From an uncultured bacterium (GTDB taxonomy: Bacteria > Bacteroidota > Bacteroidia > Chitinophagales > CAIODY01), in NCBI GenBank assembly GCA_903857255.1, contig CAIODY010000081.1, forward strand, positions 17,865-81,864: a DNA stretch of 64,000 bases, given 5' to 3'. This document shows positions 1-64,000 of the stretch, piece by piece. Numbering within the stretch: position 1 is the stretch's first letter; every line of letters starts with the position of its first letter. Below the pieces are notes generated by a model. It was given only the letters and a program-made list of their open reading frames with translations. It did no database searches and was not told the origin of the DNA. The position numbers and the translations under genes are program-made.

Positions 1-675
1 GGGTTCAATTTAGGAACTATTTCGGGCGATGACAGAGATTTTCCAACATCCAATAGCTTATACTATCGCAATTTGAATTTCGAATCGTATGTACAAGATT
101 TTCACGGCATTTTGGATGTCAACTTGTTGAGCATTAATCCTTGTGAAGGGCATTTTTTTACACCTTACCTAAGCGGTGGCATCTCTGTTTTTCATTTCAA
201 TCCATTTGCTCAATATTTTGGTCAAACAGTTTATCTACAAACCTTAGGCACCGAAGGGCAAGGTATTGCACAGTTTGGCAACAAACCCAAATATGCATTA
301 ACGCAAATCTCATTTCCAGTGGGCGGTGGTTTTAAAATATTAGCTCGTGATATTTTTGTTGTATCATTAGAAGTGATGTATCATTTCACTACTACTGATT
401 ATTTAGATGATGTAAGCGGCAATTATTACGACCCTGCCATCATTCAACAATACAACGGAAAAACAGCAGCTTACATGTCAAACCGTTCCAACTACAACAT
501 TAAATATGATGCTAATGGTGTAGGCAATATTCTCCGAGGCAATCCTAACAAAAAAGATGCTTTTGTAGTAAGCTCGATAAGCGTAACCTATTTAATCAGT
601 CGCCGCTGTGGCAGAGGTTTTAAAGGAATGGGCTATCGAAAAGGCGGTGCAACAAAATGCTCATCTGATTTCTAA
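1..675 (+). CDS. DUF6089-like outer-membrane protein, 5' end cut off by window
   Basis: The reading frame is open from the first base (GFNLGTISGDDRDF...) to the stop at 675, so the gene starts outside the window; an apparent TTG start at 73 is internal. It is clearly related to the protein at 25035-25919: both share TDYLDDVSG, an IRGNP or LRGNP-NKxD motif and an F/V-F-H/K-FNPxA-type strand pattern. The alternating hydrophobic strands suggest a periplasmic or outer-membrane beta-barrel protein of the DUF6089 type common in Bacteroidota. Function unknown. The C-terminus is basic and Cys-containing (RRCGRGFKGMGYRKGG), as in the paralogue, which also ends in a Cys-rich tail. Family name is inference from resemblance. 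Confidence 0.7.
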   Translation, partial: GFNLGTISGDDRDFPTSNSLYYRNLNFESYVQDFHGILDVNLLSINPCEGHFFTPYLSGGISVFHFNPFAQYFGQTVYLQTLGTEGQGIAQFGNKPKYALTQISFPVGGGFKILARDIFVVSLEVMYHFTTTDYLDDVSGNYYDPAIIQQYNGKTAAYMSNRSNYNIKYDANGVGNILRGNPNKKDAFVVSSISVTYLISRRCGRGFKGMGYRKGGATKCSSDF

Positions 676-703
676 TTTCACCAGCTATTTTTCCTTCTTC
701 GCT

Positions 704-736
704 TTTGTTATGATGAACAATATCTTACTAACTTTG
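704..736 (+). promoter_or_regulatory. Bacteroidota-type promoter for TPR-tilS genes
   Basis: TTTG at 704-707 lies 21 bases before TAACTTTG at 729-736. This matches the Bacteroidota sigma-ABfr consensus TTTG-N19/21-TAnnTTTG. The TPR gene starts 29 bases downstream of the -7 element. Confidence 0.6.
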
Positions 737-765
737 TTGCACAGCTAATTACATAAGATAATAGC

Positions 766-1074
766 ATGACTGAACGTCAAGAAAAATTATTGCATTTACT
801 CACTGAAACCCCCAACGATACTTTCCTATTGTTCGCCATGGGCTTGGAAATGGTGAAAGAAAATGATGACAATAAAGCGTTGGAATTTTTCAAAAAAATA
901 TTAGCGGTGGATGAAAACTATTGTGCCTTGTATTACCATCTCGGTAAATTATATGAGCGTCAACAACACGAACAAATTGCTATGAGCGTATATGAAAAAG
1001 GTTTAGTGATTTGCAAAAAATTAAATGAGCAACACAATTACAACGAGTTGCGAAATGCGCTGGATATGCTTTAA
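766..1074 (+). CDS. Small tetratricopeptide-repeat protein
   Basis: A 102-residue soluble protein with at least two TPR-like helical hairpins: residues about 14-47 (FLLFAMGLEMVKENDDNKALEFFKKIL) and about 50-83 (CALYYHLGKLYERQQHEQIAMSVYEKGL). No signal peptide or membrane segment, so probably cytoplasmic. TPR proteins mediate protein contacts; the partner is unknown. It sits 15 bases upstream of tilS and very likely shares its transcript from the promoter at 704-736. It is complete, with an ATG start and no overlap with neighbours. Confidence 0.75.
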   Translation: MTERQEKLLHLLTETPNDTFLLFAMGLEMVKENDDNKALEFFKKILAVDENYCALYYHLGKLYERQQHEQIAMSVYEKGLVICKKLNEQHNYNELRNALDML

Positions 1075-1089
1075 TTTAGCAGCATCCAA

Positions 1090-2439
1090 ATGAAATTATT
1101 ACCCGAATTTATTGCATTCAATGTTGCTCAAAATTTATTTAACAAAGGCAGCAAACTCATTGTAGCTTGCAGTGGTGGCTGCGATTCAGTTGTGCTGGCA
1201 CATTTACTGCATCAAGCAAATATTCAAATTGTGTTAGCGCATTGCAATTTCCAACTGCGTGGCGAAGAAGCAAATGAGGATGAAAAATTTGTGAAAGAAT
1301 TTGCGAAAGCAATGAATATTCCATTTCATGTTATTCATTTTGAAACAGAAAAATTTGCTACTGAAAATAAATTATCCATTCAGCAAGCCGCTCGGCAATT
1401 GCGTTATGAATGGTTCGAACAATTAAGAATAGAATTGAAATTTGATGGCATTGCAACGGCTCATCATTTGAATGATAGCATCGAAACTGTTTTCATCAAT
1501 TTGGTAAGAGGAACTGGCATCGCAGGAATGACGGGCATTGCAGCCAAAAATGAAAAAATAATCCGTCCGCTATTATTTGCCAATAGAAATACAATTGAAA
1601 ATTACGCCGCTGAAAACAATTTGAATTTCCGAACCGATAGCAGCAACCATTCAGATGATTATTTGCGAAATAAAATTCGACATCATTTAATACCATTGTT
1701 GAACGAAATGAATCCTGCATTCGAAAAAACAATGCAAAAAAATATTCAACACTTTGAACAAACCGAACAATTGTATCAAACAGAATGGAAGAAAAAATTG
1801 AAGAAAATTGTTCAACAAAAAAACGATGAATATTGGATAGCTGTAAAACCACTATTGCATTTACCAGCAGCCTCAACTATTTTAACTGAAGCCTTAAAAC
1901 CCTTTGGATTTAATACTTCACAAGCCGAAGATATTTTCAATAATCTCGAAGCGCAATCAGGAACAACCTATTTATCACAAGATTTTCGATTAATAAAACA
2001 CAAAGATTTTTGGATAGTTTCTAACAAAACGGCGCAGAAAAATAGCATAATAGTAGTTGAGCAAAATCAATCAAAATCAGCAACCACTTTTGGTGATTTT
2101 CATTTTGAAATATTGGATTGGAACAACGATTCAAAAATTTCTACGGATGCAAATATTGCATTGCTCGATGCAAGAAACATTGCTTTTCCTTTGTGCATTA
2201 GGGCTTGGCAACAAGGCGATTATTTTTATCCATTAGGTATGAAACGAAAAAAGAAAAAACTAAGTGATTTTTTTATTCAACAAAAACTATCACTTCCTCA
2301 AAAAGAAAAAGTGCAATTGGTTTGTATGAATGATTACATCATTTGGATAGCAGGAATGAGAGTAGATGAGCGTTTCAAGATTACTGCTACCACAAAAAAG
2401 ATTTTGAAAATTACATTTACCGCAAAAAATATTCGCTAA
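1090..2439 (+). CDS. tilS: tRNA(Ile)-lysidine synthase
   Basis: Converts cytidine 34 of the CAU anticodon of a minor tRNA-Ile to lysidine with ATP and lysine, so that the tRNA reads AUA and is charged with Ile instead of Met. The PP-loop ATP-pyrophosphatase motif SGGCDS is at residues 28-33, followed by the family patterns LAHCNFQLRGEEA and TAHHLNDSIET. Later come the HHLIPLL linker and a C-terminal domain (about 340-449) with RAWQQGDYFYPLGM and KKKLSDFFI, typical of the TilS C-terminal fold. The length of 449 is normal for the family. Cytoplasmic and normally essential. ATG start 15 bases after the TPR gene. Confidence 0.95.
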   Translation: MKLLPEFIAFNVAQNLFNKGSKLIVACSGGCDSVVLAHLLHQANIQIVLAHCNFQLRGEEANEDEKFVKEFAKAMNIPFHVIHFETEKFATENKLSIQQAARQLRYEWFEQLRIELKFDGIATAHHLNDSIETVFINLVRGTGIAGMTGIAAKNEKIIRPLLFANRNTIENYAAENNLNFRTDSSNHSDDYLRNKIRHHLIPLLNEMNPAFEKTMQKNIQHFEQTEQLYQTEWKKKLKKIVQQKNDEYWIAVKPLLHLPAASTILTEALKPFGFNTSQAEDIFNNLEAQSGTTYLSQDFRLIKHKDFWIVSNKTAQKNSIIVVEQNQSKSATTFGDFHFEILDWNNDSKISTDANIALLDARNIAFPLCIRAWQQGDYFYPLGMKRKKKKLSDFFIQQKLSLPQKEKVQLVCMNDYIIWIAGMRVDERFKITATTKKILKITFTAKNIR

Positions 2440-2479
2440 ATAGAATGGTAAAACCATTTTAATTTCAAGAAATAAAAAT

Positions 2480-2487
2480 TAGTTTTG
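2480..2487 (+). promoter_or_regulatory. -7 promoter element before lipoprotein-dxr
   Basis: TAGTTTTG fits TAnnTTTG. It ends 19 bases before the TTG start of the lipoprotein gene, leaving a short leader of about 14 bases. This favours TTG 2507 over the ATG at 2490, which opens only a seven-codon frame. No clear -33 element was seen. Confidence 0.45.
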
Positions 2488-2506
2488 GCATGAAAATAAA
2501 AACAAG

Positions 2507-2968
2507 TTGGTAAAATATTTGCTTCTATTTATTGTTGTTGGCTCTATCTTTTTTGGTTGTAAAAAAGATGCTCAAACTACTGCATTACCTACTACTTCGG
2601 TGATTCCAGCTATTCAATTAATCAGCATCACTCCTACTTCGGTTCATCAATTTACTGACTCGATAAAATTTGATATCCAATATATAGATGGCGATGGAAA
2701 TGTAGGTGATTATAGTGCCGATTCTACCTCGTTAATTATTATTGATAATCGAAATAGTGCACTGGTCAATAAATTTCATATTCCACCTGTAACACCACAA
2801 GGTAGCAGCATTGAGGTGCAAGGCGAATTTATTGCGGTGTTAAAATCAATTATTTTGTTGAATAGTTCATCGAGCAGCGAAGCAACAACTTTTTCCATCA
2901 AACTAAAAGACAGAGCTGGCAATTGGAGTAATGTTATCACCACTCCAACAGTTACGATTACGCCATAA
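2507..2968 (+). CDS. Putative lipoprotein of unknown function
   Basis: A 153-residue protein starting with TTG. The first 18 residues form a lipoprotein signal peptide ending in the lipobox IFFGC, then KKD. The mature part is a Ser/Thr-rich beta-strand domain with an acidic stretch (YIDGDGNVGDYSADS, about residues 57-71), which resembles the calcium-binding-type loops found in Bacteroidota surface lipoproteins; that reading is inference. An ATG at 2490 is in another frame and stops after seven codons (MKIKTSW). With one extra T at 2507-2508 that ATG would lead in frame into the lipoprotein (MKIKTSLVKYLL...), so a start-proximal frameshift is an alternative to TTG initiation. Followed 18 bases later by dxr. 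Confidence 0.7.
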   Translation: MVKYLLLFIVVGSIFFGCKKDAQTTALPTTSVIPAIQLISITPTSVHQFTDSIKFDIQYIDGDGNVGDYSADSTSLIIIDNRNSALVNKFHIPPVTPQGSSIEVQGEFIAVLKSIILLNSSSSSEATTFSIKLKDRAGNWSNVITTPTVTITP

Positions 2969-2986
2969 CAAAATCAATCGCATCAT

Positions 2987-4135
2987 TTGAAACACATAGC
3001 AATTCTTGGAAGCAGCGGCAGCATTGGAACACAAGCATTAGAGGTAGTTGAAGCTCATCCTGATGAATTTTGTGTTGAAGTTTTAACTGTCAATTCCAAC
3101 GCCGAATTATTGATTGCTCAAGCAAAAAAATTTAAGCCCAATGCAGTTGTAATTGTTGATGAATCAAAATATCAATTGGTTAAAGATGCTTTGCAAAACG
3201 ACATGATAAAAGTGTTTGCTGGCGAAGCAGCTTTGGAACAAATTGTTCAAATGGATTCCATCAATATTGTTTTAACTGCTTTAGTTGGTTATGCAGGCTT
3301 GAAGCCCACGATAGCAGCCATTAAAGCAAAAAAAATGATTGCTTTGGCAAACAAAGAAACATTGGTGGTGGCTGGAAAATTGATTACACAATTAGCACAA
3401 GAAAATGGGGTAAATATTTACCCAGTTGATAGTGAACACTCTGCCATTTTTCAATGCTTAGCTGGTGAATGGGAAAATAAAATTGAGAAGATTTATTTAA
3501 CTGCAAGTGGCGGTCCTTTTTTGGGTAAAGATGTTGAATTTTTAAAGTCAGTAAAAAAAGAACAAGCACTCAAACATCCAAATTGGACAATGGGCGCAAA
3601 AATCACAATTGACTCTGCAACATTGATGAATAAGGGATTAGAGGTGATTGAAGCCAAATGGTTATTCAATTTAAAAGCCGAACAAGTGGAGGTTATTGTT
3701 CATCCACAAAGTATCATTCATAGCTTGGTTCAATTTGAAGATGGCAGCATGAAAGCACAAATGGGTTTGCCTGATATGAAACTACCCATTCAATATGCAT
3801 TAGGTTATCCGCAACGCTTAAAAAGTATTTTTCCTCGTTTCGATTTTACTAAATATCCGCAATTAACTTTTTCACAACCCGACACCAAAACATTTCGCAA
3901 TCTGGCTTTAGCATACGATGCCATGCGGCTTTGCGGCAATATGCCGTGTGTGATGAATGCAGCCAACGAAATTGCAGTAGATGCTTTTTTGCATGATAAA
4001 ATTGGATTTATAGAAATCACTAAATTGATTGAAAACAGCATGAATTCTATCACTCACATCAAAAATCCATCGTTGAATGATTACATTGAAACCGATAAAG
4101 AGAGCAGAATTAAAGCGTTAGAAATGCTTGGTTAA
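2987..4135 (+). CDS. dxr: 1-deoxy-D-xylulose 5-phosphate reductoisomerase
   Basis: Catalyses the NADPH- and metal-dependent rearrangement and reduction of DXP to 2-C-methyl-D-erythritol 4-phosphate, the committed step of the MEP isoprenoid pathway. The N-terminal nucleotide-binding motif is GSSGSIGTQ (residues 8-16). Other family landmarks are ALANKETLVVAG, the metal-site segment PVDSEHSAIFQC, TASGGPF, HPNWTMGAKITIDSATLMNKGLE and VHPQSIIHSLV. The length of 382 is normal. The start is TTG; no ATG fits the N-terminal motif. ispF of the same pathway lies at 22589-23080, not linked. The last 18 bases overlap the end of the convergent permease gene. Confidence 0.95.
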   Translation: MKHIAILGSSGSIGTQALEVVEAHPDEFCVEVLTVNSNAELLIAQAKKFKPNAVVIVDESKYQLVKDALQNDMIKVFAGEAALEQIVQMDSINIVLTALVGYAGLKPTIAAIKAKKMIALANKETLVVAGKLITQLAQENGVNIYPVDSEHSAIFQCLAGEWENKIEKIYLTASGGPFLGKDVEFLKSVKKEQALKHPNWTMGAKITIDSATLMNKGLEVIEAKWLFNLKAEQVEVIVHPQSIIHSLVQFEDGSMKAQMGLPDMKLPIQYALGYPQRLKSIFPRFDFTKYPQLTFSQPDTKTFRNLALAYDAMRLCGNMPCVMNAANEIAVDAFLHDKIGFIEITKLIENSMNSITHIKNPSLNDYIETDKESRIKALEMLG

Positions 4136-5452
4136 TGTTTCTTTCCAATAAAAAATCACAACGCCAATTAAAATCATTGCGGCTGCGCCTGCGATATATT
4201 TTACATCCGAAGTGCAAAATACAAACAACCAAATCAGCATAGAAAGAAGCACGGGTAAGGGAAACAACGGCATTTTAAATGGAAACAATTTTCGAGTTCC
4301 ATTTTTATTCAACCAAATTAATCCAACTGATTGACTTAAAAATTGCGTTAAAATTCTTACAACAACAATCGCACTCAGCACATCTGTTAATTTAAACAAC
4401 AAGCTGAAACCTGCGCCAGCAATGGCTAACCAAAGCAATGCCATTTTCGGGATTTTCTTTTTCGCATCAATTTCTGAAAACAGTTTAATGAAATTTCCAT
4501 CGGCTGATGCGGCATACAAAACCCTCGAATAGCCTAACATCACTGCAAAAAGCGATGATAAGGCTACCCATAAAATTAACAACGTAAACCATTTTGCCAC
4601 ATTTTCGCCCAACCATTTTTGCATCAAAGTGCTGAATACAAATGGAGAATTTGCAGCCACATCATTGCTCAAATTCCCCAACACAACAGTTTGCAAAAGC
4701 AAGTACAGCAGCGCAATTCCAAGCACCGACAGCAACATACTCATCGGAATATTTCGTTTCGGATTTTTTATTTCAGCACCCAAATGACAAACATTGTAAT
4801 AGCCCAAATAACAGTAAATGCTTTTCACAGTTGCTTGTCCTAAAACCATCCAAGCACCAAACGACAGAAAATCGAAAGTAATTTTTGGTTGTTGATGAAA
4901 AATATTTTTGTCGAAATGAAAAATGCCCATTCCGATAATGATAAACAATATCGCCAAAACACCTAACCACAAAGCCTTTGACAATTTTCCTGTGGAAACA
5001 ATATTTCTGTTCAACAAAAAATAAAGTGCCGCAATTAATAAAACACAAACCAATTTTTGTTGCCACCAAAATGGCATCGGCACTAAATATTGAAAGTATT
5101 GCGAAAAGCCAATTGCACCCGAAGCTACTACCAATGGGGCTTGTATGGCGGTTTGCCAAGTGTAAAGAAATGAAAATAATCGTCCGAATTTTTTACCAAA
5201 AATAATTTTCAAAAATTGATAACTACCACCAGCTTCGGGATAAGCTGCGCCCAATTCGCTCCAAACCAAACTATCTAAAATGGCTAACAATGCGCCCAAA
5301 AGCCAAGCCAGCAAAGCGTTTTTGCCAGGCATCGATTGCATAATTAATGGCAAAGTTACAAACGGACCGATGCCCACCATATCAATCATATTCAATGATA
5401 CAGCTTCTGATAAGCCGAGCTTGCGTTGCAGTGTTGGTGAGGTTTCGGGCAA
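4118..5452 (-). CDS. APC-superfamily amino acid permease
   Basis: A 444-residue membrane protein with about 12 hydrophobic segments. The N-terminal GLSEAVSLNMIDMVGIGPFVTLPLIM matches the APC TM1 region with its helix-breaking GIG motif, and SELGAAYPEAGGSYQFLKIIFG is the conserved TM2-loop region of the family. Likely an inner-membrane secondary transporter for amino acids or related amines; the substrate cannot be read from the sequence. The start codon is TTG (MPETSPTLQRKLG). It ends 18 bases inside the 3' end of dxr (tail-to-tail) and starts 7 bases after the PIG-L gene, with which it probably forms an operon. Confidence 0.9.
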   Translation of the reverse strand: MPETSPTLQRKLGLSEAVSLNMIDMVGIGPFVTLPLIMQSMPGKNALLAWLLGALLAILDSLVWSELGAAYPEAGGSYQFLKIIFGKKFGRLFSFLYTWQTAIQAPLVVASGAIGFSQYFQYLVPMPFWWQQKLVCVLLIAALYFLLNRNIVSTGKLSKALWLGVLAILFIIIGMGIFHFDKNIFHQQPKITFDFLSFGAWMVLGQATVKSIYCYLGYYNVCHLGAEIKNPKRNIPMSMLLSVLGIALLYLLLQTVVLGNLSNDVAANSPFVFSTLMQKWLGENVAKWFTLLILWVALSSLFAVMLGYSRVLYAASADGNFIKLFSEIDAKKKIPKMALLWLAIAGAGFSLLFKLTDVLSAIVVVRILTQFLSQSVGLIWLNKNGTRKLFPFKMPLFPLPVLLSMLIWLFVFCTSDVKYIAGAAAMILIGVVIFYWKETLTKHF

Positions 5453-5459
5453 TTTGAAA

Positions 5460-6365
5460 TTAATATTTTAGCACAGGATAATGATTGATTTTTAGCAATC
5501 GAAACAGCTCGTTGGTTTTTAAAATTCCATTGGTATTATTCAAATCGAAATAATTAAAAAGCTCTAAATCGCCTTTGCCTGCTGCTAATTGCATGGTGCC
5601 TTGCGATTTGTGTTCGGCAATTTCCCAGTTGGCTATGATGTGATAATCTAACGAATTTTTGAAACCAAATTTTTGATTTCGGTTGAATTGAAATGGCGTA
5701 ATATTTTCTTTCAATTTTGTTTCAGGATAATTTTCTAACACTGCAAATTTCTGTTTGGTGGTATCATTTTCATTGCGAACATCCATACCCAAAATAATTG
5801 GTTTTTTATTTTCTGGCAAATCTTTAATCGTTCGTAAAGCCATAATGGTAGCAGCTTTGTGATGTGCATGTGTAGCAGGCACAGGCAATAAACAAAAAAC
5901 AAAATCGTAAGTTTCGCGGCTCATAATTTCCGTTAATCGAGTTTTTACGATTAAGATATTCCAAAATGTATCGAGCGGCGCTTTTGGATTTAAGCCATAT
6001 TTATCATCCAATTGGTCTAAGAAAAAAAAGTTGCGAATGCCCAACATTTTTCCTGCGCTCATTAATTCACGTTTGCGAATAGCTGGCAAATATTGTCTGC
6101 CAATTTTTGGGTCAGTTAATTCGATGCCATAAAATTCGTTGCCCAAAGTAGAATATTTATAACCGCCTTCGCCATTGGTGATGCACACCAAATCTACCTT
6201 TGCTTTATAATCATGGGTGAGCTTGTAAACCGCACCAGCACAGCCCGTTTCATCATCGGGATGTGCAATTACAATTAATACTTTGATGTTGGTGGAATCT
6301 AAATTTTGTGCAGAAATTGTAGAGAAAAAAAACAAACTGAATGCAAAAAGTAAAATGTACTTCAT
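5460..6365 (-). CDS. Secreted PIG-L family deacetylase
   Basis: 301 residues with a signal peptide (about 1-19, ending SAQ). The LmbE/PIG-L zinc site is clear: AHPDDE at about 34-39, plus a later HAHH motif around residue 165. Members remove acetyl groups from N-acetylglucosamine-containing molecules such as GlcNAc-PI, mycothiol and bacillithiol precursors, or lincosamide intermediates. The substrate here is unknown; export to the periplasm suggests a glycan or glycoconjugate target (inference). It lies immediately upstream of the permease, with a 7-base gap. Confidence 0.88.
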   Translation of the reverse strand: MKYILLFAFSLFFFSTISAQNLDSTNIKVLIVIAHPDDETGCAGAVYKLTHDYKAKVDLVCITNGEGGYKYSTLGNEFYGIELTDPKIGRQYLPAIRKRELMSAGKMLGIRNFFFLDQLDDKYGLNPKAPLDTFWNILIVKTRLTEIMSRETYDFVFCLLPVPATHAHHKAATIMALRTIKDLPENKKPIILGMDVRNENDTTKQKFAVLENYPETKLKENITPFQFNRNQKFGFKNSLDYHIIANWEIAEHKSQGTMQLAAGKGDLELFNYFDLNNTNGILKTNELFRLLKINHYPVLKY

Positions 6366-6516
6366 TGAGAAAAAAGATTGAATCGGTTTTACAAATTAAA
6401 TGAAAAAAGTTGAGTTAAATGAGTTAAACGAATGAGGATGGATAATGTTTAAATTTTGGTCGGCGTTAGTCTGTCAATTTTTTTTTTGCTATCTATGCAA
6501 TGAAATTTTAAAAAGA

Positions 6517-8673
6517 ATGAAATACACGATTATTGTTTGTCTCGGTTTTTTTTTACTCCATTTTTCTGCATCAGCACAATCAAAAAAATTAACTATTGAA
6601 GATTGTGTTTTAAAAGGCAAAAACATTTTAGCCCCCGAAAAAATAAATCAACCGCAATGGATAGAAGGTAGAACTGCCTTGGTTTACAGCCGAAAATTAA
6701 ATGGTGTTGATTGCTTAATAAAATACGATTGGCGAAAAAAACCATCACAAGTTTCGTGGACAGTTGGCAAATTGAATCAGGCTTTTAGAAGATTGAAATT
6801 AGATACTTTAACCAAGCTGCCAAATGTTATCAGAACTGGGATGGATGGCTTTGTTTTTTTCAACAACAACAATTTGATTAAATACGATTACCGATTTGAC
6901 AGCATTACTTTTCATTTAACTTTAGATAAAAAAGCTGAAAACATGGATGTGGCGAAATATACTACCCATGTGGCTTATACGGTTGACAACAATTTATTTG
7001 TATTGATGAACAACGGCACTGTTCAACCCATTTCGAATGATGGTAATGCTGGATTGGTGTATGGTAAAAGCGTTCATCGTGATGAATATGGGATTAGTAA
7101 AGGCACCTATTGGAGCCCGAAAGGCAATCTGCTGGCTTATTACCGAATGGACCAAAGCATGGTAACTGATTATCCGATAATGGATTTAGATGAACATCCA
7201 GCTAAAGAACACAACATAAAATATCCGATGGCTGGCATGAAAAGCCATGAAGTAAAAGTTGGTGTTTATAACACTGCTACCCAAAAATCTGTTTACTTAA
7301 AAATTAATGGACCAGCTGACCAATATCTTACCAACATTGCATGGAGCAACGATGAGAGAAATGTTTTTGTAGTGGTTTTAAACAGAGCTACTGACCATTT
7401 GTGGTTGAATGAATACGATGCCAACACAGGCGATTTTGTAAAAACAATTTTAGAAGAACAAAATAATGACTGGCTTGAACCTACCATCCTTATTCAGTTT
7501 CTGCCCAACAACAATAATTTGTTTGTGTGGCAAAGCCAACGCACAGGACACAACCATCTTTATTTGTACGACTTGAATGGCACTATGCAAAAAGAATTGA
7601 CGCATGGCGATTGGGATGTTATCAATGTATCAGGTATTTCTTTTGGCAAAAACAAAATTTATTTTACAGGCACTACCACTTCCCCACTCGACCAACAAAT
7701 TTGTTGTGTAGATGCAACTACTGGCGAAATGCAGCAACTGACGAAAGATAAAGGCATCCATAGTTTATATTTGAATGAATACACGGGTGATTATTTAGAT
7801 GTTTTTAGTAGTTATCAAATTCCGAAAGTAGTTTCCATCTATGACCGCCGAGGCAAATTGCGAAGCAATATTTTATTGGCTGAAAATCCTTTGAAAGATT
7901 ACAAATTGGGGCAAACAAAAATATTCAACATCACGGCGGCTGATAATAAAACAGCATTGTATTGCCGAATGATTTTGCCACCCAATTTTGATAGCACAAA
8001 AAAATATCCTTGCATCACTTATACTTACAATGGACCCCATGTGCAATTAGTTACCAATGGTTGGCTGAATGGCGCTGATTTATGGTTTCATTATTTAGCA
8101 CAAGAAGGCTTTATTGTTTTTACTGTTGATGGCAGAGGCAGCGGCAACCGAGGTTTTGATTTTGAAAAATGTATTCATCGCCAATTAGGCACTTGCGAAA
8201 TTGCCGACCAAATGAAAGGCAACGATTATTTGCGCCACTTGAAATATATTGATACTGCTCGATTAGGCATACACGGTTGGAGTTTTGGTGGGTTTATGAC
8301 TACTTCACTTATGACAAGAACACCAGGTAAATATAAAGTTGGTGTTTGTGGTGGTCCTGTGATTGATTGGAGTTATTATGAAGTGATGTACACCGAACGC
8401 TACATGGATACACCAGCTGAAAACCCTGAAGGTTATAAAAAATCAGCATTGACTAATTACATTGATAATCTTCGTGGCAAATTGTTGATGATTCATGGCA
8501 CCAGCGATGATGTGGTGGTTTGGCAACAATCATTGATGTACATAAAAAAATGTGTGGAGAAAGATAAACCGATTGATTACTTCGTTTACCCAGGACACTT
8601 GCACAATGTGCAAGGCAAAGACCGCATACATTTACTGCAAAAAATCACTGATTATTTCAAGCAAAATTTGTAA
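6517..8673 (+). CDS. S9B dipeptidyl-peptidase IV-like serine peptidase
   Basis: An exported prolyl-type peptidase. I chose the ATG at 6517, not 6445, because MKYTIIVCLGFFLLHFSASAQ is a clean signal peptide, while the upstream 24 residues are unlike one. This gives 718 residues. The N-terminal two thirds is the DPP-IV beta-propeller (GTYWSPKGNLLAYYRMDQSMVTDYP). The C-terminal alpha/beta-hydrolase has the catalytic Ser in GWSFGG (about Ser589), Asp in HGTSDDVV (about 664) and His in GHLHNV (about 696). Such enzymes cut X-Pro dipeptides from peptide N-termini in the periplasm. Monocistronic, followed by a terminator at 8697. Confidence 0.9.
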   Translation: MKYTIIVCLGFFLLHFSASAQSKKLTIEDCVLKGKNILAPEKINQPQWIEGRTALVYSRKLNGVDCLIKYDWRKKPSQVSWTVGKLNQAFRRLKLDTLTKLPNVIRTGMDGFVFFNNNNLIKYDYRFDSITFHLTLDKKAENMDVAKYTTHVAYTVDNNLFVLMNNGTVQPISNDGNAGLVYGKSVHRDEYGISKGTYWSPKGNLLAYYRMDQSMVTDYPIMDLDEHPAKEHNIKYPMAGMKSHEVKVGVYNTATQKSVYLKINGPADQYLTNIAWSNDERNVFVVVLNRATDHLWLNEYDANTGDFVKTILEEQNNDWLEPTILIQFLPNNNNLFVWQSQRTGHNHLYLYDLNGTMQKELTHGDWDVINVSGISFGKNKIYFTGTTTSPLDQQICCVDATTGEMQQLTKDKGIHSLYLNEYTGDYLDVFSSYQIPKVVSIYDRRGKLRSNILLAENPLKDYKLGQTKIFNITAADNKTALYCRMILPPNFDSTKKYPCITYTYNGPHVQLVTNGWLNGADLWFHYLAQEGFIVFTVDGRGSGNRGFDFEKCIHRQLGTCEIADQMKGNDYLRHLKYIDTARLGIHGWSFGGFMTTSLMTRTPGKYKVGVCGGPVIDWSYYEVMYTERYMDTPAENPEGYKKSALTNYIDNLRGKLLMIHGTSDDVVVWQQSLMYIKKCVEKDKPIDYFVYPGHLHNVQGKDRIHLLQKITDYFKQNL

Positions 8674-8696
8674 AATAAAGTAGCTTAACAACTCAC

Positions 8697-8728
8697 AAAA
8701 AAGGCGATGAAATTTTATCGCCTTTTTT
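8697..8728 (+). terminator. Intrinsic terminator after DPP-IV
   Basis: Stem of AAAAAAGGCGAT with ATCGCCTTTTTT around an 8-base loop, ending in a T run. It lies 24 bases after the DPP-IV stop. Confidence 0.85.
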
Positions 8729-8749
8729 GTGCTTATTATGTTGCTATAC

Positions 8750-8783
8750 AATTGGTATTCGATTGGATTATCGAATACCAATT
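8750..8783. repeat. Perfect 14-bp inverted repeat, ftsQ upstream region
   Basis: AATTGGTATTCGAT (8750-8763) is followed by a 6-base loop and its exact reverse complement (8770-8783). It has no T tail, so it is not an ordinary terminator. It lies between the DPP-IV terminator and ftsQ. It could be a palindromic mobile-repeat remnant or a structured leader. Confidence 0.75.
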
Positions 8784-8897
8784 TCGTTGCCTATAATTTT
8801 TATTAGACAATACACTATTTTTCAGTTCGTAATTATTTCTGTTGATGCCAAAAACAATCATCATTTAAAAAGAGTTTTGTGAATCGCATCTTTTAAC

Positions 8898-9701
8898 ATG
8901 AAAATCAACAAACCTTTAATAAAAAAAATATTCATCAGCCTACTTTGGATGGTATTGGGGATTGGATTTTTTACGCTCTGGGCATTTTCATCTATCGAAC
9001 GAAAAAAATTGCGTTGCGAAAAAATCAACATCAAAATTGATGAAGGCGATAACAAATTTTTTGTTGACAAATCGGCCATTTTAAAAATCATCAAAGAAAA
9101 AAACAAAGACACTTTATTTCAACAAAAAATTAACGCTGTCAATTGGATAGGCTTAGAATCAGCCATTGAAGCCAATCCATGGATAGCAAATACCGAAATT
9201 TATTCCAACCGAAATGGTGATGTGGTGATTGATGTGCAGCAACGTTGTCCAATAATGCGGATAATTAACAACGAGCATTTATCTTTTTACATTGATGAAA
9301 ATGGTAAACCGATGAACTGGAGTTCTACATTTACAGCACGTGTTCTGATAGTTACTGGAAATGTTTCATTAACTGATTTCAATTACTCCCATCCAGAACA
9401 ATCGAAGCGAAATGATTTAGTGCAATTGGTAAAGTTTATAAACAAGAATGAATTTTGGAAAGCACAAATTGCACAAATTGAAATAAAGAAAAACGAAGAT
9501 TTTGTTTTGTATCCGTTGCAAGGCGAACATGAAATTGAATTGGGTGATGCAACTGATTGCAAAGAAAAATTTGACCGACTAAAAATATTTTACCTCGAAG
9601 GCTTGAATAAAGTGGGCTGGAGCAAATACAAAAAAGTAAGTGTGAAATACAAAGGGGAAGTGGTAGCAACAAAAAATAATTCAACTATTCAAAAAAAATA
9701 A
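8898..9701 (+). CDS. ftsQ: Cell division protein FtsQ/DivIB
   Basis: A bitopic inner-membrane divisome protein, 267 residues. It has a short basic cytoplasmic N-terminus, one membrane segment (about 11-30, IFISLLWMVLGIGFFTLWAF) and a periplasmic part. The latter contains a POTRA-like region (NIKIDEGDNKFFVDKSAILKII) and the FtsQ beta domain (WIANTEIYSNRNGDVVIDVQQRCPIMRI, then FYIDENGKPM). FtsQ links cytoplasmic FtsA/FtsZ to the septal peptidoglycan synthases. It starts the ftsQ-ftsA-ftsZ group, four bases before ftsA. The mur genes that usually precede ftsQ in the dcw cluster are absent here. Confidence 0.92.
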   Translation: MKINKPLIKKIFISLLWMVLGIGFFTLWAFSSIERKKLRCEKINIKIDEGDNKFFVDKSAILKIIKEKNKDTLFQQKINAVNWIGLESAIEANPWIANTEIYSNRNGDVVIDVQQRCPIMRIINNEHLSFYIDENGKPMNWSSTFTARVLIVTGNVSLTDFNYSHPEQSKRNDLVQLVKFINKNEFWKAQIAQIEIKKNEDFVLYPLQGEHEIELGDATDCKEKFDRLKIFYLEGLNKVGWSKYKKVSVKYKGEVVATKNNSTIQKK

Positions 9702-9705
9702 ACCA

Positions 9706-11097
9706 ATGTTAGACAACAAAAACGATATCGTAGTAGGCTTGGATATTGGCACTACAAAAATTTGCGCCATTGTTGGCAGACGAAATGAAAATAACAAAAT
9801 CGAAATTCTCGGCATGGGAAAAGCTGATTCTGTTGGTATTGACAAAAATGAAGGCGTTGTAAATGTTGAGCAAACCGTTGCTGCTATTCGCAAAGCGGTG
9901 GATGAAGCTCGTGAGCAATCGCAAGTAGAAATAAAATCGGTGTATGTGGGCATTGCTGGGCAACATATCAAAAGTTCACAACACACAGGCATTATCACTC
10001 GTCAGAATATTGATGAAACTATTAAGAATGCTGACATTCAACGCTTAGTGGATGATATGTTTAAATTGCAAGTTGACCCAGGCGAACAAATCATTAATGT
10101 TATTCCGCAAGAATTTTCAGTAGATAATTCCCGAGGAATAAGAGACCCAAGAGGAACGCTGGGAACCAGATTAGCTGCTAATTTTCATGTGATTACTGCA
10201 AAAGTAAATGCAGTGAAAGTTTTGCAACGTTGTATAAAAGATGCAGGATTAATTGAAGCTGGAATTACTTTAGAACCATTGGCTTCATCAGCATCAGTAT
10301 TGAGTGAAGAAGAAATGGATGCAGGTGTTGCATTGGTTGATATTGGTGGCGGCACAACTGATGTTGCCATTTTTAAAGATGGAATTATTCGCCACACTGG
10401 CGTATTCGGATACGGTGGAAATATCATCACTGAAGATATTAAAGAAGGCTTAGGCGTAATGACCAAACATGCTGAAATGTTGAAAGTGAAATTTGGTTAT
10501 GCCATGTCAGGAAGTGTTGATAAAAGCCAAAACGTAACAATCAAAGGCATGAAGTGGAGAGATGCAACTGAAATTTCGTTGTACAATCTTTCTTTAATTA
10601 TTCAAGCCCGAATGGAAGATATTATTGGCTCGGTAAAATCACAAATTATTAATGCAGGTTTCGACCATCGCAAATTAATTGCTGGTGTAGTATTAACTGG
10701 TGGCGGTTCGCAATTGCAATATTTGAAACAATTATTCGAATATCATTTAGGCATCAACACTCGTATTGGTCAGCCTTTGGAATACATCGCCAATAGCGAT
10801 TTGAGTATTTATGCTAATCCATCCTACTCAACTGGTATAGGTTTGGTTCGTAAAGGATTTGAAGACCCTGAACGCCGACCATTCCAAAACTTAGAAGTAA
10901 GCGAAGCACAACAAGCCGAAGAAGAATTTGCCCGATTGGAAGCTGAAAAATTAGAAGCTGCAAAACGATTAGAAATTTTATCACAACAAACAATGGTGGT
11001 GGAAGAAACTCATAAAAAACATGGAATGAGTTTTTGGGGTAACATTTTAAAAACCACTACCAAAATTTTTGAAAGCGAAGAAGACACTAATTTTTAA
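9706..11097 (+). CDS. ftsA: Cell division protein FtsA
   Basis: Actin-fold ATPase that tethers FtsZ to the membrane and recruits the divisome. 463 residues. Phosphate 1 motif VVGLDIGTTKICAIVG near residues 8-23; phosphate 2 VALVDIGGGTTDVAIF near 206-221; adenosine motif VVLTGGGSQL near 326. The 1C SHS2-like region (VYVGIAGQHIKSSQHTG) is present. A Glu/Ala-rich linker (about 400-430) leads to a C-terminal amphipathic helix (SFWGNILKTTTKIFES), the expected membrane-targeting element. It lies between ftsQ and ftsZ, 48 bases before ftsZ. Confidence 0.96.
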   Translation: MLDNKNDIVVGLDIGTTKICAIVGRRNENNKIEILGMGKADSVGIDKNEGVVNVEQTVAAIRKAVDEAREQSQVEIKSVYVGIAGQHIKSSQHTGIITRQNIDETIKNADIQRLVDDMFKLQVDPGEQIINVIPQEFSVDNSRGIRDPRGTLGTRLAANFHVITAKVNAVKVLQRCIKDAGLIEAGITLEPLASSASVLSEEEMDAGVALVDIGGGTTDVAIFKDGIIRHTGVFGYGGNIITEDIKEGLGVMTKHAEMLKVKFGYAMSGSVDKSQNVTIKGMKWRDATEISLYNLSLIIQARMEDIIGSVKSQIINAGFDHRKLIAGVVLTGGGSQLQYLKQLFEYHLGINTRIGQPLEYIANSDLSIYANPSYSTGIGLVRKGFEDPERRPFQNLEVSEAQQAEEEFARLEAEKLEAAKRLEILSQQTMVVEETHKKHGMSFWGNILKTTTKIFESEEDTNF

Positions 11098-11145
11098 ATC
11101 ACACACAAACCATAACTATCAACCAAAACAAACCAACTTACCATC

Positions 11146-12726
11146 ATGCTTGAATTTAATATGCCAAAAAATCGCAGCTCAAAAATAAAAGTTATCGGTG
11201 TGGGCGGCGGCGGCACCAATGCCGTAAACCACATGCATCGTCTGGGAATTAAAGACGTTGACTTAGTAGTAGCAAATACAGATATGCAATCTTTAGATGC
11301 CAGCCCCGTTTTAGTTAAAATACAATTAGGCGAAAATTTAACCGAAGGTTTAGGGGCAGGCACTAATCCTGAACGTGGCAAAGCTGCTGCCGAAGAGAGT
11401 TTGAGCAACATCAACGAATTATTGAGTGTGAATACAAAAATGTTGTTTATCACTTGCGGAATGGGCGGTGGCACTGGAACTGGCGCTGCACCTGTAATTG
11501 CAGAAGCTGCTCGTGCCATGGGGATTTTAACTGTTGGCATTGCAACTACACCTTTTGATTTTGAAGGACCAAAAACTAAACGCCGTGCATTAGAAGGCTT
11601 AGAAGAATTGAAAAAACACGTTGATTCAACCATCGTGATTTCAAATGAAACTTTACGTGAAGTGTATGGCAACATGGATATTGATAATGCTTATTCAAAA
11701 GCAGATGATATTTTAGCCATCGCTGCAAAAAGTATTGCTGATTGTATCACTACTGTTGGAACAAAAAATGTGGATTTTGAAGATGTGCGTACAGCCTTAG
11801 CAAACAGCGGTGTTGCGATTATTGGTAATGGGATGGCTGCTGGCAAAGACAGAGCTTTGTGCGCTGCTGAACAAGCATTAGAATCGAAATTGTTATACGA
11901 TAGAGATATTCGTGGCGCAAAATTTATTTTGATTAACGTAACGTATGGTAATCAAAAAATCACTTTGGATGAGATGAATGAAATTGCAATGTTCATTTAT
12001 GATAGAGCTGGTGAAGACGCTCAAATCAAACAAGGACACGTATTTGATGAAACCTTAGACGATAAAATTTCCGTTTCTATCATTGCAGCAGGATTTGGAA
12101 ATGGCGAAAGCAAAGTGAGTGCTTACATTAATAACAGAACAAATAATTCCAACGCACCACAAATGGTTTTAGAACACAATTTGCCTTTATCAACTCCATC
12201 AAACATGGTTGATTTTCAAATTGATTTTTCATCCAGCGATATTGAAATCACTAATCAACACGAACCTTTGATGAGTGCACAACCACAACAATTGTTTTTA
12301 GATTTATCGGCTGATGCTGAAAATAATTTTGATGCACAAGAACAAAATATCAATGTAGTTGAGTTGCCGAAAATGGAATTGCCACAAGCTCCCATTGAAT
12401 TGAACAATGTGCAATTTGAAGTTTCAAACACTAATCAAATTGATATTTATTCAACCGCTAACAAAGCTGTTATCAGTGCAGAAGCTGCATTAGAATTAGA
12501 AAAAATACGCAAAGCCAATGAAGAACGTGAATTAAGAAAGAAGGCTTTGAAAAGTATGAACTATCAATTTACACAACACAAAACAAGTTTTTCGGAAAAA
12601 GGAATGGAATTAGAACAAACGCCGCATTCATCGGAAAACAATATTAGTGAATATGCTTTTCGCCAAAACTCCAGTGGCGATTTTGAACTGAAAAAAAATC
12701 CGTTTCTACATGACAATGTAGATTAA
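11146..12726 (+). CDS. ftsZ: Cell division tubulin homologue FtsZ
   Basis: GTPase that polymerises into the Z ring at midcell. 526 residues, longer than in E. coli owing to an extended low-complexity C-terminal linker (about 330-490), as is usual in Bacteroidota. Nucleotide-binding motif GVGGGGTNAV (about 18-27); tubulin signature GGGTGTG (107-113); T7 loop region with NVDFEDVRTALANSG, including the catalytic Asp segment. The tail ends NPFLHDNVD, a Bacteroidota-type terminus following the conserved FtsA-binding peptide zone. Two in-frame ATGs occur at residues 1 and 6; the first is used here. A strong terminator follows at 12752. Confidence 0.97.
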   Translation: MLEFNMPKNRSSKIKVIGVGGGGTNAVNHMHRLGIKDVDLVVANTDMQSLDASPVLVKIQLGENLTEGLGAGTNPERGKAAAEESLSNINELLSVNTKMLFITCGMGGGTGTGAAPVIAEAARAMGILTVGIATTPFDFEGPKTKRRALEGLEELKKHVDSTIVISNETLREVYGNMDIDNAYSKADDILAIAAKSIADCITTVGTKNVDFEDVRTALANSGVAIIGNGMAAGKDRALCAAEQALESKLLYDRDIRGAKFILINVTYGNQKITLDEMNEIAMFIYDRAGEDAQIKQGHVFDETLDDKISVSIIAAGFGNGESKVSAYINNRTNNSNAPQMVLEHNLPLSTPSNMVDFQIDFSSSDIEITNQHEPLMSAQPQQLFLDLSADAENNFDAQEQNINVVELPKMELPQAPIELNNVQFEVSNTNQIDIYSTANKAVISAEAALELEKIRKANEERELRKKALKSMNYQFTQHKTSFSEKGMELEQTPHSSENNISEYAFRQNSSGDFELKKNPFLHDNVD

Positions 12727-12751
12727 ATGAAAAAATCGAAGTACCAAAAAA

Positions 12752-12786
12752 CAAAAAGCTGTTAGAAATTTCTAACAGCTTTTTTG
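12752..12786. terminator. Terminator between ftsZ and pth (convergent)
   Basis: A near-perfect 34-base palindrome, CAAAAAGCTGTTAGAAA and its complement, with A and T flanks. It can stop transcription of ftsZ (plus) and pth (minus). Confidence 0.88.
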
Positions 12787-12826
12787 TTTAATCATTCGTA
12801 ACAAATAATATATTCTACCTGATTTA

Positions 12827-13387
12827 TTACTCATTCATTTTTGTCATCGTCAGTTCTATGCCAATAGTTCCAAAATTAAAAATCATGTCGGTGGCTTTTT
12901 TCATTTTGGGTTGCAGTTGGGTCAATTCATCTTTGGTAAATTTCCCCAGCACATAATTAACTTGCCTGCCTTTTGAAAATTCATTACCAATGCCAAATCG
13001 CAATCGAGGATAATTGTTTCCTTGTAATTCCAAATCAATATTTTTCAAGCCATTATGCCCGCCATCACTACCTTTGGGTTTCATTCGCAAAGTGCCTAAA
13101 GGCAAGGCTAAATCATCTAATACCACCAAACAATTGGCTTTGTCAATTTTCAATTCTTGCAAATAATAACGCACCGCTTTGCCACTCAAATTCATAAAAG
13201 TGGTAGGTTTAATAAAATAAAAAGTTCTGCCTTTGTGTTTTATTTCAGTAGTAAAAGCCAAGCGATGATTTTCAAATCGGAGTTTGTTTTCAGCAGCAAT
13301 TTGGTCGAGCAGCATAAAACCAATGTTGTGCCTCGTGTTGTGATATTCATCACCCATATTTCCTAAACCTACAATTAAGTATTTCAA
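12827..13387 (-). CDS. pth: Peptidyl-tRNA hydrolase
   Basis: Releases tRNA from peptidyl-tRNAs dropped by ribosomes. With TTG at 13387 as start the protein is 186 residues and begins MKYLIVGLGNMGDEYHNTRH, aligned with the family N-terminus; a longer frame to 13414 (also TTG) would add nine unrelated residues. Landmarks are the catalytic-His segment NTRHNIGF (His20), KPTTFMNLSG (conserved Asn), VVLDDLALPLG (catalytic Asp) and KGSDGGHNGLKNI. Cytoplasmic and normally essential. It converges on ftsZ with a shared terminator. Confidence 0.95.
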   Translation of the reverse strand: MKYLIVGLGNMGDEYHNTRHNIGFMLLDQIAAENKLRFENHRLAFTTEIKHKGRTFYFIKPTTFMNLSGKAVRYYLQELKIDKANCLVVLDDLALPLGTLRMKPKGSDGGHNGLKNIDLELQGNNYPRLRFGIGNEFSKGRQVNYVLGKFTKDELTQLQPKMKKATDMIFNFGTIGIELTMTKMNE

Positions 13388-13601
13388 TTTTAAAAAGATT
13401 AAATAGTGCTGCAATCAAGTTGCCAAGCGTATTTACAAAGCTTTGCAATTTTTTTCAAAAATAGTTAAAAAGCTGAAATGCAAAGCCGTAAGATTTTGAT
13501 GAATGTTAAAAACAGCATTCTAATTAATTGTTCAATAATAAAAAGATGGTGGTAAAAGAAATAGCCAATAGCCTTTCCAATTATTTTTAAGTGCATAAAT
13601 T

Positions 13602-13621
13602 TATACGTTGAACCACGTATA
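13602..13621. promoter_or_regulatory. Palindromic operator-like site upstream of hybrid kinase
   Basis: TATACGT-6 bases-ACGTATA is a perfect 7-bp inverted repeat ending 33 bases before the kinase start codon, in the expected promoter region. It is the right size for a dimeric regulator; the regulator is unknown. Confidence 0.4.
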
Positions 13622-13654
13622 GAAAATCAGAAAAAGAAAATTCAATTTTCAAAC

Positions 13655-15625
13655 ATGAAAGTTACTACACGACTAACACTTATCATTTCGGCATTGCTAC
13701 TGCTTTTGGTGGCTGGCACTATTGTGTTTCAGCAATCAATCAATCACAGCAGTTATAAATTAGCCGAAAATAAAAAAGCAGAAATTCATCAGCAAATGGA
13801 GCGATTATTAAATGCTGATGACAACAATAATTTAGCGCATTATTTTTCGAAATCGGAAAATAAAATAGAAGAAAATTTTGTTGAAAATAATTCTTCTGTA
13901 AAAAACAATGCGGCAGAAAATAAAATCGTTTCTACAAAAATTTGCGACACTGCTTTTTGCCAACATCTTTCCAAATTTATTGACAATTCTACCATTCAAT
14001 TAACCAACAATTTTGGCAAAGATACTTTTGATGTTGCCTCATCAACCATCACTGTTTTTTATCCGTTGCTCAATGAAAAAAAAGAAGCCGTTGCTTATTT
14101 GCAAACTACTGTTCAACAGCCCGTATTTGCTGCATTTGCAACGTTTTTAAGCAAATACAATATCTTCTTTATTGCCTTCACTTTGGCTATTTTAGCACTC
14201 CTCATTTTAGCCATCACTTCTTATATCAACATGCCACTGAATGGTATTTTCAATGCTATGAGTACGGGCAAAGAAAAATATTTAGAAAACATGGAAAAAC
14301 GCACTGATGAATTTGGGCAATTATCGCGTTTGATTGCATTATCATTTAGCCAAAAAAGAAGATTGATGGATGAGGTAGATGAAAGAAAACAAACCGAAGA
14401 ATCATTGCGTAAAGTGATTAAAGAATTGGAACTCACCAGCGGTGAAAAAGAAAAAGCCGAACGTGCTGACCAAGCCAAATCTGAATTTATTTCCAACATC
14501 AGTCATGAACTGCGGACACCTATGAATGCAGTGGTTTCTATCAGTAGTATGTTGGCTTTAGAAAAATTAGATGACAAACAATCGAACTTGGTAAAGGTGT
14601 TGAATTTTTCAGCCCGTCAGCTTACTTCGTTAGTGTCGGATATTTTAGATTTTTCAAAAATTGAAGATGGTACTTTAGAAATTGACGAAGAACCATTTAA
14701 TTTGTTTGCGGTGTGTACTGAAATAGTGCAAATGCACAGTTTCAAGGCAAATGAAAATGAGCTGAAATTATTTTTTGATGAAGATGAATCGTTGAAACGC
14801 ATGATAATTGGCGACCCACATCGGTTGAATCAAGTGTTGGTGAATCTTTTATCAAACGCTGTGAAGTTCACTGAAAAAGGGCAGGTTCATTTTTCTTATA
14901 ATATCATCAATCAAGAAGATGATATTGCTGCTATTAAATTCATTGTAAAAGACAGTGGAATTGGCATTGCAAAAAATGATTTGGATAGAATATTCGAACG
15001 CTTCAATCAAGCTAATTCTGAAATTCATAAGAAATATGGTGGCACTGGCTTGGGCTTAACTTTGAGTAAAAAATTAGTGGAGTTAATGGGTGGAAAATTA
15101 GAAGTGGAAAGTGAGTTGGGTAAAGGCTCTACGTTCTTCTTTACTTTAAAATTCCCAATGGCAAAAGTGGTTGACAGAACTGAAGAAAATAGATTAAAAA
15201 CTGCATCGGGAACATTAGAAGGCTTGAAAGTATTGGTAGCAGAAGACCATGAAATCAACGCATTTGTTTTGAAACAATTTTTCAAACAATGGAAAGTAGA
15301 TGCAGTGTTTGCTGAAAATGGAAAATTAGCATTAGATGAATTGGTGAAAACCGATTTTGATGTGGTGTTGATGGATTTGCAAATGCCTATCATGGATGGC
15401 TTTGAAGCCGTTCAACGCATTCGCAATCATGCTGACCCTAAATATAAAAAACTGGCAATTGTTGCGCTGACAGCCAATGCAGCCAAAGAAACAAGAGAGC
15501 ATTTATTGAAAAATGGTTTCGATTTATTTATTTCAAAACCATTCGACCCCTCTAATCTGCATCAGATTTTGTACAACGTGAAAAAATATTACGTTGAATC
15601 GAAGCCCGATACATCAACGATGTAA
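13655..15625 (+). CDS. Hybrid sensor histidine kinase/response regulator
   Basis: 656 residues. Membrane segment about 8-25, an extracytoplasmic sensor region of about 140 residues without a recognised fold, and a second segment about 170-188. Then a HAMP-like or coiled-coil linker (about 190-275), the HisKA domain with phospho-acceptor His284 in NISHELRTP, and the HATPase domain (VNLLSNAVKFTEKG; DSGIGIAKNDLDRIFERF; GGTGLGL). A C-terminal receiver domain (VLVAEDHEIN; Asp574 in VVLMDLQMP; the conserved Lys in ISKPFD) follows. It senses an unknown external signal and relays phosphate internally; no separate regulator or Hpt gene is adjacent. A palindromic site lies upstream. Confidence 0.93.
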   Translation: MKVTTRLTLIISALLLLLVAGTIVFQQSINHSSYKLAENKKAEIHQQMERLLNADDNNNLAHYFSKSENKIEENFVENNSSVKNNAAENKIVSTKICDTAFCQHLSKFIDNSTIQLTNNFGKDTFDVASSTITVFYPLLNEKKEAVAYLQTTVQQPVFAAFATFLSKYNIFFIAFTLAILALLILAITSYINMPLNGIFNAMSTGKEKYLENMEKRTDEFGQLSRLIALSFSQKRRLMDEVDERKQTEESLRKVIKELELTSGEKEKAERADQAKSEFISNISHELRTPMNAVVSISSMLALEKLDDKQSNLVKVLNFSARQLTSLVSDILDFSKIEDGTLEIDEEPFNLFAVCTEIVQMHSFKANENELKLFFDEDESLKRMIIGDPHRLNQVLVNLLSNAVKFTEKGQVHFSYNIINQEDDIAAIKFIVKDSGIGIAKNDLDRIFERFNQANSEIHKKYGGTGLGLTLSKKLVELMGGKLEVESELGKGSTFFFTLKFPMAKVVDRTEENRLKTASGTLEGLKVLVAEDHEINAFVLKQFFKQWKVDAVFAENGKLALDELVKTDFDVVLMDLQMPIMDGFEAVQRIRNHADPKYKKLAIVALTANAAKETREHLLKNGFDLFISKPFDPSNLHQILYNVKKYYVESKPDTSTM

Positions 15626-15673
15626 GCCGATTGTAAAACCTACTAACTTCAACCTTCGATTAATCAATTCGTC

Positions 15674-15681
15674 TATCTTTG
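15674..15681 (+). promoter_or_regulatory. -7 promoter element of prfC
   Basis: TATCTTTG followed by CGCC matches TAnnTTTG, 20 bases before the TTG start codon of prfC. No clear -33 element was seen. Confidence 0.5.
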
Positions 15682-15701
15682 CGCCTCAAAATTTTTGAAC
15701 A

Positions 15702-17291
15702 TTGAAGTACGCAGAAGAAATAAGTAAACGCCGAACATTCGCCATTATCAGCCATCCTGATGCTGGTAAAACTACACTCACCGAAAAATTTTTATTGTTT
15801 GGTGGAGCCATTCAAGTGGCTGGTGCGGTGAAATCGAACAAGATTAAAAAACATGCTACCAGCGATTTTATGGAGATTGAAAAGCAACGTGGAATTTCGG
15901 TGGCAACATCCGTTATGTGTTTTGAATACAATGGCATTAACGTAAATTTATTAGATACGCCAGGGCATAAAGATTTTGCTGAAGATACTTATAGAACCTT
16001 AACCGCTGTTGATTCTGTTATCTTGGTGGTGGATTGTGTGAAAGGTGTGGAAGAGCAAACCGAGCGATTGATGGAAGTGTGCAGAATGCGAAATACACCT
16101 GTGATTATTTTCATCAATAAAATGGATAGAGATGGAAAAAATGCTTTCGATTTATTGGATGAATTGGAAGCAAAATTGAAAATAAAAGTTCGCCCATTAA
16201 GCTGGCCAATCAATATTGGTAGCACTTTCAAGGGTGTTTATAATTTGTATGACAAGACGTTGCAATTGTTTCAGGCAAAGCAAAAAGACGATGAAAAAAT
16301 TACGATTGAAAATTTAGCAGACAAAAATTTAGATAAAGAAGTTGGCGAAACCGATGCTAATCAATTGCGCAGCGATGTAGAATTGATTGAAGGTGTGTAT
16401 CATAATTTTGATGTGCAAGAATATTTAGGTGGGCATATTGCGCCAGTTTTTTTTGGCAGTGCGATGAATAATTTTGGTGTAAGAGAATTGTTGGAAACCT
16501 TTATCCAAATAGCTCCCAAGCCTTTGGCTCGACCAACAGATAAACGTGAAGTATCGCCCGATGAAGATAAATTTACTGGATTTATTTTTAAAATTCATGC
16601 CAACCTAGACCCACGACACAGAGATAGAATTGCATTCCTTCGGGTTTGCAGTGGTAAGTTTGAAAGAAATAAATTCTTCCATCATGTGCGATTAGATAAG
16701 GATGTGCGTTTTAGCAGTCCGTTTAGTTTTATGGCTCGGAGCAAAAATGTGTTGGATGATGCTTTCCCTGGTGATGTGGTGGGATTGTTTGATACGGGTA
16801 ATTTTAAAATTGGCGATACTTTAACCGAGGGCGAAAACGTACTATTCACAGGCATTCCGAGTTTCTCACCCGAAATATTTAAAGAAGTGGTAAACAAAGA
16901 CCCACTTAAAACTAAGCAATTGGAAAAAGGATTACAACAATTAACCGATGAAGGTGTGGCGCAATTGTTTACCCAAAATATGGGGCACAAAAAAATCATT
17001 GGCACTGTGGGTGAATTGCAATTTGAAGTGATTCAATATCGTTTATTGCATGAATACGGAGCAACAGTTAGTTTCGTTACATTGCCATATTACAAAGCCT
17101 GTTGGATAACTTGTGATGATGCACAAAAGTTGGAAGATTTTTGCAAATTCAAAAATCAATTTTTAGCAAATGATAAAGATGGACGCTTGGTCTATTTAGC
17201 GCAAAGCAGTTGGTATTTAGATACCGAAAGAAAAAATAATCCTGATATTCATTTTCATTTTACAAGTGAATTTATGAATGATGAAGGTTGA
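15702..17291 (+). CDS. prfC: Peptide chain release factor 3 (RF3)
   Basis: Translational GTPase that removes RF1/RF2 from the ribosome after peptide release. 529 residues, the usual length. The G1 motif [23 protein letters not shown] near residues 16-38 and the RF3-specific [19 protein letters not shown] (switch I/II area) are diagnostic. [16 protein letters not shown] and the G4 motif FINKMDRDG follow. The C-terminus has the RF3 pattern [10 protein letters not shown]. The start codon is TTG, since no in-frame ATG precedes the G1 motif. Monocistronic, facing sdhB. Confidence 0.95.
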
Positions 17292-17320
17292 GTAAACTTT
17301 CTTTTGAACCTTTTAAAAAT

Positions 17321-17360
17321 AAAAAAGCGACTTACTAATAAAATTGTAAATAGCTTTTTA
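17321..17360. terminator. Weak bidirectional terminator between prfC and sdhB
   Basis: AAAAAGC...GCTTTTT arms with an inner CTTAC/GTAA pairing across an A/T-rich loop, in the only gap between the two convergent genes. The stem is imperfect. Confidence 0.4.
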
Positions 17361-17393
17361 CTAAATTCCTTTACAAACTTTATGAACTGAATT

Positions 17394-18140
17394 TTATTCA
17401 GCTAAAAAACTTGCCTTCACGTATTCTCTGTTCAATCTTGCAATATTGGTTAATGAAATTTCTTTCGGACATTCAGCTTCGCAAGCACCAGTGTTGGTGC
17501 AGCTTCCAAAGCCTTCTTTATCCATCTGAGCCACCATATTTAAAACACGGCTTGTTCTTTCAGGCTGACCTTGTGGTAGCAATGCAAACTGAGAAACTTT
17601 TGCTGATACAAACAACATTGCACTTGAATTTTTACAAGCTGCAACGCAAGCTCCACAGCCAATACAAGAAGCTGCTGCAAATGATAAATCAGCATCATCT
17701 TTTGGAACAGGCAAACAATTCGCATCCTGCGCATTGCCTGTATTTACTGATACGAAACCACCTGCTTGTTGAATTCTATCGAATGCACTACGGTCAACAA
17801 CCAAATCACGAATAACTGGAAAAGCCGCAGCCCTCCAAGGTTCTACGGTGATGGTATCGCCATCTTTAAATGCTCTCATGTGCAATTGGCAAGTAGTTGT
17901 GGCATCCCAAGGTCCGTGTGCACGACCATTGATGTGCATGCTGCACATACCACAAATACCTTCGCGGCAATCATGGTCAAACGCAATAGGTTCGCCATTT
18001 TCAGCAACTAATTGTTCATTCAATACATCAATCATTTCCAGAAAACTCATTTCACTGGAAATATTTTTTACTTGATAATTTTCAAAATTTCCTTGTGCTG
18101 TTGCGTTTTTTTGACGCCAAACTTTCAAGGTTAAATTCAT
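17394..18140 (-). CDS. sdhB: Succinate dehydrogenase/fumarate reductase iron-sulfur subunit
   Basis: Carries electrons from the FAD of SdhA through three Fe-S clusters to the quinone site. With ATG at 18140 ([10 protein letters not shown]) it has 248 residues; an ATG at 18155 would add MEHYN. The [2Fe-2S] ligands are in CREGICGMC and the later Cys of WDATTTC; the [4Fe-4S]/[3Fe-4S] ligands are in [11 protein letters not shown] and [12 protein letters not shown]. It is the B-type enzyme of menaquinone-using bacteria. It should directly follow sdhA, but a two-gene cassette (18158-19731) lies between them; sdhB begins a few bases after that cassette and probably depends on read-through. Confidence 0.95.
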
Positions 18141-18157
18141 GTTGTAATGTTCCATCG

Positions 18158-18610
18158 TTATATTTTTTCTTTCAAAAAATTATTTGTCTTTATTGTTATT
18201 CTGTCTTTCGAATCAACAAGTTTAAGCAATTTCAAATAGCTAGGTTCTGATTGAATTTTTGGAACTCCACTTGAACCAACTATTTTGCATTCCAAATTAT
18301 TCATTGCCACTTCGTGTTTCAAAAACAAGATTGACTCATAAATTTGTTTTACTCCATTTAAAATTTTACCTCCTTTCAACTCTATAAAAATGGACTTATC
18401 TAAAACAAAATCATTTTTCACTTTTCTATTTATTTGCAACAAGAAGTCACATCGTTTTTCACCTTCTTTTTGCGCTACACATTTATCAACTATTACAACT
18501 GCTATCTTAGCTCCTTTCTCATTTTCTAAATGATATTTCTTGCCATTTTCTTCCACAACAACTTGCTGACGAACATCTTCTGACCTTATACAATTTGCAA
18601 TTAAACTCAT
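18158..18610 (-). CDS. Small protein with PD-(D/E)XK-like motif, partner of ATPase
   Basis: 150 residues; no family recognised with certainty. The pattern Asp55 (RCDFLLQI), Glu77-Leu-Lys79 (SIFIELKGG) and Gln89 (GVKQIYES), set in predicted beta-beta-alpha order, resembles the core of PD-(D/E)XK nucleases; this is inference. No signal peptide or membrane segment. The start ATG overlaps the stop of the upstream ATPase (ATGA), so translation is coupled and the two proteins probably act together. The stop codon is 17 bases before sdhB. The context (ATPase plus small nuclease-like protein inside a housekeeping operon) suggests an anti-phage or other genome-defence pair. A non-nuclease regulator of the ATPase is the main alternative. 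Confidence 0.6.
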
Positions 18611-19731
18611 TTCTCACTAATCCTTTCTATTTCAAACAAATCATTAAATTCCTTATTCATAATATCCGAAACGCCATCAATTCTGTTAGCCTCAATCAAT
18701 CCGGTTTCTTTATCAATAATACTCTCCGCTTTTCCATTGCTCAAATAATAAGCACTCACATCATCTGGATTCAACCAATATTTTTCATCAATAATTTTCT
18801 TTGTAGCCGTTTTGTTTTTTTGCCCAACTTGATATGCGTACATCAAATTGTTTAATGCAGTTAAGATGTATGGGCTATGAGTACAGTACATTACAGAATT
18901 TGATGTTCGATTTATAACCTCTGAAATAAACTTAACCAATTCGTATTGCGTCTTTGGGAACAGATTTAATTCTGGTTCTTCTATTAAATGAAAACAGAAC
19001 TGTTTATCTACATTCTCTTTGCTCTTATTTAGTAATACTAACAATAAGGGCAGCACACTCTGGAAGCCACTTGCAGACTTTTTTAGTTCAATTGTAAAAT
19101 CATTTTCAAACGTAACAAAATCCTCCTCTCCCGAAAATTCATAAGAGATTCCAAGAAAATCGAAATTATATTTTTGAACTCCAAATCGAGAATACTGATA
19201 AGCAGTTCCAAATTTTCTTAAGGATTGGTTTATCACTAATTCCTTTGAACCCATGAAGGAAAATGAATTATTATTAACCAAGTGAACCAATATTCTTTCT
19301 GCTGGGTAATAAGTTTTTTGAGTTACTAATTTTAAAATATCAATGAAAAGCAAAGCTTTTTTACTGTATCCATTTTCTGAAATATATTCCTCTTCACTTG
19401 TTAAATTGAATAAATCAATTTGCTTTTTCAATTTTGGCGAAAATTCTTTTGTTGCTTTTAATTTCACAAAATGAAATTGATAATTTTCAGAATGAAATTC
19501 AATAATTGAATTTTCTGAAACAAGTTTTTCAAGACCTTCATTCACTAATTCATTTCTAAAATTTCTACTTTCGCTTACAATATAAGAAACGTCATTTATG
19601 ATGGCTAACAACTTCGCCACAGTACTTTTGCCAGTTCCCTGTTCACCAATAAGAACATTAACCCTCTTAAAATTAAAAGTGGTTTCCTCTCTAAAAGGTC
19701 CAAAGTTTTTTATGGTTAATGTTTCTTTCAA
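18607..19731 (-). CDS. ABC-type AAA family ATPase, putative defence component
   Basis: 374 residues of the SMC/RecF-like ABC ATPase class (AAA_15/AAA_21 type). N-terminal LTIKNFGPFREETTFNF strand pair; Walker A GEQGTGKST (29-37); ABC signature-like SASGFQS (219-225); Walker B HLIEEPELNLFP (248-259); His switch THSPYIL (284-290). YYPAER at 141-146 is a motif I associate with this subgroup. There is no long coiled coil and no TOPRIM domain, unlike OLD or GajA. It begins with TTG 16 bases after the sdhA stop and shares ATGA with the small nuclease-like gene. No promoter was seen, so expression probably follows sdh. Likely a toxin-, nuclease- or defence-associated ATPase; the exact system is unrecognised. 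Confidence 0.75.
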   Translation of the reverse strand: MKETLTIKNFGPFREETTFNFKRVNVLIGEQGTGKSTVAKLLAIINDVSYIVSESRNFRNELVNEGLEKLVSENSIIEFHSENYQFHFVKLKATKEFSPKLKKQIDLFNLTSEEEYISENGYSKKALLFIDILKLVTQKTYYPAERILVHLVNNNSFSFMGSKELVINQSLRKFGTAYQYSRFGVQKYNFDFLGISYEFSGEEDFVTFENDFTIELKKSASGFQSVLPLLLVLLNKSKENVDKQFCFHLIEEPELNLFPKTQYELVKFISEVINRTSNSVMYCTHSPYILTALNNLMYAYQVGQKNKTATKKIIDEKYWLNPDDVSAYYLSNGKAESIIDKETGLIEANRIDGVSDIMNKEFNDLFEIERISEK

Positions 19732-19746
19732 TTTGTAATTCTAAAA

Positions 19747-21723
19747 TTATTTGTAGTTTCTCGAAGAAGGTTTAATCACTTCATATTTCAAGTCTTCTTT
19801 GTTCAAATCCCATTTGCAATCGCCAACCATTTCCCATGCAGCTACATACATGTAATGTGCATCATCACGTAATGCTTCACCATCTTCTGTTTGTGATTCT
19901 TCACGGAAATGTCCGCCGCAACTTTCTTTTCTATCCAATGCATCCATGCACATCAATTCGCCCAACTCGATGAAATCAGCCACCCGATTGGCTTTATCCA
20001 ATTCCGGATTGAAAGATTCAATTTCACCTGGAATACGAACATTGCTCCAAAATTCTTTTCTCAATTGTTGAATTTCAAGAATTGCTTCTTGTAATCCTTT
20101 TTCATTTCGTGCCATTCCGCATTTATCCCACATAATTTTTCCCAATCGCTTGTGAAAACTTTCCACACTTTTAGTGCCTTTAATGCTCATCAATTTATTG
20201 ATTCTTTCAGCAACTTCTTTTTCAGTTTTTTCAAATGCTTCGTGTGTGGTTGGAATGGCTTTCACACTGATTTCATCAGCTAAATAGTTTCCAATTGTGT
20301 AAGGAATTACGAAATAACCATCCGCCAAACCTTGCATCAAAGCTGATGCTCCAAGTCGATTAGCTCCATGGTCACTAAAGTTGGCTTCACCTAATGCATA
20401 TAAACCTTTAACTGAAGTCATCAATTCATAATCAACCCATAATCCACCCATTGTATAGTGAACCGCAGGATAAATTCTCATCGGCACTTCGTACGGATTT
20501 TCACCAGTAATTTTGGCGTACATATCAAACAGGTTTCCGTATTTTTCTTTCACCACTTCTTTTCCTAAAGCCAACATGGTTGCATCATCGGGGTGATGAT
20601 TGCCTTGTTTTGATGCTTCTGTTTTCCCATAACGCATCATGTTGAATTTGAAATCCAAGTACACCGCTTGCTTGCTTGCACCAACGCCGAAACCTGCATC
20701 ACAGCGTTCTTTTGCAGCTCTTGAGGCAACATCACGTGGCACTAAATTTCCAAACGCAGGATATCTTCTTTCTAAATAATAATCACGTTCTTCTTCTGGA
20801 ATTTCGTTTGGTTTACGAGTATCGCCTTGTTTTTTCGGCACCCAGATTCTTCCATCATTACGCAATGATTCACTCATCAAAGTCAATTTACTTTGATGGT
20901 CACCACTTACCGGAATACAAGTTGGGTGAATTTGTGTGAAGCAAGGATTTCCAAATGCAGCGCCGCGGCGATGAGCCTTCCAAGCCGCTGTAACATTGCT
21001 GCCCATTGCATTTGTAGATAAATAAAATACGTTGCCATAACCACCAGTACACAACAAAACGGCATGACCAAAATGACGTTCCAATTTTCCAGTTACCAAA
21101 TCACGAGCAATGATGCCACGAGCTTTGCCATCAATCATCACCACATCCAACATTTCATGGCGTTCAAAATTTTCAACTGTTCCTAATCCCACTTGACGAT
21201 TCAATGCAGAATATGCACCCAACAAAAGTTGCTGACCAGTTTGTCCAGCAGCGTAGAATGTGCGCTGCACCTGCGTTCCACCAAATGAACGATTGCTCAA
21301 CATACCACCATATTCACGGGCAAACGGAACCCCTTGTGCCACACATTGGTCGATAATTGCCGAACTCACTTCCGCCAAGCGATGTACATTTCCTTCACGG
21401 GCTCTGTAATCGCCACCTTTAATGGTATCGTAAAATAAACGGAACACAGAATCACCATCATTCTGATAATTTTTTGCAGCATTGATGCCACCTTGCGCTG
21501 CTATCGAATGCGCTCTTCGAGCAGAATCTTGGAAACAAAATGTTTTCACTTTGTAACCTAATTCAGCCAACGAAGCAGCCGCAGATGCGCCAGCCAAGCC
21601 AGTTCCGACCACAATTATTTCTAAATTTCTTTTGTTGGCAGGGTTCACCAATTTGCAATGACCTTTGTAATCAGTCCATTTTTTTTCAAGTTCTCCTGCT
21701 GGAATTTTAGCGTCTAAATTCAT
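19747..21723 (-). CDS. sdhA: Succinate dehydrogenase/fumarate reductase flavoprotein subunit
   Basis: 658 residues, the long form found in B-type enzymes. It oxidises succinate to fumarate with covalent FAD. FAD-binding [17 protein letters not shown] (about 56-72); the histidyl-FAD region [17 protein letters not shown]; active-site segments such as [20 protein letters not shown] and [22 protein letters not shown] (substrate and FAD contact). A long C-terminal part carries [11 protein letters not shown]. It is located between sdhC and the inserted ATPase pair. ATG start; about 95 bases separate it from sdhC, largely filled by a small inverted-repeat element. Confidence 0.96.
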
Positions 21724-21739
21724 CTGTTTAATTTTTTTT

Positions 21740-21818
21740 GAACGCAGATTTTTATGATGATTAAGATGAGTTAAGATTTATCTGCGAAAATTATAACTAT
21801 CATAATTAATCAGCGTTC
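21740..21818. repeat. 79-bp MITE-like inverted repeat between sdhC and sdhA
   Basis: The outermost bases GAACGC (21740-21745) and GCGTTC (21813-21818) are complementary, and about 25 bases inward the two ends stay similar (GAACGC-A/T-GATT-xx-TTATGAT). Internal CGCAGAT and ATCTGCG also pair. One end is exactly at the sdhC stop codon, so the element may supply its last base. This looks like a short non-autonomous repeat element. Confidence 0.6.
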
Positions 21819-22483
21819 TATTTTGTCAAGAAAAAGTATATCGGCATTGCTGCAAAAATCAATGGAACAATTACTGAAAAAGCCACACCCAACATTTTAA
21901 TTATCGGTGTATATTTTTTGTGATTCAATCCTAAAGTCTGAAATGCGCTGCTGAAGCCATGTAACAAATGCCAGCCCAAAGAAATTACTCCCAACACATA
22001 AACTATTACCACCCATAATTGTGAAAATGTTTCTTTCACTTCTTCGTACGAATTTGTTGGCGCATCATTTTTAGCGTACAAATTTATTTTTGTTTCTACC
22101 CAAAAATGCGAAAGATGAATCACCAAAAACATCAACAACAACGAGCCTAAAATCCCCATCGAGCGGCTGTACCACTTGCTGGTGGCGTTGCCTGCGCTTA
22201 CTGCATATTTTGTTGGGCGTTTTGAATTGTTTTGTTTTGTCAAAATTAATCCTTGCACTGTGTGTGCAATCAAGCCTGCAAACAACACTATTTCCATTAT
22301 TCTAATCAAAATATTATGGCTCATAAAATGCGCTGCGGTGTTGAATGAATCGCCATTATCATGCAAAAACAATAATGAATTTACGGAAACATGAACCATT
22401 AAAAATGAAATCAGAAACAAGCCTGTGATGCCCATTATCAGTTTTTTACCGATTGACGAAGTGAAAGATTTTGCTAAACTCAT
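21818..22483 (-). CDS. sdhC: Succinate dehydrogenase cytochrome b subunit (B-type, single anchor)
   Basis: 221 residues with five predicted membrane helices, holding two b-type hemes and the menaquinone site and anchoring SdhAB. His residues in helices (MVHVSVNSLLFLH; HFMSHNILI; LIAHTVQGLIL; VIHLSHFWV; LGWHLLHGFSSAFQ) fit the di-heme family related to Wolinella FrdC and Bacillus SdhC. First gene of the sdh operon, with a well-formed promoter at 22521-22551. The stop codon abuts the inverted-repeat element. Confidence 0.93.
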   Translation of the reverse strand: MSLAKSFTSSIGKKLIMGITGLFLISFLMVHVSVNSLLFLHDNGDSFNTAAHFMSHNILIRIMEIVLFAGLIAHTVQGLILTKQNNSKRPTKYAVSAGNATSKWYSRSMGILGSLLLMFLVIHLSHFWVETKINLYAKNDAPTNSYEEVKETFSQLWVVIVYVLGVISLGWHLLHGFSSAFQTLGLNHKKYTPIIKMLGVAFSVIVPLIFAAMPIYFFLTK

Positions 22484-22520
22484 TTTATAAAAGAGGAATT
22501 AAAATTTGGAGTGGAAAATG

Positions 22521-22551
22521 CAAAGGTAAAATCTGAATGTTGTTTTACAAA
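22521..22551 (-). promoter_or_regulatory. Promoter of the sdh operon
   Basis: On the minus strand TTTG (22551-22548) is 19 bases from TACCTTTG (22528-22521). This is an exact fit to the Bacteroidota consensus, 37 bases before the sdhC start codon. Confidence 0.75.
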
Positions 22552-22588
22552 GCACATTTATCAGTAGTTGTGAAAATAAAAATGTGGA

Positions 22589-23080
22589 TTAATTTTTTGA
22601 AGAAATTTTCTCCAACAACACCACTGCATAAGCAGCCACACCTTCTTCCCTGCCCACAAAGCCAAGTTTTTCAGAAGTTGTGGCTTTGATAGAAATATTT
22701 TCAACCGATGTTTTTAAAATTTCGGCAATCGTTTTTTGCATGGCAAAAATATGCGGCGCAATTTTCGGTTTCTCCAAAGTTAAGGTGCAATCAATGTTTC
22801 CGATGATGAAATTATTTTGTTGCATGATTTCAAAAACTTTTCGGAGCAAAATTTTGCTGTCGATATTTTTGAATTGCTTATCCGTATCAGGAAAATGTTT
22901 TCCAATATCTCCCACATTCATTGCTCCTAAAATGGCATCGCAAAGCGCATGTAAAATCACATCGGCATCGCTGTGTCCTAATGCACCTTTGCTGTGTTCT
23001 ATTTTTACACCACCCAGCCACAACTCACGTCCTTCGACCATTTGATGCACATCATAACCAAAACCTATTTTGAAATTCAT
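22589..23080 (-). CDS. ispF: 2-C-methyl-D-erythritol 2,4-cyclodiphosphate synthase
   Basis: Cyclises CDP-ME 2-phosphate to MEcPP with release of CMP in the MEP isoprenoid pathway. 163 residues, normal for the trimeric enzyme. Zinc ligands lie in GYDVHQ (Asp10, His12) and the second site in LGHSDADVILHALCDAILGA. HFPDTD and the C-terminal TSEKLGFVGREEGVAAYA are family signatures. Stand-alone ispF, not fused to ispD; dxr is 19 kb away. Separated from porV by a terminator, so it probably has its own promoter in 23081-23130. Confidence 0.96.
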   Translation of the reverse strand: MNFKIGFGYDVHQMVEGRELWLGGVKIEHSKGALGHSDADVILHALCDAILGAMNVGDIGKHFPDTDKQFKNIDSKILLRKVFEIMQQNNFIIGNIDCTLTLEKPKIAPHIFAMQKTIAEILKTSVENISIKATTSEKLGFVGREEGVAAYAVVLLEKISSKN

Positions 23081-23130
23081 GGAAAATTATTTTTAAATTT
23101 TTTAGAAAAATGAAGCAACATTATTTTCAA

Positions 23131-23172
23131 AAAAAAAGTTCAACAAACTTTTTTAGTGGGTTGAACTTTTTT
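23131..23172 (-). terminator. Terminator downstream of porV
   Basis: GTTCAAC/GTTGAAC arms extended by A and T runs. On the minus strand the stem ends in seven T, after the porV stop and before ispF. Confidence 0.85.
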
Positions 23173-23194
23173 CTTTTTTTTAGTGAAAAAAATT

Positions 23195-24400
23195 TTACAT
23201 CGTTGCTGGTTTTTCATTTTTTGCATCAGTTTTTAATGCATCAAAATCAAACAACAATCCAAAGCGTAAAGTATTATCTAATGGACTTCTTGTTAAGTTA
23301 GTATTAGAGTGGAATGCAGGAACTAAATAAGAAAAATTGATACCGAAAACACTGTATTTAACACCGATACCAGTGGTCATGTAAAATCTTCCGCCTTTGT
23401 CGGGGTTTTCATAAAACACACCTGTACGAACTGAAAATTGTTTGTCGTACCAATATTCAGCACCGAATGAATAATAAAACTCTTTTAGTTTTTCTTTGAA
23501 TCCACCTGGTGCATCAGTCAATGATTTGATGGCACCTTCTAATGGTGAATAACTTTTCCAAGCTTGTGTTGAATCTAATGAAACTGGATAAGGCGTTGGC
23601 ACTAATAATTTGTTGATATCTAAAGCTAATTCTAAAGTATTGAATTTATCTAAATCCATTTTTAATGCAGTTCCAATTCCGATGTTTGCAGGCAAATAAT
23701 CTTTGTTGGATGCCGATGAGGTGTAAGAAATTTTAGTTCCTAAATTTGAAATATTCAAACCCATAGCCCATAAGCCTTTCATGTCTTTACTCAATTTTAC
23801 ATTCTTCTTGTAATACATGCCCATATCAACTGCGCCGCCATTGGCTGCATTGATTTGAACTTGCGAAACTGAAAAACCTGCTGCTAAATTGGAGTAAATA
23901 TATCTGCCACTTACTGCCACAGAAAAATGTTCAGATAATTTCCGAGCATAAGATACATCCCATGCAAATTCTTTCGGATTAAAATTAGAAAGTGTTGCGC
24001 CATTAGCATCAGTAAATGTGATAGAACCCAATGAAAAATAACGCAATGAGGTTGCTATAGTTTGGTTCTTATCAATTCTTTTATAAAAACTCAAATTGGC
24101 TAAATAAATATCGTTCACTAATTGTTTCAACCAAGGTGTGTAGGTGATTGATGCGCCCATATCTTTATCCATGAAAGCTAATTTTGCAGCATTCCAATAA
24201 GTGCTGCTGGCATCGGGTGTAAGCGCAATGCCTACATCGCCCATTGCACCCGAACGGGCATCAGGAGATATTCTTAGAAACGGAACTGCTGTGTTGATGG
24301 TGTTGATTGCACTTGCATCACCTTGCTTAATGCTCACCTGCGAAAAGCCTGCTGCAATGCTTAAAACTGAAATGGAGGTTGTCAATAAAATCTTCTTCAC
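23195..24400 (-). CDS. porV: Type IX secretion outer-membrane protein PorV
   Basis: PorV (LptO) is the outer-membrane shuttle that takes sorting-domain proteins from the type IX translocon to the attachment complex. 401 residues: signal peptide (MKKILLTTSISVLSIAAGFS, GTG start), then the family-specific N-terminal segment FLRISPDARSGAMGDVGIA and SSTYWNAAKLAF. A 14-strand FadL-like barrel follows (repeated aromatic strands), with FEYYFGAEYWY-like and GRFYMTTGIGVKY strands near the end. The cell therefore has type IX secretion; possible cargo in this window is encoded at 24546-24914 and 41440-42938. A strong terminator follows. Confidence 0.93.
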   Translation of the reverse strand: MKKILLTTSISVLSIAAGFSQVSIKQGDASAINTINTAVPFLRISPDARSGAMGDVGIALTPDASSTYWNAAKLAFMDKDMGASITYTPWLKQLVNDIYLANLSFYKRIDKNQTIATSLRYFSLGSITFTDANGATLSNFNPKEFAWDVSYARKLSEHFSVAVSGRYIYSNLAAGFSVSQVQINAANGGAVDMGMYYKKNVKLSKDMKGLWAMGLNISNLGTKISYTSSASNKDYLPANIGIGTALKMDLDKFNTLELALDINKLLVPTPYPVSLDSTQAWKSYSPLEGAIKSLTDAPGGFKEKLKEFYYSFGAEYWYDKQFSVRTGVFYENPDKGGRFYMTTGIGVKYSVFGINFSYLVPAFHSNTNLTRSPLDNTLRFGLLFDFDALKTDAKNEKPATM

Positions 24401-24487
24401 TTTATTTTTCTTATTTTGATTGTGGTTATTGAACGGCGAAAATACTATTTTATTTTATTAAAGAAGTTGAATGGAAAATAATTGTAA

Positions 24488-24520
24488 AAAAAGCAAGTTG
24501 CCTTCTCCACAACTTGCTTT
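24488..24520 (-). terminator. Terminator after the miniature sorting-domain gene
   Basis: AAAGCAAGTTG/CAACTTGCTTT stem with a 9-base loop; on the minus strand it runs into eight T. It lies 26 bases after the stop codon of the gene at 24546. Confidence 0.88.
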
Positions 24521-24545
24521 AACAAAATATAAACCATGAAAAAAA

Positions 24546-24914
24546 TTACCTAATTAATGTTACATCTCCTTTTTTATAAACTTTTTGCCCAGTGATTTTA
24601 TCTAAAACAATGGCACAATAAACATAAGTTTCCATCGGTTGCGGCACACCATTTAAGTTACCATCCCAACCAACATTTTTATTGCTAATCCAAACTGGAT
24701 TTCCCCAACGATTGAATACTCTGAAATCAATTACTTCAGCATTTTCATCAATTATCAAATTGAAAACATCATCAACACCATCGCCATTTGGTGTGAATGC
24801 ATTGGGGATTAAAATCGTTGCAGTGGTAGCATCAGAGCCATTATTAATAGCTTGTGCTTTTGCATTCATGATACCTAATGACAAAACGAAAACAAAAAAT
24901 AATTTCGTTATCAT
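24546..24914 (-). CDS. Miniature type IX secreted protein, mostly a type B sorting domain
   Basis: 122 residues from ATG 24914, which gives a good signal peptide (MITKLFFVFVLSLGIMNAKAQ); ATG 24947 would add 11 residues. After a roughly 16-residue linker the whole mature protein is the gliding-motility C-terminal domain (CHU_C, type B): IPNAFTPNGDGVDDVFN, then FRVFNRWGNPVW and NVGWDGNLNG...ETYVYCAIV and a terminal Lys/Arg strand. Normally this domain sits at the end of proteins of many hundreds of residues and directs type IX export and surface attachment. Here there is almost no passenger. It lies just upstream of porV. It could be a surface adaptor, a decoy or the remnant of a larger gene. 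Confidence 0.82.
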   Translation of the reverse strand: MITKLFFVFVLSLGIMNAKAQAINNGSDATTATILIPNAFTPNGDGVDDVFNLIIDENAEVIDFRVFNRWGNPVWISNKNVGWDGNLNGVPQPMETYVYCAIVLDKITGQKVYKKGDVTLIR

Positions 24915-25034
24915 TTTAAATACTGAAATACTGTGTGTCATAATCATTTAGTTTTGATGACACAAAGAACGCAGCAATAACAGCCACTTTTTTTAGGTAA
25001 ATCAACCTAAAACCTTCGGTAAAAAAATTGATTT

Positions 25035-25919
25035 TTAAAATGATTTACAGCCACCCACATCATTTTGCCTGTGATTTTCACTAAAACAATTATAATAAAT
25101 TGCATAGCCTATTTGCAATGTGAAAAAGCAATACCAATCTTTGTTTTGAGGATTCCCTCTGATTTGATTGGTAGGGTCGTTGTTAGGATATTTATAAAAA
25201 CTTGGGTTCGATGCTTTCACAGCCACCTCTCCTTTTTCCGCCAATAAAACAGCAGGCGAAGGATAATAGCCACTGACATCATCTAAATAATCAGTAAAAG
25301 TTTTTCGCAAGCCCAATTCAGCACCAATTATTAATCGCTTGAGCGGAATAAATTTGATGCCAATTCCTAATGGAATACTTACTTGCGTCAATGAATAAAT
25401 TTTTGAGTTGGGATATTCAGGTAAGCCTTCACCTTCGGTCGATAACGACCGCAAATCGCCGAAGCCAGCGGCTTGCGGTTGAAATTTGAAAACAGCTACA
25501 CCTGCTGTAATGTATGGCGACCAATTATATTGCCTACATGCTGAAAAGCCTGGGTACATATATTCTATCATCAATGCACCTTCTTGCAACGGCGAAAAAA
25601 ATCTTAAATTTCTAAGTTTCAAAGAAGCTGAATTATATGCATCATCGCCTGATAATTTCCCTTTGTTGTAGGTGATTTTTACCGCCCAATTTCTACCACG
25701 TTGATAACGTAAAAATGCGCCGTAATCATTGTGTAAATTTTTGTGCTGAAAAATTCCTTTTGAAAGGTCGCCATAGTAGTGGCTTTCGCCCAATATGCCA
25801 CCAATTTCAAAGGAAGAATAATGTTTGGAAGGTTTGTGTGTTTTTATTAAATCACTTTTTTGAGCGAATACATTTGCAACAAATACAAATGCTATCAAAC
25901 AGAAAAATTGTTTTTTCAT
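25035..25919 (-). CDS. DUF6089-like outer-membrane protein
   Basis: 294 residues with a signal peptide (about 1-19, ending VFAQ). The N-terminal FEIGGILGESHYYGDLSKG, the middle YMYPGFSACRQYNWSPYITAG and the TDYLDDVSGYYPSP, IRGNPQNKD and C-terminal strand segments match the partial protein at 1-675, so they are paralogues. The repeated aromatic beta strands fit an outer-membrane barrel of 8-10 strands. The C-terminus ends NDVGGCKSF, similar to the Cys-rich end of the paralogue. It sits near porV. Its function is unknown; a role in surface transport or secretion is speculation. Confidence 0.78.
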   Translation of the reverse strand: MKKQFFCLIAFVFVANVFAQKSDLIKTHKPSKHYSSFEIGGILGESHYYGDLSKGIFQHKNLHNDYGAFLRYQRGRNWAVKITYNKGKLSGDDAYNSASLKLRNLRFFSPLQEGALMIEYMYPGFSACRQYNWSPYITAGVAVFKFQPQAAGFGDLRSLSTEGEGLPEYPNSKIYSLTQVSIPLGIGIKFIPLKRLIIGAELGLRKTFTDYLDDVSGYYPSPAVLLAEKGEVAVKASNPSFYKYPNNDPTNQIRGNPQNKDWYCFFTLQIGYAIYYNCFSENHRQNDVGGCKSF

Positions 25920-26000
25920 TGTTCAAAATTAAATGAACTTTATCAACTGCAAGTATCATTCCTTTTTTTTGTAGAAATGAAAAAAATGGAATGAAAAAAT

Positions 26001-27365
26001 CTACTTAAAGAAATGACGATAAATATCATTGCCATTGGCATATACCATCAAAGCCAATAACAGAGCCATTCCTACGTATTGAGCGTATTCTAAAACTTTC
26101 ACACTTGGTTTGCGGCGGAAAATCATTTCGTACAAACAGAACACTACATGACCACCATCCAAAGCAGGAATCGGCAACATATTCATGAATGCTAAAACTA
26201 ATGATAAAATTCCTGTTAACGTCCAAAATCCATACCAGTCGCCCCATTCAGCTGGCATCATTTTTCCCATGCTGATAAATCCACCAACATTTTCACTGGC
26301 TTTCACTTCGCTTTTACCAAAGAAAGATTTGAAAATTTGATTCAAGCCTTTGATATAATTCCCTAAAATTTCAAACGAACGATTGATGCCTGCTGGCACA
26401 GCAGCCACCACCGAATATTTTTTCATGTTGTATTTTAAGTCAGAGGTATCACCCAACACAACGCCCAATGTGCCTGATTCAGAAACAGCTACATCTTTTT
26501 TAATGATTTCGCCTTTTCTATCTACATTGATATGGATAGTTTGTGCTTTGTGGCTTTTCAAAAAAGGAGCAACTTGGTCGTAGAAACAGATATTGCTATC
26601 GTTGATGCCAACAACTTTATCCATTGGCTGCAAACCTGCTTTGGCTGCGCCACTTCCAGCTGCAATATCTGTTACAATAAATTTTTTACGAGGCTCAATA
26701 AAACCTTGATTTTTGCTGGTTGATAATTTTGAAATCATTCCTTTCGGGATAGTGATTTCCATTTTTTGTGAATCGCGAATAATTTGAATAGTAGAAGAGT
26801 TATTTAAAATAATTTCACCTGCGATGGCATTAAAATTTTCAACTGTTTTGTTATCAACACTTACAATTTTATCACCAGTTTTCAAACCCATTTGAGTACC
26901 TAATGAATCGGCATAAATACCATATTTCAAATTTGCAGTTGGGATATATACTTCGCCCCATTTCGCCATGATGAAACTAAAAATCACAAATCCTAAAAGT
27001 AAATTGACAACAACTCCGCCAATCATCACAATCAATCTTTGCCAAGCTGGCTTGCTCCGAAACTCCCATGGTTGCTCGGGTTGAGCCATTGTTTCTTTAT
27101 CCATGCTTTCATCCACCATGCCACTTATCTGCACATAACCGCCCATGGGAAACCATCCTAAGCCCCATTCGGTATCACCAATTTGTTTTTTAAATAAAGA
27201 GAATTTTAAAACATTGGGTAATGGAAAAAGAAAGTCGAAGAATAAATAAAATTTATCCACTTTTATTTTGAACCAACGTGCAGCAATGAAATGTCCCATC
27301 TCGTGCAGAAACACCAACAACGACAACGACATAATGAGATAAACTATCTTTATAAGTACAACCAT
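26001..27365 (-). CDS. rseP: RseP-type site-2 intramembrane metalloprotease
   Basis: 454 residues. Zinc motif HEMGH at 21-25 in the first membrane helix; the second helix pair holds the NMLPIPALDGGH motif (about residues 393-404) that completes the metal site. Between them is a PDZ region (about 140-300, two PDZ-like repeats around GTQMGLKTGDKIVSVDN and GAAKAGLQPMDKVVGIND). Such S2P enzymes cut anti-sigma factors or signal-peptide remnants within the membrane. Candidate substrates are the membrane anti-sigma proteins at 32698 and 61231 (inference). A -7 element lies at 27419-27426. Confidence 0.93.
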   Translation of the reverse strand: MVVLIKIVYLIMSLSLLVFLHEMGHFIAARWFKIKVDKFYLFFDFLFPLPNVLKFSLFKKQIGDTEWGLGWFPMGGYVQISGMVDESMDKETMAQPEQPWEFRSKPAWQRLIVMIGGVVVNLLLGFVIFSFIMAKWGEVYIPTANLKYGIYADSLGTQMGLKTGDKIVSVDNKTVENFNAIAGEIILNNSSTIQIIRDSQKMEITIPKGMISKLSTSKNQGFIEPRKKFIVTDIAAGSGAAKAGLQPMDKVVGINDSNICFYDQVAPFLKSHKAQTIHINVDRKGEIIKKDVAVSESGTLGVVLGDTSDLKYNMKKYSVVAAVPAGINRSFEILGNYIKGLNQIFKSFFGKSEVKASENVGGFISMGKMMPAEWGDWYGFWTLTGILSLVLAFMNMLPIPALDGGHVVFCLYEMIFRRKPSVKVLEYAQYVGMALLLALMVYANGNDIYRHFFK

Positions 27366-27418
27366 TTTTTGAATTATTAATTAATAACTTTTGTAAATTA
27401 TTAATTGGATTAAGGGCG

Positions 27419-27426
27419 CAAAGGTA
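27419..27426 (-). promoter_or_regulatory. -7 promoter element of rseP
   Basis: TACCTTTG on the minus strand, 53 bases before the rseP ATG, inside the murQ-rseP gap. No clear -33 element. Confidence 0.4.
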
Positions 27427-27462
27427 GAGAAAGAAACTGCATTTCGATTTTTGAAATAATAA

Positions 27463-28269
27463 TTATTGGTTAAAAGCATCCACAGCTTTTTTTACGCTGC
27501 CCTTTTCTAATAACAGTTGCTTGGCGGTTTCATAATTTAATGACGTTTTTTCCATCAACATTTTCACACCACGGTCAACTAATTTTTCGTTGCTCAATTG
27601 CATGTTCACCATTTTATTGTCTTCTACTCTGCCTAATTTTATCATCACACAAGTTGAAATCATATTCAACACCAATTTCTGTGCTGTACCGCTTTTCATT
27701 CGTGTGCTGCCTGTTACAAACTCAGGTCCAACTACTACTTCAATTGGAAAATTAGCTTGTGCTGCTACCAATGAATTTTCATTACAACAAATACAACCTG
27801 TGCTGATTTTATTTGCTCTGCAAATTTTCATTGCGCCTGCAACATAAGGCGTAGAGCCACTTGCAGCAATACCAATCACAAAATCTTTTTCCGAAATTTG
27901 ATGCGCTTGCAAATCTTTCCAACCTTGTTCGGTATCATCTTCGGCAAATTCAACAGCTTTTCTAATGGCTGCATCACCGCCTGCAATTAATCCAATTACT
28001 AAACCATGCGGAACGCCAAATGTAGGCGGACATTCGCTTGCGTCAACAATTCCTAATCGTCCGCTGGTGCCTGCACCGATGTAAAACAATCTTCCGCCTG
28101 CTAATAATTTATCGGTAACAGCATCAATTAATTTTTCAATAGCTGGCAAAACCTTGCTAATGGCTTGCGGAACTTTTGCATCCTCTTCATTAATGAGCTG
28201 CAACAATTCGACAGTCGATTTTTTTTCAAGATGCCGATGTAGTGAAGTTTGTTCAGTTATTTTTTGCAT
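27463..28269 (-). CDS. murQ: N-acetylmuramic acid 6-phosphate etherase
   Basis: Cleaves the lactyl ether of MurNAc-6-phosphate to give GlcNAc-6-phosphate and lactate in cell-wall recycling. 268 residues, one SIS domain. Family motifs: GGRLFYIGAGTSGRLGIVDASECPPTFG, the catalytic-Glu segment AEDDTEQGW, IGIAASGSTPYVAGA and VTGSTRMKSGTAQKLVLNM. No kinase or transporter of the pathway is next to it. It lies 16 bases downstream of leuS and so may be co-transcribed. Confidence 0.95.
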   Translation of the reverse strand: MQKITEQTSLHRHLEKKSTVELLQLINEEDAKVPQAISKVLPAIEKLIDAVTDKLLAGGRLFYIGAGTSGRLGIVDASECPPTFGVPHGLVIGLIAGGDAAIRKAVEFAEDDTEQGWKDLQAHQISEKDFVIGIAASGSTPYVAGAMKICRANKISTGCICCNENSLVAAQANFPIEVVVGPEFVTGSTRMKSGTAQKLVLNMISTCVMIKLGRVEDNKMVNMQLSNEKLVDRGVKMLMEKTSLNYETAKQLLLEKGSVKKAVDAFNQ

Positions 28270-28285
28270 GATTTGATTTTAAGAT

Positions 28286-31200
28286 TTACACCACCACATT
28301 AATCATTCTGCCTTTTACAAAAATGAATTTCTTCATAGGTTTGCCTTCCATAAATTTCTGAATAGTAGCATCCGCTAATACAGTAGTTTCTATATCTTTT
28401 GCATCAGCATCTAACGCAAACTCCATATTGATACGCGTTTTGCCGTTGATAGCAATGGGATAACTGAATGAATTTTCAACCAAATATTTTTCATCGTGGG
28501 TTGGAAATGGCGCATCAATCACACTGTTTTTGTTGCCGATTTCCTTCCACAAATATTCAGTGATGAATGGCGCAAATGGATTTAATAAAACGAGCAAAGG
28601 CTCTAAAATGCTGCGTTTGTTGCATTTCATCGCTTGCAATTCGTTTACACAAATCATAAACTGACTAACGCAAGTATTGTAAGCCAACTTCTGAATATCG
28701 GCATCAATTTTTTTGATGGTTTGGTGCAAGATTTTTAATTCTTCGTTCGTTGGTTCTGCATCGCTCAAAGTCAATTTATCTTCGGTAAAAAATAAATTCC
28801 AAAACTTGCGTAAGAAGCGACTTACGCCTTCAATGCCTTTGGTATCCCAAGGTTTGCTTAATTCTATTGGGCCTAAAAACATTTCATACATACGGAAAGT
28901 ATCAGCACCGTATTGAGCAATCATGTCATCTGGATTGACAACATTGTATTTCGATTTGCTCATTTTTTCGACAACTGGAAGTAATTCAACTTTGTCTTCT
29001 GAAATTTCAAAGGCTTCAATTCCTAACTTTGAACAAATTTCTTTCGTTAGAAAATTGACATTACCAAATCTTGGATGCGTATTCTTTAACTCCTGTAATT
29101 TTTCTTTTGTCAAATAATACTTACCTCCATTAAATTCAGCAAAATCAATTGGAATATGAATTAGAATATCATCTACTGGCAATTTTTCCAAGAATCCTTT
29201 ATCGATAAATACAGAAATTATATTTTCAACTTTATTTGAATCAGGATTATAAATACCTCCATCAAAACTAATACTAGGTATGTTACGAACCATCATACTA
29301 ATCCCTTGTATCATCCCCTGATTCACCATTTTCTTAAATGGCTCATCGAAATTGATGAAACCTAAGTCGTGCAATACTTTCGTCCACATACGGCTGTACA
29401 ACAAATGCCCAACTGCATGTTCGCTACCTCCATTATAAAAATCAACAGCACCCCAGTATTTCATCGCTTCTTCATTCACAAATGCTTTGTCTTCTTGCGG
29501 ACTCATATAACGCAAGAAATACCAACTGCTGCCAGCATAACCAGGCATGGTGTTGGTTTCTAAGTTTTTGTCCGTCCATTCTTTTATGTTTGCTAAAGGT
29601 CCTTGTCCTTCGGGGCCAGGCGAATACGAAGCCACATGTGGCAAGGCTAAAGGTAATTCATTTTCGGGTAAAGTTTTCGCAATTCCGTTTTCATAATAAA
29701 TTGGGAAAGGCTCACCCCAATAGCGTTGGCGGCTGAATCCTGCATCTCTCATGCGGAAATTTATTTTTCGTTGCCCAATATTTTTTGCTTTAATTTCTTG
29801 CAATATTTTTTGTGTGGCAGTTTTGTAATCCATGCCATTTAAAAAATCGCTGTTGCACAATGTTGCTGTTTTTTCTTCGTAACATTTTTCAGCAATATCG
29901 ATGCCTTCAAAAATATTAGGTTTGTCAATTTCAAAATGAGTAGCAAAAGCATAATCACGGCTATCGCCAGCCGGCACCGCCATGATAGCGCCTGTACCAT
30001 AACCATTCAACACATATTCGCTAACATAGATGGGAAGCGGTTTTTGAGTGAATGGATGCAAAGCAAAAGCACCCGTAAAACAACCTGTAATTTTCTTTTC
30101 AGCCATGCGTTCCAAATCGCTGCGGCTTTTTACATAAGCCACATATTTTTCGATTTCAGCTTTTTGTTCGGCAGTTGTAATTTGATTGACCAAATCATTT
30201 TCGGGCGCAACAACCATGAACGAACAACCGAAAATTGTATCAGGACGGGTTGTGAAAACTTCTACTGACCTCACCCCATTGGAAAGATTGAAACTTGTGC
30301 CAGCCTCATTTGACCTCACCCCCTGCCCCCTCTCCAAAGGAGAGGGGGTGGTTGCCTCCGATTGTAATGCTGTTTTTATTTTTTGAATTACGACTTGTAA
30401 ATTATTTTTTACTTCCTCATTTGTAAATCGAATAACCTTGAAACCAGCCAAATTCAAGGCTTCTGTTCTGATTGCATCTTCCTCTTTTTGTTTGAGGTGA
30501 ACTTCTCCATCAATTTCTATCACTAATTTTTTCTCAATGCAAACAAAGTCAACAATGAATTTTTCAATGGCATGTTGCCTGCGAATTTTAAAACCCAACT
30601 GATTATTTCTAACAGCTTCCCAAATTATTTCTTCGGTTTCAGTTTGATTTTTTCTCAACTCACGAGCAATTGGTTTTAATGCTTCAAATGTTTTAGCATC
30701 TGTAGTTTCATAACCATAAGGTTCAGTATTTGAAGGCGATTGTATTGCCCCCTCTCCTTTGGAGAGGGTTGGGGTGAGGTCAAAACGAATTGATGCTCCT
30801 TCACTTCTTCCAATCCAATTGCGTTGCATTTCTTTCATAGGTTCGCTCCAGTCAAGCGTTTCAAGTCCTTGTAATAATCTATCGGCATATTCAGTAATTC
30901 TTAAAAACCACTGACGCATTTTCTTTTTCACCACAGGATGTCCGCCACGTTCGCTAACACCATTCACCACTTCATCATTCGCCAACACAGTTCCTAAAGC
31001 TTCACACCAATTCACTTCCGCATCAGCCAGATAAGCCAGACGGAATTGCATTAAAATATCAGCTTGTTGCTTTTCTGAAAATGATTTCCATTCAGCTGCT
31101 GAAAAACTATTTTCGATTTTTGATTTTTGATTTTTGATTGAACAGCCAATAGTTTCAAACTTTGAAATCAAAGTAGAAATATGTTCTGCTTTGTTGGTTT

Positions 31201-31648
31201 CTGGATTGTACCATGAATTAAAAATTTGTAAGAAAATCCACTGTGTCCATTTGTAATATTTTGGGTCGGAAGTTTTGAATTCACGGCTCCAATCGTAACT
31301 CAAACCAATTTTATCTAACTGCTCACGATAACGGGCAATATTTTTTTCGGTTGTAACCGCAGGATGCTGACCAGTTTCAATAGCATATTGTTCGGCAGGT
31401 AATCCAAAGGCATCATAACCCATTGGGTGCAATACATTGAAGCCTTTATGGCGCTTGTATCGAGCATAAATATCAGAAGCAATGTAGCCCAGTGGATGCC
31501 CTACGTGCAAGCCTGCGCCGCTTGGATAAGGAAACATTTCGAGCACATAATATTTGGGTTTATCGCTTTTGTTTTCAACACGATAAATATTTTTTACAGC
31601 CCAAAGCTTTTTTACTTCTTGTTCAATATTTGCAAAATTCAATTTCAT
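28286..31648 (-). CDS. leuS: Leucyl-tRNA synthetase with in-frame DUF559 domain
   Basis: Charges tRNA-Leu. 1120 residues, roughly 170 more than the Bacteroidota norm (about 930-950, from memory). The catalytic motifs are intact: PYPSGAGLHVGH (40-51, HIGH) and KMSKS (895-899). The CP1 editing domain begins at WIGRSEG (278-284) and its Thr-rich motif TTRPDT is at 466-471. The extra segment sits exactly between these: residues about 290-461, with a DUF559-like nuclease core (about 325-427; VDF Asp367, IEIDG Glu378 and Asp380, then His384). It is flanked by repeat-encoded peptides (TPTLSKGEGA; TPSPLERGQGVRS). The segment has no methionine, so no ATG start for separate translation. Residues 169-182 are encoded by a 7-bp tandem repeat. 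Confidence 0.95.
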   Translation of the reverse strand: MKLNFANIEQEVKKLWAVKNIYRVENKSDKPKYYVLEMFPYPSGAGLHVGHPLGYIASDIYARYKRHKGFNVLHPMGYDAFGLPAEQYAIETGQHPAVTTEKNIARYREQLDKIGLSYDWSREFKTSDPKYYKWTQWIFLQIFNSWYNPETNKAEHISTLISKFETIGCSIKNQKSKIENSFSAAEWKSFSEKQQADILMQFRLAYLADAEVNWCEALGTVLANDEVVNGVSERGGHPVVKKKMRQWFLRITEYADRLLQGLETLDWSEPMKEMQRNWIGRSEGASIRFDLTPTLSKGEGAIQSPSNTEPYGYETTDAKTFEALKPIARELRKNQTETEEIIWEAVRNNQLGFKIRRQHAIEKFIVDFVCIEKKLVIEIDGEVHLKQKEEDAIRTEALNLAGFKVIRFTNEEVKNNLQVVIQKIKTALQSEATTPSPLERGQGVRSNEAGTSFNLSNGVRSVEVFTTRPDTIFGCSFMVVAPENDLVNQITTAEQKAEIEKYVAYVKSRSDLERMAEKKITGCFTGAFALHPFTQKPLPIYVSEYVLNGYGTGAIMAVPAGDSRDYAFATHFEIDKPNIFEGIDIAEKCYEEKTATLCNSDFLNGMDYKTATQKILQEIKAKNIGQRKINFRMRDAGFSRQRYWGEPFPIYYENGIAKTLPENELPLALPHVASYSPGPEGQGPLANIKEWTDKNLETNTMPGYAGSSWYFLRYMSPQEDKAFVNEEAMKYWGAVDFYNGGSEHAVGHLLYSRMWTKVLHDLGFINFDEPFKKMVNQGMIQGISMMVRNIPSISFDGGIYNPDSNKVENIISVFIDKGFLEKLPVDDILIHIPIDFAEFNGGKYYLTKEKLQELKNTHPRFGNVNFLTKEICSKLGIEAFEISEDKVELLPVVEKMSKSKYNVVNPDDMIAQYGADTFRMYEMFLGPIELSKPWDTKGIEGVSRFLRKFWNLFFTEDKLTLSDAEPTNEELKILHQTIKKIDADIQKLAYNTCVSQFMICVNELQAMKCNKRSILEPLLVLLNPFAPFITEYLWKEIGNKNSVIDAPFPTHDEKYLVENSFSYPIAINGKTRINMEFALDADAKDIETTVLADATIQKFMEGKPMKKFIFVKGRMINVVV
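30311..30348 (+). repeat. Terminal repeat, left copy, with perfect internal palindrome
   Basis: TGACCTCACCCC then the palindrome CCCCCTCTCC-AAA-GGAGAGGGGG at 30326-30348. It encodes TPSPLERGQGVRS on the minus strand. Inverted relative to 30748-30782. Confidence 0.85.
30748..30782 (-). repeat. Terminal repeat, right copy
   Basis: Reverse complement reads TGACCTCACCCC-AA-CCCTCTCC-AAA-GGAGAGGGGG, matching the left copy apart from the spacer. It encodes TPTLSKGEGA in leuS. Confidence 0.85.
31115..31139. repeat. 7-bp tandem repeat (GATTTTT) in leuS
   Basis: Three full GATTTTT units plus GATT, within the coding region for IKNQKSKIEN (about residues 171-180), a loop in the Bacteroidota-type extension. 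Three units are 21 bases, so the frame is kept; gain or loss of one unit would break leuS. Confidence 0.85.
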
Positions 31649-31668
31649 TAGTGTTCAATAAATTTTTG

Positions 31669-31676
31669 CGAAGATA
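31669..31676 (-). promoter_or_regulatory. -7-like element of leuS
   Basis: TATCTTCG on the minus strand, 20 bases before the leuS ATG. It differs from TAnnTTTG at one base, as do the elements before rpsF and near 60433. Confidence 0.35.
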
Positions 31677-31707
31677 AAAAAATGAAAGCACAAGACGAGC
31701 GCAGATT

Positions 31708-32688
31708 TTACTCTATCAACTCATAATTTTTCAGCACTCTCCAACCATAAATTCCGTTGGCAAATGTGAATTTAATTTTGCTGTAAGGTCTTGTCCTATC
31801 AGGGTCGGGGAAGAAACGGATGAAAGTAAATTCATCGTAAGCATTGTTTGCTAATTGCATCATCGAGCCACGTTGCATGGTAAATTCATATTGTTCATCT
31901 ACAGCATTAAAACTGATGTAAAAATTAGTTACAAAAAGTGCGTTCGCTAATAATGGTGCAATGCCAACCAACAAAAGCAACAACGAAATTTTCACTTTTT
32001 GCTTAAAATAAAATTGCCATAATGCGCCGCAAATACTAATGGATAGTACATAAAATAGCAAAATGAATTTCATGTCAATCATCGTAACTAATGCGTAATT
32101 CCAAAATAAAAACAGATTAATTGCTGATAGCCAAAACAATTTAAAGTGTTCAAATTTGTTCAAAAAAGAAAATGAAATCTTGAATCGTTCCCAATGCAAT
32201 TTTTTTCGTAGCGACCAACCAATGAATAAATACGGCGAAAAAAACAGCAACAAAATTGCCGCAGGAATCAATGCCGGCAAGCCATACCATTTGAAAAAGA
32301 AAATCGGGATGGCGATGGGTAAAAAAATTGAAACAAAAAATCCGAAATGGTCGAGCAAAATATTCATCGAATTCAAATAGCGATAATCATCTGAATTGAT
32401 GTATTCTTCATAACGCATTTGTGCTTGCCTCTCGGCTTCTGCATTGGCTTTCCGCTTTTCTTCTTGCATCCAATTTTCATAAGAAGAATTATTAAATGCT
32501 GACGGATTTTTTTTGTGCTTGATTAAAATTTGATAGGCTTCATTCAGCAAAATAAAATGCTGATGTGCATCAGGGTGCGAATTAATGTCAGGATGGAATT
32601 GTTTGGCTTTGATGCGATAAGCTTTGGTGATTTGCTCAATGGTAGCAGATTCTGAAAGCTCTAATATTTTGTAGTATTGATGCAGCAA
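31708..32688 (-). CDS. Membrane-anchored J-domain protein
   Basis: 326 residues. The N-terminal J domain (about 3-60: YYKILELSESATIEQITKAYR, HPD motif at 32-34 in KQFHPDINSH, LNEAYQIL) should stimulate a DnaK/Hsp70 partner. A charged helix (about 70-95) follows, then four or five hydrophobic segments (about 112-150, 175-195, 198-215, 222-250) and a C-terminal soluble part. No zinc-finger or client-binding domains of true DnaJ, so it is a specialised co-chaperone at the membrane with an unknown client. The start codon is TTG, 9 bases after the stop of the anti-sigma gene upstream, indicating one operon. Confidence 0.85.
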   Translation of the reverse strand: MLHQYYKILELSESATIEQITKAYRIKAKQFHPDINSHPDAHQHFILLNEAYQILIKHKKNPSAFNNSSYENWMQEEKRKANAEAERQAQMRYEEYINSDDYRYLNSMNILLDHFGFFVSIFLPIAIPIFFFKWYGLPALIPAAILLLFFSPYLFIGWSLRKKLHWERFKISFSFLNKFEHFKLFWLSAINLFLFWNYALVTMIDMKFILLFYVLSISICGALWQFYFKQKVKISLLLLLVGIAPLLANALFVTNFYISFNAVDEQYEFTMQRGSMMQLANNAYDEFTFIRFFPDPDRTRPYSKIKFTFANGIYGWRVLKNYELIE

Positions 32689-32697
32689 AGCGATGAA

Positions 32698-33837
32698 TTA
32701 TTTCTGCAAACCATCTAATTGTTGTTGTGCTTCGGTTTTGTATTTTCCATTTTCCGAAACAATTTGCTCAAACAAATTTTTTGCTGTGAGTTCATCTTCA
32801 ATTTTTAAATGCGATAATGCTTTTTGATAACGAGCATCATCAAACCAATCCTGATTGTTGCTAAGCATAATGGCATCAAATTGTTTGATGGCTTCAATGT
32901 ACTTGCCAGCTTGCATGTAGCTCATTCCCAAATAATATTTTGCTTGAAAATTTGTAGGTTCTTTAGCCACCACATTATTCAATGATGAAATTGCTTTCAC
33001 AAAATTTTTAGCATTGTATTGCTTCAAACCTTCAGTTTCATCAGGGTTTTGAGGTATTGCGATTTTTTTTGCTGCCACATTTTCATTATTCACATTGTTG
33101 TAGTTCGCCGATGGAATAGATGCAGATGGCGATGACAACGATTTCATTTTTGATGTAGATTTTAATTCTTCATCAGCACTTATCGCTACTTCATTTTTTG
33201 AATTTGCTGCTACATTATTTTTCGATAAAACTTCCGCAGCATCTTTGTCTAATGCAGCAACGGTTTGTTCTTCAGGCTTTTTTGTAGAGTCTATTTCAGC
33301 GTTAGCAGATTCAGAAAGTGGCGTAATATCTTCAGTGGCAGTGGCTGTTGATGAATAAATATTATCGGCATTTTTTTCTTTGATAATCGTAATGGTATCT
33401 TTCCTTTCATCTTTTTTCAGCATCGCTAAATTGCTCACTTTCGAACTTAAATCTTGAATATTTTTTGCTACATTCTCAAATCGAGTATGCAAAAACCAAT
33501 CGAAATAAATTCCTGAAAGCAAAATTAAAAATAACACCGAAGCCGCCACAGCAATGATTTTCCAAGGCGAATAAAAAATATGTTTGCGGCTATTATATTT
33601 TACTCTACGTTTGATTTGACGATTTAAAATTGCTACTTCATTTTGATATTCAGCAAAATTGGCTTGCTTCAATCCTTCCACTGCATCGCTACAAAACTCA
33701 CATTCCAACAAATGATTTTCAACATTTCGTTTTTCAATTGGCGACAAAACATTTTGCACATACAGTTTCATTTGCTCGGGTGTTAAGCATTTGCCACTGT
33801 CGTTAAACAAATTTTCATATTTTATTTCGTTTGCCAT
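32698..33837 (-). CDS. Zinc-finger anti-sigma-like membrane protein with TPR domain
   Basis: 379 residues. The N-terminal HLLECEFC (about 42-49) gives the H-x3-C-x2-C motif of zinc-binding anti-sigma domains. One membrane helix (about 91-111, PWKIIAVAASVLFLILLSGIYF) follows, then a Ser/Ala/Lys-rich stretch and a TPR-type C-terminus (about 265-379: AKNFVKAISSLNNVVAKEPTNFQAKYYLGMSYMQAGKYIEAIKQFDAIM). The gene starts one base after the sigma factor stop, so it is almost certainly the anti-sigma factor of that sigma. The periplasmic TPR part may sense envelope state. RseP could act on it (inference). Confidence 0.82.
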   Translation of the reverse strand: MANEIKYENLFNDSGKCLTPEQMKLYVQNVLSPIEKRNVENHLLECEFCSDAVEGLKQANFAEYQNEVAILNRQIKRRVKYNSRKHIFYSPWKIIAVAASVLFLILLSGIYFDWFLHTRFENVAKNIQDLSSKVSNLAMLKKDERKDTITIIKEKNADNIYSSTATATEDITPLSESANAEIDSTKKPEEQTVAALDKDAAEVLSKNNVAANSKNEVAISADEELKSTSKMKSLSSPSASIPSANYNNVNNENVAAKKIAIPQNPDETEGLKQYNAKNFVKAISSLNNVVAKEPTNFQAKYYLGMSYMQAGKYIEAIKQFDAIMLSNNQDWFDDARYQKALSHLKIEDELTAKNLFEQIVSENGKYKTEAQQQLDGLQK

Positions 33838-33838
33838 T

Positions 33839-34438
33839 TTATTTGAATCGTTCGCCTGCTTTACTTTGATTTTTTTCTAAAATAATTTTCAAATTTCGTT
33901 TACCATTTTGAATATAACTTTTCACCTGCATCATTGTAAATCCAGTAGCATCAACAATTTCCTGGTAGCATTTATTTTTTAGATAAAATAATTCAACACA
34001 AGTTTTTTGTTGTTCATTCAATTCATTTAATGCAGTGTACAATTCTTTTTCTTCATTTTCCGATTGCGTATAAAGATGAATTGCTTCGTCATTTTCCACA
34101 AAATTATCGCTGATGGGTTTCAGCAAATCTAAAGGCACATGATTTTCATTTTTCTTGCGAAGCTGCATCAGGCAATGGTTTTTGGTAACCATATACAACC
34201 ACGATTTGAAATATTGCACTTCATGTTTTCGCAAATCAATCAACAATTTTTCAAAAATATCCATTACCGCATCGCGGCTTTCGGCTTCATTTTTCAAATA
34301 TTTGAAACAAGTACCTAACACAAGATGGGTGTAGCGTTGATACAATTCGGCAAAGAAAACGTGGTCGCCTGTACTTTTATATTGCAGCACCAATTCAATG
34401 TCGCTTAGTTGTTCGATATGAATGTGATGATTGGGCAA
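33839..34438 (-). CDS. ECF-type RNA polymerase sigma factor
   Basis: 199 residues. Region 2 (LVLGTCFKYLKNEAESRDAVMDIFEKLLIDL and YFKSWLYMVTKNHCLMQLRKKNE) binds core RNA polymerase and the -10 element; region 4 (LNEQQKTCVELFYLKNKCYQEIVDATGFTMMQVKSYIQNGKRNLK) is the helix-turn-helix. There is no region 3, as expected for the ECF group. Probable TTG start (MPNHHIHIEQ). Upstream of, and coupled to, the zinc-finger anti-sigma gene. The regulon is unknown. Confidence 0.9.
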   Translation of the reverse strand: MPNHHIHIEQLSDIELVLQYKSTGDHVFFAELYQRYTHLVLGTCFKYLKNEAESRDAVMDIFEKLLIDLRKHEVQYFKSWLYMVTKNHCLMQLRKKNENHVPLDLLKPISDNFVENDEAIHLYTQSENEEKELYTALNELNEQQKTCVELFYLKNKCYQEIVDATGFTMMQVKSYIQNGKRNLKIILEKNQSKAGERFK

Positions 34439-34505
34439 TGAATAGTTTTGTGCAAATGTAATTGGAAAAATCTAATGACCATTTGCAAACATACTTAATT
34501 AAATA

Positions 34506-34681
34506 TTAAAACACATAGACACATAGGATTGAAACAGTTGCTGGTAGCTCGTTTCTTGTTGTTAGTTGATACAGCTATGTTTAAAAATTTATTTTTCTGA
34601 GTCCCTCTTACTTTTATCCAAGATTAACTTTAGTGCAACAATAGTCAATGCTTCGCATTGTATGCTATTGTGCCTATGTGT
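34506..34681. repeat. Inverted-repeat-bounded intergenic segment with hairpin
   Basis: ACACATAGG (end of 34506-34526) is complementary to CCTATGTGT at 34673-34681, enclosing about 150 bases without a gene. A hairpin at 34638-34671 combines ACAATAG/CTATTGT with a perfect CAATGC-TTC-GCATTG core. The position is between the SDR gene and the sigma gene. The arrangement resembles a short non-autonomous element; no transposase is nearby. Confidence 0.45.
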
Positions 34682-34690
34682 TGAAAAAAA

Positions 34691-35395
34691 TCAGATGTCG
34701 CCCAAAGTTGGTCGCAACACAATATCTTCAACTAAGGATGAATCGGACAATTGATAAGCATTGAATACAACCGAAGCTACATCACTTGTCATAATAAATC
34801 TTTCTTTCAGCAAATCAGTTCCTTTCCACGAATCGGTTAAAACCGCGCCTGGATAAATGGTGGTTACTCTGATGCCTTTATCTTTCAATTCTTCTCTTAA
34901 ATTTTTTGAAAATCCGGTGAGTGCAAATTTAGTAATGCTATAACTTCCACCATTTTCATAAGCCTGCAAACCTGCTACACTACTCATGTTGAAGATATAA
35001 CCAGATTTTTGTTGTAGCATATTTGGCAAAAAATAACGAGTGATTTCGTAAGCACTTAGCACATTGGTTTGCCATAAAAATTCTAATCTTCCTTCGGGTT
35101 CATCAGCAATATTTCCGGGTAAAAATGTACCAGCATTGTTTACTAAAACGTCAATTGTTTTGAAATGATTTAAAACTTTTTTGCAAAAATTTTCTCTCTC
35201 ATTTTTATTACTCACATCAGCTGAAACACACAGCACATCAATAGTTGCATTGATTTTTAATAAATCATTTTTGGTTTGTTGCAATTCATTTTCATTTCTG
35301 GCGCAAATAGCCAAATTAAAATTTTCTTTGGCAAATTTTTCGGCGATAGCTTTTCCAATTCCTTTTGAAGCCCCAGTAATAACGGCAGTTTTCAT
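34691..35395 (-). CDS. Short-chain dehydrogenase/reductase (SDR)
   Basis: 234 residues, classical SDR fold. Nucleotide site TGASKGIG (about 7-14), NNAG motif (VLVNNAGTF), catalytic Ser (NMSSVAG) and YSITK catalytic Tyr-Lys. The pattern ICARNENELQQ after the glycine motif suggests NADP(H) preference through basic residues near the second strand. This is typical of 3-ketoacyl-ACP or sepiapterin-like reductases; the substrate is undetermined. It lies 15 bases downstream of maf in the same direction. Confidence 0.9.
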   Translation of the reverse strand: MKTAVITGASKGIGKAIAEKFAKENFNLAICARNENELQQTKNDLLKINATIDVLCVSADVSNKNERENFCKKVLNHFKTIDVLVNNAGTFLPGNIADEPEGRLEFLWQTNVLSAYEITRYFLPNMLQQKSGYIFNMSSVAGLQAYENGGSYSITKFALTGFSKNLREELKDKGIRVTTIYPGAVLTDSWKGTDLLKERFIMTSDVASVVFNAYQLSDSSLVEDIVLRPTLGDI

Positions 35396-35410
35396 GCTAA
35401 ATTTTATCTT

Positions 35411-36010
35411 TTAAATCAAATTTAATCTTCCTAATTCACTCATCAATTTACTCACTGGTAAGCCCATCACATTGTAAAAACAACCATTGATTTTTTCTAT
35501 TCCAATTAAACCAATCCATTCTTGGATGGCGTAAGAACCAGCTTTATCAAAGGGTTTGAACTGTGTGATATAAAACTGAATCTGTTCGGGAGTTAATCGT
35601 TTGAAAAAAACTTCAGTTTGTTCATTAAAAATACTTAAAGGCTTTTTTGATTTTGCATCATAAATGCAAACACCAGTAATCACATTGTGTTTGTTGCCCG
35701 ATAATTTTCGCAACATCTCAAAAGCATGTTGCGCATCAGTTGGTTTGCCGATGATTTCACCATTTAATAAAACAATCGTATCTGCACCAATCACAATAGT
35801 TTCAGCCTGATTTAAATCAGCCGATGCAATAGCTTTTTCTTTGGCTAAAGTTTCAGGTATCCAACTTTTTTCCATTTCATGGCGTTGCAACAATTGTTGT
35901 GTAATGCCGTCTTCATCCACATTTGCCACTTGAATTTTAAAATTCAAACCCACTTCTTTCAATAATTGTTGTCGCCTTGGTGAGCCACTTGCTAAAATAA
36001 AATCTATCAT
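35411..36010 (-). CDS. maf: Maf-family nucleoside triphosphate pyrophosphatase
   Basis: 199 residues. N-terminal LASGSPRRQQLL, then ADTIVLLNGEIIGKP and the C-terminal DKAGSYAIQEWIGLIGIEKINGCFYNVMGLPV are all Maf/YhdE signatures. It hydrolyses dTTP, UTP or modified nucleotides to the monophosphate plus pyrophosphate, house-cleaning of nucleotide pools and linked to septum control. It starts 3 bases after the prenyltransferase stop and precedes the SDR gene, forming one operon. Symbol used at family level. Confidence 0.93.
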   Translation of the reverse strand: MIDFILASGSPRRQQLLKEVGLNFKIQVANVDEDGITQQLLQRHEMEKSWIPETLAKEKAIASADLNQAETIVIGADTIVLLNGEIIGKPTDAQHAFEMLRKLSGNKHNVITGVCIYDAKSKKPLSIFNEQTEVFFKRLTPEQIQFYITQFKPFDKAGSYAIQEWIGLIGIEKINGCFYNVMGLPVSKLMSELGRLNLI

Positions 36011-36013
36011 TTT

Positions 36014-36988
36014 TTAATTGAAATAATTTTGAAACCACTGTTGAATAAAAAACATCGAAACAATTCCTGCCAACATCACCACTTTCATCACTGTGCTTAA
36101 AACCTTATACTGTTGTGGCTTTTCAGCTTTCCATAAACTCAATAAAACAAACAACAAAGGTAATTGCAGCAAAATAGAAACGTAAATATTCCAAGTGTTG
36201 AACAGCGAATAAAACATCCGTTGCCGATAAAAATGAAATTGAAACCAAGCAATGCAACACATTGTAACTGCTATTAAAATCGTAATTAAAAATTTTGCAG
36301 CATTCACTGAAAGCCATATTGGCAAAGTGTTACAGCCAGTTGCTTTATCGCCTTCTATATCCTGTAAATCTTTTAATAATTCTCTTATCCATTGGGTTAA
36401 AAATGCAAAAGCAGCAAAAACTAATGTTGCCAATAAAATAATTTGAACCACCACATCAAACTCGGGTTGACTATTGTAAAAAACAATTGGTTCAAAAAAA
36501 ATCGGCATCAGCAATGCAATGGCTGAAAGTAAAGCCACTGCTATATTTCCGACAATCGGTCGCTTTTTTAATTGCATAGCATACAGCCACAATAAGCCAG
36601 CAGCAGCTATTTGCAACGATGCCAAATGCAAACTTCGGAGTTGATAGGCTACTAAAGTTCCTAAAATTATTCCAATAATATTGATGCTGTAATAAAATTT
36701 TGAAGCTTGCGAAAAGCTGATAGTTTGGCTTATGTAAACCTTATTTGGCTTGTTTATTTTATCAGTTTCTACATCGCAAAAATCGTTGATAATATAACCT
36801 GCAGCATTGATGCAGAGCACACTTACCACCAATATCAAAAACCAAAACTCATTTAGATAAGGCGACAAATGTCCTTCGCCAATCACACAATTTTTCAGCA
36901 ACGGAATGATAATAAACCATCGTACAGCGTACATGGCAAAAGCTGTGAGCAATAAATTAATGGGGCGAATCAGTTTTAAATAATTCAT
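36014..36988 (-). CDS. UbiA-family prenyltransferase (GGGP-transferase-like)
   Basis: 324 residues with eight or nine membrane helices when started at ATG 36988 (MNYLKLIRPINLLLT). A start at 37045 would overlap the divergent gene and add 19 non-membrane residues. The two Asp-rich motifs are IINDFCDVETDKINKP (NDxxDxxxD) and LLKDLQDIEGDKATG (DxxDxxGD), which bind Mg-prenyl diphosphate. Family members attach prenyl chains to quinone, heme or glycerol-phosphate acceptors. In Bacteroidota, genes of this type beside maf are usually labelled geranylgeranylglycerol-phosphate geranylgeranyltransferase, but the acceptor is not readable from the sequence. Confidence 0.88.
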   Translation of the reverse strand: MNYLKLIRPINLLLTAFAMYAVRWFIIIPLLKNCVIGEGHLSPYLNEFWFLILVVSVLCINAAGYIINDFCDVETDKINKPNKVYISQTISFSQASKFYYSINIIGIILGTLVAYQLRSLHLASLQIAAAGLLWLYAMQLKKRPIVGNIAVALLSAIALLMPIFFEPIVFYNSQPEFDVVVQIILLATLVFAAFAFLTQWIRELLKDLQDIEGDKATGCNTLPIWLSVNAAKFLITILIAVTMCCIAWFQFHFYRQRMFYSLFNTWNIYVSILLQLPLLFVLLSLWKAEKPQQYKVLSTVMKVVMLAGIVSMFFIQQWFQNYFN

Positions 36989-37026
36989 AGCGCAATAATA
37001 CAACTGAAATTTTAGTGTTGAAATTG

Positions 37027-37034
37027 TAAGTTTG
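37027..37034 (+). promoter_or_regulatory. -7 element very close to nucleotidyltransferase ATG
   Basis: TAAGTTTG ends only four bases before the ATG at 37039, so transcription from it would give a leaderless or nearly leaderless mRNA. No good -33 element. Confidence 0.4.
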
Positions 37035-37038
37035 CAAA

Positions 37039-37731
37039 ATGACAAAAGAAGCTATCATTTTAGCAGGCGGTTTGGGTACACGATTGCAGTCGGTTGTAAG
37101 CGATGTGCCAAAGGCATTAGCGCCAGTTGCAGGTCAGCCATTTTTATACTTTTTATTGAAACAATTGAAGCAGCAAGGCTTTCAGCGATTAGTTTTTTCA
37201 TTAGGTTATAAACACGAATTGATTGAAGAATATTTGTGGGAATGGAAAGAAGATTTTGATATGGCTTTTGCCATTGAAGAAGAGCCATTGGGAACTGGCG
37301 GTGGCATTAGAAATGCGGTGTTAAGTACGAAAGAAAAAACAAGTTTTATTTTAAATGCTGATACTTTTTTTGATGTAAACTTGATGGATATGTTTCAGTT
37401 TCATCAGGCTCAAAATGCTGATTTGACAATTGCTTTGAAGCCATTAACAAATTTCAACCGCTATGGAATTGTATTACTGGATGAAGAAAAAAATATTGTT
37501 GGTTTTAAAGAAAAACAACCTACTGAAAGCGGATTGATTAACGGTGGTATTTATTTATTGACCAATCAATTGCTTACAGATTTTACTTTCCCACAAAAAT
37601 TCAGTTTTGAAAAAGATTTTTTAGAAACCCATTTACACTTTCATCATTTCAAAGGTTATGTTTCTGATGGCTATTTTATTGACATTGGTGTGCCTGAAGA
37701 TTTTGCAAAGGCGAATGTAGATTTGAAATAG
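37039..37731 (+). CDS. Sugar-1-phosphate nucleotidyltransferase, HddC-like
   Basis: 230 residues of the GT-A nucleotidyltransferase fold. The N-terminal signature LAGGLGTRLQSVVSDVPKAL and APVAGQPFLYFLL match enzymes that activate D-glycero-D-manno-heptose 1-phosphate (HddC) or mannose-1-phosphate with GTP. The Asp of ILNADTFFD coordinates the metal; EEPLGTGGGIRNA and FKEKQPTESGLINGGIYL complete the nucleotide and sugar site. It probably makes NDP-sugar for a surface glycan; no other glycan genes are adjacent, so the substrate stays open. It diverges from the prenyltransferase gene with a 50-base gap. Confidence 0.85.
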   Translation: MTKEAIILAGGLGTRLQSVVSDVPKALAPVAGQPFLYFLLKQLKQQGFQRLVFSLGYKHELIEEYLWEWKEDFDMAFAIEEEPLGTGGGIRNAVLSTKEKTSFILNADTFFDVNLMDMFQFHQAQNADLTIALKPLTNFNRYGIVLLDEEKNIVGFKEKQPTESGLINGGIYLLTNQLLTDFTFPQKFSFEKDFLETHLHFHHFKGYVSDGYFIDIGVPEDFAKANVDLK

Positions 37732-37743
37732 TTTAGCTTTACC

Positions 37744-38331
37744 TTAAATAAATTCAGCCACTGCACACACTTCCCATTTTTTATGTGCATGAATATTGAT
37801 GGCAATTTTAGTATAGTTTTTGTCTAAGCAAATATCACGATGTCCGCAAGAAGGCACATCATGGTCAATCAACCATTGCATGGCAATATCCAAGCCTGTT
37901 TCCATGCCATACGAACAACATTCAGCAAAATTATTTTCTTTACAATTTTGTCTTTTATGCCCTATCTCGCCACTGTTGCCCATTTCATTAGCATAACATT
38001 TTGCATCAGCATACAGTCGTTCATCATACACATAAGCTGGCAAAGCATTTTGCCGATTCAACTGGTTGATTAATGATTTTTTAAACGTCGAATTTTGCAA
38101 ATAGTTGCCATATTTTTTAGGTGCCTCATATTTCAACAACTCGATTTGAACAAATTGCTTAGGATACAATCGGGCTAAATTGATATACATAATCGCATCT
38201 CTCTCTGGTTGCGTCAAATAACTGATTTCATTAGCAGTACTGGCAGTTTTAATTTGCTCTGGCGTCCAATTGGCAGCATTAGATTGATAAAATGCCAAAC
38301 AATAAAAAAGAAAGAAAAGAAATGCTTTCAT
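37744..38331 (-). CDS. Secreted CAP/SCP-domain protein
   Basis: 195 residues with signal peptide (about 1-19, ending SNA). The CAP fold is indicated by RDAIMYINLARLYPKQF (helix 1), LYADAKCYANEMGNSGEIGHKRQNCKENNFAECCSYG (His and Glu of the CAP cavity) and DVPSCGHRDICLDKNYTKIAINI (GHR motif, second His). Six or more cysteines could form disulfides, consistent with export. Bacterial CAP proteins are often of unknown role; some bind lipids or act as proteases. Tail-to-tail with the nucleotidyltransferase, with a 12-base gap. Confidence 0.88.
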   Translation of the reverse strand: MKAFLFFLFYCLAFYQSNAANWTPEQIKTASTANEISYLTQPERDAIMYINLARLYPKQFVQIELLKYEAPKKYGNYLQNSTFKKSLINQLNRQNALPAYVYDERLYADAKCYANEMGNSGEIGHKRQNCKENNFAECCSYGMETGLDIAMQWLIDHDVPSCGHRDICLDKNYTKIAINIHAHKKWEVCAVAEFI

Positions 38332-38452
38332 AACATTTGATTTAGTTGAGTGTTATACGACAGCAACAAAAAAACGTTTCAAAAAAATATACGTTGGCTT
38401 CTGTTTGCTTAAATGAAAAGCAAGCCTCAACTTAGCGGATTCTAAAAATTCA

Positions 38453-38509
38453 AAAGGCACAAATGCACGAATATTTTTTTTAAAAAAACTTCGTGTTCTT
38501 TGTGCCTTT
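38453..38509. repeat. Imperfect inverted repeat directly before uvrA
   Basis: AAAGGCACAAATGCACGAA (38453-38471) faces TTCGTGTTCTTTGTGCCTTT (38490-38509), 17-18 pairs with a small bulge, around an A/T loop. It ends 13 bases before the uvrA ATG, so it would be in the promoter or leader. CTTTGTGCCTTTGTG-type sequences recur between Bacteroidota genes in my experience, so this may be a short mobile repeat. Confidence 0.6.
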
Positions 38510-38522
38510 GTGAGCAACTATT

Positions 38523-41390
38523 ATGGCAAAAAAGAAACTTCCTGCAATCAGCGAATACGAAATAGAGCATTTAAGTGTGTATGGCGCAAGGGTACACAAT
38601 CTGAAAAATATTGATGTGCATTTGCCACGAAATAAAATGGTTGTGATTACAGGCATTAGTGGCAGCGGCAAATCATCGTTAGCCTTTGATACTATTTATG
38701 CCGAAGGTCAACGCCGCTACATGGAAAGTTTTTCGGCCTATGCAAGGCAATTTATTGGCGCACTCGAAAGACCTGATGTAGATAAGGTTACAGGGCTTTC
38801 ACCGGTGATTGCGATTGAACAAAAAACTACGAATAAAAATCCACGGAGCACAGTTGGTACAGTAACAGAAATTTATGATTTCGTTCGTTTGTTGTATGCT
38901 CGTGTAGGTGAAGCATACAGCTATGCCACAGGAAAAAAAATGGTTCGTTATTCTGAAGAACAAATCATTGAACATATTTTAACTAACTACGCCGAAAAGA
39001 AAATTGGCATTCTTACACCTTTGGTAAAAGGCAGAAAAGGACATTATCGCGAATTGTTTGAACAGTTGCGAAAGCAAGGCTACACCAAGGTTCGCATTGA
39101 TGGTGAAATTGAAAACATCACTGATAAAATGCAGGTGGACAGATTTAAAATCCACGACATTGAACTCATCATTGACAGATTAGAAGTAGGCGAAGAAGAT
39201 TTAGCACGAATAAAATCATCATCGCTTTTAGCCATGAATATGGGCAAAGGCGAAATGATGGTGCTCGATTTTGAAACCAACAAAGTTGAGCGATTGAGCA
39301 AAACTCTGATGTGTGCCGATACTGGCATTTCTTACGAAGAACCATCGCCCAATTCATTTTCATTCAACTCACCTTATGGTGCTTGTCCGTTTTGCAAAGG
39401 GCTTGGAACAATTTACCGAGTGAATGAAAAATTAGTCATTCCAGATGAAAAGAAATCTATCCAACAAGGCGGCATTGCTGCATTAGGCGAATACAAAGAA
39501 AATTTTGTGTTCATGCAAATACGGGCGTTGGCAAAAAAATATAAGTTTGAATTAACCGATGCCATCAACACTTTGCCTGTGGAAGCAAAACACATCATCA
39601 TGTATGGCAATGGCGAAGGTCGCATCAGCACTGATTATTCGGCTGGTGCAAATTTTGGCAAGGCTAATTACGATTTAACTTTTGAAGGCATTATGCCCAT
39701 GCTCGAAAGATATTTCAATGATACACAAAGCGAAAGTGTTCGCAAATGGGCAGAAGGTTTTATGGAATTGAAAGAGTGTGAAAGTTGCCATGGAAGCCGC
39801 CTGAAACAGGAGGCTTTATATTTTAAAATCAACGAAAAAAATATTGCTGAATTATCAGCTATGGACATCAGCGATTTGTATAATTGGTTTGAGCATTTAT
39901 ACGAACGATTAAATGACAAACAACAATTGATTGCAAAAGAATTGTTGAAAGAAATTTCTACCCGAATAAAATTCTTGCTGGATGTTGGTTTGAATTATCT
40001 AAATCTGAACCGCCCAAGTAGAAGCCTTAGTGGTGGTGAATCACAGCGGATTAGATTAGCAACTCAAATTGGTTCGCAACTCACGGGCATCACTTATATT
40101 TTAGATGAACCCAGCATTGGTTTGCATCAACGCGATAATCAAAAACTGATTGCATCATTAAGAAACTTAACTGAAATCGGTAACACCGTTTTGATTGTAG
40201 AACACGATGAAGAAATTATGCAAGCCGCAGATTACATTGTTGACATCGGACCCAAAGCTGGCGAACATGGCGGCAGAGTGATGGCGCAAGGCACTTATGC
40301 TGAGATTTTAAAACAGTCATCGCTCACAACAAATTATTTGGGTGGTCATCAGCAAATACCAATTCCGAAAAAAAGAAGAGAAGGTAGCGGCGAACAGATT
40401 GTGCTGACTGGTTGCAAAGGAAACAATCTGAAAAATGTTTCAGTTTCGTTTCCATTGGGCAAAATGACTGTTGTTACTGGTGTTTCAGGCAGTGGTAAAT
40501 CAACTATTGTGAATGAAACTTTGTATCCATTGTTGATGCAACATTGCTTCAACAGCAAAATGAAAGTATTGCCTTATGATAAAATTGAAGGCTTAAAGCA
40601 TATTGATAAAGTGATTGAAATTGACCAATCGCCCATTGGTCGCAGCCCACGAAGTAATCCAGCTACTTACATCAATGTATTTGCCGACATCCGAAATTTA
40701 TTTGCGATGTTGCCCGAAGCAAAAATAAGAGGTTATAAAGCTGGCAGATTTTCATTCAATGTAAAAGGCGGACGTTGCGAAACCTGCGAAGGTGGCGGTA
40801 TGAAGCAAATTGAAATGAATTTTTTACCCGATGTAGAAGTGTTGTGTGAAAAATGTTTTGGTAAAAGATTTAACAGAGAAACGCTCGAAATCCGCTACCG
40901 TGGCAAATCTATCAGCGATGTGCTGGACATGACGGTGGAAGATGCTGTAAATTTATTTGAAAATATTCCGAACATTCATCGCCGAATAAAAACTTTACAA
41001 GATGTTGGCTTGGGTTATATCCGTTTAGGGCAATCGGCTACAACCTTGAGTGGTGGCGAAGCACAACGTGTGAAGTTAGCCACTGAATTATCGAAAATAG
41101 ATACTGGCAACACGTTTTATATTTTAGATGAACCTACCACAGGTTTGCATTTTGAAGACATCAGAGTGTTGATGGAAGTGATTGGGAAATTGGTAGAAAA
41201 GAAAAACACAGTACTCATCATCGAACACAATTTAGATGTCATAAAATTAGCCGACCATGTGATTGATATTGGACCTGAAGGTGGCAATGCTGGCGGACAA
41301 GTATTGTTTACAGGCACTCCCGAAGAATTAGCAAAATCAGGCGTTGGTTACACTTCTAAATTTTTGAAGCCTTTGTTTGCAAAGAAATAA
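38523..41390 (+). CDS. uvrA: Excinuclease ABC subunit A
   Basis: DNA damage-recognition ATPase of nucleotide excision repair; works as a dimer with UvrB. 955 residues. Two ABC modules: Walker A GISGSGKSSLAFDT (about 43-56) with signature LSGGESQRIRLA, and Walker A GVSGSGKST (about 654-662) with signature LSGGEAQRVKLA. Zinc modules CPFCKGLGT / CESCHGSR and CETCEGGGM / CEKCFGKR are intact, including the C-terminal finger needed for damage binding. Standard family length. An inverted-repeat element lies immediately upstream. No LexA-type SOS box was recognised. Confidence 0.97.
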   Translation: MAKKKLPAISEYEIEHLSVYGARVHNLKNIDVHLPRNKMVVITGISGSGKSSLAFDTIYAEGQRRYMESFSAYARQFIGALERPDVDKVTGLSPVIAIEQKTTNKNPRSTVGTVTEIYDFVRLLYARVGEAYSYATGKKMVRYSEEQIIEHILTNYAEKKIGILTPLVKGRKGHYRELFEQLRKQGYTKVRIDGEIENITDKMQVDRFKIHDIELIIDRLEVGEEDLARIKSSSLLAMNMGKGEMMVLDFETNKVERLSKTLMCADTGISYEEPSPNSFSFNSPYGACPFCKGLGTIYRVNEKLVIPDEKKSIQQGGIAALGEYKENFVFMQIRALAKKYKFELTDAINTLPVEAKHIIMYGNGEGRISTDYSAGANFGKANYDLTFEGIMPMLERYFNDTQSESVRKWAEGFMELKECESCHGSRLKQEALYFKINEKNIAELSAMDISDLYNWFEHLYERLNDKQQLIAKELLKEISTRIKFLLDVGLNYLNLNRPSRSLSGGESQRIRLATQIGSQLTGITYILDEPSIGLHQRDNQKLIASLRNLTEIGNTVLIVEHDEEIMQAADYIVDIGPKAGEHGGRVMAQGTYAEILKQSSLTTNYLGGHQQIPIPKKRREGSGEQIVLTGCKGNNLKNVSVSFPLGKMTVVTGVSGSGKSTIVNETLYPLLMQHCFNSKMKVLPYDKIEGLKHIDKVIEIDQSPIGRSPRSNPATYINVFADIRNLFAMLPEAKIRGYKAGRFSFNVKGGRCETCEGGGMKQIEMNFLPDVEVLCEKCFGKRFNRETLEIRYRGKSISDVLDMTVEDAVNLFENIPNIHRRIKTLQDVGLGYIRLGQSATTLSGGEAQRVKLATELSKIDTGNTFYILDEPTTGLHFEDIRVLMEVIGKLVEKKNTVLIIEHNLDVIKLADHVIDIGPEGGNAGGQVLFTGTPEELAKSGVGYTSKFLKPLFAKK

Positions 41391-41439
41391 GAATGGTTAT
41401 TTATTGAAATAGTTTTCTACTTTTGGGTAAACATATTTC

Positions 41440-41487
41440 TTGAAAAAAGCCATATTCATTTTTGCGTTTTTTTTTGCGCTTCGCTAA
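41440..41487 (+). other. Out-of-frame signal peptide of the next gene (9-T run)
   Basis: TTG at 41440 opens MKKAIFIFAFFFALR and a stop at 41485. The run of nine T at 41467-41475 lies within it. With ten T the frame would continue as ...FFFCASLTHAQ and join, in frame, the protein at 41499. So the natural N-terminus of that protein is cut off by a one-base deficit in a homopolymer: real phase variation, mutation, or sequencing error. Confidence 0.75.
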
Positions 41488-41498
41488 CGCATGCACAA

Positions 41499-42938
41499 GT
41501 GCATAAACTAACCTATGGCGAAACATTCAACTTTAATGTAGGTGATGAAATCTATTGGACACTTTACAGTGCTTATTGTTATATACCAACCTATAATAAT
41601 CAGAATTACAAAAAAGTAATTTCAAAAACCTACTCTGCTTTACACGATACCATTTTTTATCAGTTCAGCAACATTCAGTTAATCAATGAGCAAGACCCTC
41701 CGTATAATTTAAAATCACAATCGCTAAGTAAATTCAATAGTTCATTTGTTGTAACGAATTTAAACGATACTATTTTTATTTTGAATGGAACAGATTCTAC
41801 TAATCTCAATATTACAGCAACACATTATTTAGACACTGTTCGCTATTGCAATAAATATGTTTCGAGTTTGCAAAATCATGATTTCGAACATTGGTCTGAT
41901 ACTTTATGTATTGAAGGATTAGGATGGTTCTTTACTGAATCTGCTGCTTGCGGAAGCAACGGAAGTTATTACGAAGAACAACTTGCTGGCTACAAAAAAG
42001 GAACGGACTCTTGTGGCAACATCCCAGCACAATTAAAATCAGCTATTAATTATGTTACCAATTGTTTGACTGCCCGTGAAATGTATGATGCTCAAATTGG
42101 CGATGAATATATTTTTGAAAGAACAATAGAAGGTAAACCTACTGAAACTATCTATCGGCAAGTGGTTGCGTTGAATTATTACAACAACAATAAAAGTTTG
42201 AAAATTGATTGGAAAGAAAAAAATATGAAAGCCGCCACACAATTCAATTGTGTAGCTTGTATGAATGATACTATTACAACAATAGATATTACAAATCTGG
42301 ATACTTGTTATATTGTAAACGATTTTCCTTTCGATTACGATATGGCAAACCATTATAAAGAAATCACTTCTGCAATCCCTTGTAACATTTCACATCCGCA
42401 ATATTATTTTAACCGACAGAAATTAGATTATAAAAGTTGTCCAGCGGAGTTTCTTATTACTTGTGATGTTTACCATGACTATTATAAAGGTATTGGATTT
42501 TTGCAAAAGATAAATTTTGGAGCGGTAATGCCATTTGCTTACCAATATAGCGATAGTTGCAAACCTAATACAACCAATAATAGGGACACCACCGAAACTT
42601 TGTTGTACGTTAAAAACAAATTTTACAATTGCGGTTCAGTGCCTTCTATTTTTAATACTGAATTTAAGAATGAAACAGCGCATTATATCAATATCATGCC
42701 CAATCCGATTAAAAGTGGTGATGATGTAATTGCTTATAAAACAAACTCATCTGAATTATCTAAAGTTGCTTTTGTTGATGAAGTAGGAAGATTTTACAGC
42801 ACCATTCAAAACCCTATTTGCGAAAAAGCAAACAGCACTTTTATTATTCCACATGATTATTTTCATATAGGCTTAAACATCATTGCTTTTGAATTTGCTG
42901 ATGGGCATCGTGAAATAACAAAAGTAGTAGTGTATTGA
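41499..42938 (+). CDS. Type IX-secreted protein with C-terminal sorting domain, N-terminus frameshifted
   Basis: 479 residues from GTG 41499, the only plausible in-frame start codon, but the true N-terminus is probably the signal peptide at 41440-41475 in the -1 frame. The body (about 1-385) has no recognised domain; it contains two similar stretches rich in Asn, Asp, Tyr and many Cys (for example FNVGDEIYWTLYSAYC and AQIGDEYIFERTIEGK), suggesting duplicated beta modules. The last 80 residues are a type A sorting domain: INIMPNPIKSGDDVIAY, ELSKVAFVDEVGRFYST, FIIPHDYFHIGLNIIAFEFADGHREITKVVVY. Likely exported by the PorV-dependent system and surface attached when in frame. Function unknown. Confidence 0.78.
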   Translation: MHKLTYGETFNFNVGDEIYWTLYSAYCYIPTYNNQNYKKVISKTYSALHDTIFYQFSNIQLINEQDPPYNLKSQSLSKFNSSFVVTNLNDTIFILNGTDSTNLNITATHYLDTVRYCNKYVSSLQNHDFEHWSDTLCIEGLGWFFTESAACGSNGSYYEEQLAGYKKGTDSCGNIPAQLKSAINYVTNCLTAREMYDAQIGDEYIFERTIEGKPTETIYRQVVALNYYNNNKSLKIDWKEKNMKAATQFNCVACMNDTITTIDITNLDTCYIVNDFPFDYDMANHYKEITSAIPCNISHPQYYFNRQKLDYKSCPAEFLITCDVYHDYYKGIGFLQKINFGAVMPFAYQYSDSCKPNTTNNRDTTETLLYVKNKFYNCGSVPSIFNTEFKNETAHYINIMPNPIKSGDDVIAYKTNSSELSKVAFVDEVGRFYSTIQNPICEKANSTFIIPHDYFHIGLNIIAFEFADGHREITKVVVY

Positions 42939-43022
42939 TTTTTTTCAAACATCAATTTCCCCAAAGATACTCCTATCTTGCAGCAAGCCCTTTAAATAAC
43001 TTGATACAAGTGAGTTATCTTT

Positions 43023-43526
43023 TCAGCTTAAAAAAGCAATCGGCTCATTTACTTCTATTCCGATTTTTACATAAATCATTTCTTGCAACGTAGTAGAAAC
43101 TGAAATGCCAATATAATCAGGTGTTATTGCAAATTTTTTGTGTTGTCGTTCTACCAAAACTGACACTTGTAGTTTTTTCAAATTGATGTTCATTAAGGGT
43201 TGTAAGGCATAAAATAAAGTTTTACCCGAATTACTTACATCATCTACAACAATCACTGCTTTATTTTCTAAATCAACATCGCAGTTTAATTCAATTGGTT
43301 TTTTCAATTGATTTTCTTTATCAATTTTTATTGAACCTACTTGCACTTTTAATGAATTTTCTTTCCGAATTTCTTCTGCTAAAAATTCGGCGATAAACAA
43401 CCCCCTATCAACAATTCCCAGCAATACAATTTCTTTTTCTTGAAAATTATTTTCAAAAATTTCAATAGCAATTCGTTTCAATTTGCTTTTGATTTCGCTG
43501 GCAGATAAAATTATCGTTTCACTCAT
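43023..43526 (-). CDS. PyrR-like phosphoribosyltransferase
   Basis: 167 residues, type I phosphoribosyltransferase fold. The PRPP-binding loop AVIVVDDVSNSGKTLFYAL (about 88-106) is a good match to the family; the N-terminal LLGIVDRGLFIAEFLAEEI is the usual hood region. It resembles PyrR, the bifunctional uracil phosphoribosyltransferase and pyrimidine regulator, but no pyrimidine genes are adjacent, so it could also salvage hypoxanthine or guanine. It lies 10 bases downstream of arginine decarboxylase and is probably co-transcribed. Calling it PyrR would be over-precise. Confidence 0.82.
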   Translation of the reverse strand: MSETIILSASEIKSKLKRIAIEIFENNFQEKEIVLLGIVDRGLFIAEFLAEEIRKENSLKVQVGSIKIDKENQLKKPIELNCDVDLENKAVIVVDDVSNSGKTLFYALQPLMNINLKKLQVSVLVERQHKKFAITPDYIGISVSTTLQEMIYVKIGIEVNEPIAFLS

Positions 43527-43536
43527 TTTTTTAATA

Positions 43537-44928
43537 TTAATAGCCTAAAATTTTCATCATGCTTTCAGCAGTTTGTTCACGGCGAAATAATTTATCGGTG
43601 ATGTTTCCATCTTCATCCATTTGTATCAAAATATGCTTCGGAGCCGGCACTAAGCAGTGTTTTATTCCGCCATATCCGCTTAATGATTCTTGATAAGCAC
43701 CTGTATGAAAGAAGCCAATATACAAGGGTTCTTTGTTGTAAATTTTTGGTAAATAAATTTGCGAAACATGCACTTCACTATTATAATAATCATGACTATC
43801 GCAAGTTAATCCCCCTAAATTTACGCGATGATATTCATGGTCCCAACCATTCACGGGCAGCATGATAAATTTTTGTCCAATGCCCCAAGTATCAGGTAAT
43901 GTAGTGATGAATGAGGAATCAATCATGTACCATAACTCTTGGTCATTTTGCCATTTTTGTGAAAGCACTTTATAAATAGCTGCACCACTTTCACCTACTG
44001 TATAACTACCAAACTCGGTATAGATATGGGGTACAGGCACTTTAGCTTTTTTGCAAGCATTTTTTATTTGCAACACAATTTCGCTAATCATGTATTCATA
44101 ATCATAATTGAATGAAAGCGAATTACGAATTGGGAAACCGCCGCCAATATTGATAGAATCTAAATCAGCACATTCTTTTTTCAATTCGCAATACACATTT
44201 AATGCTTTGTTTAATTCGCTCCAATAATATGCATCATCTTTAATTCCTGTATTGATAAAGAAATGCAACATCTTCAATTTGAACTTTGGATTCTCTGCAA
44301 TTTTATCGCGATAAAAGCTCTGAATATCGCGACTTCTGATGCCCAAGCGGCTGGTGTAAAATTGAAATTGCGGCTCCTCTTCGGCTGCTATTCTAATACC
44401 GATATTGCACGATTCGGTTTTAACCAATTTCTCATAATCTTTTATTTCATCTTTATTATCTAAAATAGGTGTTACATTGAAACCCTCATTAATCAAGGTA
44501 CTCAGCTTTCTCGTGTAAGTTTTTGTTTTAAAACCATTGCTAATGATTTTAGTGGTTTTATCAATTTTTTTTCTTTTGTAGAGGCGTTGAATAATTTCAA
44601 TATCAGTAGCAAATGATGTTTCTAAATGGATATTATTTTTTAAGGCTTCTTCCAAAATAAAACTAAAATGACTGCTTTTGGTGCAATAGCAATAATTGTA
44701 ATCAGCTTTGTAACCATGTTGTTTAAAAGCCTTTGCAAACATGCGTTTGGCTTCTTGTATTTGCTCTGATATCTTGGGTAAATAAGATAATTTTAATGGC
44801 GTACCATATTTTTTTATCAAGTGCGATAAATCAATATCATTAAAAAAAAGTTTGTTGTCTTTTAATTTAAATCCTTGTTGAGGAAAGTCGAAAGTTTGGT
44901 GAATGAGGTCGCTATAGCGGTTGTTCAT
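43537..44928 (-). CDS. speA: Arginine decarboxylase (fold III PLP enzyme)
   Basis: 463 residues, alanine-racemase-type fold III decarboxylase. The PLP lysine is expected in YNYCYCTKSSHF (about 77-88), and the phosphate-binding glycine stretch is INIGGGFPI. The C-terminal substrate site has the Cys-Asp pair in GGLTCDSHDYY and the aromatic loop GAYQESLSGYGG. It resembles the short Bacteroidota form of biosynthetic arginine decarboxylase, making agmatine and hence polyamines, rather than the roughly 650-residue E. coli SpeA. A diaminopimelate or carboxynorspermidine decarboxylase is the alternative. It heads the operon with the phosphoribosyltransferase gene. Confidence 0.8.
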   Translation of the reverse strand: MNNRYSDLIHQTFDFPQQGFKLKDNKLFFNDIDLSHLIKKYGTPLKLSYLPKISEQIQEAKRMFAKAFKQHGYKADYNYCYCTKSSHFSFILEEALKNNIHLETSFATDIEIIQRLYKRKKIDKTTKIISNGFKTKTYTRKLSTLINEGFNVTPILDNKDEIKDYEKLVKTESCNIGIRIAAEEEPQFQFYTSRLGIRSRDIQSFYRDKIAENPKFKLKMLHFFINTGIKDDAYYWSELNKALNVYCELKKECADLDSINIGGGFPIRNSLSFNYDYEYMISEIVLQIKNACKKAKVPVPHIYTEFGSYTVGESGAAIYKVLSQKWQNDQELWYMIDSSFITTLPDTWGIGQKFIMLPVNGWDHEYHRVNLGGLTCDSHDYYNSEVHVSQIYLPKIYNKEPLYIGFFHTGAYQESLSGYGGIKHCLVPAPKHILIQMDEDGNITDKLFRREQTAESMMKILGY

Positions 44929-45046
44929 TGATGGTTTTAAAATTTGAAAATAATACTACAAAAAACTTCGGGTTAAATGTAAAAATGAATTTTGTTTTTT
45001 GAAGAACTTTCGATGTGATTTTTGTAATATTTTTTGTAGGATTTCA

Positions 45047-45061
45047 CAGTGTTGAACACTG
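45047..45061. promoter_or_regulatory. 15-bp palindrome between hutI and arginine decarboxylase genes
   Basis: CAGTGTT-G-AACACTG, a perfect 7-bp inverted repeat, about 120 bases upstream of the arginine decarboxylase start and 50 bases past the hutI stop. A candidate operator; there is no T tail for a terminator. Confidence 0.35.
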
Positions 45062-45110
45062 CTAATCTTTTAAGCTAATTTTTAGAGAATGTACACAGCT
45101 ATCTTTTTTT

Positions 45111-46352
45111 TCACTTCCAAACTTTTCCATTCAACACCATTTTAGCAATCACACTTTTACTAAAGGAATAAGGAATCACAGCATAACTGCTGATGGGTTG
45201 TGTAATGAAAAGATTTGCAATTTTCCCTACTGCAATTGTTCCCAAATTTTCTTCTAATTGCAAAGCGTGCGCCGCATTGATAGTGCAAGCATTGATAGCT
45301 TCTTCGGGCAACATGCCCATTTGTGTACAAGCCAAACTCATCACAAAATTCATATTGCCTGATGGACAACTGCCCGGATTATAATCGCTGGCTAACACCA
45401 CTGACAAACCTGCTGCTATTATTTTTTTTGCAGGCTGATAAGGCAATTGCAAAAAGAAAGCCGCCGCAGGAAGCAGCACAGGCAAGGTATCGGAGTTTTT
45501 CAACGCTTCAATTTCTTTATCGCCAACACATTCCAAATGGTCAACTGAAATGGCTTTGTTTTTTACACCTACTTCTACCCCACCCGAATGATTGAGTTGA
45601 TTGGCATGAATTTTTGCTGGCAAATTATACTTCATTGCAGCCTGCAACAGTTCATCAGTTTCAGTTACACTAAAAAATCCTTCTTCGCAAAACACATCAA
45701 AATAATCAGCTAATTTTTCTTTAGCAACTATGGGCAATAATTCATTTTTAATTAAGTCTAAATAGCCCCGATGATTTTCTCGGTATGCCAATGGATAAGC
45801 ATGTGCCGCCAGCAAAGTAGCTTTGATTGGGATGGGCGATTTCTCTTTCAATCGTTTAATTACTCGAAGTATTTTCAATTCGCTATCTACACTTAAACCA
45901 TAACCACTTTTTATCTCGATAGCAACTGTGCCCAAGGCAATCACCTCCATCAATCGTTGCCATGCGCTGGCAAATAATTCATCTTCTGTGGCTGCTTTTA
46001 ATTTTTTAGCAGAGTTTAAAATGCCTCCACCTCGTTGAGCAATTTCGGCGTAGCTTAAACCATTGATTCTATCAACAAATTCTGCTTCACGAGTAGCAGC
46101 AAAAACTAAATGTGTATGACTATCTATCCAACCCGGACCAACCACACAACCTTTAGCATCAATGGTTTCGGCGGCATTATAGGCAGATTCATCACCTTCA
46201 TTCATTTGACCAAATGATTTAATCATTCCGCTTTCGCAATACACAAAAGCATTTTCGAGTATTGGCAAAGTATGCATGGCTGCACCTTTCAACACTTGGT
46301 TACTGTTAGCTACTTGAATAAGCTGATGAATATTTTTGATTAAAAGCGACAT
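45111..46352 (-). CDS. hutI: Imidazolonepropionase
   Basis: Third step of histidine degradation: hydrolyses 4-imidazolone-5-propanoate to N-formimino-L-glutamate. 413 residues of the amidohydrolase superfamily. Metal motif VGPGWIDSHTHLVFAATRE (HxH), IEIKSGYGL, LLAAHAYPLAYR, HANQLNHSGGVEVG (His) and VVLASDYNPGSCPSGNMNFVMSLAC (metal Asp, substrate region) are HutI landmarks. No other hut genes are in the window, so the pathway is split. It is transcribed from a -7 element at 46379-46386 divergent to the DUF58 gene. Confidence 0.95.
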   Translation of the reverse strand: MSLLIKNIHQLIQVANSNQVLKGAAMHTLPILENAFVYCESGMIKSFGQMNEGDESAYNAAETIDAKGCVVGPGWIDSHTHLVFAATREAEFVDRINGLSYAEIAQRGGGILNSAKKLKAATEDELFASAWQRLMEVIALGTVAIEIKSGYGLSVDSELKILRVIKRLKEKSPIPIKATLLAAHAYPLAYRENHRGYLDLIKNELLPIVAKEKLADYFDVFCEEGFFSVTETDELLQAAMKYNLPAKIHANQLNHSGGVEVGVKNKAISVDHLECVGDKEIEALKNSDTLPVLLPAAAFFLQLPYQPAKKIIAAGLSVVLASDYNPGSCPSGNMNFVMSLACTQMGMLPEEAINACTINAAHALQLEENLGTIAVGKIANLFITQPISSYAVIPYSFSKSVIAKMVLNGKVWK

Positions 46353-46378
46353 GATAAGGCGTAAGTTTTATTCTTTCA

Positions 46379-46386
46379 CAAATTTA
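46379..46386 (-). promoter_or_regulatory. -7 element of hutI
   Basis: TAAATTTG on the minus strand, 26 bases before the hutI ATG. Matches TAnnTTTG; the -33 element is unclear. Confidence 0.4.
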
Positions 46387-46574
46387 GCATTATTGATGTT
46401 ACCATTTACATTAATAGATTTGAGAGAAAGCATCCGAAGGCAAGCCTATCAAAGAACGCAAATTGAAAGCAAATCAGAGCTAAATTATCGAAATAAATTT
46501 TTCTCCATCTGCCTACTGAAGTTCATGTCCCTCTACAACCGTTCAGAAAAAGAAAATAGGTTGCAAATATCAAT

Positions 46575-46582
46575 TAGCTTTG
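46575..46582 (+). promoter_or_regulatory. -7 element of DUF58 gene
   Basis: TAGCTTTG followed by TGC, 16 bases before the ATG at 46599; implies a very short leader. Confidence 0.45.
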
Positions 46583-46598
46583 TGCTGCAATTCTATTT

Positions 46599-47522
46599 AT
46601 GCTTTTAGGCGATACTTTTTTTCAGTTAGATAATTTAGAACTGCTTGCAAAGCAAGTGGTTGAAGGCTTTATTATTGGTTTACACAAAAGCCCATTTCAT
46701 GGTTTTAGTGTTGAATTTGCCGAACATCGTTTATACAATGTAGGCGAACCCATAAAAAATGTGGATTGGAAAGTATTTGGCAGAACGGATAAAATGTTTA
46801 CCAAACGCTATGAAGAAGAAACCAATCTGCGATGCCAGATAGTAATTGATTGTAGCAGTAGCATGTATTTCCCAGAAGTAAAATCATCTTTCAATGCAAA
46901 AAGTAAAATGCACTTTGCAGTGATGGCAGCAGCTTGCTTTCAGTATTTATTAAAAAAGCAACGCGATGCTGTGGGGTTAAGTTTGTTTAATGAAAAAGTG
47001 TTTTATCATATTGATGCAAAAAGCAGCGGTACACATCATCAGTTAATAGGTAATCAATTATTAAAATTATTACAGCAAGAAAAAATATTAGTCAAATCAG
47101 CCACGGCAGCCTCGTTGCATCAAATTGCTGAAAACATTCACAAACGAAGTTTAGTCATTGTATTGAGTGATATGATGGATAATATAAGCCCTAACGGCAT
47201 GAATGAAATGTTAGAATCATTAAATCATTTGCGTTACAACAAGCATGAAGTTATTGTGTTTGATATTTCAGATAAAAGCAAAGAATTAAATTTCGATTTC
47301 GATAATCGTCCGTATGAATTTACTGATTTAGAAACAGGCGAAAAAATTCGCCTTCATCCAGAACAAATCAAATTGCATTACATGGAGCAAATGCAAAAAC
47401 TAAAAGCTGAATTACATTTACGCTGTGGACAAAATAAGATTGATTTAATTGAAGCTGATATAAATAAAGGGATTGAACAAGTGTTGTTGCCTTATATCAA
47501 TAAGCGAAGCAAAATGCTATAA
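46599..47522 (+). CDS. DUF58 protein with von Willebrand A-like domain
   Basis: 307 residues, soluble. The DUF58 core FAEHRLYNVGEPIKNVDWKVFGRTDKMFTKRYEEETNLRC is followed by a VWA-like fold with a MIDAS-type motif DCSSSMYF (about 87-94), then VIVLSDMMD and VIVFDISD strands. In complete systems such proteins work with MoxR AAA+ ATPases and VWA or BatA membrane proteins in cofactor or complex assembly at the membrane; no moxR gene is adjacent here. Single gene with a strong terminator at 47544. Confidence 0.9.
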   Translation: MLLGDTFFQLDNLELLAKQVVEGFIIGLHKSPFHGFSVEFAEHRLYNVGEPIKNVDWKVFGRTDKMFTKRYEEETNLRCQIVIDCSSSMYFPEVKSSFNAKSKMHFAVMAAACFQYLLKKQRDAVGLSLFNEKVFYHIDAKSSGTHHQLIGNQLLKLLQQEKILVKSATAASLHQIAENIHKRSLVIVLSDMMDNISPNGMNEMLESLNHLRYNKHEVIVFDISDKSKELNFDFDNRPYEFTDLETGEKIRLHPEQIKLHYMEQMQKLKAELHLRCGQNKIDLIEADINKGIEQVLLPYINKRSKML

Positions 47523-47543
47523 AATCAAGAAGTAATTATTAAA

Positions 47544-47575
47544 AAAAAGGCATGTTGTAAACAACATGCCTTTTT
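47544..47575. terminator. Bidirectional terminator between DUF58 and H1-like gene
   Basis: AAAAAGGCATGTTGT and its exact complement with a 2-base centre, A run on one side and T run on the other. It serves both convergent genes. Confidence 0.9.
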
Positions 47576-47594
47576 AAGTTTGCACTAAAAAAAA

Positions 47595-47747
47595 TTACTT
47601 CTTTTTAGGAGCAGCTTTTTTAGGAGCAGCTTTTTTAGGAGCAGCTTTTTTAGGAGCAGCTTTTTTTGCAGCAGCTTTTTTAGGAGCAGCTTTTTTTGCA
47701 GCAGCTTTTTTAGGAGCAGCTTTTTTTGCAGCTTTTTTTGTAGCCAT
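47595..47747 (-). CDS. Histone H1-like KAAPKK-repeat protein
   Basis: A 50-residue gene. ATG 47747 opens MATKKAAKKAAPKKAAAKK, then AAPKK and AAAKK units to ...PKKK and a TAA. It is built from about nine five-residue units encoded by a 15-bp tandem repeat (GCTGCTCCTAAAAAA and GCTGCTGCAAAAAAA variants). The sequence is entirely Ala, Lys and Pro apart from Met1 and Thr3, like the C-terminal tail of histone H1 or AlgP. It probably binds nucleic acid nonspecifically, as a small nucleoid or ribosome-associated basic protein (inference). It lies 85 bases downstream of rpmA in the same direction and ends at the shared terminator. Confidence 0.8.
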   Translation of the reverse strand: MATKKAAKKAAPKKAAAKKAAPKKAAAKKAAPKKAAPKKAAPKKAAPKKK

Positions 47748-47832
47748 GACTTTGGTTAATTTTTTGGTTAAAAAATTTGGTTATGTGAATTCCCGTCCTG
47801 ATATCACATCTGGACAGAAGTAATTCCTATGG

Positions 47833-48093
47833 TTATGCTTGAGCAGCTACTACGCTCACGTAAGATTTGTTGTTCTTCTTACGTCTGAATTCTACCACAC
47901 CATTACTCATAGCGAATAATGTATGGTCTTTGCCAATTCCTACATTTTCTCCTGGGTTATGAACTGTTCCTCTTTGACGAACAATAATATTTCCAGAAAT
48001 AACTTGTTGACCGCCGAAAACTTTTACGCCTAATCTTTTGCTATGCGATTCTCTACCGTTTTTCGAACTTCCTTCCCCTTTCTTGTGTGCCAT
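47833..48093 (-). CDS. rpmA: 50S ribosomal protein L27
   Basis: 86 residues. [24 protein letters not shown] is the L27 N-terminus that reaches the peptidyl-transferase centre, and it needs no N-terminal cleavage extension. [28 protein letters not shown] is the conserved core. Second gene of the rplU-rpmA operon, 33 bases after rplU, as in most bacteria. Downstream is the H1-like gene. Confidence 0.97.
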
Positions 48094-48126
48094 TTTATTT
48101 TACTTTTACTCTTAAAAAATTAATAT

Positions 48127-48435
48127 TTAAGCAATTGCTTCAATTTTTACTTTTGAATATTGCTGACGATGGTTGTTCCATTTTTGGTACCCCTTTCTAC
48201 GCTTCTTTTTAAACACAGCAACTTTCTCACCTTGAAAATGAGATAAAATTGTTGCAGTTACTTTTGCGTTTTTTACTGTTGGTGCACCTAAAGTTACTTT
48301 ACCATTATTGTCAATCAACATTACATCCGAAAAATCTACTTTATCGCCTGCATTGCCTTCTAAACGATATACGTTTAGTTCCTGACCTAACTTAACATCG
48401 AACTGTTGTCCTGAAATTTTTACTATTGCGTTCAT
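48127..48435 (-). CDS. rplU: 50S ribosomal protein L21
   Basis: 102 residues from ATG 48435 (MNAIVKISGQQFDVKLGQEL); a TTG at 48444 would add MKE. The conserved strands are LNVYRLEGNAGDKVDF, VLLIDN-like DVMLIDNNGKVTLGAP, and the C-terminal KVAVFKKKRRKGYQKWNNHRQ, which binds 23S rRNA. First gene of the rplU-rpmA operon, preceded by a textbook promoter at 48456-48486. Confidence 0.96.
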   Translation of the reverse strand: MNAIVKISGQQFDVKLGQELNVYRLEGNAGDKVDFSDVMLIDNNGKVTLGAPTVKNAKVTATILSHFQGEKVAVFKKKRRKGYQKWNNHRQQYSKVKIEAIA

Positions 48436-48455
48436 TTCTTTCAAAAAATTAAGTG

Positions 48456-48486
48456 CAAAGATATTTTATTTTTCCAATCATGCAAA
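48456..48486 (-). promoter_or_regulatory. Promoter of rplU-rpmA operon
   Basis: On the minus strand TTTG (48486-48483), 19 bases, then TATCTTTG (48463-48456), 20 bases before the rplU ATG. Exact consensus match. Confidence 0.75.
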
Positions 48487-48551
48487 CATTATTTGCTTCT
48501 TTTTTCAACAATTATTTTGTTCACCGTCTAACATACTTGATATTCAAATTT

Positions 48552-49430
48552 TTATTTTATCACTTCCACTTCAAAAATTAAAATAGAATTGGATGGAATT
48601 GTACCTACTTGTTTTTTGCCGTAAGCTAATGATGATGGGATAAACAGTATGGCTTTAGCACCATACTTTAAGTGCATAAAACTTTCATCCCAGCCTTTTA
48701 TTACTTCGCCTTTTCCTACTACAAATTTAAAAGGCTCAACGTGATTAAATCTTTTTTCAGTGTTGGAATCGAAAATATAGCCGTTTAATAATCTACCTGT
48801 ATAATTTACTTTAATAGTATCTCCCAATTTAATATCACGATTGTTTTTGCAACGTTCTTTGTCCGCTTGATAAATATAAATGCCGCTGGCTAATTTTTCT
48901 GGCACACAAAAAATTTTGTTTAAATAAACATGCAATACACTATCATCATAATCTAAACTTTGCTGTTTCATCTTTATTTGGTTTTCGTTGAATTCTTTTT
49001 CATTCATAATGTTGCTAACTGCCAAATAAAACCGCATGCATGTTTTAGATTTTGCAAAATAGGGCAGTGAGTTTTTGTACAACGAATCAACAGGAATATA
49101 AAACACGGCACTATCGCCAATATGCAGCATGGTTAAGGCTTCCATTAAATCGCCTTTAAATGATGATGCACTTGCTGTGATTTGTTGTTCGCCAAATTCT
49201 TTTCGAGTATTTAGCACTACTGAATCATCAGCGTTCTTTAAAATTAATTGATAAAAAACAATATCTCCTTTAATGGTACGCCTATTACTTCTATTTTTTT
49301 TGTAAAAAAAATATTGTAATCCTGATTCAGTTTTTTTTACTTTTTGAGCAAAAGAAAACGAAGAATCGAAAAAAAACAAACCAATAAAAAGTAGTACGAA
49401 AATTTTATTCAACTGACAAGAATCCTTCAA
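48552..49430 (-). CDS. Secreted FKBP-type peptidyl-prolyl isomerase
   Basis: 292 residues. The N-terminus is a signal peptide (hydrophobic segment about 9-27 ending SFAQ). TTG at 49430 is used; a second TTG at 49412 (MNKIFVLLF) would be equally good. The first half is a degenerate FKBP-like region (DIVFYQLILKNADDSVVLNTRKEF, GDSAVFYIPVDSL). The second half is a canonical FKBP domain (about 195-292): IKVNYTGRLLNGYIFDSN, FVVGKGEVIKGWDESFMHLKYGAKAILFIPSSLAYG, ILIFEVEVIK. Periplasmic folding helper. Six bases downstream of the larger FKBP gene, forming one operon. Confidence 0.88.
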   Translation of the reverse strand: MKDSCQLNKIFVLLFIGLFFFDSSFSFAQKVKKTESGLQYFFYKKNRSNRRTIKGDIVFYQLILKNADDSVVLNTRKEFGEQQITASASSFKGDLMEALTMLHIGDSAVFYIPVDSLYKNSLPYFAKSKTCMRFYLAVSNIMNEKEFNENQIKMKQQSLDYDDSVLHVYLNKIFCVPEKLASGIYIYQADKERCKNNRDIKLGDTIKVNYTGRLLNGYIFDSNTEKRFNHVEPFKFVVGKGEVIKGWDESFMHLKYGAKAILFIPSSLAYGKKQVGTIPSNSILIFEVEVIK

Positions 49431-49436
49431 AATAAT

Positions 49437-50786
49437 CTATTTAATATCAACTAACTCTACATCAAAAATTAATGGTGCGTTAGCAGGAATTGGTCCTTGC
49501 CCGTTTTCACCATAAGCTAAATTTGAAGGAATATACAACGTGGCTTTTGCGCCTTTATTTAATAATGCAAATCCTATATCCCAGCCCGAAATAACCATGT
49601 GTTGACCCAATGCAAAACTGAATGGTTGCACATGATGAAATTCTTCTTCCATGTTCGAGTCAAATTTTTTGCCATCCAATAATTTTCCTGTGTAATTAGC
49701 AACCACTGATTGACCAACTTTTGGTTTATCGCCAGTGCCTTGTTGGGTGATCACATAGTACAATCCTTCGGGTGTTTTTTCAGCTTTGATATGATTTTCG
49801 GCAAAGTATTTATCAAATTGTTTTGATGGGTCAAGCGGCACATTAATATCCACCAATTCTACTTCAAAAATCAAAATATCATTTGGTTTTATTTTGCTAC
49901 CAGGTTGTGGTTGGTCGCAATAAGCCAAACAACTTGGTACATACAAAGTGGCTTTTGTTCCTTTGCTTAAATGCGAAAATCCAATATCCCAACCTTGAAT
50001 TACTTGATGTGTATTCAATTTGAATTTGAATGGTTGCACATGATGAAATGCCGTATCAACATTTGAATCGAAAGCAGTACCATCTAATAATTTGCCTGAA
50101 TAATTTACCACCACTTCATTGCCCGTTTGCGGAATTTCGCCATTGCCTTTTTGTGTAATCACATAATACATGCCTTCGGCTGTTTTTGTTGGTGTAATAT
50201 TGTGTGCTGCAAAATATTCTTTCAATTTTTTTTCATCAGTAGTGGCGTGCATTTTCTTTTTTTCGTCTACCATTTTTTGTGCTGCTTCTTTGGTGTACAT
50301 CACAAATGAATAATTTACTTTTTCGCCAGTTTTTGCAAATGGTGGCATTTGTTTGCCAAACATAGAATCGGTTGAAACGCTGAATACTGCACTATCGCCA
50401 GGTGCCATTTTCAAAATGCCTTCATACATAAATCCAAAATTCTGACGTTGCACAGGCACACCATTTAAAAAGCCGAAATCATTAATCATTGTTTTACCAT
50501 CATTACCAAACAAACGAGCATGCAAAGCAACTTGGTCGCCTTCTTTTGCTTTTGATAATTGATTATCATCCCAATGCCAAATATAAACTTGCAAACCTGT
50601 TTTTATCATTTCTACATTCACCGCTCTTGTATGTTTGTGTGCATCGGTTACAGATGTTTTTGTTGCTGCAACTACTGATTTTACTGGTGCTTTCGGTAAT
50701 GATTGTTTTGCTGCAACGGTTGGTTTATTTTGCGCTACTACAAAACTTGAGATGGATAAAAGTGCAATGGATAAAATTTGTTTCAT
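49437..50786 (-). CDS. Secreted protein with two FKBP isomerase domains
   Basis: 449 residues with signal peptide (about 1-18, ending VVAQ). After a Lys/Ala-rich spacer comes a degenerate FKBP-like region (about 60-170, GDQVALHARLFGNDG... GDSAVFSVSTDSMFG). Then two tandem canonical FKBP domains: about 200-315 (VVVNYSGKLLDGTAFDSN, HQVIQGWDIGFSHLSKGTKATLYVPSCLAY) and about 345-449 (VVANYTGKLLDGKKFDSN, HMVISGWDIGFALLNKGAKATLYIPSNLAYG). The near-identical domains point to internal duplication. It catalyses proline cis-trans isomerisation in the periplasm. The downstream gene is a one-domain relative. Confidence 0.92.
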   Translation of the reverse strand: MKQILSIALLSISSFVVAQNKPTVAAKQSLPKAPVKSVVAATKTSVTDAHKHTRAVNVEMIKTGLQVYIWHWDDNQLSKAKEGDQVALHARLFGNDGKTMINDFGFLNGVPVQRQNFGFMYEGILKMAPGDSAVFSVSTDSMFGKQMPPFAKTGEKVNYSFVMYTKEAAQKMVDEKKKMHATTDEKKLKEYFAAHNITPTKTAEGMYYVITQKGNGEIPQTGNEVVVNYSGKLLDGTAFDSNVDTAFHHVQPFKFKLNTHQVIQGWDIGFSHLSKGTKATLYVPSCLAYCDQPQPGSKIKPNDILIFEVELVDINVPLDPSKQFDKYFAENHIKAEKTPEGLYYVITQQGTGDKPKVGQSVVANYTGKLLDGKKFDSNMEEEFHHVQPFSFALGQHMVISGWDIGFALLNKGAKATLYIPSNLAYGENGQGPIPANAPLIFDVELVDIK

Positions 50787-50883
50787 TATTTTATAAAATA
50801 GATTTTAGTGATTTTTTTGTCAAAAATAAATATTGATGAATCGTGTGTTTGAAATTTTTTGTTAATAGTTTTTTTTAAGCGAA

Positions 50884-51780
50884 TTAAAGTTTTAGCAAGT
50901 TCATAATTCTGTCCAAATCATCATCCGAAAAAAACGGAATGCTGATATCGCCTTTGCCGCTTGCATTGCGGTTCAATTTCACTCTTGTTGAAAAATGCGA
51001 AGTGAGTTTGTCTTGCACTTTTTGATATTCATAAGCCACATACGATGTAGATGGTTTTTCTTTTTTGGTCAATTGTGTTTTGCGTTTTAATTGCGAAACC
51101 AATTGCTCTATTTGCCTTACTGATAAATTTTTCTTTTCAATTTCTTTAAACGCAAATAATTGTTCATCCACATTTTCTAAACCCAGCAAAGCCCTTGCAT
51201 GCCCCATGCTCACCGATTTAGCTTTCAATGCCAATTGCACAATTTCTGGCAATTTTAATAAACGTAAAAAATTAGCCACAGTGCTTCTATCTTTCCCAAC
51301 ACGTTCAGCTAATTGTTCCTGATTCAAGCTACATTCTTTCATCAATCGTTGATAATTGATAGATATTTCAATGGGGTTTAAATCTTCGCGTTGAATATTT
51401 TCAATCAACGCCATTTCAATCATTTCTTGGTCGTTGGCAGTTCTGATATAAGCAGGCACTTCAGTCAAACCAGCCATTTTACTGGCTCTTAGCCTACGTT
51501 CGCCGCTGATTAACTGATATTTATTGTTCTCTAATCTACGAACTGTTATAGGTTGAATTAATCCATGCACCGCAATAGATTGTGCTAAATCGCCCAATCG
51601 GTCTTCATCAAAATCAACACGAGGCTGAAACGGATTTACTTCAATTTGATTCAAATCAACCATCGAAATACTATTCACCTTTGCGCCCGCAATAGGTGCC
51701 ATCAATTCTTGCGAATCGTCATCAATTGTTTGCAACAAAGCTCTGATGCCTTTGCCCAACTCCACTTTTTGTTTTGCCAT
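50884..51780 (-). CDS. parB: Chromosome-partitioning protein ParB
   Basis: 298 residues. ParB CTPase/N domain: LNQIEVNPFQPRVDFDEDRLGDLAQSIAVHGLIQPITVRR and the CTP-binding motif LISGERRLRASKMAG, followed by ALIENIQREDLNPIE. The central helix-turn-helix (LNQEQLAERVGKDRSTVANFLRLLKLP, then GHARALLGLE) binds parS. The C-terminal dimer part (LTSHFSTRVKLNR... DDLDRIMNLLKL) is complete. Follows parA after 33 bases. No parS site was searched for rigorously. Confidence 0.95.
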   Translation of the reverse strand: MAKQKVELGKGIRALLQTIDDDSQELMAPIAGAKVNSISMVDLNQIEVNPFQPRVDFDEDRLGDLAQSIAVHGLIQPITVRRLENNKYQLISGERRLRASKMAGLTEVPAYIRTANDQEMIEMALIENIQREDLNPIEISINYQRLMKECSLNQEQLAERVGKDRSTVANFLRLLKLPEIVQLALKAKSVSMGHARALLGLENVDEQLFAFKEIEKKNLSVRQIEQLVSQLKRKTQLTKKEKPSTSYVAYEYQKVQDKLTSHFSTRVKLNRNASGKGDISIPFFSDDDLDRIMNLLKL

Positions 51781-51813
51781 TTCTATAAAAATTTGTGCTG
51801 TTCTTAAAATAAA

Positions 51814-52626
51814 TTATTCGCCTTCAACGTCAATAATCTTGTCTTCTGATTTGATTTTTGTGCCACTATTATTTTGTAAAATTTCACGGGCAAGATTGAG
51901 GTAATTTATTGCGCCAGTGCTATCTGCATCGTAGGTGATAACTGATTTGCCAATGGTAGGCGCTTCGCCCAATTTTGTATTGCGATGGATAATGGTATTG
52001 AAAACCATATCTTCAAAATGAGGTTTGATTTCATTCACTACTTGATTGCTCAATCGCAATCGGCTATCGTACATGGTGAGTAAAATTCCTTCAATTTCTA
52101 ATTCAGGATTTAATCGAGTTCTTACAATCTTAATAGTGTTTAATAATTTGCCCAATCCTTCTAATGCAAAATATTCGCATTGCACAGGCACAATCACCGA
52201 ATCGGCTGCTGATAAGGCATTCACAGTAATTAAACCTAATGATGGAGAGCAATCAATAATGATATAATCATAATCGCCACGAATTTCATCAATCAGTTTT
52301 TTTAATATTTTTTCACGATTTGGATGATTGATTAATTCAATTTCTGCACCAACCAAATCCATACTGGCTGGCAATAAATCTAAATTAGGTGTCGAAGTTT
52401 CGATGATTGATTTTTTCACTTTTGCTTCTCCAATCATACATTCATAAATGCCTTGTTTCACTGCTTTGGGGTCAATACCAATACCTGATGTAGCATTCGC
52501 TTGAGGGTCGGCATCAATCAACAAAGTTGGATGCTCCAACACTGCAAAACTTGCTGCCAAATTAATAGCAGTAGTTGTTTTACCTACTCCGCCCTTTTGA
52601 TTAGCAATAGTAATAACTTTTCCCAT
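51814..52626 (-). CDS. parA: Chromosome-partitioning ATPase ParA
   Basis: 270 residues from ATG 52626 (MGKVITIANQKGGVGKTTTA); TTG 52641 would add five. The deviant Walker A KGGVGKTT with both lysines, the A' region LLIDADPQANATSG and the B motif YDYIIIDCSPSLG mark a ParA/Soj-type dimerising ATPase. It drives segregation of ParB-parS complexes over the nucleoid. Chromosomal type, since the neighbours are housekeeping genes. Upstream of parB in one operon. Confidence 0.95.
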   Translation of the reverse strand: MGKVITIANQKGGVGKTTTAINLAASFAVLEHPTLLIDADPQANATSGIGIDPKAVKQGIYECMIGEAKVKKSIIETSTPNLDLLPASMDLVGAEIELINHPNREKILKKLIDEIRGDYDYIIIDCSPSLGLITVNALSAADSVIVPVQCEYFALEGLGKLLNTIKIVRTRLNPELEIEGILLTMYDSRLRLSNQVVNEIKPHFEDMVFNTIIHRNTKLGEAPTIGKSVITYDADSTGAINYLNLAREILQNNSGTKIKSEDKIIDVEGE

Positions 52627-52726
52627 ATTGTTCTGTTTCAAAAAATTTCGATAAAGATAAAGGAATTAAACACACGATAAACAGCTACTTTGCAATTATC
52701 CACAAATAATTAACTAAATGAAGATT

Positions 52727-53704
52727 TTAATTTCCCAACACCTTCAATAATTCATCCAGTTTGGGAGTAAGAATTATTTCGGTTCTTCGGTTCAAGCTTT
52801 TGCCTTCTTTGGTTTGATTGGTAGCTACTGGAAAATATTCAGCATGCCCCGAAGCTGTGATGCGCTTAGGTTCTACTTTATTATCAGTAAGAATTTTAGT
52901 GATAGTTGTTGCTCTTAACACACTCAAATCCCAGTTATCACGAGGATATTCATCGTGTTTGAATTGAGCATTATCAGTGTGTCCTTCTACGGTGATATTA
53001 ATATCGGTATTTTTATTCAGCACTTCGGCTAATTTTTTCAACGCACCTTTTCCTTTTACTTCCACTTCGGCACTGCCCGATTTGAATAATAATTTTTCAG
53101 CCATACTCACATACACTTTTCCGTTTTTTCGTTCCACTTTCAATTCGCTTTCATCATAACCTTCTAAAGCGGCAGCAATTTTTCTCTTCAAATTGTTGGT
53201 AGCTGAATCTTTGCTGTTTAAAATGTTTTCCAACTCTTTCACTTTTAGCATTCTTAATTTCAACTCATTGGTTAAGCCCTCCATGCTCAATTCTTTGTTT
53301 CGTAGTTCAGTTTCTTTGGCTTCTAATTCTTGTTGTTTTTTCTGCAGTTCTTCATTCAATTGTTGATTTCGTGAACTTGAATTTTCTAACAACAATTTCT
53401 TTTGTTTTATCAATGAATCATTCGATGCTTGCAATTCAGCATTTAGTTTTTGCTCTTTGTTCAATACTGTATGTGTTTGAGCTGAATCTACAGCAAGCCT
53501 TTCTACATCAGCATTTCGGGCATCTAAGAAATCCTGCAGCTTATTTTTTTCTTCTTTCAGGCTTCTCAATTTCATTTTCAATGAATCTAATTTTGTTGAG
53601 CATCGTTGATGTGCATCAGCCTCGTCATTGAATTTTTTCTGTGTAACACAACTGGCAAATAATCCTGCAATTACTATTGCAATCAAAAAATATTTCTTCC
53701 TCAT
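52727..53704 (-). CDS. OmpA-family lipoprotein with coiled coil
   Basis: 325 residues. ATG 53704 was chosen because MRKKYFLIAIVIAGLFASC is a lipoprotein signal with lipobox FASC; the longer frame to 53845 adds 47 residues unlike a secretion signal. After the Cys, a long heptad-rich coiled coil (about 30-185, many Gln, Glu, Lys, Leu) leads to a C-terminal OmpA-like domain (about 205-325): LLFKSGSAEVEVKGKGALKKLAEVL, INITVEGHTDNAQ (peptidoglycan contact), SVLRATTITKIL, ASGHAEYFPVATN and NRRTEIIL. Likely a tether between outer membrane and cell wall. Confidence 0.9.
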   Translation of the reverse strand: MRKKYFLIAIVIAGLFASCVTQKKFNDEADAHQRCSTKLDSLKMKLRSLKEEKNKLQDFLDARNADVERLAVDSAQTHTVLNKEQKLNAELQASNDSLIKQKKLLLENSSSRNQQLNEELQKKQQELEAKETELRNKELSMEGLTNELKLRMLKVKELENILNSKDSATNNLKRKIAAALEGYDESELKVERKNGKVYVSMAEKLLFKSGSAEVEVKGKGALKKLAEVLNKNTDINITVEGHTDNAQFKHDEYPRDNWDLSVLRATTITKILTDNKVEPKRITASGHAEYFPVATNQTKEGKSLNRRTEIILTPKLDELLKVLGN

Positions 53705-53824
53705 TTTCTTTTTGTTTTTTCTTTTTTTCAAAAGTAATAGGGAAACGATTATTTGATTTTTTCGTACACTCAAAAATCTGCACAGGCAAAATTTAATTGT
53801 ATAGCTTTGTTTAATCCACTCAAT

Positions 53825-53863
53825 AAAAAAAGCCAACCTTTCCATTCAGAAAGATTGGCTTTT
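53825..53863 (-). terminator. Terminator of the rpsF-rpsR-rplI operon
   Basis: AAAAGCCAA-x-CTTT / AAAG-x-TTGGCTTTT stem with one mismatch; on the minus strand it runs into seven T, 20 bases after the rplI stop. Confidence 0.85.
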
Positions 53864-53883
53864 CACATCATTCGGCTTAAAAC

Positions 53884-54330
53884 TTATTCGCCCACCACTT
53901 CAACATTTACAGCTACAGAAATTTCTTTGTGTAATTGTATGGTTGCAGCATAAGTGCCCAAGTTTTTAATTTCTTCGCCAAACGTAATTTTCTTACGGTC
54001 AACTTCAATTCCTTTTTGTTTTTTAATCGCATCAGCTACCTGCAAAGCTGTTACAGCACCAAATATTTTGCCGCTTGTTCCAGTTTTTGCACCTACTGTA
54101 ATCACTGCATTGTTCAATTGTTCAGCAATTGCATTCAATTCAGCCATCACTTTAGCTACTTTAGCTTGGTGTTGTTTTACTTTATCAGCAATGATTTTTT
54201 TGTTCGTATCATTTGCCACTAATGCCAAACCTTTTGGTATTAAAAAGTTACGAGCAAAGCCAGGGCGAACTTTTACAACTTCGTTGTATGCGCCTACTTT
54301 ATCTACATCTTGTGTTAAGATTATTTCCAT
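53884..54330 (-). CDS. rplI: 50S ribosomal protein L9
   Basis: 148 residues. The L9 N-domain MEIILTQDVDKVGAYNEVVKVRPGFARNFLIPKGLALVA is typical, followed by the long connecting helix and the C-domain (TVGAKTGTSGKIFGAVTALQVADAI; EVDRKKITFGEEIKNLGTYAATIQLH). Last gene of rpsF-rpsR-rplI, 27 bases after rpsR. Confidence 0.97.
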   Translation of the reverse strand: MEIILTQDVDKVGAYNEVVKVRPGFARNFLIPKGLALVANDTNKKIIADKVKQHQAKVAKVMAELNAIAEQLNNAVITVGAKTGTSGKIFGAVTALQVADAIKKQKGIEVDRKKITFGEEIKNLGTYAATIQLHKEISVAVNVEVVGE

Positions 54331-54357
54331 GATAAATTTCGTTTTTCGATTAATAAA

Positions 54358-54630
54358 TTATTTCAAACCATCAGCTAAGTAAGGCAACAAGGCAATATGA
54401 CGGGCACGTTTAATTGCCTGTGATACTTTGCGTTGAAACTTTAATGAATTACCAGTCAAACGACGAGGTAAAATTTTGCCTTGTTCGTTTACAAATTTCA
54501 ATAAAAACGCAGGGTCTTTATAATCAATGTAGCGAATGCCTGTTTTTTTGAAACGACAATATTTTTTGCGGTTTCTGCCCAAATTGGGGTTCGATAAGAA
54601 TTTAATATCTTTCTTTTTGTCGATTGCCAT
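54358..54630 (-). CDS. rpsR: 30S ribosomal protein S18
   Basis: 90 residues from ATG 54630 ([15 protein letters not shown]); the longer frame to 54675 would overlap rps[63 protein letters not shown] is the S18 core, with one Cys rather than the zinc form. It binds the 30S platform with S6, encoded just upstream. Confidence 0.97.
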
Positions 54631-54649
54631 GTTGTTAAGAATTTTAAAA

Positions 54650-55063
54650 TTAAGAATTGGTTTCGTTAGGGGCAACTGTTTCAGAAGCAGCTTCTACTTT
54701 TTTAGTAGATGATACTTTTTTCGATTTACCAACTAATCCTGCACGTTTGTCATCATTGTACTTCAATGCATATTTGTCTAATAAAACGGTTAAAAAGCGT
54801 AGAACTTTTTCGTTATCACGAACTAATTCTACTTCTAATGTTCCTACTAATTCGTTGGTGGCTTTGTATTCCATCACGAAATAATAACCTGAATGTTTGT
54901 TAGCTATCGGATAAGCTAACTGTTTAAGTCCCCAATTCTCTTGATGCACCAATTCGGCTTTGTTTTTCTTCAACCATTTGGTGTAGCCTGTGATAGCTGT
55001 TTTAAGCTCATCTTCACTAAGAAGCGGGGAAAAAATTACGACTGTTTCGTACTGTTTGAGCAT
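54650..55063 (-). CDS. rpsF: 30S ribosomal protein S6
   Basis: 137 residues. [45 protein letters not shown] sequence ([10 protein letters not shown]) and VLRFLTVLL are S6 landmarks. The C-terminal tail (about 115-137) is Lys/Ser/Glu-rich, as is common for the S6 extension. First gene of the operon, 19 bases before rpsR. Confidence 0.96.
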
Positions 55064-55097
55064 GGTTTATGAATTTTTGTTTTTAAAATTTGGACGG

Positions 55098-55105
55098 CGA
55101 AGGTA
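55098..55105 (-). promoter_or_regulatory. -7-like element of rpsF operon
   Basis: TACCTTCG on the minus strand, 34 bases before the rpsF ATG. One base off TAnnTTTG, the same deviation as before leuS and near 60433. Confidence 0.35.
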
Positions 55106-55171
55106 CTATAATATATCTAAACAGCAAAACAATAAGGGGAAATTTATTGCTTCGTTTATAATTATATCGGC

Positions 55172-56854
55172 TCATTTCACTATCAATCCATTATCAGTCA
55201 GTTCAAATACTTTATCATACATGCTTAAATGCGCCAAGCGGTGAGTGATGTTGATGACAGTTTTATCTTTAAATAATTCCTGAAAATTATTCATCAAAGC
55301 CGCTTCGGTATTATTATCAACGGCTGACAGGCAATCATCGAGCAACAAAATTTTGGGTTGTTTTATTAAGGCACGAGCAATGGATATGCGTTGTTTTTGT
55401 CCGCCGCTTAAAGTTACACCACGTTCGCCAATCACCGTTTCATAACCATTTTCTAAGCGATTGATTTCGCTATCAATCACCGCAGCTTTTGCAAATCGGC
55501 TAATTGCCTCATCTGATTTTTTTTCATCAGTGCCAAATAAAATATTGGCTTTTACCGAATCGCTAAACAAAAAAACATCTTGTGGCACATAACCAATTTG
55601 ATTTCGTAATGATTTCAAATTCCAATTTTTTAGGTTGATGCCATCAATTAAAATTTCACCTTCGGTAGCATCTAACATTCGGGTGATTAATTGTGCAATA
55701 GAAGTTTTGCCAATGCCATTTTTTCCAACAATGGCAATTCGTTCGCCAGCATTTATTTTAAAACTTAAATTTTTCAAAGCCTGCAAGCCTGTATTTTCAT
55801 AAACAAGAGAAACATTCTTAAATTCAATTTCGCCTTTCATATTGGCTTGATAAGCATTGGCGTTGCTTGCAATAGCAGGTTGTTCTTTTAAAAACTCATT
55901 GATACGTTTTTGCGAAACAATTGCCCGTTGGATAATGCTTGCCACCCAACCCAGCGATGTTACAGGGAAAACAAGCATCGTAACGTACAATACAAACTCG
56001 GCAATATTACCCACACTTATTTTTCCTTCGCCAACTAATATACCGCCTTTCCAAATGACAATAATGGTGCTTAAACCAATTAAGAAAGCCACGAAAGGAA
56101 AATAAATGGCTTCTACTTTGGCTAACGAAAGCGATAGATTTTTGTATTCACCAGCTTCCTTTTCAAAATGTTGTTGCACTGATTTTTCTTGTACGAATGA
56201 TTGTATAACCCTGATGCCACTGAATGTTTCCTGGCTTACGGTGGTTAATGCCGACAGTTGCGATTGAATTTTTGTGCTGCGCCTGTTGATGATTTGATTC
56301 ACAAAATAAACCGATAACGATAGCACTGGCAATGGCAATAAAGTGAAAATGGCTAATTCGGCACTCACATGAAACATCATGTAAATCACAAACACAAATG
56401 TGATGAGTAAATTGGTGGAATACATCAGTGCTGGACCTGTCAAATTCCTTACTCGGCTTACATCTTCGGTCAATCGAGCCATTAAATCACCTGTTCTGTT
56501 TCGTTTGTAAAAATTAGTATCCAGCGATTGATAATGATTGTAAATATCATTGCGTTGGTCAAATTCCATTCGTCGTGAAATAACAATAATAGCTTGGCGC
56601 ATTAAAAACATAAAAATTGCACCAGCGATATAAAAAGCTAAATATTTCAACAAATTCGGAACTACAATAGAATAAGTTTCGTGTTGCGAAAAAGTGTGAA
56701 TTTTTAATACTGCTGATACTTCATTAAATGTTTCTCTTAAAAATTTGGCAGGATACACCATTAATATTCGTTGCAGAATAACACAGCACAAACCAGCCAG
56801 CAGCATCCATTTGTAGCGGTTGAAATATTTTAATAAGGGTTTTAGTTCTTTCAT
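55172..56854 (-). CDS. ABC exporter, fused membrane and ATPase domains
   Basis: 560 residues, MsbA/LmrA-type half transporter. Six membrane helices (about 15-300) with the intracellular-loop motif RTGDLMARLTEDVSRVRNL. The nucleotide-binding domain (about 325-560) has Walker A AIVGKNGIGKTS, signature TLSGGQKQRISIARAL, Walker B ILLLDDCLSAVD with a Cys in place of the common Pro or Ala, and the His switch INITHRL. The usual catalytic Glu after the Walker B Asp is Asp in LLLDD, so ATPase activity may be slow (known for degenerate sites). Substrate could be lipid, peptide or drug. It begins 3 bases after the ThiF-rhodanese gene stop. Confidence 0.92.
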   Translation of the reverse strand: MKELKPLLKYFNRYKWMLLAGLCCVILQRILMVYPAKFLRETFNEVSAVLKIHTFSQHETYSIVVPNLLKYLAFYIAGAIFMFLMRQAIIVISRRMEFDQRNDIYNHYQSLDTNFYKRNRTGDLMARLTEDVSRVRNLTGPALMYSTNLLITFVFVIYMMFHVSAELAIFTLLPLPVLSLSVYFVNQIINRRSTKIQSQLSALTTVSQETFSGIRVIQSFVQEKSVQQHFEKEAGEYKNLSLSLAKVEAIYFPFVAFLIGLSTIIVIWKGGILVGEGKISVGNIAEFVLYVTMLVFPVTSLGWVASIIQRAIVSQKRINEFLKEQPAIASNANAYQANMKGEIEFKNVSLVYENTGLQALKNLSFKINAGERIAIVGKNGIGKTSIAQLITRMLDATEGEILIDGINLKNWNLKSLRNQIGYVPQDVFLFSDSVKANILFGTDEKKSDEAISRFAKAAVIDSEINRLENGYETVIGERGVTLSGGQKQRISIARALIKQPKILLLDDCLSAVDNNTEAALMNNFQELFKDKTVINITHRLAHLSMYDKVFELTDNGLIVK

Positions 56855-56857
56855 TTT

Positions 56858-57943
56858 TTAATTGAGGCTTCGCCAAGCATCTGTTCCGCCTTTGAGATTG
56901 ATGATGTTATTGAAACCAAATTTATCAGTTAATCGTTGTTGTGCAATTTTGCTGCGTTCACCTTTCTTGCAATACAAAATCACAGGCATTGAAGTTGAAA
57001 TTATTTCGGGATGTTTTAGTAATTCGTTTAACTGTATCCATTCACCACCAATATTAAATTCATCACGTTCAAATTTTTCTCTTACATCAATCAATTGAAA
57101 TTTCTCCTTGCGTTCTATCTTTTCTTTTAATTGCTGCACACTAATATCCATCCCTGTTTCATCGCTGCAAAAAGTGTTAGTTGAATAATCATCTGCTAAG
57201 CCATTTGCTTTTAGTTTTTCCACTTCGGCATGATTTCTTTCAATAGTCAAAATGCTTTGTTGCATGGTTTTGCCATTCCACAATAATAATTTGTTGTACA
57301 AAATTTCGCCAACATTTGTAATCACTTTTACTACTTCATGCGCTTGCAAAGTACCCATCACACCTGCTACAGTACTCAATACACCACCTTCAGCACAATT
57401 CAAACTATTTGTTGGTGCTTCAGGAAATAGGCAACGATAAGTGGCACTTCGTTCCTTATGATTGATTGGAAAATTAAAAACGCCCAACTGCCCTTGATAT
57501 TGATGAATAGAAGCGCTTACCAATATTTTATCGAGCAATACACAAGCATCATTCACCAAATATCTGGTGGCAAAATTATCAGTGGTATCAACTATGATTT
57601 CATAGTTTTTTACAATCGCCAAAATATTTTCTTTGCTCAAAGCATCATGAAAAGTGAAAAGTGAAGGAATTGAAAAGCGTTGTTTGATGGCTTCAACTTT
57701 CGCCATCTCTACTTGCGATTCATCATATAAAATCTGCCGAGGCAAATTTGAAATGCTCACCAAATCATTTTCAGCAATACCCATTTTACCAATGCCCACC
57801 GCCACCAAGTATTGAATAACAGGGCAGCCTAAGCCACCTGCACCAACAATCAGCACTTTGGCATCAGCTAATTTTTGTTGTGCAGCTAATCCAAATTCGG
57901 GTAAAATTATTTGTCGGGAAAATTTTTGTTCATCAATTTTCAT
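56858..57943 (-). CDS. MoeB/ThiF-type activating enzyme with C-terminal rhodanese domain
   Basis: 361 residues from ATG 57943 (MKIDEQKFSRQIILPEFG); the frame from 57997 adds 18 residues with no family match. E1-like adenylation domain: VLIVGAGGLGCPVIQYLVAVGIGKMGI (about 27-53), DNFATRYLVNDACV (catalytic Asp area) and the Cys-containing NCAEGGVLSTVAGVMGTLQAHEVVKVI. The rhodanese domain (about 265-361) has its Cys in ILYCKKGERSKIAQQRL. Such MoeZ-like proteins adenylate and thiocarboxylate a ubiquitin-like sulfur carrier (ThiS, MoaD). The CxxC zinc pairs of MoeB were not seen. A -7 element precedes it. Confidence 0.9.
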   Translation of the reverse strand: MKIDEQKFSRQIILPEFGLAAQQKLADAKVLIVGAGGLGCPVIQYLVAVGIGKMGIAENDLVSISNLPRQILYDESQVEMAKVEAIKQRFSIPSLFTFHDALSKENILAIVKNYEIIVDTTDNFATRYLVNDACVLLDKILVSASIHQYQGQLGVFNFPINHKERSATYRCLFPEAPTNSLNCAEGGVLSTVAGVMGTLQAHEVVKVITNVGEILYNKLLLWNGKTMQQSILTIERNHAEVEKLKANGLADDYSTNTFCSDETGMDISVQQLKEKIERKEKFQLIDVREKFERDEFNIGGEWIQLNELLKHPEIISTSMPVILYCKKGERSKIAQQRLTDKFGFNNIINLKGGTDAWRSLN

Positions 57944-57950
57944 AGCGTTG

Positions 57951-57958
57951 CAAAAGTA
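57951..57958 (-). promoter_or_regulatory. -7 element of MoeB-rhodanese gene
   Basis: TACTTTTG on the minus strand ends seven bases before the ATG at 57943. It supports that start and implies a nearly leaderless mRNA. TTTG at 57985-57982 is 23 bases further up, a longer spacing than usual. Confidence 0.5.
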
Positions 57959-58066
57959 ATTCATGCAAACATTGGTTGCATCAAATTGTTTAACCAAAAC
58001 ATCTTTTCACAATGCGGTGAAGACATTTAAAACGCTACAAGCAATAATTATGTGCATGAAAGATTC

Positions 58067-58074
58067 TAATTTTG
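58067..58074 (+). promoter_or_regulatory. -7 element of the RSH gene
   Basis: TAATTTTG, 19 bases before the ATG at 58094. No clear -33 element. Confidence 0.4.
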
Positions 58075-58093
58075 ATAAGTAAATAATTTTAGC

Positions 58094-60322
58094 ATGATGA
58101 CCGAAACACAGTTACAGGCAGAGGCTTACGAAAAAAAACAGATTGTAAAAGAATATCGCAATTTATTAAAATCGTTGAAAGGCAATTTGAATAAAGGTGA
58201 CAAGAAATTAATTCGCTTAGCATTTGATATGGCTGCCGAAGCGCATCAAGGCATGCGAAGAAAAAGCGGTGAGCCATATATCATGCACCCTTTGGCGGTG
58301 GCTCAAATTGTTGCTGGTGAAATTGGTTTAGGTCCAACAGCGGTGATTGCAGCCTTATTGCACGATGTGGTGGAAGATACCGAAACTACACTCGATGATA
58401 TTCAACGTGAGTTTGGAAAACCAATCGCTCAAATTGTTGATGGGCTTACAAAAATAAAAGGGGTGTTTGATGTAAGCAGTGGCGCACAAGCTGAAAATTT
58501 CAGAAAAGTGTTGGTAGCAATGGCGGAAGATGTGAGAGTGATTTTAATAAAAATTGCCGACCGCTTACACAATATGCGTACGCTTGATAGTATGGCTCGA
58601 CCCAAGCAAATGAAAATTTCCAGCGAAACCACTTACCTGTATGCACCGCTGGCGCATCGTTTGGGGCTTTATAACATCAAAGGCGAATTGGAAGATTTGA
58701 GTTTGAAATTTATGCAGCCCGATATTTATAGAGACATTGCTAAAAAATTAGCCGAATCAAAATCGAAGCGAACAAAATACATCAATGAATTTGTAAAGCC
58801 AATTAAGGAAGTATTGAATGAAAGCGGCATGAGTGTAGAGGCATATGGCAGACCAAAATCAATTTCTTCCATTTATAATAAAATGGTAAAAAAGGGCGTT
58901 CGGTTTGAAGAAGTGTACGATTTGTTTGCCATCAGATTAATTGTGGATGCACCGCCCGAAATTGAAAAACAAGAGTGTTGGAAAATTTATTCCTTCATCA
59001 CTGATTTTTACAAACCCAATCCAGATAGGCTTCGCGATTGGATTTCAACACCCAAAAGCACAGGCTATGAAGCGTTGCATATCACCGTGATGGGACCCGA
59101 AGGCAAATGGGTAGAAGTGCAAATCCGCAGCAAGCGCATGGATGAAATAGCCGAAAAAGGCTTTGCAGCACATTGGAAATACAAAGAAGATGTGCATCAA
59201 GAATCATCGCACATTGATGAATGGCTAAACAAAGTGAGAGATATGCTCAACAGCCCATCGAGCAATGCTTTAGAGCTGGTAAGTGATTTTAAACTAAACT
59301 TGTTTGCTGATGAAATTTATGTATTTACACCCAAAGGCGAATCGCGATTGATGCCCTTAAAATCAACCGCTTTAGATTTTGCTTTTGAAATTCATACGGC
59401 TTTAGGATTGCGTTGTATTGGTGCAAAAGTGAATCATAAATTAGTGCCACTTAGTCATCCATTAAAAAATGGCGACCAAGTTGAAATCATTACCAGCGGC
59501 AAGCAAAAGCCACATGAAGACTGGTTAAATTTTGTAGTAACGGCAAAAGCCCGAGCAAAAATAAAAGATGCTTTTAAAGAAGAAAAACGAAAAATTGCAG
59601 AAGAAGGAAAGCAATTGTTAGAGAAAAAATTGAAACAATTAAACACTTCACTCACCAACGAAAACACCAATGTTTTGCTAAAGCAATTCAAGATTTCAAA
59701 CCTCACTGACTTGTGTTATCATATTGGTTTGAAAAATGTTGATTTAGCTGAATTAGATAAAGCGAAAGTTGTTGCAGGTAAATTTGTTTTTGCAAGAGAA
59801 ACACAATCGCAACAACAGTTTGTTGATTTTGAAAAAGAAGTAAAACAAATACTTTCAAAAAATGCAGAGGTAACCATTTTTGATTCGGATAATTCAGCAA
59901 AAGTAGAATACACCTTGGCAAAATGTTGTAATCCAATTCCAGGCGATGATGTGTTTGGCTATGTAACAGCCACTGAAGGTTTAAAAATTCATACTACTAA
60001 ATGCCCTAATGCTATTCGATTACTTGGAAATCAAGCTCACAGGGTGATTGCAACCAAGTGGAGCAAAAATCATGAAGTAGCATTTTTAACAAAAATAAAA
60101 ATTGTAGGCATTGATGAAGTAGGTGTAATGAGCAAAATAACCGAAGTAATTTCAGGGCAAATGAAATTGAATATTCGCTCCATTTCAATTGATACCATGG
60201 ATGGAATTTTTGAAGGTGAATTTATGATTTACATCAACGATACTTCACAATTAGAAGAGGTTACACGTAAATTATTGGAATTGCCAGGCATTCAGAATGT
60301 TGAGCGAATTGAGAAATCATGA
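58094..60322 (+). CDS. Bifunctional (p)ppGpp synthetase/hydrolase (RSH)
   Basis: 742 residues, the long RelA/SpoT homologue. HD hydrolase domain (about 40-190: AHQGMRRKSGEPYIMHPLAVA, LLHDVVEDTE; metal-binding HD pair intact, so hydrolysis is likely). Synthetase domain (about 240-370: AYGRPKSISSIYNKMVKKGVRFEEVYDLFAIR, TPKSTGYEALHI; catalytic Glu expected in KWVEVQIRSKRMDEIAE). Then TGS (about 405-465), a helical region with a conserved Cys segment (YTLAKCCNPIPGDDVFGYVT) and a C-terminal ACT domain. It makes and breaks the stringent-response alarmone. ATG start, single gene. Confidence 0.96.
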   Translation: MMTETQLQAEAYEKKQIVKEYRNLLKSLKGNLNKGDKKLIRLAFDMAAEAHQGMRRKSGEPYIMHPLAVAQIVAGEIGLGPTAVIAALLHDVVEDTETTLDDIQREFGKPIAQIVDGLTKIKGVFDVSSGAQAENFRKVLVAMAEDVRVILIKIADRLHNMRTLDSMARPKQMKISSETTYLYAPLAHRLGLYNIKGELEDLSLKFMQPDIYRDIAKKLAESKSKRTKYINEFVKPIKEVLNESGMSVEAYGRPKSISSIYNKMVKKGVRFEEVYDLFAIRLIVDAPPEIEKQECWKIYSFITDFYKPNPDRLRDWISTPKSTGYEALHITVMGPEGKWVEVQIRSKRMDEIAEKGFAAHWKYKEDVHQESSHIDEWLNKVRDMLNSPSSNALELVSDFKLNLFADEIYVFTPKGESRLMPLKSTALDFAFEIHTALGLRCIGAKVNHKLVPLSHPLKNGDQVEIITSGKQKPHEDWLNFVVTAKARAKIKDAFKEEKRKIAEEGKQLLEKKLKQLNTSLTNENTNVLLKQFKISNLTDLCYHIGLKNVDLAELDKAKVVAGKFVFARETQSQQQFVDFEKEVKQILSKNAEVTIFDSDNSAKVEYTLAKCCNPIPGDDVFGYVTATEGLKIHTTKCPNAIRLLGNQAHRVIATKWSKNHEVAFLTKIKIVGIDEVGVMSKITEVISGQMKLNIRSISIDTMDGIFEGEFMIYINDTSQLEEVTRKLLELPGIQNVERIEKS

Positions 60323-60432
60323 TTCAACTAATTGCATCACCAATATTTGCTACAAGGCAACTGATTCCATTCAAAAACAAGAACACACCCCTATTTGTAG
60401 TTAGTCAAGTACAAAGATTGAATGCTCTAATT

Positions 60433-60565
60433 TATCTTCGCCATGTTTTAGTAATAAAATGATAGAAACCCCTTGAGATGTGAGGCTGAAAAACGCTTCA
60501 CATCTCGTTGAAAGGGGAAATGCAATTCACCCTCCTTTTTCTGAATTGCATTTAAAAATATTTTT
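60433..60565 (+). ncRNA. Candidate structured RNA in the gap before the sigma gene
   Basis: The 325-base gap 60323-60647 has no gene. TATCTTCG at 60433-60440 could start a transcript. Then a 12-bp stem (60475-60486 with 60495-60506, one G-U), enclosed by CCCC 60469-60472 pairing GGGG 60514-60517. Next is a second perfect 12-bp stem AAATGCAATTCA/TGAATTGCATTT (60518-60529, 60542-60553) followed by AAAAATATTTTT. This two-hairpin unit resembles a small RNA or a leader of the sigma gene. No known class was recognised; compensatory changes cannot be checked here. Confidence 0.45.
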
Positions 60566-60647
60566 CAGTTGGCTTGCAACCATTTTGCTGTTTTTTTCGA
60601 CTATGTATTTGAATCGGTGAATTGATGTAACTTTATAAAACCTAAAC

Positions 60648-61241
60648 TTGGATACTTCACATCAAATATTGCCAGAATTATTGGAAATTGTTGAAGGCTG
60701 TAAAAAAGGTCAACGCAAATTTCAAGAACAACTTTACCGCTATTTTGCTGGTAAAATGTTCGCTATTTGCATGCGTTATTCTTACAGCAAAGAAGAGGCA
60801 GAAGATATGCTGCAAGAGGGATTCATCAAGGCTTTCAATCATATTGACAAGTATCGTGGTGAAGGACCTTTTGAAGGATGGATGCGTAGGATTTTTGTAA
60901 ATACTTCTATCGAAATGTTTCGGAAAAATTCAAAAATGTATCCGCTGACCGAGTTGACAGTTTTCACACCCAATCAAATTATTGGCAATAATATTTTAGG
61001 CGATATCAACGCCAATGATATGATGCGAATGGTGCAAAAACTTTCACCAGGTTATCGAATGGCTTTCAATTTGTATGCTATTGAAGGATTTACGCACAAA
61101 GAAATTGGTGAACAATTAGGTATTTCAGAAGGCACATCAAAATCGCAAGTAGCAAGAGCAAGAATGTTGTTGCAAAAAATGATAGAAGACCAATCAAAAA
61201 AAAAATTAAGTAACGAACAAGTGGCAGGTTATGGAAAATAA
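60648..61241 (+). CDS. ECF-type RNA polymerase sigma factor
   Basis: 197 residues. Region 2: FAGKMFAICMRYSYSKEEAEDMLQEGFIKAFNHIDKYRGEGPFEGWMRRIFVNTSIEMFRKN. Region 4: LSPGYRMAFNLYAIEGFTHKEIGEQLGISEGTSKSQVARARMLLQ. No region 3. TTG start (MDTSHQILPE). Its last 11 bases overlap the next gene, an anti-sigma-like membrane protein. The gap upstream holds a candidate structured RNA, which could act as leader. Confidence 0.9.
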   Translation: MDTSHQILPELLEIVEGCKKGQRKFQEQLYRYFAGKMFAICMRYSYSKEEAEDMLQEGFIKAFNHIDKYRGEGPFEGWMRRIFVNTSIEMFRKNSKMYPLTELTVFTPNQIIGNNILGDINANDMMRMVQKLSPGYRMAFNLYAIEGFTHKEIGEQLGISEGTSKSQVARARMLLQKMIEDQSKKKLSNEQVAGYGK

Positions 61242-62508
61242 TGAATTAGATAAACTATTTAAAGATGCTTTGGCAGCACATGAATTTCTTCCGCAAGAAA
61301 AAATGTGGACGAAAATCGAAAATCAATTGCCAACAAAAAACAAAATCGTTTTTTTACCTTGGCTCAAAGTAGGCTTAGCTGCTGCGTTGATGGGTGCATT
61401 AGTTACTGCAACAATTATTTTTTATGTACAGAAAAGCAGCAAACAAGTAGCTGTAAAAAACAATGAAATTCAACCAACAATTGCTGTAAAAGAAAATGAA
61501 ACTGCAACCGAAAATGATGCGGTGAAAAATGAAATTCCATTTATTAAAAACAAACAAACTGACAATAAAACCGCAGCCATTATTAGCAATGTTGCAACTA
61601 ATAATTTGGTAAAAAATAAGGAGGCTTTGAACTCTGCCAACAATTCCAGCGCAGCTTTCAATCAAAGCCACGAAGATTTGAAAACGAAAAACAATTCGTC
61701 ACAATTCATGGCGACTAATCAAAATTTAGCGTTGGCAATTATTTCAAAATTCAAATCGCCATTTGTTGGTTCGGATGAAGTTGAATTTAATCGTTCCATT
61801 CATCGCCGAGTGAGCAACGATGTTTTTATAGATGAATTATTGCGCCGCCAATTATATTTTGTAAAAGGATTTCATGTAGGCGTAAAAACAGAATTTGGCA
61901 ACTCTTGGATTAGCGCATCAGTGCCAGCTTCGAGCAATTTGAATATCACTATGCGTTATGTTATCAATGCTGCTTTGGCTTATGGATTTACTGCTGGTTA
62001 TGATTTCAACAACAAATATGGTGTGCAAATTGAGTATCATACATTGACTCAAAATGCACAACTGTCAGAGGTTTTGGGTAATTCATCTTTGCAAAACAGT
62101 ACGCTAAAATTAAATTACCATCACATTCCGTTGTTGTTCAAAATCAAATGGCATCCACTCCGAGGCATTGAATCAAAACCAGTGGTGATGAATTATGTGT
62201 TCGGCATTCAATATGGTTGGTTAAATAGCAACTCAGCTCCAAACATTGATTACACATTGATTCCAAATGATAATGCAATCAATAAGCCAGTGCATTTAAA
62301 TGAATTAAATGCTGTGGCAGCTATTAGTTATGATGTTTATTTCAATTCATTTTTCTTCTTGTCTTTTGGCGGCAGAGCTACATTTGGCGGCAATATGCAG
62401 AAATATTCATCCACTGATTTAGCTGCTACCAAAAGTAGAAATCTAAATTTAGGATTAGAATTAGGCTTGCATTATAAATTGCCATTCTTGCAAAAAAGAG
62501 TTCGTTAA
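61231..62508 (+). CDS. Anti-sigma-like protein with C-terminal barrel-like domain
   Basis: 425 residues. The short cytoplasmic N-terminus (about 1-38, ELDKLFKDALAAHEFLPQEKMWTKIENQL) is like anti-sigma segments of this phylum. One membrane helix follows (about 44-66, PWLKVGLAAALMGALVTATIIFYV), then an Asn/Lys/Thr-rich periplasmic linker (about 68-195) and a region of alternating aromatic strands (about 205-425: FHVGVKTEFGNSWISA, ALAYGFTAGYDFNNKYGVQIEYHTL, FFFLSFGGRATFGG, LNLGLELGLHYKLPF) like small outer-membrane barrels. It overlaps the sigma gene by 11 bases. The periplasmic barrel-like domain is unusual on an inner-membrane anchor; it may be a sensor for the outer membrane. Confidence 0.78.
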   Translation: MENNELDKLFKDALAAHEFLPQEKMWTKIENQLPTKNKIVFLPWLKVGLAAALMGALVTATIIFYVQKSSKQVAVKNNEIQPTIAVKENETATENDAVKNEIPFIKNKQTDNKTAAIISNVATNNLVKNKEALNSANNSSAAFNQSHEDLKTKNNSSQFMATNQNLALAIISKFKSPFVGSDEVEFNRSIHRRVSNDVFIDELLRRQLYFVKGFHVGVKTEFGNSWISASVPASSNLNITMRYVINAALAYGFTAGYDFNNKYGVQIEYHTLTQNAQLSEVLGNSSLQNSTLKLNYHHIPLLFKIKWHPLRGIESKPVVMNYVFGIQYGWLNSNSAPNIDYTLIPNDNAINKPVHLNELNAVAAISYDVYFNSFFFLSFGGRATFGGNMQKYSSTDLAATKSRNLNLGLELGLHYKLPFLQKRVR

Positions 62509-62534
62509 GAATATTTATTTTCCTCTCCAACTTC

Positions 62535-62567
62535 TTTTGATAATCTGCAATTGTCGGCTTACTTTTG
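62535..62567 (+). promoter_or_regulatory. Promoter of mdh
   Basis: TTTTG (62535-62539), 20 bases, then TACTTTTG (62560-62567), 47 bases before the mdh ATG. Close match to TTTG-N19/21-TAnnTTTG. Confidence 0.75.
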
Positions 62568-62614
62568 CGCCGCTCATTTTAACTAATTTTATCACAAAAA
62601 ATATTTTTTACAAC

Positions 62615-63562
62615 ATGAAAGTTACTGTTATCGGTGCCGGAAACGTTGGTGCCACTTGTGCAAACGTATTGGTTCACAAAGATTTTTTAGAAGAAGTTGT
62701 TCTTTTAGATATTAAAGAAGGAACAGCCGAAGGCAAAGCCTTAGATATTTGGCAAAGTGCTGCTATTGAAAATTATTCTTCATTCAGCAAAGGCGTTACG
62801 AATGATTATGCTGCATCAGCAAATTCGGATGTTGTAGTCATTACATCGGGCTTGCCACGTAAACCAGGTATGAGCCGCGATGATTTGATTTCAACCAATG
62901 CAGCTATTGTGAGTAGCGTAACTGAAAATGTGGTGAAGTATTCTCCAAATGCAGTTATCATCATTGTTTCAAACCCATTGGATGTAATGACTTATTGCGC
63001 TTATCTTACTGCAAAAGTGGATAGTAAAAAAGTTTTCGGAATGGCTGGTATTTTAGATACAGCTCGTTACAAAGCATTCTTGGCATCCGAATTAAAAGTT
63101 TCTCCAAAAGATATTCAAGCCGTGTTAATGGGCGGTCATGGCGATACAATGGTTCCATTGCCACGTTATACAACTGTTGGGGGTATTCCTGTTAGTGAAA
63201 TGATTGCAAAAGATAAATTAGATGCTATCATCCAACGTACAAAAGTGGGCGGTGGTGAAATCGTAAATTTGTTAGGCACATCGGCTTGGTATGCACCAGG
63301 TGCTGCTGCTGCTCAAATGGTAGAAGCTATCTGCAAAAACGAAAACAGAATTTTCCCATGCTGTGCATTATTAAATGGTGAATATGGCATGAATGGAATT
63401 TATTTAGGAGTGCCAGTAAAATTGGGTAAAAATGGTATCGAACAAATTATCGAATTGCAATTGAATGCTGACGAAAAGAAATTGTTAGAAGATTCAGCCG
63501 TGGCTGTTCGTGAGGTGATGGGTGCATTAGATAAAATGCGTTCGGCTTCAGCAACAAACTAA
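62615..63562 (+). CDS. mdh: Malate dehydrogenase (LDH-like type)
   Basis: 315 residues from ATG 62615 (MKVTVIGAGNVGATCANVL); the frame from 62537 lies upstream of and across the promoter and is not coding. NAD site GAGNVGA (7-13), Asp34-like LLDIKEG (NAD preference), SGLPRKPGMSRDDLI (substrate Arg loop), VSNPLDVMTYCAY and GGHGDTMVPLPR (catalytic His). Interconverts malate and oxaloacetate in the TCA cycle, downstream of succinate dehydrogenase (17394-22483). Terminator at 63588. Confidence 0.96.
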   Translation: MKVTVIGAGNVGATCANVLVHKDFLEEVVLLDIKEGTAEGKALDIWQSAAIENYSSFSKGVTNDYAASANSDVVVITSGLPRKPGMSRDDLISTNAAIVSSVTENVVKYSPNAVIIIVSNPLDVMTYCAYLTAKVDSKKVFGMAGILDTARYKAFLASELKVSPKDIQAVLMGGHGDTMVPLPRYTTVGGIPVSEMIAKDKLDAIIQRTKVGGGEIVNLLGTSAWYAPGAAAAQMVEAICKNENRIFPCCALLNGEYGMNGIYLGVPVKLGKNGIEQIIELQLNADEKKLLEDSAVAVREVMGALDKMRSASATN

Positions 63563-63587
63563 TATTTCAAGTAAATAAAAACAAACC

Positions 63588-63620
63588 AAGGGCTTGCTCA
63601 AAAGGCAAGCCTTTTGTTTT
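63588..63620 (+). terminator. Intrinsic terminator after mdh
   Basis: GGCTTGC (63591-63597) and GCAAGCC (63605-63611) with a 7-base loop, then TTTTGTTTT. Confidence 0.88.
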
Positions 63621-63643
63621 CTGCAAATAAATTAAACAACAAA

Positions 63644-64000
63644 ATGCACTACGCAAGTTTTGAAAATGTAAGTAAGAGTTATGGGATTCAGCCATTGTTT
63701 AAAAATATCACTTTGCATATTAATGAAGGCGATAAAATGGCTCTGGTGGCTCGAAATGGAACAGGCAAAAGCACTTTGCTAAAAATATTATGCGGTAAAG
63801 AGCATGCCGATAGTGGCAAAGTGTGGGTGCATAAAGATGTGCAGATTGCCGAGCTGGAACAAGACCCAAAATTTGATGAACAAAAATCGGTAGTAGAAAA
63901 TATTTTTGCTCATCCCAATCCATTGTTGCAATTGGTAAAAGATTATGAAATGCTTTTACAAACTGAACCCGAATCGGAAAAGATAGTGGCATTGATGCAT
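63644..64000 (+). CDS. ABC-F ATPase, 3' end cut off by window
   Basis: 119 residues are visible, open to the last base. MHYASFENVSKSYGIQPLFKNITLHINEGDKMALVARNGTGKSTLLKIL carries a Walker A (ARNGTGKST, residues 37-45), and IAELEQDPKFDEQKSVVENIF matches the Q-loop zone of cytosolic ABC-F proteins (Uup/EttA class). Members have two ABC domains, no membrane part, and act on the ribosome E site or in DNA repair. The Uup-like group is suggested by the LEQDP motif. ATG start 24 bases after the mdh terminator. Product identity beyond ABC-F is uncertain because of truncation. Confidence 0.85.
   Translation, partial: MHYASFENVSKSYGIQPLFKNITLHINEGDKMALVARNGTGKSTLLKILCGKEHADSGKVWVHKDVQIAELEQDPKFDEQKSVVENIFAHPNPLLQLVKDYEMLLQTEPESEKIVALMH

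Follow-up and report, generated by a model that had tools for sequence, protein, structure and literature searches.

A DUF559 nuclease domain between inverted hairpin repeats lies in frame in leucyl-tRNA synthetase and other Bacteroidota proteins as a probable mobile element

Mobile elements that settle in essential genes are generally assumed to require splicing, as in introns and inteins, if they are to be harmless. The cassette analyzed here resembles inteins in that an in-frame nuclease is found in conserved, often essential proteins, is patchily distributed, is translated together with its host, and has empty alleles in relatives. In contrast to inteins, the cassette has hairpin DNA ends and no splicing domain by Pfam, and intein identity was rejected on the latter ground. 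REPtrons are similar in a different respect, with the gene of a DNA-acting enzyme located between inverted tag-plus-hairpin repeats and with lone repeat copies at further places in the genome; REPs located inside genes have been documented (PMC3733652). However, a REPtron encloses a Y1 (HUH) transposase and has the tag GTAG or CGTC, whereas the cassette encloses a DUF559 nuclease, has the tag TTTGACCTCACCCC, and as a whole sits in frame inside host proteins. With regard to the enzyme, a profile of 22 embedded domains (A1) matched 3hrl with an E-value of 1.5e-33, which makes the embedded domains and the DUF559/Vsr-like nucleases (PF04480) one fold family by sequence, and it matched the mobile-intron protein 3r3p, which we take to be the EDxHD homing endonuclease I-Bth0305I, with an E-value of 1.9e-6. 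I-Bth0305I is associated with a group I intron and has an extended DNA-binding region (PMC3943268), whereas the cassette has the nuclease domain only, in frame and with hairpin ends.

Insertion sequences are characterized by inverted ends together with a target-site duplication; the cassette has inverted ends, and no clear duplication was seen in the empty-site alignments examined. The DUF559 family itself is listed in Pfam as being of 'unknown function', with no role assigned. Rickettsia palindromic elements (RPEs) are not known to carry a nuclease, whereas the two-hairpin form of the cassette encloses one. RPEs are palindromic repeats located in frame in protein genes (PMC3733652), and they are matched by lone hairpins of our element that are likewise inserted in frame, as in the PurH gene described below. 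The element thus has REPtron-like ends, an intein- or homing-like lifestyle and an RPE-like lone form, but no enclosed Y1 transposase and no splicing domain by Pfam, which are defining features of REPtrons and inteins, respectively. No description of such an element was found in the open-licence literature, and an account elsewhere is possible.

The cassette was found in a 64,000-nt stretch of DNA, referred to here as the window, within a leucyl-tRNA synthetase (LeuRS) gene of 1120 codons on the reverse strand (28286-31648). The sequence-only reading had described an extra block at about residues 290-461 with a DUF559 core, an open reading frame that never breaks, flanking inverted copies of a palindrome-containing repeat, and the TTRPDT motif of the LeuRS editing domain a few residues past the block, and all of these descriptions held. 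The gene is open throughout as a single frame of 1120 aa, and residues 290-461 (30266-30781, reverse strand) are flanked by LeuRS domains in a Pfam scan of this protein. DUF559 (PF04480) was located at residues 325-428 (30365-30676, reverse strand) with an E-value of 1.3e-34 and 118.8 bits against a cut-off of 20.6, and includes the conserved residues E339, D367, E378, D380 and H384. The TTRPDT motif (residues 466-471; 30236-30253, reverse strand) lies directly behind the block, the two being separated by four residues (VEVF). No splicing (Hint) domain was found around the nuclease by Pfam, where the matches were LeuRS, DUF559 and one weak nuclease family. The claim that the block has no Met was correct for the window, where residues 290-461 contain none, but not as a general rule, since the domain is Met-free in 125 of 229 embedded copies and has Met in 104. 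The gene with the insert is the only full-length LeuRS match in the window's genome (G000). The database protein P0001 is identical to LeuRS residues 76-1120; it is listed as the window's own protein and therefore provides no independent support for the insert.

When this LeuRS was aligned with the solved LeuRS 7nua, the alignment broke at query residue 296 and restarted at 460 (chain residues 242 and 251, respectively), which places the inserted block in a short loop ahead of TTRPDT. A structure model of LeuRS with the insert was predicted from an alignment of 40 homologues, with a mean pLDDT of 73.5 and a pTM of 0.58. In this model, host strands at residues 281-291 and 461-466 flank the block, which folds as a compact alpha/beta unit (block mean pLDDT 64-83, residues 331-430) with linkers at 294-318 and 432-459 that both have pLDDT below 50. 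As a prediction, the inserted nuclease unit is a tethered passenger on LeuRS.

The ends of the cassette combine a tag, TTTGACCTCACCCC, with a hairpin, CCCTCTCC-NNN-GGAGAGGG. In the coding sense, the 5' end repeat (30748-30784) contains the hairpin at 30748-30768 and the tag at 30771-30784, while its inverted copy, the 3' end repeat (30309-30348), contains the tag at 30309-30322 and the hairpin at 30328-30348. Both pairs of inverted arms, 21 nt long for 30328-30348 and 30748-30768 and 14 nt long for 30309-30322 and 30771-30784, are 100% identical, and each 21-nt arm contains one hairpin stem. Single-strand folding of the cassette ends gave a z of -2.3 for one end (4 of 200 shuffles as good) and only -1.3 for the other (19 of 200). 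The tag is doubled at the 3' end (30266-30322), with the copies 45 nt apart; the outer copy, TGACCTCACCCCA (30266-30278), has no hairpin and may be a relic of an earlier insertion.

End repeats were also scored across the loci by alignment of each left flank to the reverse-complemented right flank, which covered 89 of the 92 embedded copies and 16 of the 20 free-standing ones. A score of at least 15, a threshold of our own choice, was reached by 61 of the 89 embedded and 12 of the 16 free-standing copies, as compared to 1 of 89 and 1 of 16 for control flanks taken 350 nt further out. The other 28 of the 89 embedded copies have no clear inverted ends at this threshold. The sequences of tag and hairpin vary between lineages, and the layout, with the tag outside and the hairpin inside, is often constant. 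No clear target-site duplication was seen in the empty-site alignments examined.

The empty site that the sequence-only reading had proposed to look for in LeuRS of close relatives was found in four of the five family relatives. The loop at the insert site is short in both alleles of G002 and in G003, G004 and G005, and one of the G002 alleles is 92.6% identical to the window over the 840 nt up to this site. The LeuRS gene of the fifth relative, G001, ends at a contig end right at the insert site and was not counted as empty. The empty sites, together with cassette swaps between sister genomes (see below), led us to reject an ancient fixed fusion. A chimeric assembly is unlikely, because the same architecture recurs in many other genomes from unrelated assemblies, including a one-contig genome of 4.1 Mb (G320, locus L037) and the isolate Cellulophaga baltica DSM 24729, whose LeuRS contains a cassette (L103). 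Two further LeuRS proteins, P0014 and P0018, come from near relatives of the window's organism and are 78% and 71% identical to that of the window, respectively. Their cassettes are 82% identical over 173 residues, have matching flank peptides and form sisters on the element tree (support 99), and they occupy two different LeuRS sites, one at site A and one at site B.

DUF559 was found in 182 of 395 genomes of the class. Among the best 150 DUF559 matches, 81 are located in open frames of at least 300 aa, and 70 in frames of at least 600 aa. The copy collection comprises 231 proteins with 249 copies and 239 distinct domain sequences; these copies are not all independent, as the collection holds the window's own protein twice and some loci equal some of the proteins. 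One protein source provided 120 listed matches of 688 from a LeuRS query with a length window, and LeuRS is over-represented in the collection for this reason; another source provided the best 80 of at least 579 matches. Altogether, host assignment of 226 copies yielded 22 kinds of host gene and 32 gene-site combinations across Bacteroidota, and 215 of these copies are flanked on either side by over 60 aa of open frame. Pfam scans of examples confirmed the aminoacyl-tRNA synthetases LeuRS (two sites), IleRS and ValRS as hosts, and also MetH, methylmalonyl-CoA mutase, RecG, RecJ, acetyl-CoA synthetase, MazG, a CoA-transferase, a DegT aminotransferase, two epimerases, a MiaB-like enzyme and type ISP restriction proteins. 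A mutase-MeaB fusion seen by Pfam is presumably IcmF. In guanylate kinase, IspF (YgbB), amino-acid kinase and histidinol dehydrogenase, all assigned by Pfam, the domain is near one end of the host. Three putative hosts, HsdR (L036), PurL (L047) and an MTase (L030), were named by inspection.

Two or three nuclease copies are present in 17 of the 231 proteins. Paired copies within one protein are 97% identical in P0005 and 79% identical in P0023, and the MetH protein P0002 has three copies, all of which looks like the result of recent doubling. In four loci of Bacteroidales and Prevotella (L110, L111, L119 and L132), the domain has its own Met nearby and is fused N-terminally to guanylate kinase, IspF or amino-acid kinase. 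The free-standing DUF559 members have their own Met.

The nuclease domain is well conserved among the embedded copies. T30, E33, W37, D85 and N104 (domain numbering) are invariant in 229 copies, D61, E72 and D74 are kept in 228 of them, and H78 is kept in 227. Codon comparisons place the nuclease under purifying selection, with dN/dS between 0.03 and 0.20 in nine of eleven pairs, the other two pairs being one saturated and one identical.

The element tree was built for 228 representatives of the 248 copies with at least 95 residues, and with few columns it has many weak forks. The host-site label changes 62 times on this tree, compared to a possible minimum of 33 and a shuffled mean of 123.8, which points to site-specific lineages with repeated jumps between genes; gain and loss look alike in these counts. 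Loop 4 of MetH was surveyed in one genus of 36 genomes, with loci obtained for 30 of them, and 9 genomes have it occupied, 1 has a part-deletion, 24 are empty or scarred, and 2 were left unscored. Whether a locus was full I, full II, deleted or hairpin was decided by inspection, and L173, which was scored as empty, keeps a tag remnant. On the MetH host tree, which covers 27 of the 30 loci (L160, L163 and L180 were missed by the search pattern), occupancy switches 8 times, and each cassette type shows the same scatter as labels after shuffling. An in-frame part-deletion of the cassette was observed in L161, and a lone hairpin-like scar was left at the MetH site in L167, L171 and L179. The sisters L153 (G410) and L157 (G421) have 97% identical MetH proteins and metH DNA that is about 95% identical (0.954 over 2000 nt on the left and 0.941 over 507 nt on the right), including 39 identical nt up to the left junction and 51 identical nt from the right junction. 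Their cassettes at this same loop are only 45% identical. The differences between close relatives require gain, loss, replacement and change of site, while the direction of the individual changes is what we infer. The earlier proposal of a small mobile unit that enters essential genes in frame is well supported by the element tree, the MetH occupancy, the cassette swaps, and the P0014 and P0018 pair.

A genome search for palindromes flanking DUF559, also suggested beforehand, found the pattern CCTCTCCNNNGGAGAGG at 18 places in G000, 13 of them exact and 5 with one mismatch, two of the 18 being the cassette's own ends. The reversed control pattern was found at 0 places in the same genome. Eight of the other 16 places are inside open frames of at least 387 aa, and in-frame lone hairpins occur in genes with GcpE, GH92, AICARFT/IMPCHase (PurH) and kdo-transferase domains. 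Empty sites were sought for two of these eight, PurH and the kdo-transferase. PurH has 505 aa in G000 compared to 495 aa in both same-genus genomes, G001 and G002 (96% identical), and the hairpin makes up the additional 30 nt; in G002, the kdo-transferase gene is likewise 30 nt shorter at the hairpin position. The exact pattern occurs 13 times in G000, 0 to 3 times in each of 39 relatives, and 0 to 62 times per genome in the genus of G225. In the latter genus, 0, 0, 0, 0 and 6 hairpins were counted in the five genomes that lack a DUF559 match, and the other 31 have more (p = 0.006), where absence was judged from match lists and some genomes are incomplete. Since hairpin number also tracks Y1, with more hairpins in the 29 Y1 genomes than in the 7 without Y1 (p = 0.036), another enzyme may be the mover, and an action of DUF559 in trans on the lone hairpins is suggested at most.

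The association with Y1 would be expected if the nuclease were a passenger, that is, if REP-like hairpins were mobilized by a Y1 (RAYT) transposase and a pair of them around DUF559 behaved as a composite unit. The tag and hairpin, inverted at both ends, indeed resemble REPtrons, and G000 has one Y1-like gene (184 aa, Y1/RAYT-like; positions 494-1211 of L205, G000:C134:9300-10900). However, this gene is bracketed by an inverted repeat of its own, unlike the DUF559 hairpin, and of four genomes that match DUF559 but not Y1, three have hairpins (0, 5, 7 and 19). The purifying selection on the nuclease and the scarcity of hairpins in genomes without a DUF559 match also disagree with a passenger role. 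On this genomic evidence the case for a Y1/RAYT transposase as the mover is weakened, and we consider the passenger explanation improbable.

Classical homing would leave the nuclease at the center, cutting an empty allele into which homologous repair then copies the cassette, with the hairpins as by-products or aids. Copies that cluster by host site on the element tree, the re-occupation of the same MetH loop by different cassettes, and the distant match of the embedded domains to 3r3p are all consistent with homing. On the other hand, copies have moved into unrelated genes and to a second site of the same gene, inverted hairpin ends are unnecessary for homing, and flank co-conversion was not seen in a comparison without power, in which same-type and different-type pairs were alike (ungapped, with elements diverged about as far as their hosts); homing in this form is rather unlikely. 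It is very improbable that the fused nuclease serves the host, for instance as a defence nuclease made along with an essential enzyme. Purifying selection and the presence of some copies in restriction-modification proteins would fit such a service, but the patchy presence among close relatives, the variety of unrelated enzymes as hosts, and the existence of deletions and scars do not.

We consider it probable that the block is a mobile DUF559 nuclease between inverted hairpin repeats, predicted to cut DNA, that inserts in frame into host-protein loops and would remain unspliced in the product. As the window's copy has no ATG of its own, translation of the nuclease would be driven by the signals of the host gene. 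The nuclease would recognize the hairpin-tag ends or the target loop, and repair or strand transfer would next integrate the cassette or just a hairpin on its own. Selection would eliminate insertions that disrupt the reading frame or the protein fold, and an essential host gene would shield the cassette from careless loss, so that losses are proposed to leave in-frame scars. More tentatively, and at somewhat less than an even chance, the cassettes may represent a selfish class that lives translated inside proteins, invades essential enzymes in frame at their loops, and whose nuclease scatters lone hairpins in trans among coding genes, adding peptides and domains to the Bacteroidota proteome.

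The cassette appears to be harmless without splicing, for which it would depend on the compactness of its fold, on flexible linkers encoded by the hairpins, and on loops that permit insertion. If this is true, DUF559 gains a role, and many fused proteins annotated as DUF559 are explained. The cassettes would further provide a route for proteins to acquire whole domains and short peptides, and would point to places in LeuRS, MetH and similar cases where an enzyme is naturally permissive.

Several minor observations were made on LeuRS sequences. A 4891-nt contig of the window's genome (L192, G000:C80) has a partial LeuRS-like frame of 440 aa at 2817-4136 without the editing insert, next to two frames that by inspection resemble phage capsid and protease genes; judged by this neighborhood, it is possibly a small phage-borne LeuRS. 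Within the LeuRS gene of the window, a simple repeat of the ATCAAAAA type at 31115-31145 is translated in frame (residues ~170-178, NQKSKI). The empty LeuRS sites L059, L060 and L061 (G002 and G001) contain other short in-frame repeat-like sequences (TCAGT..., ATTAACAATT...), as if the LeuRS loop were a hot spot for small inserts.
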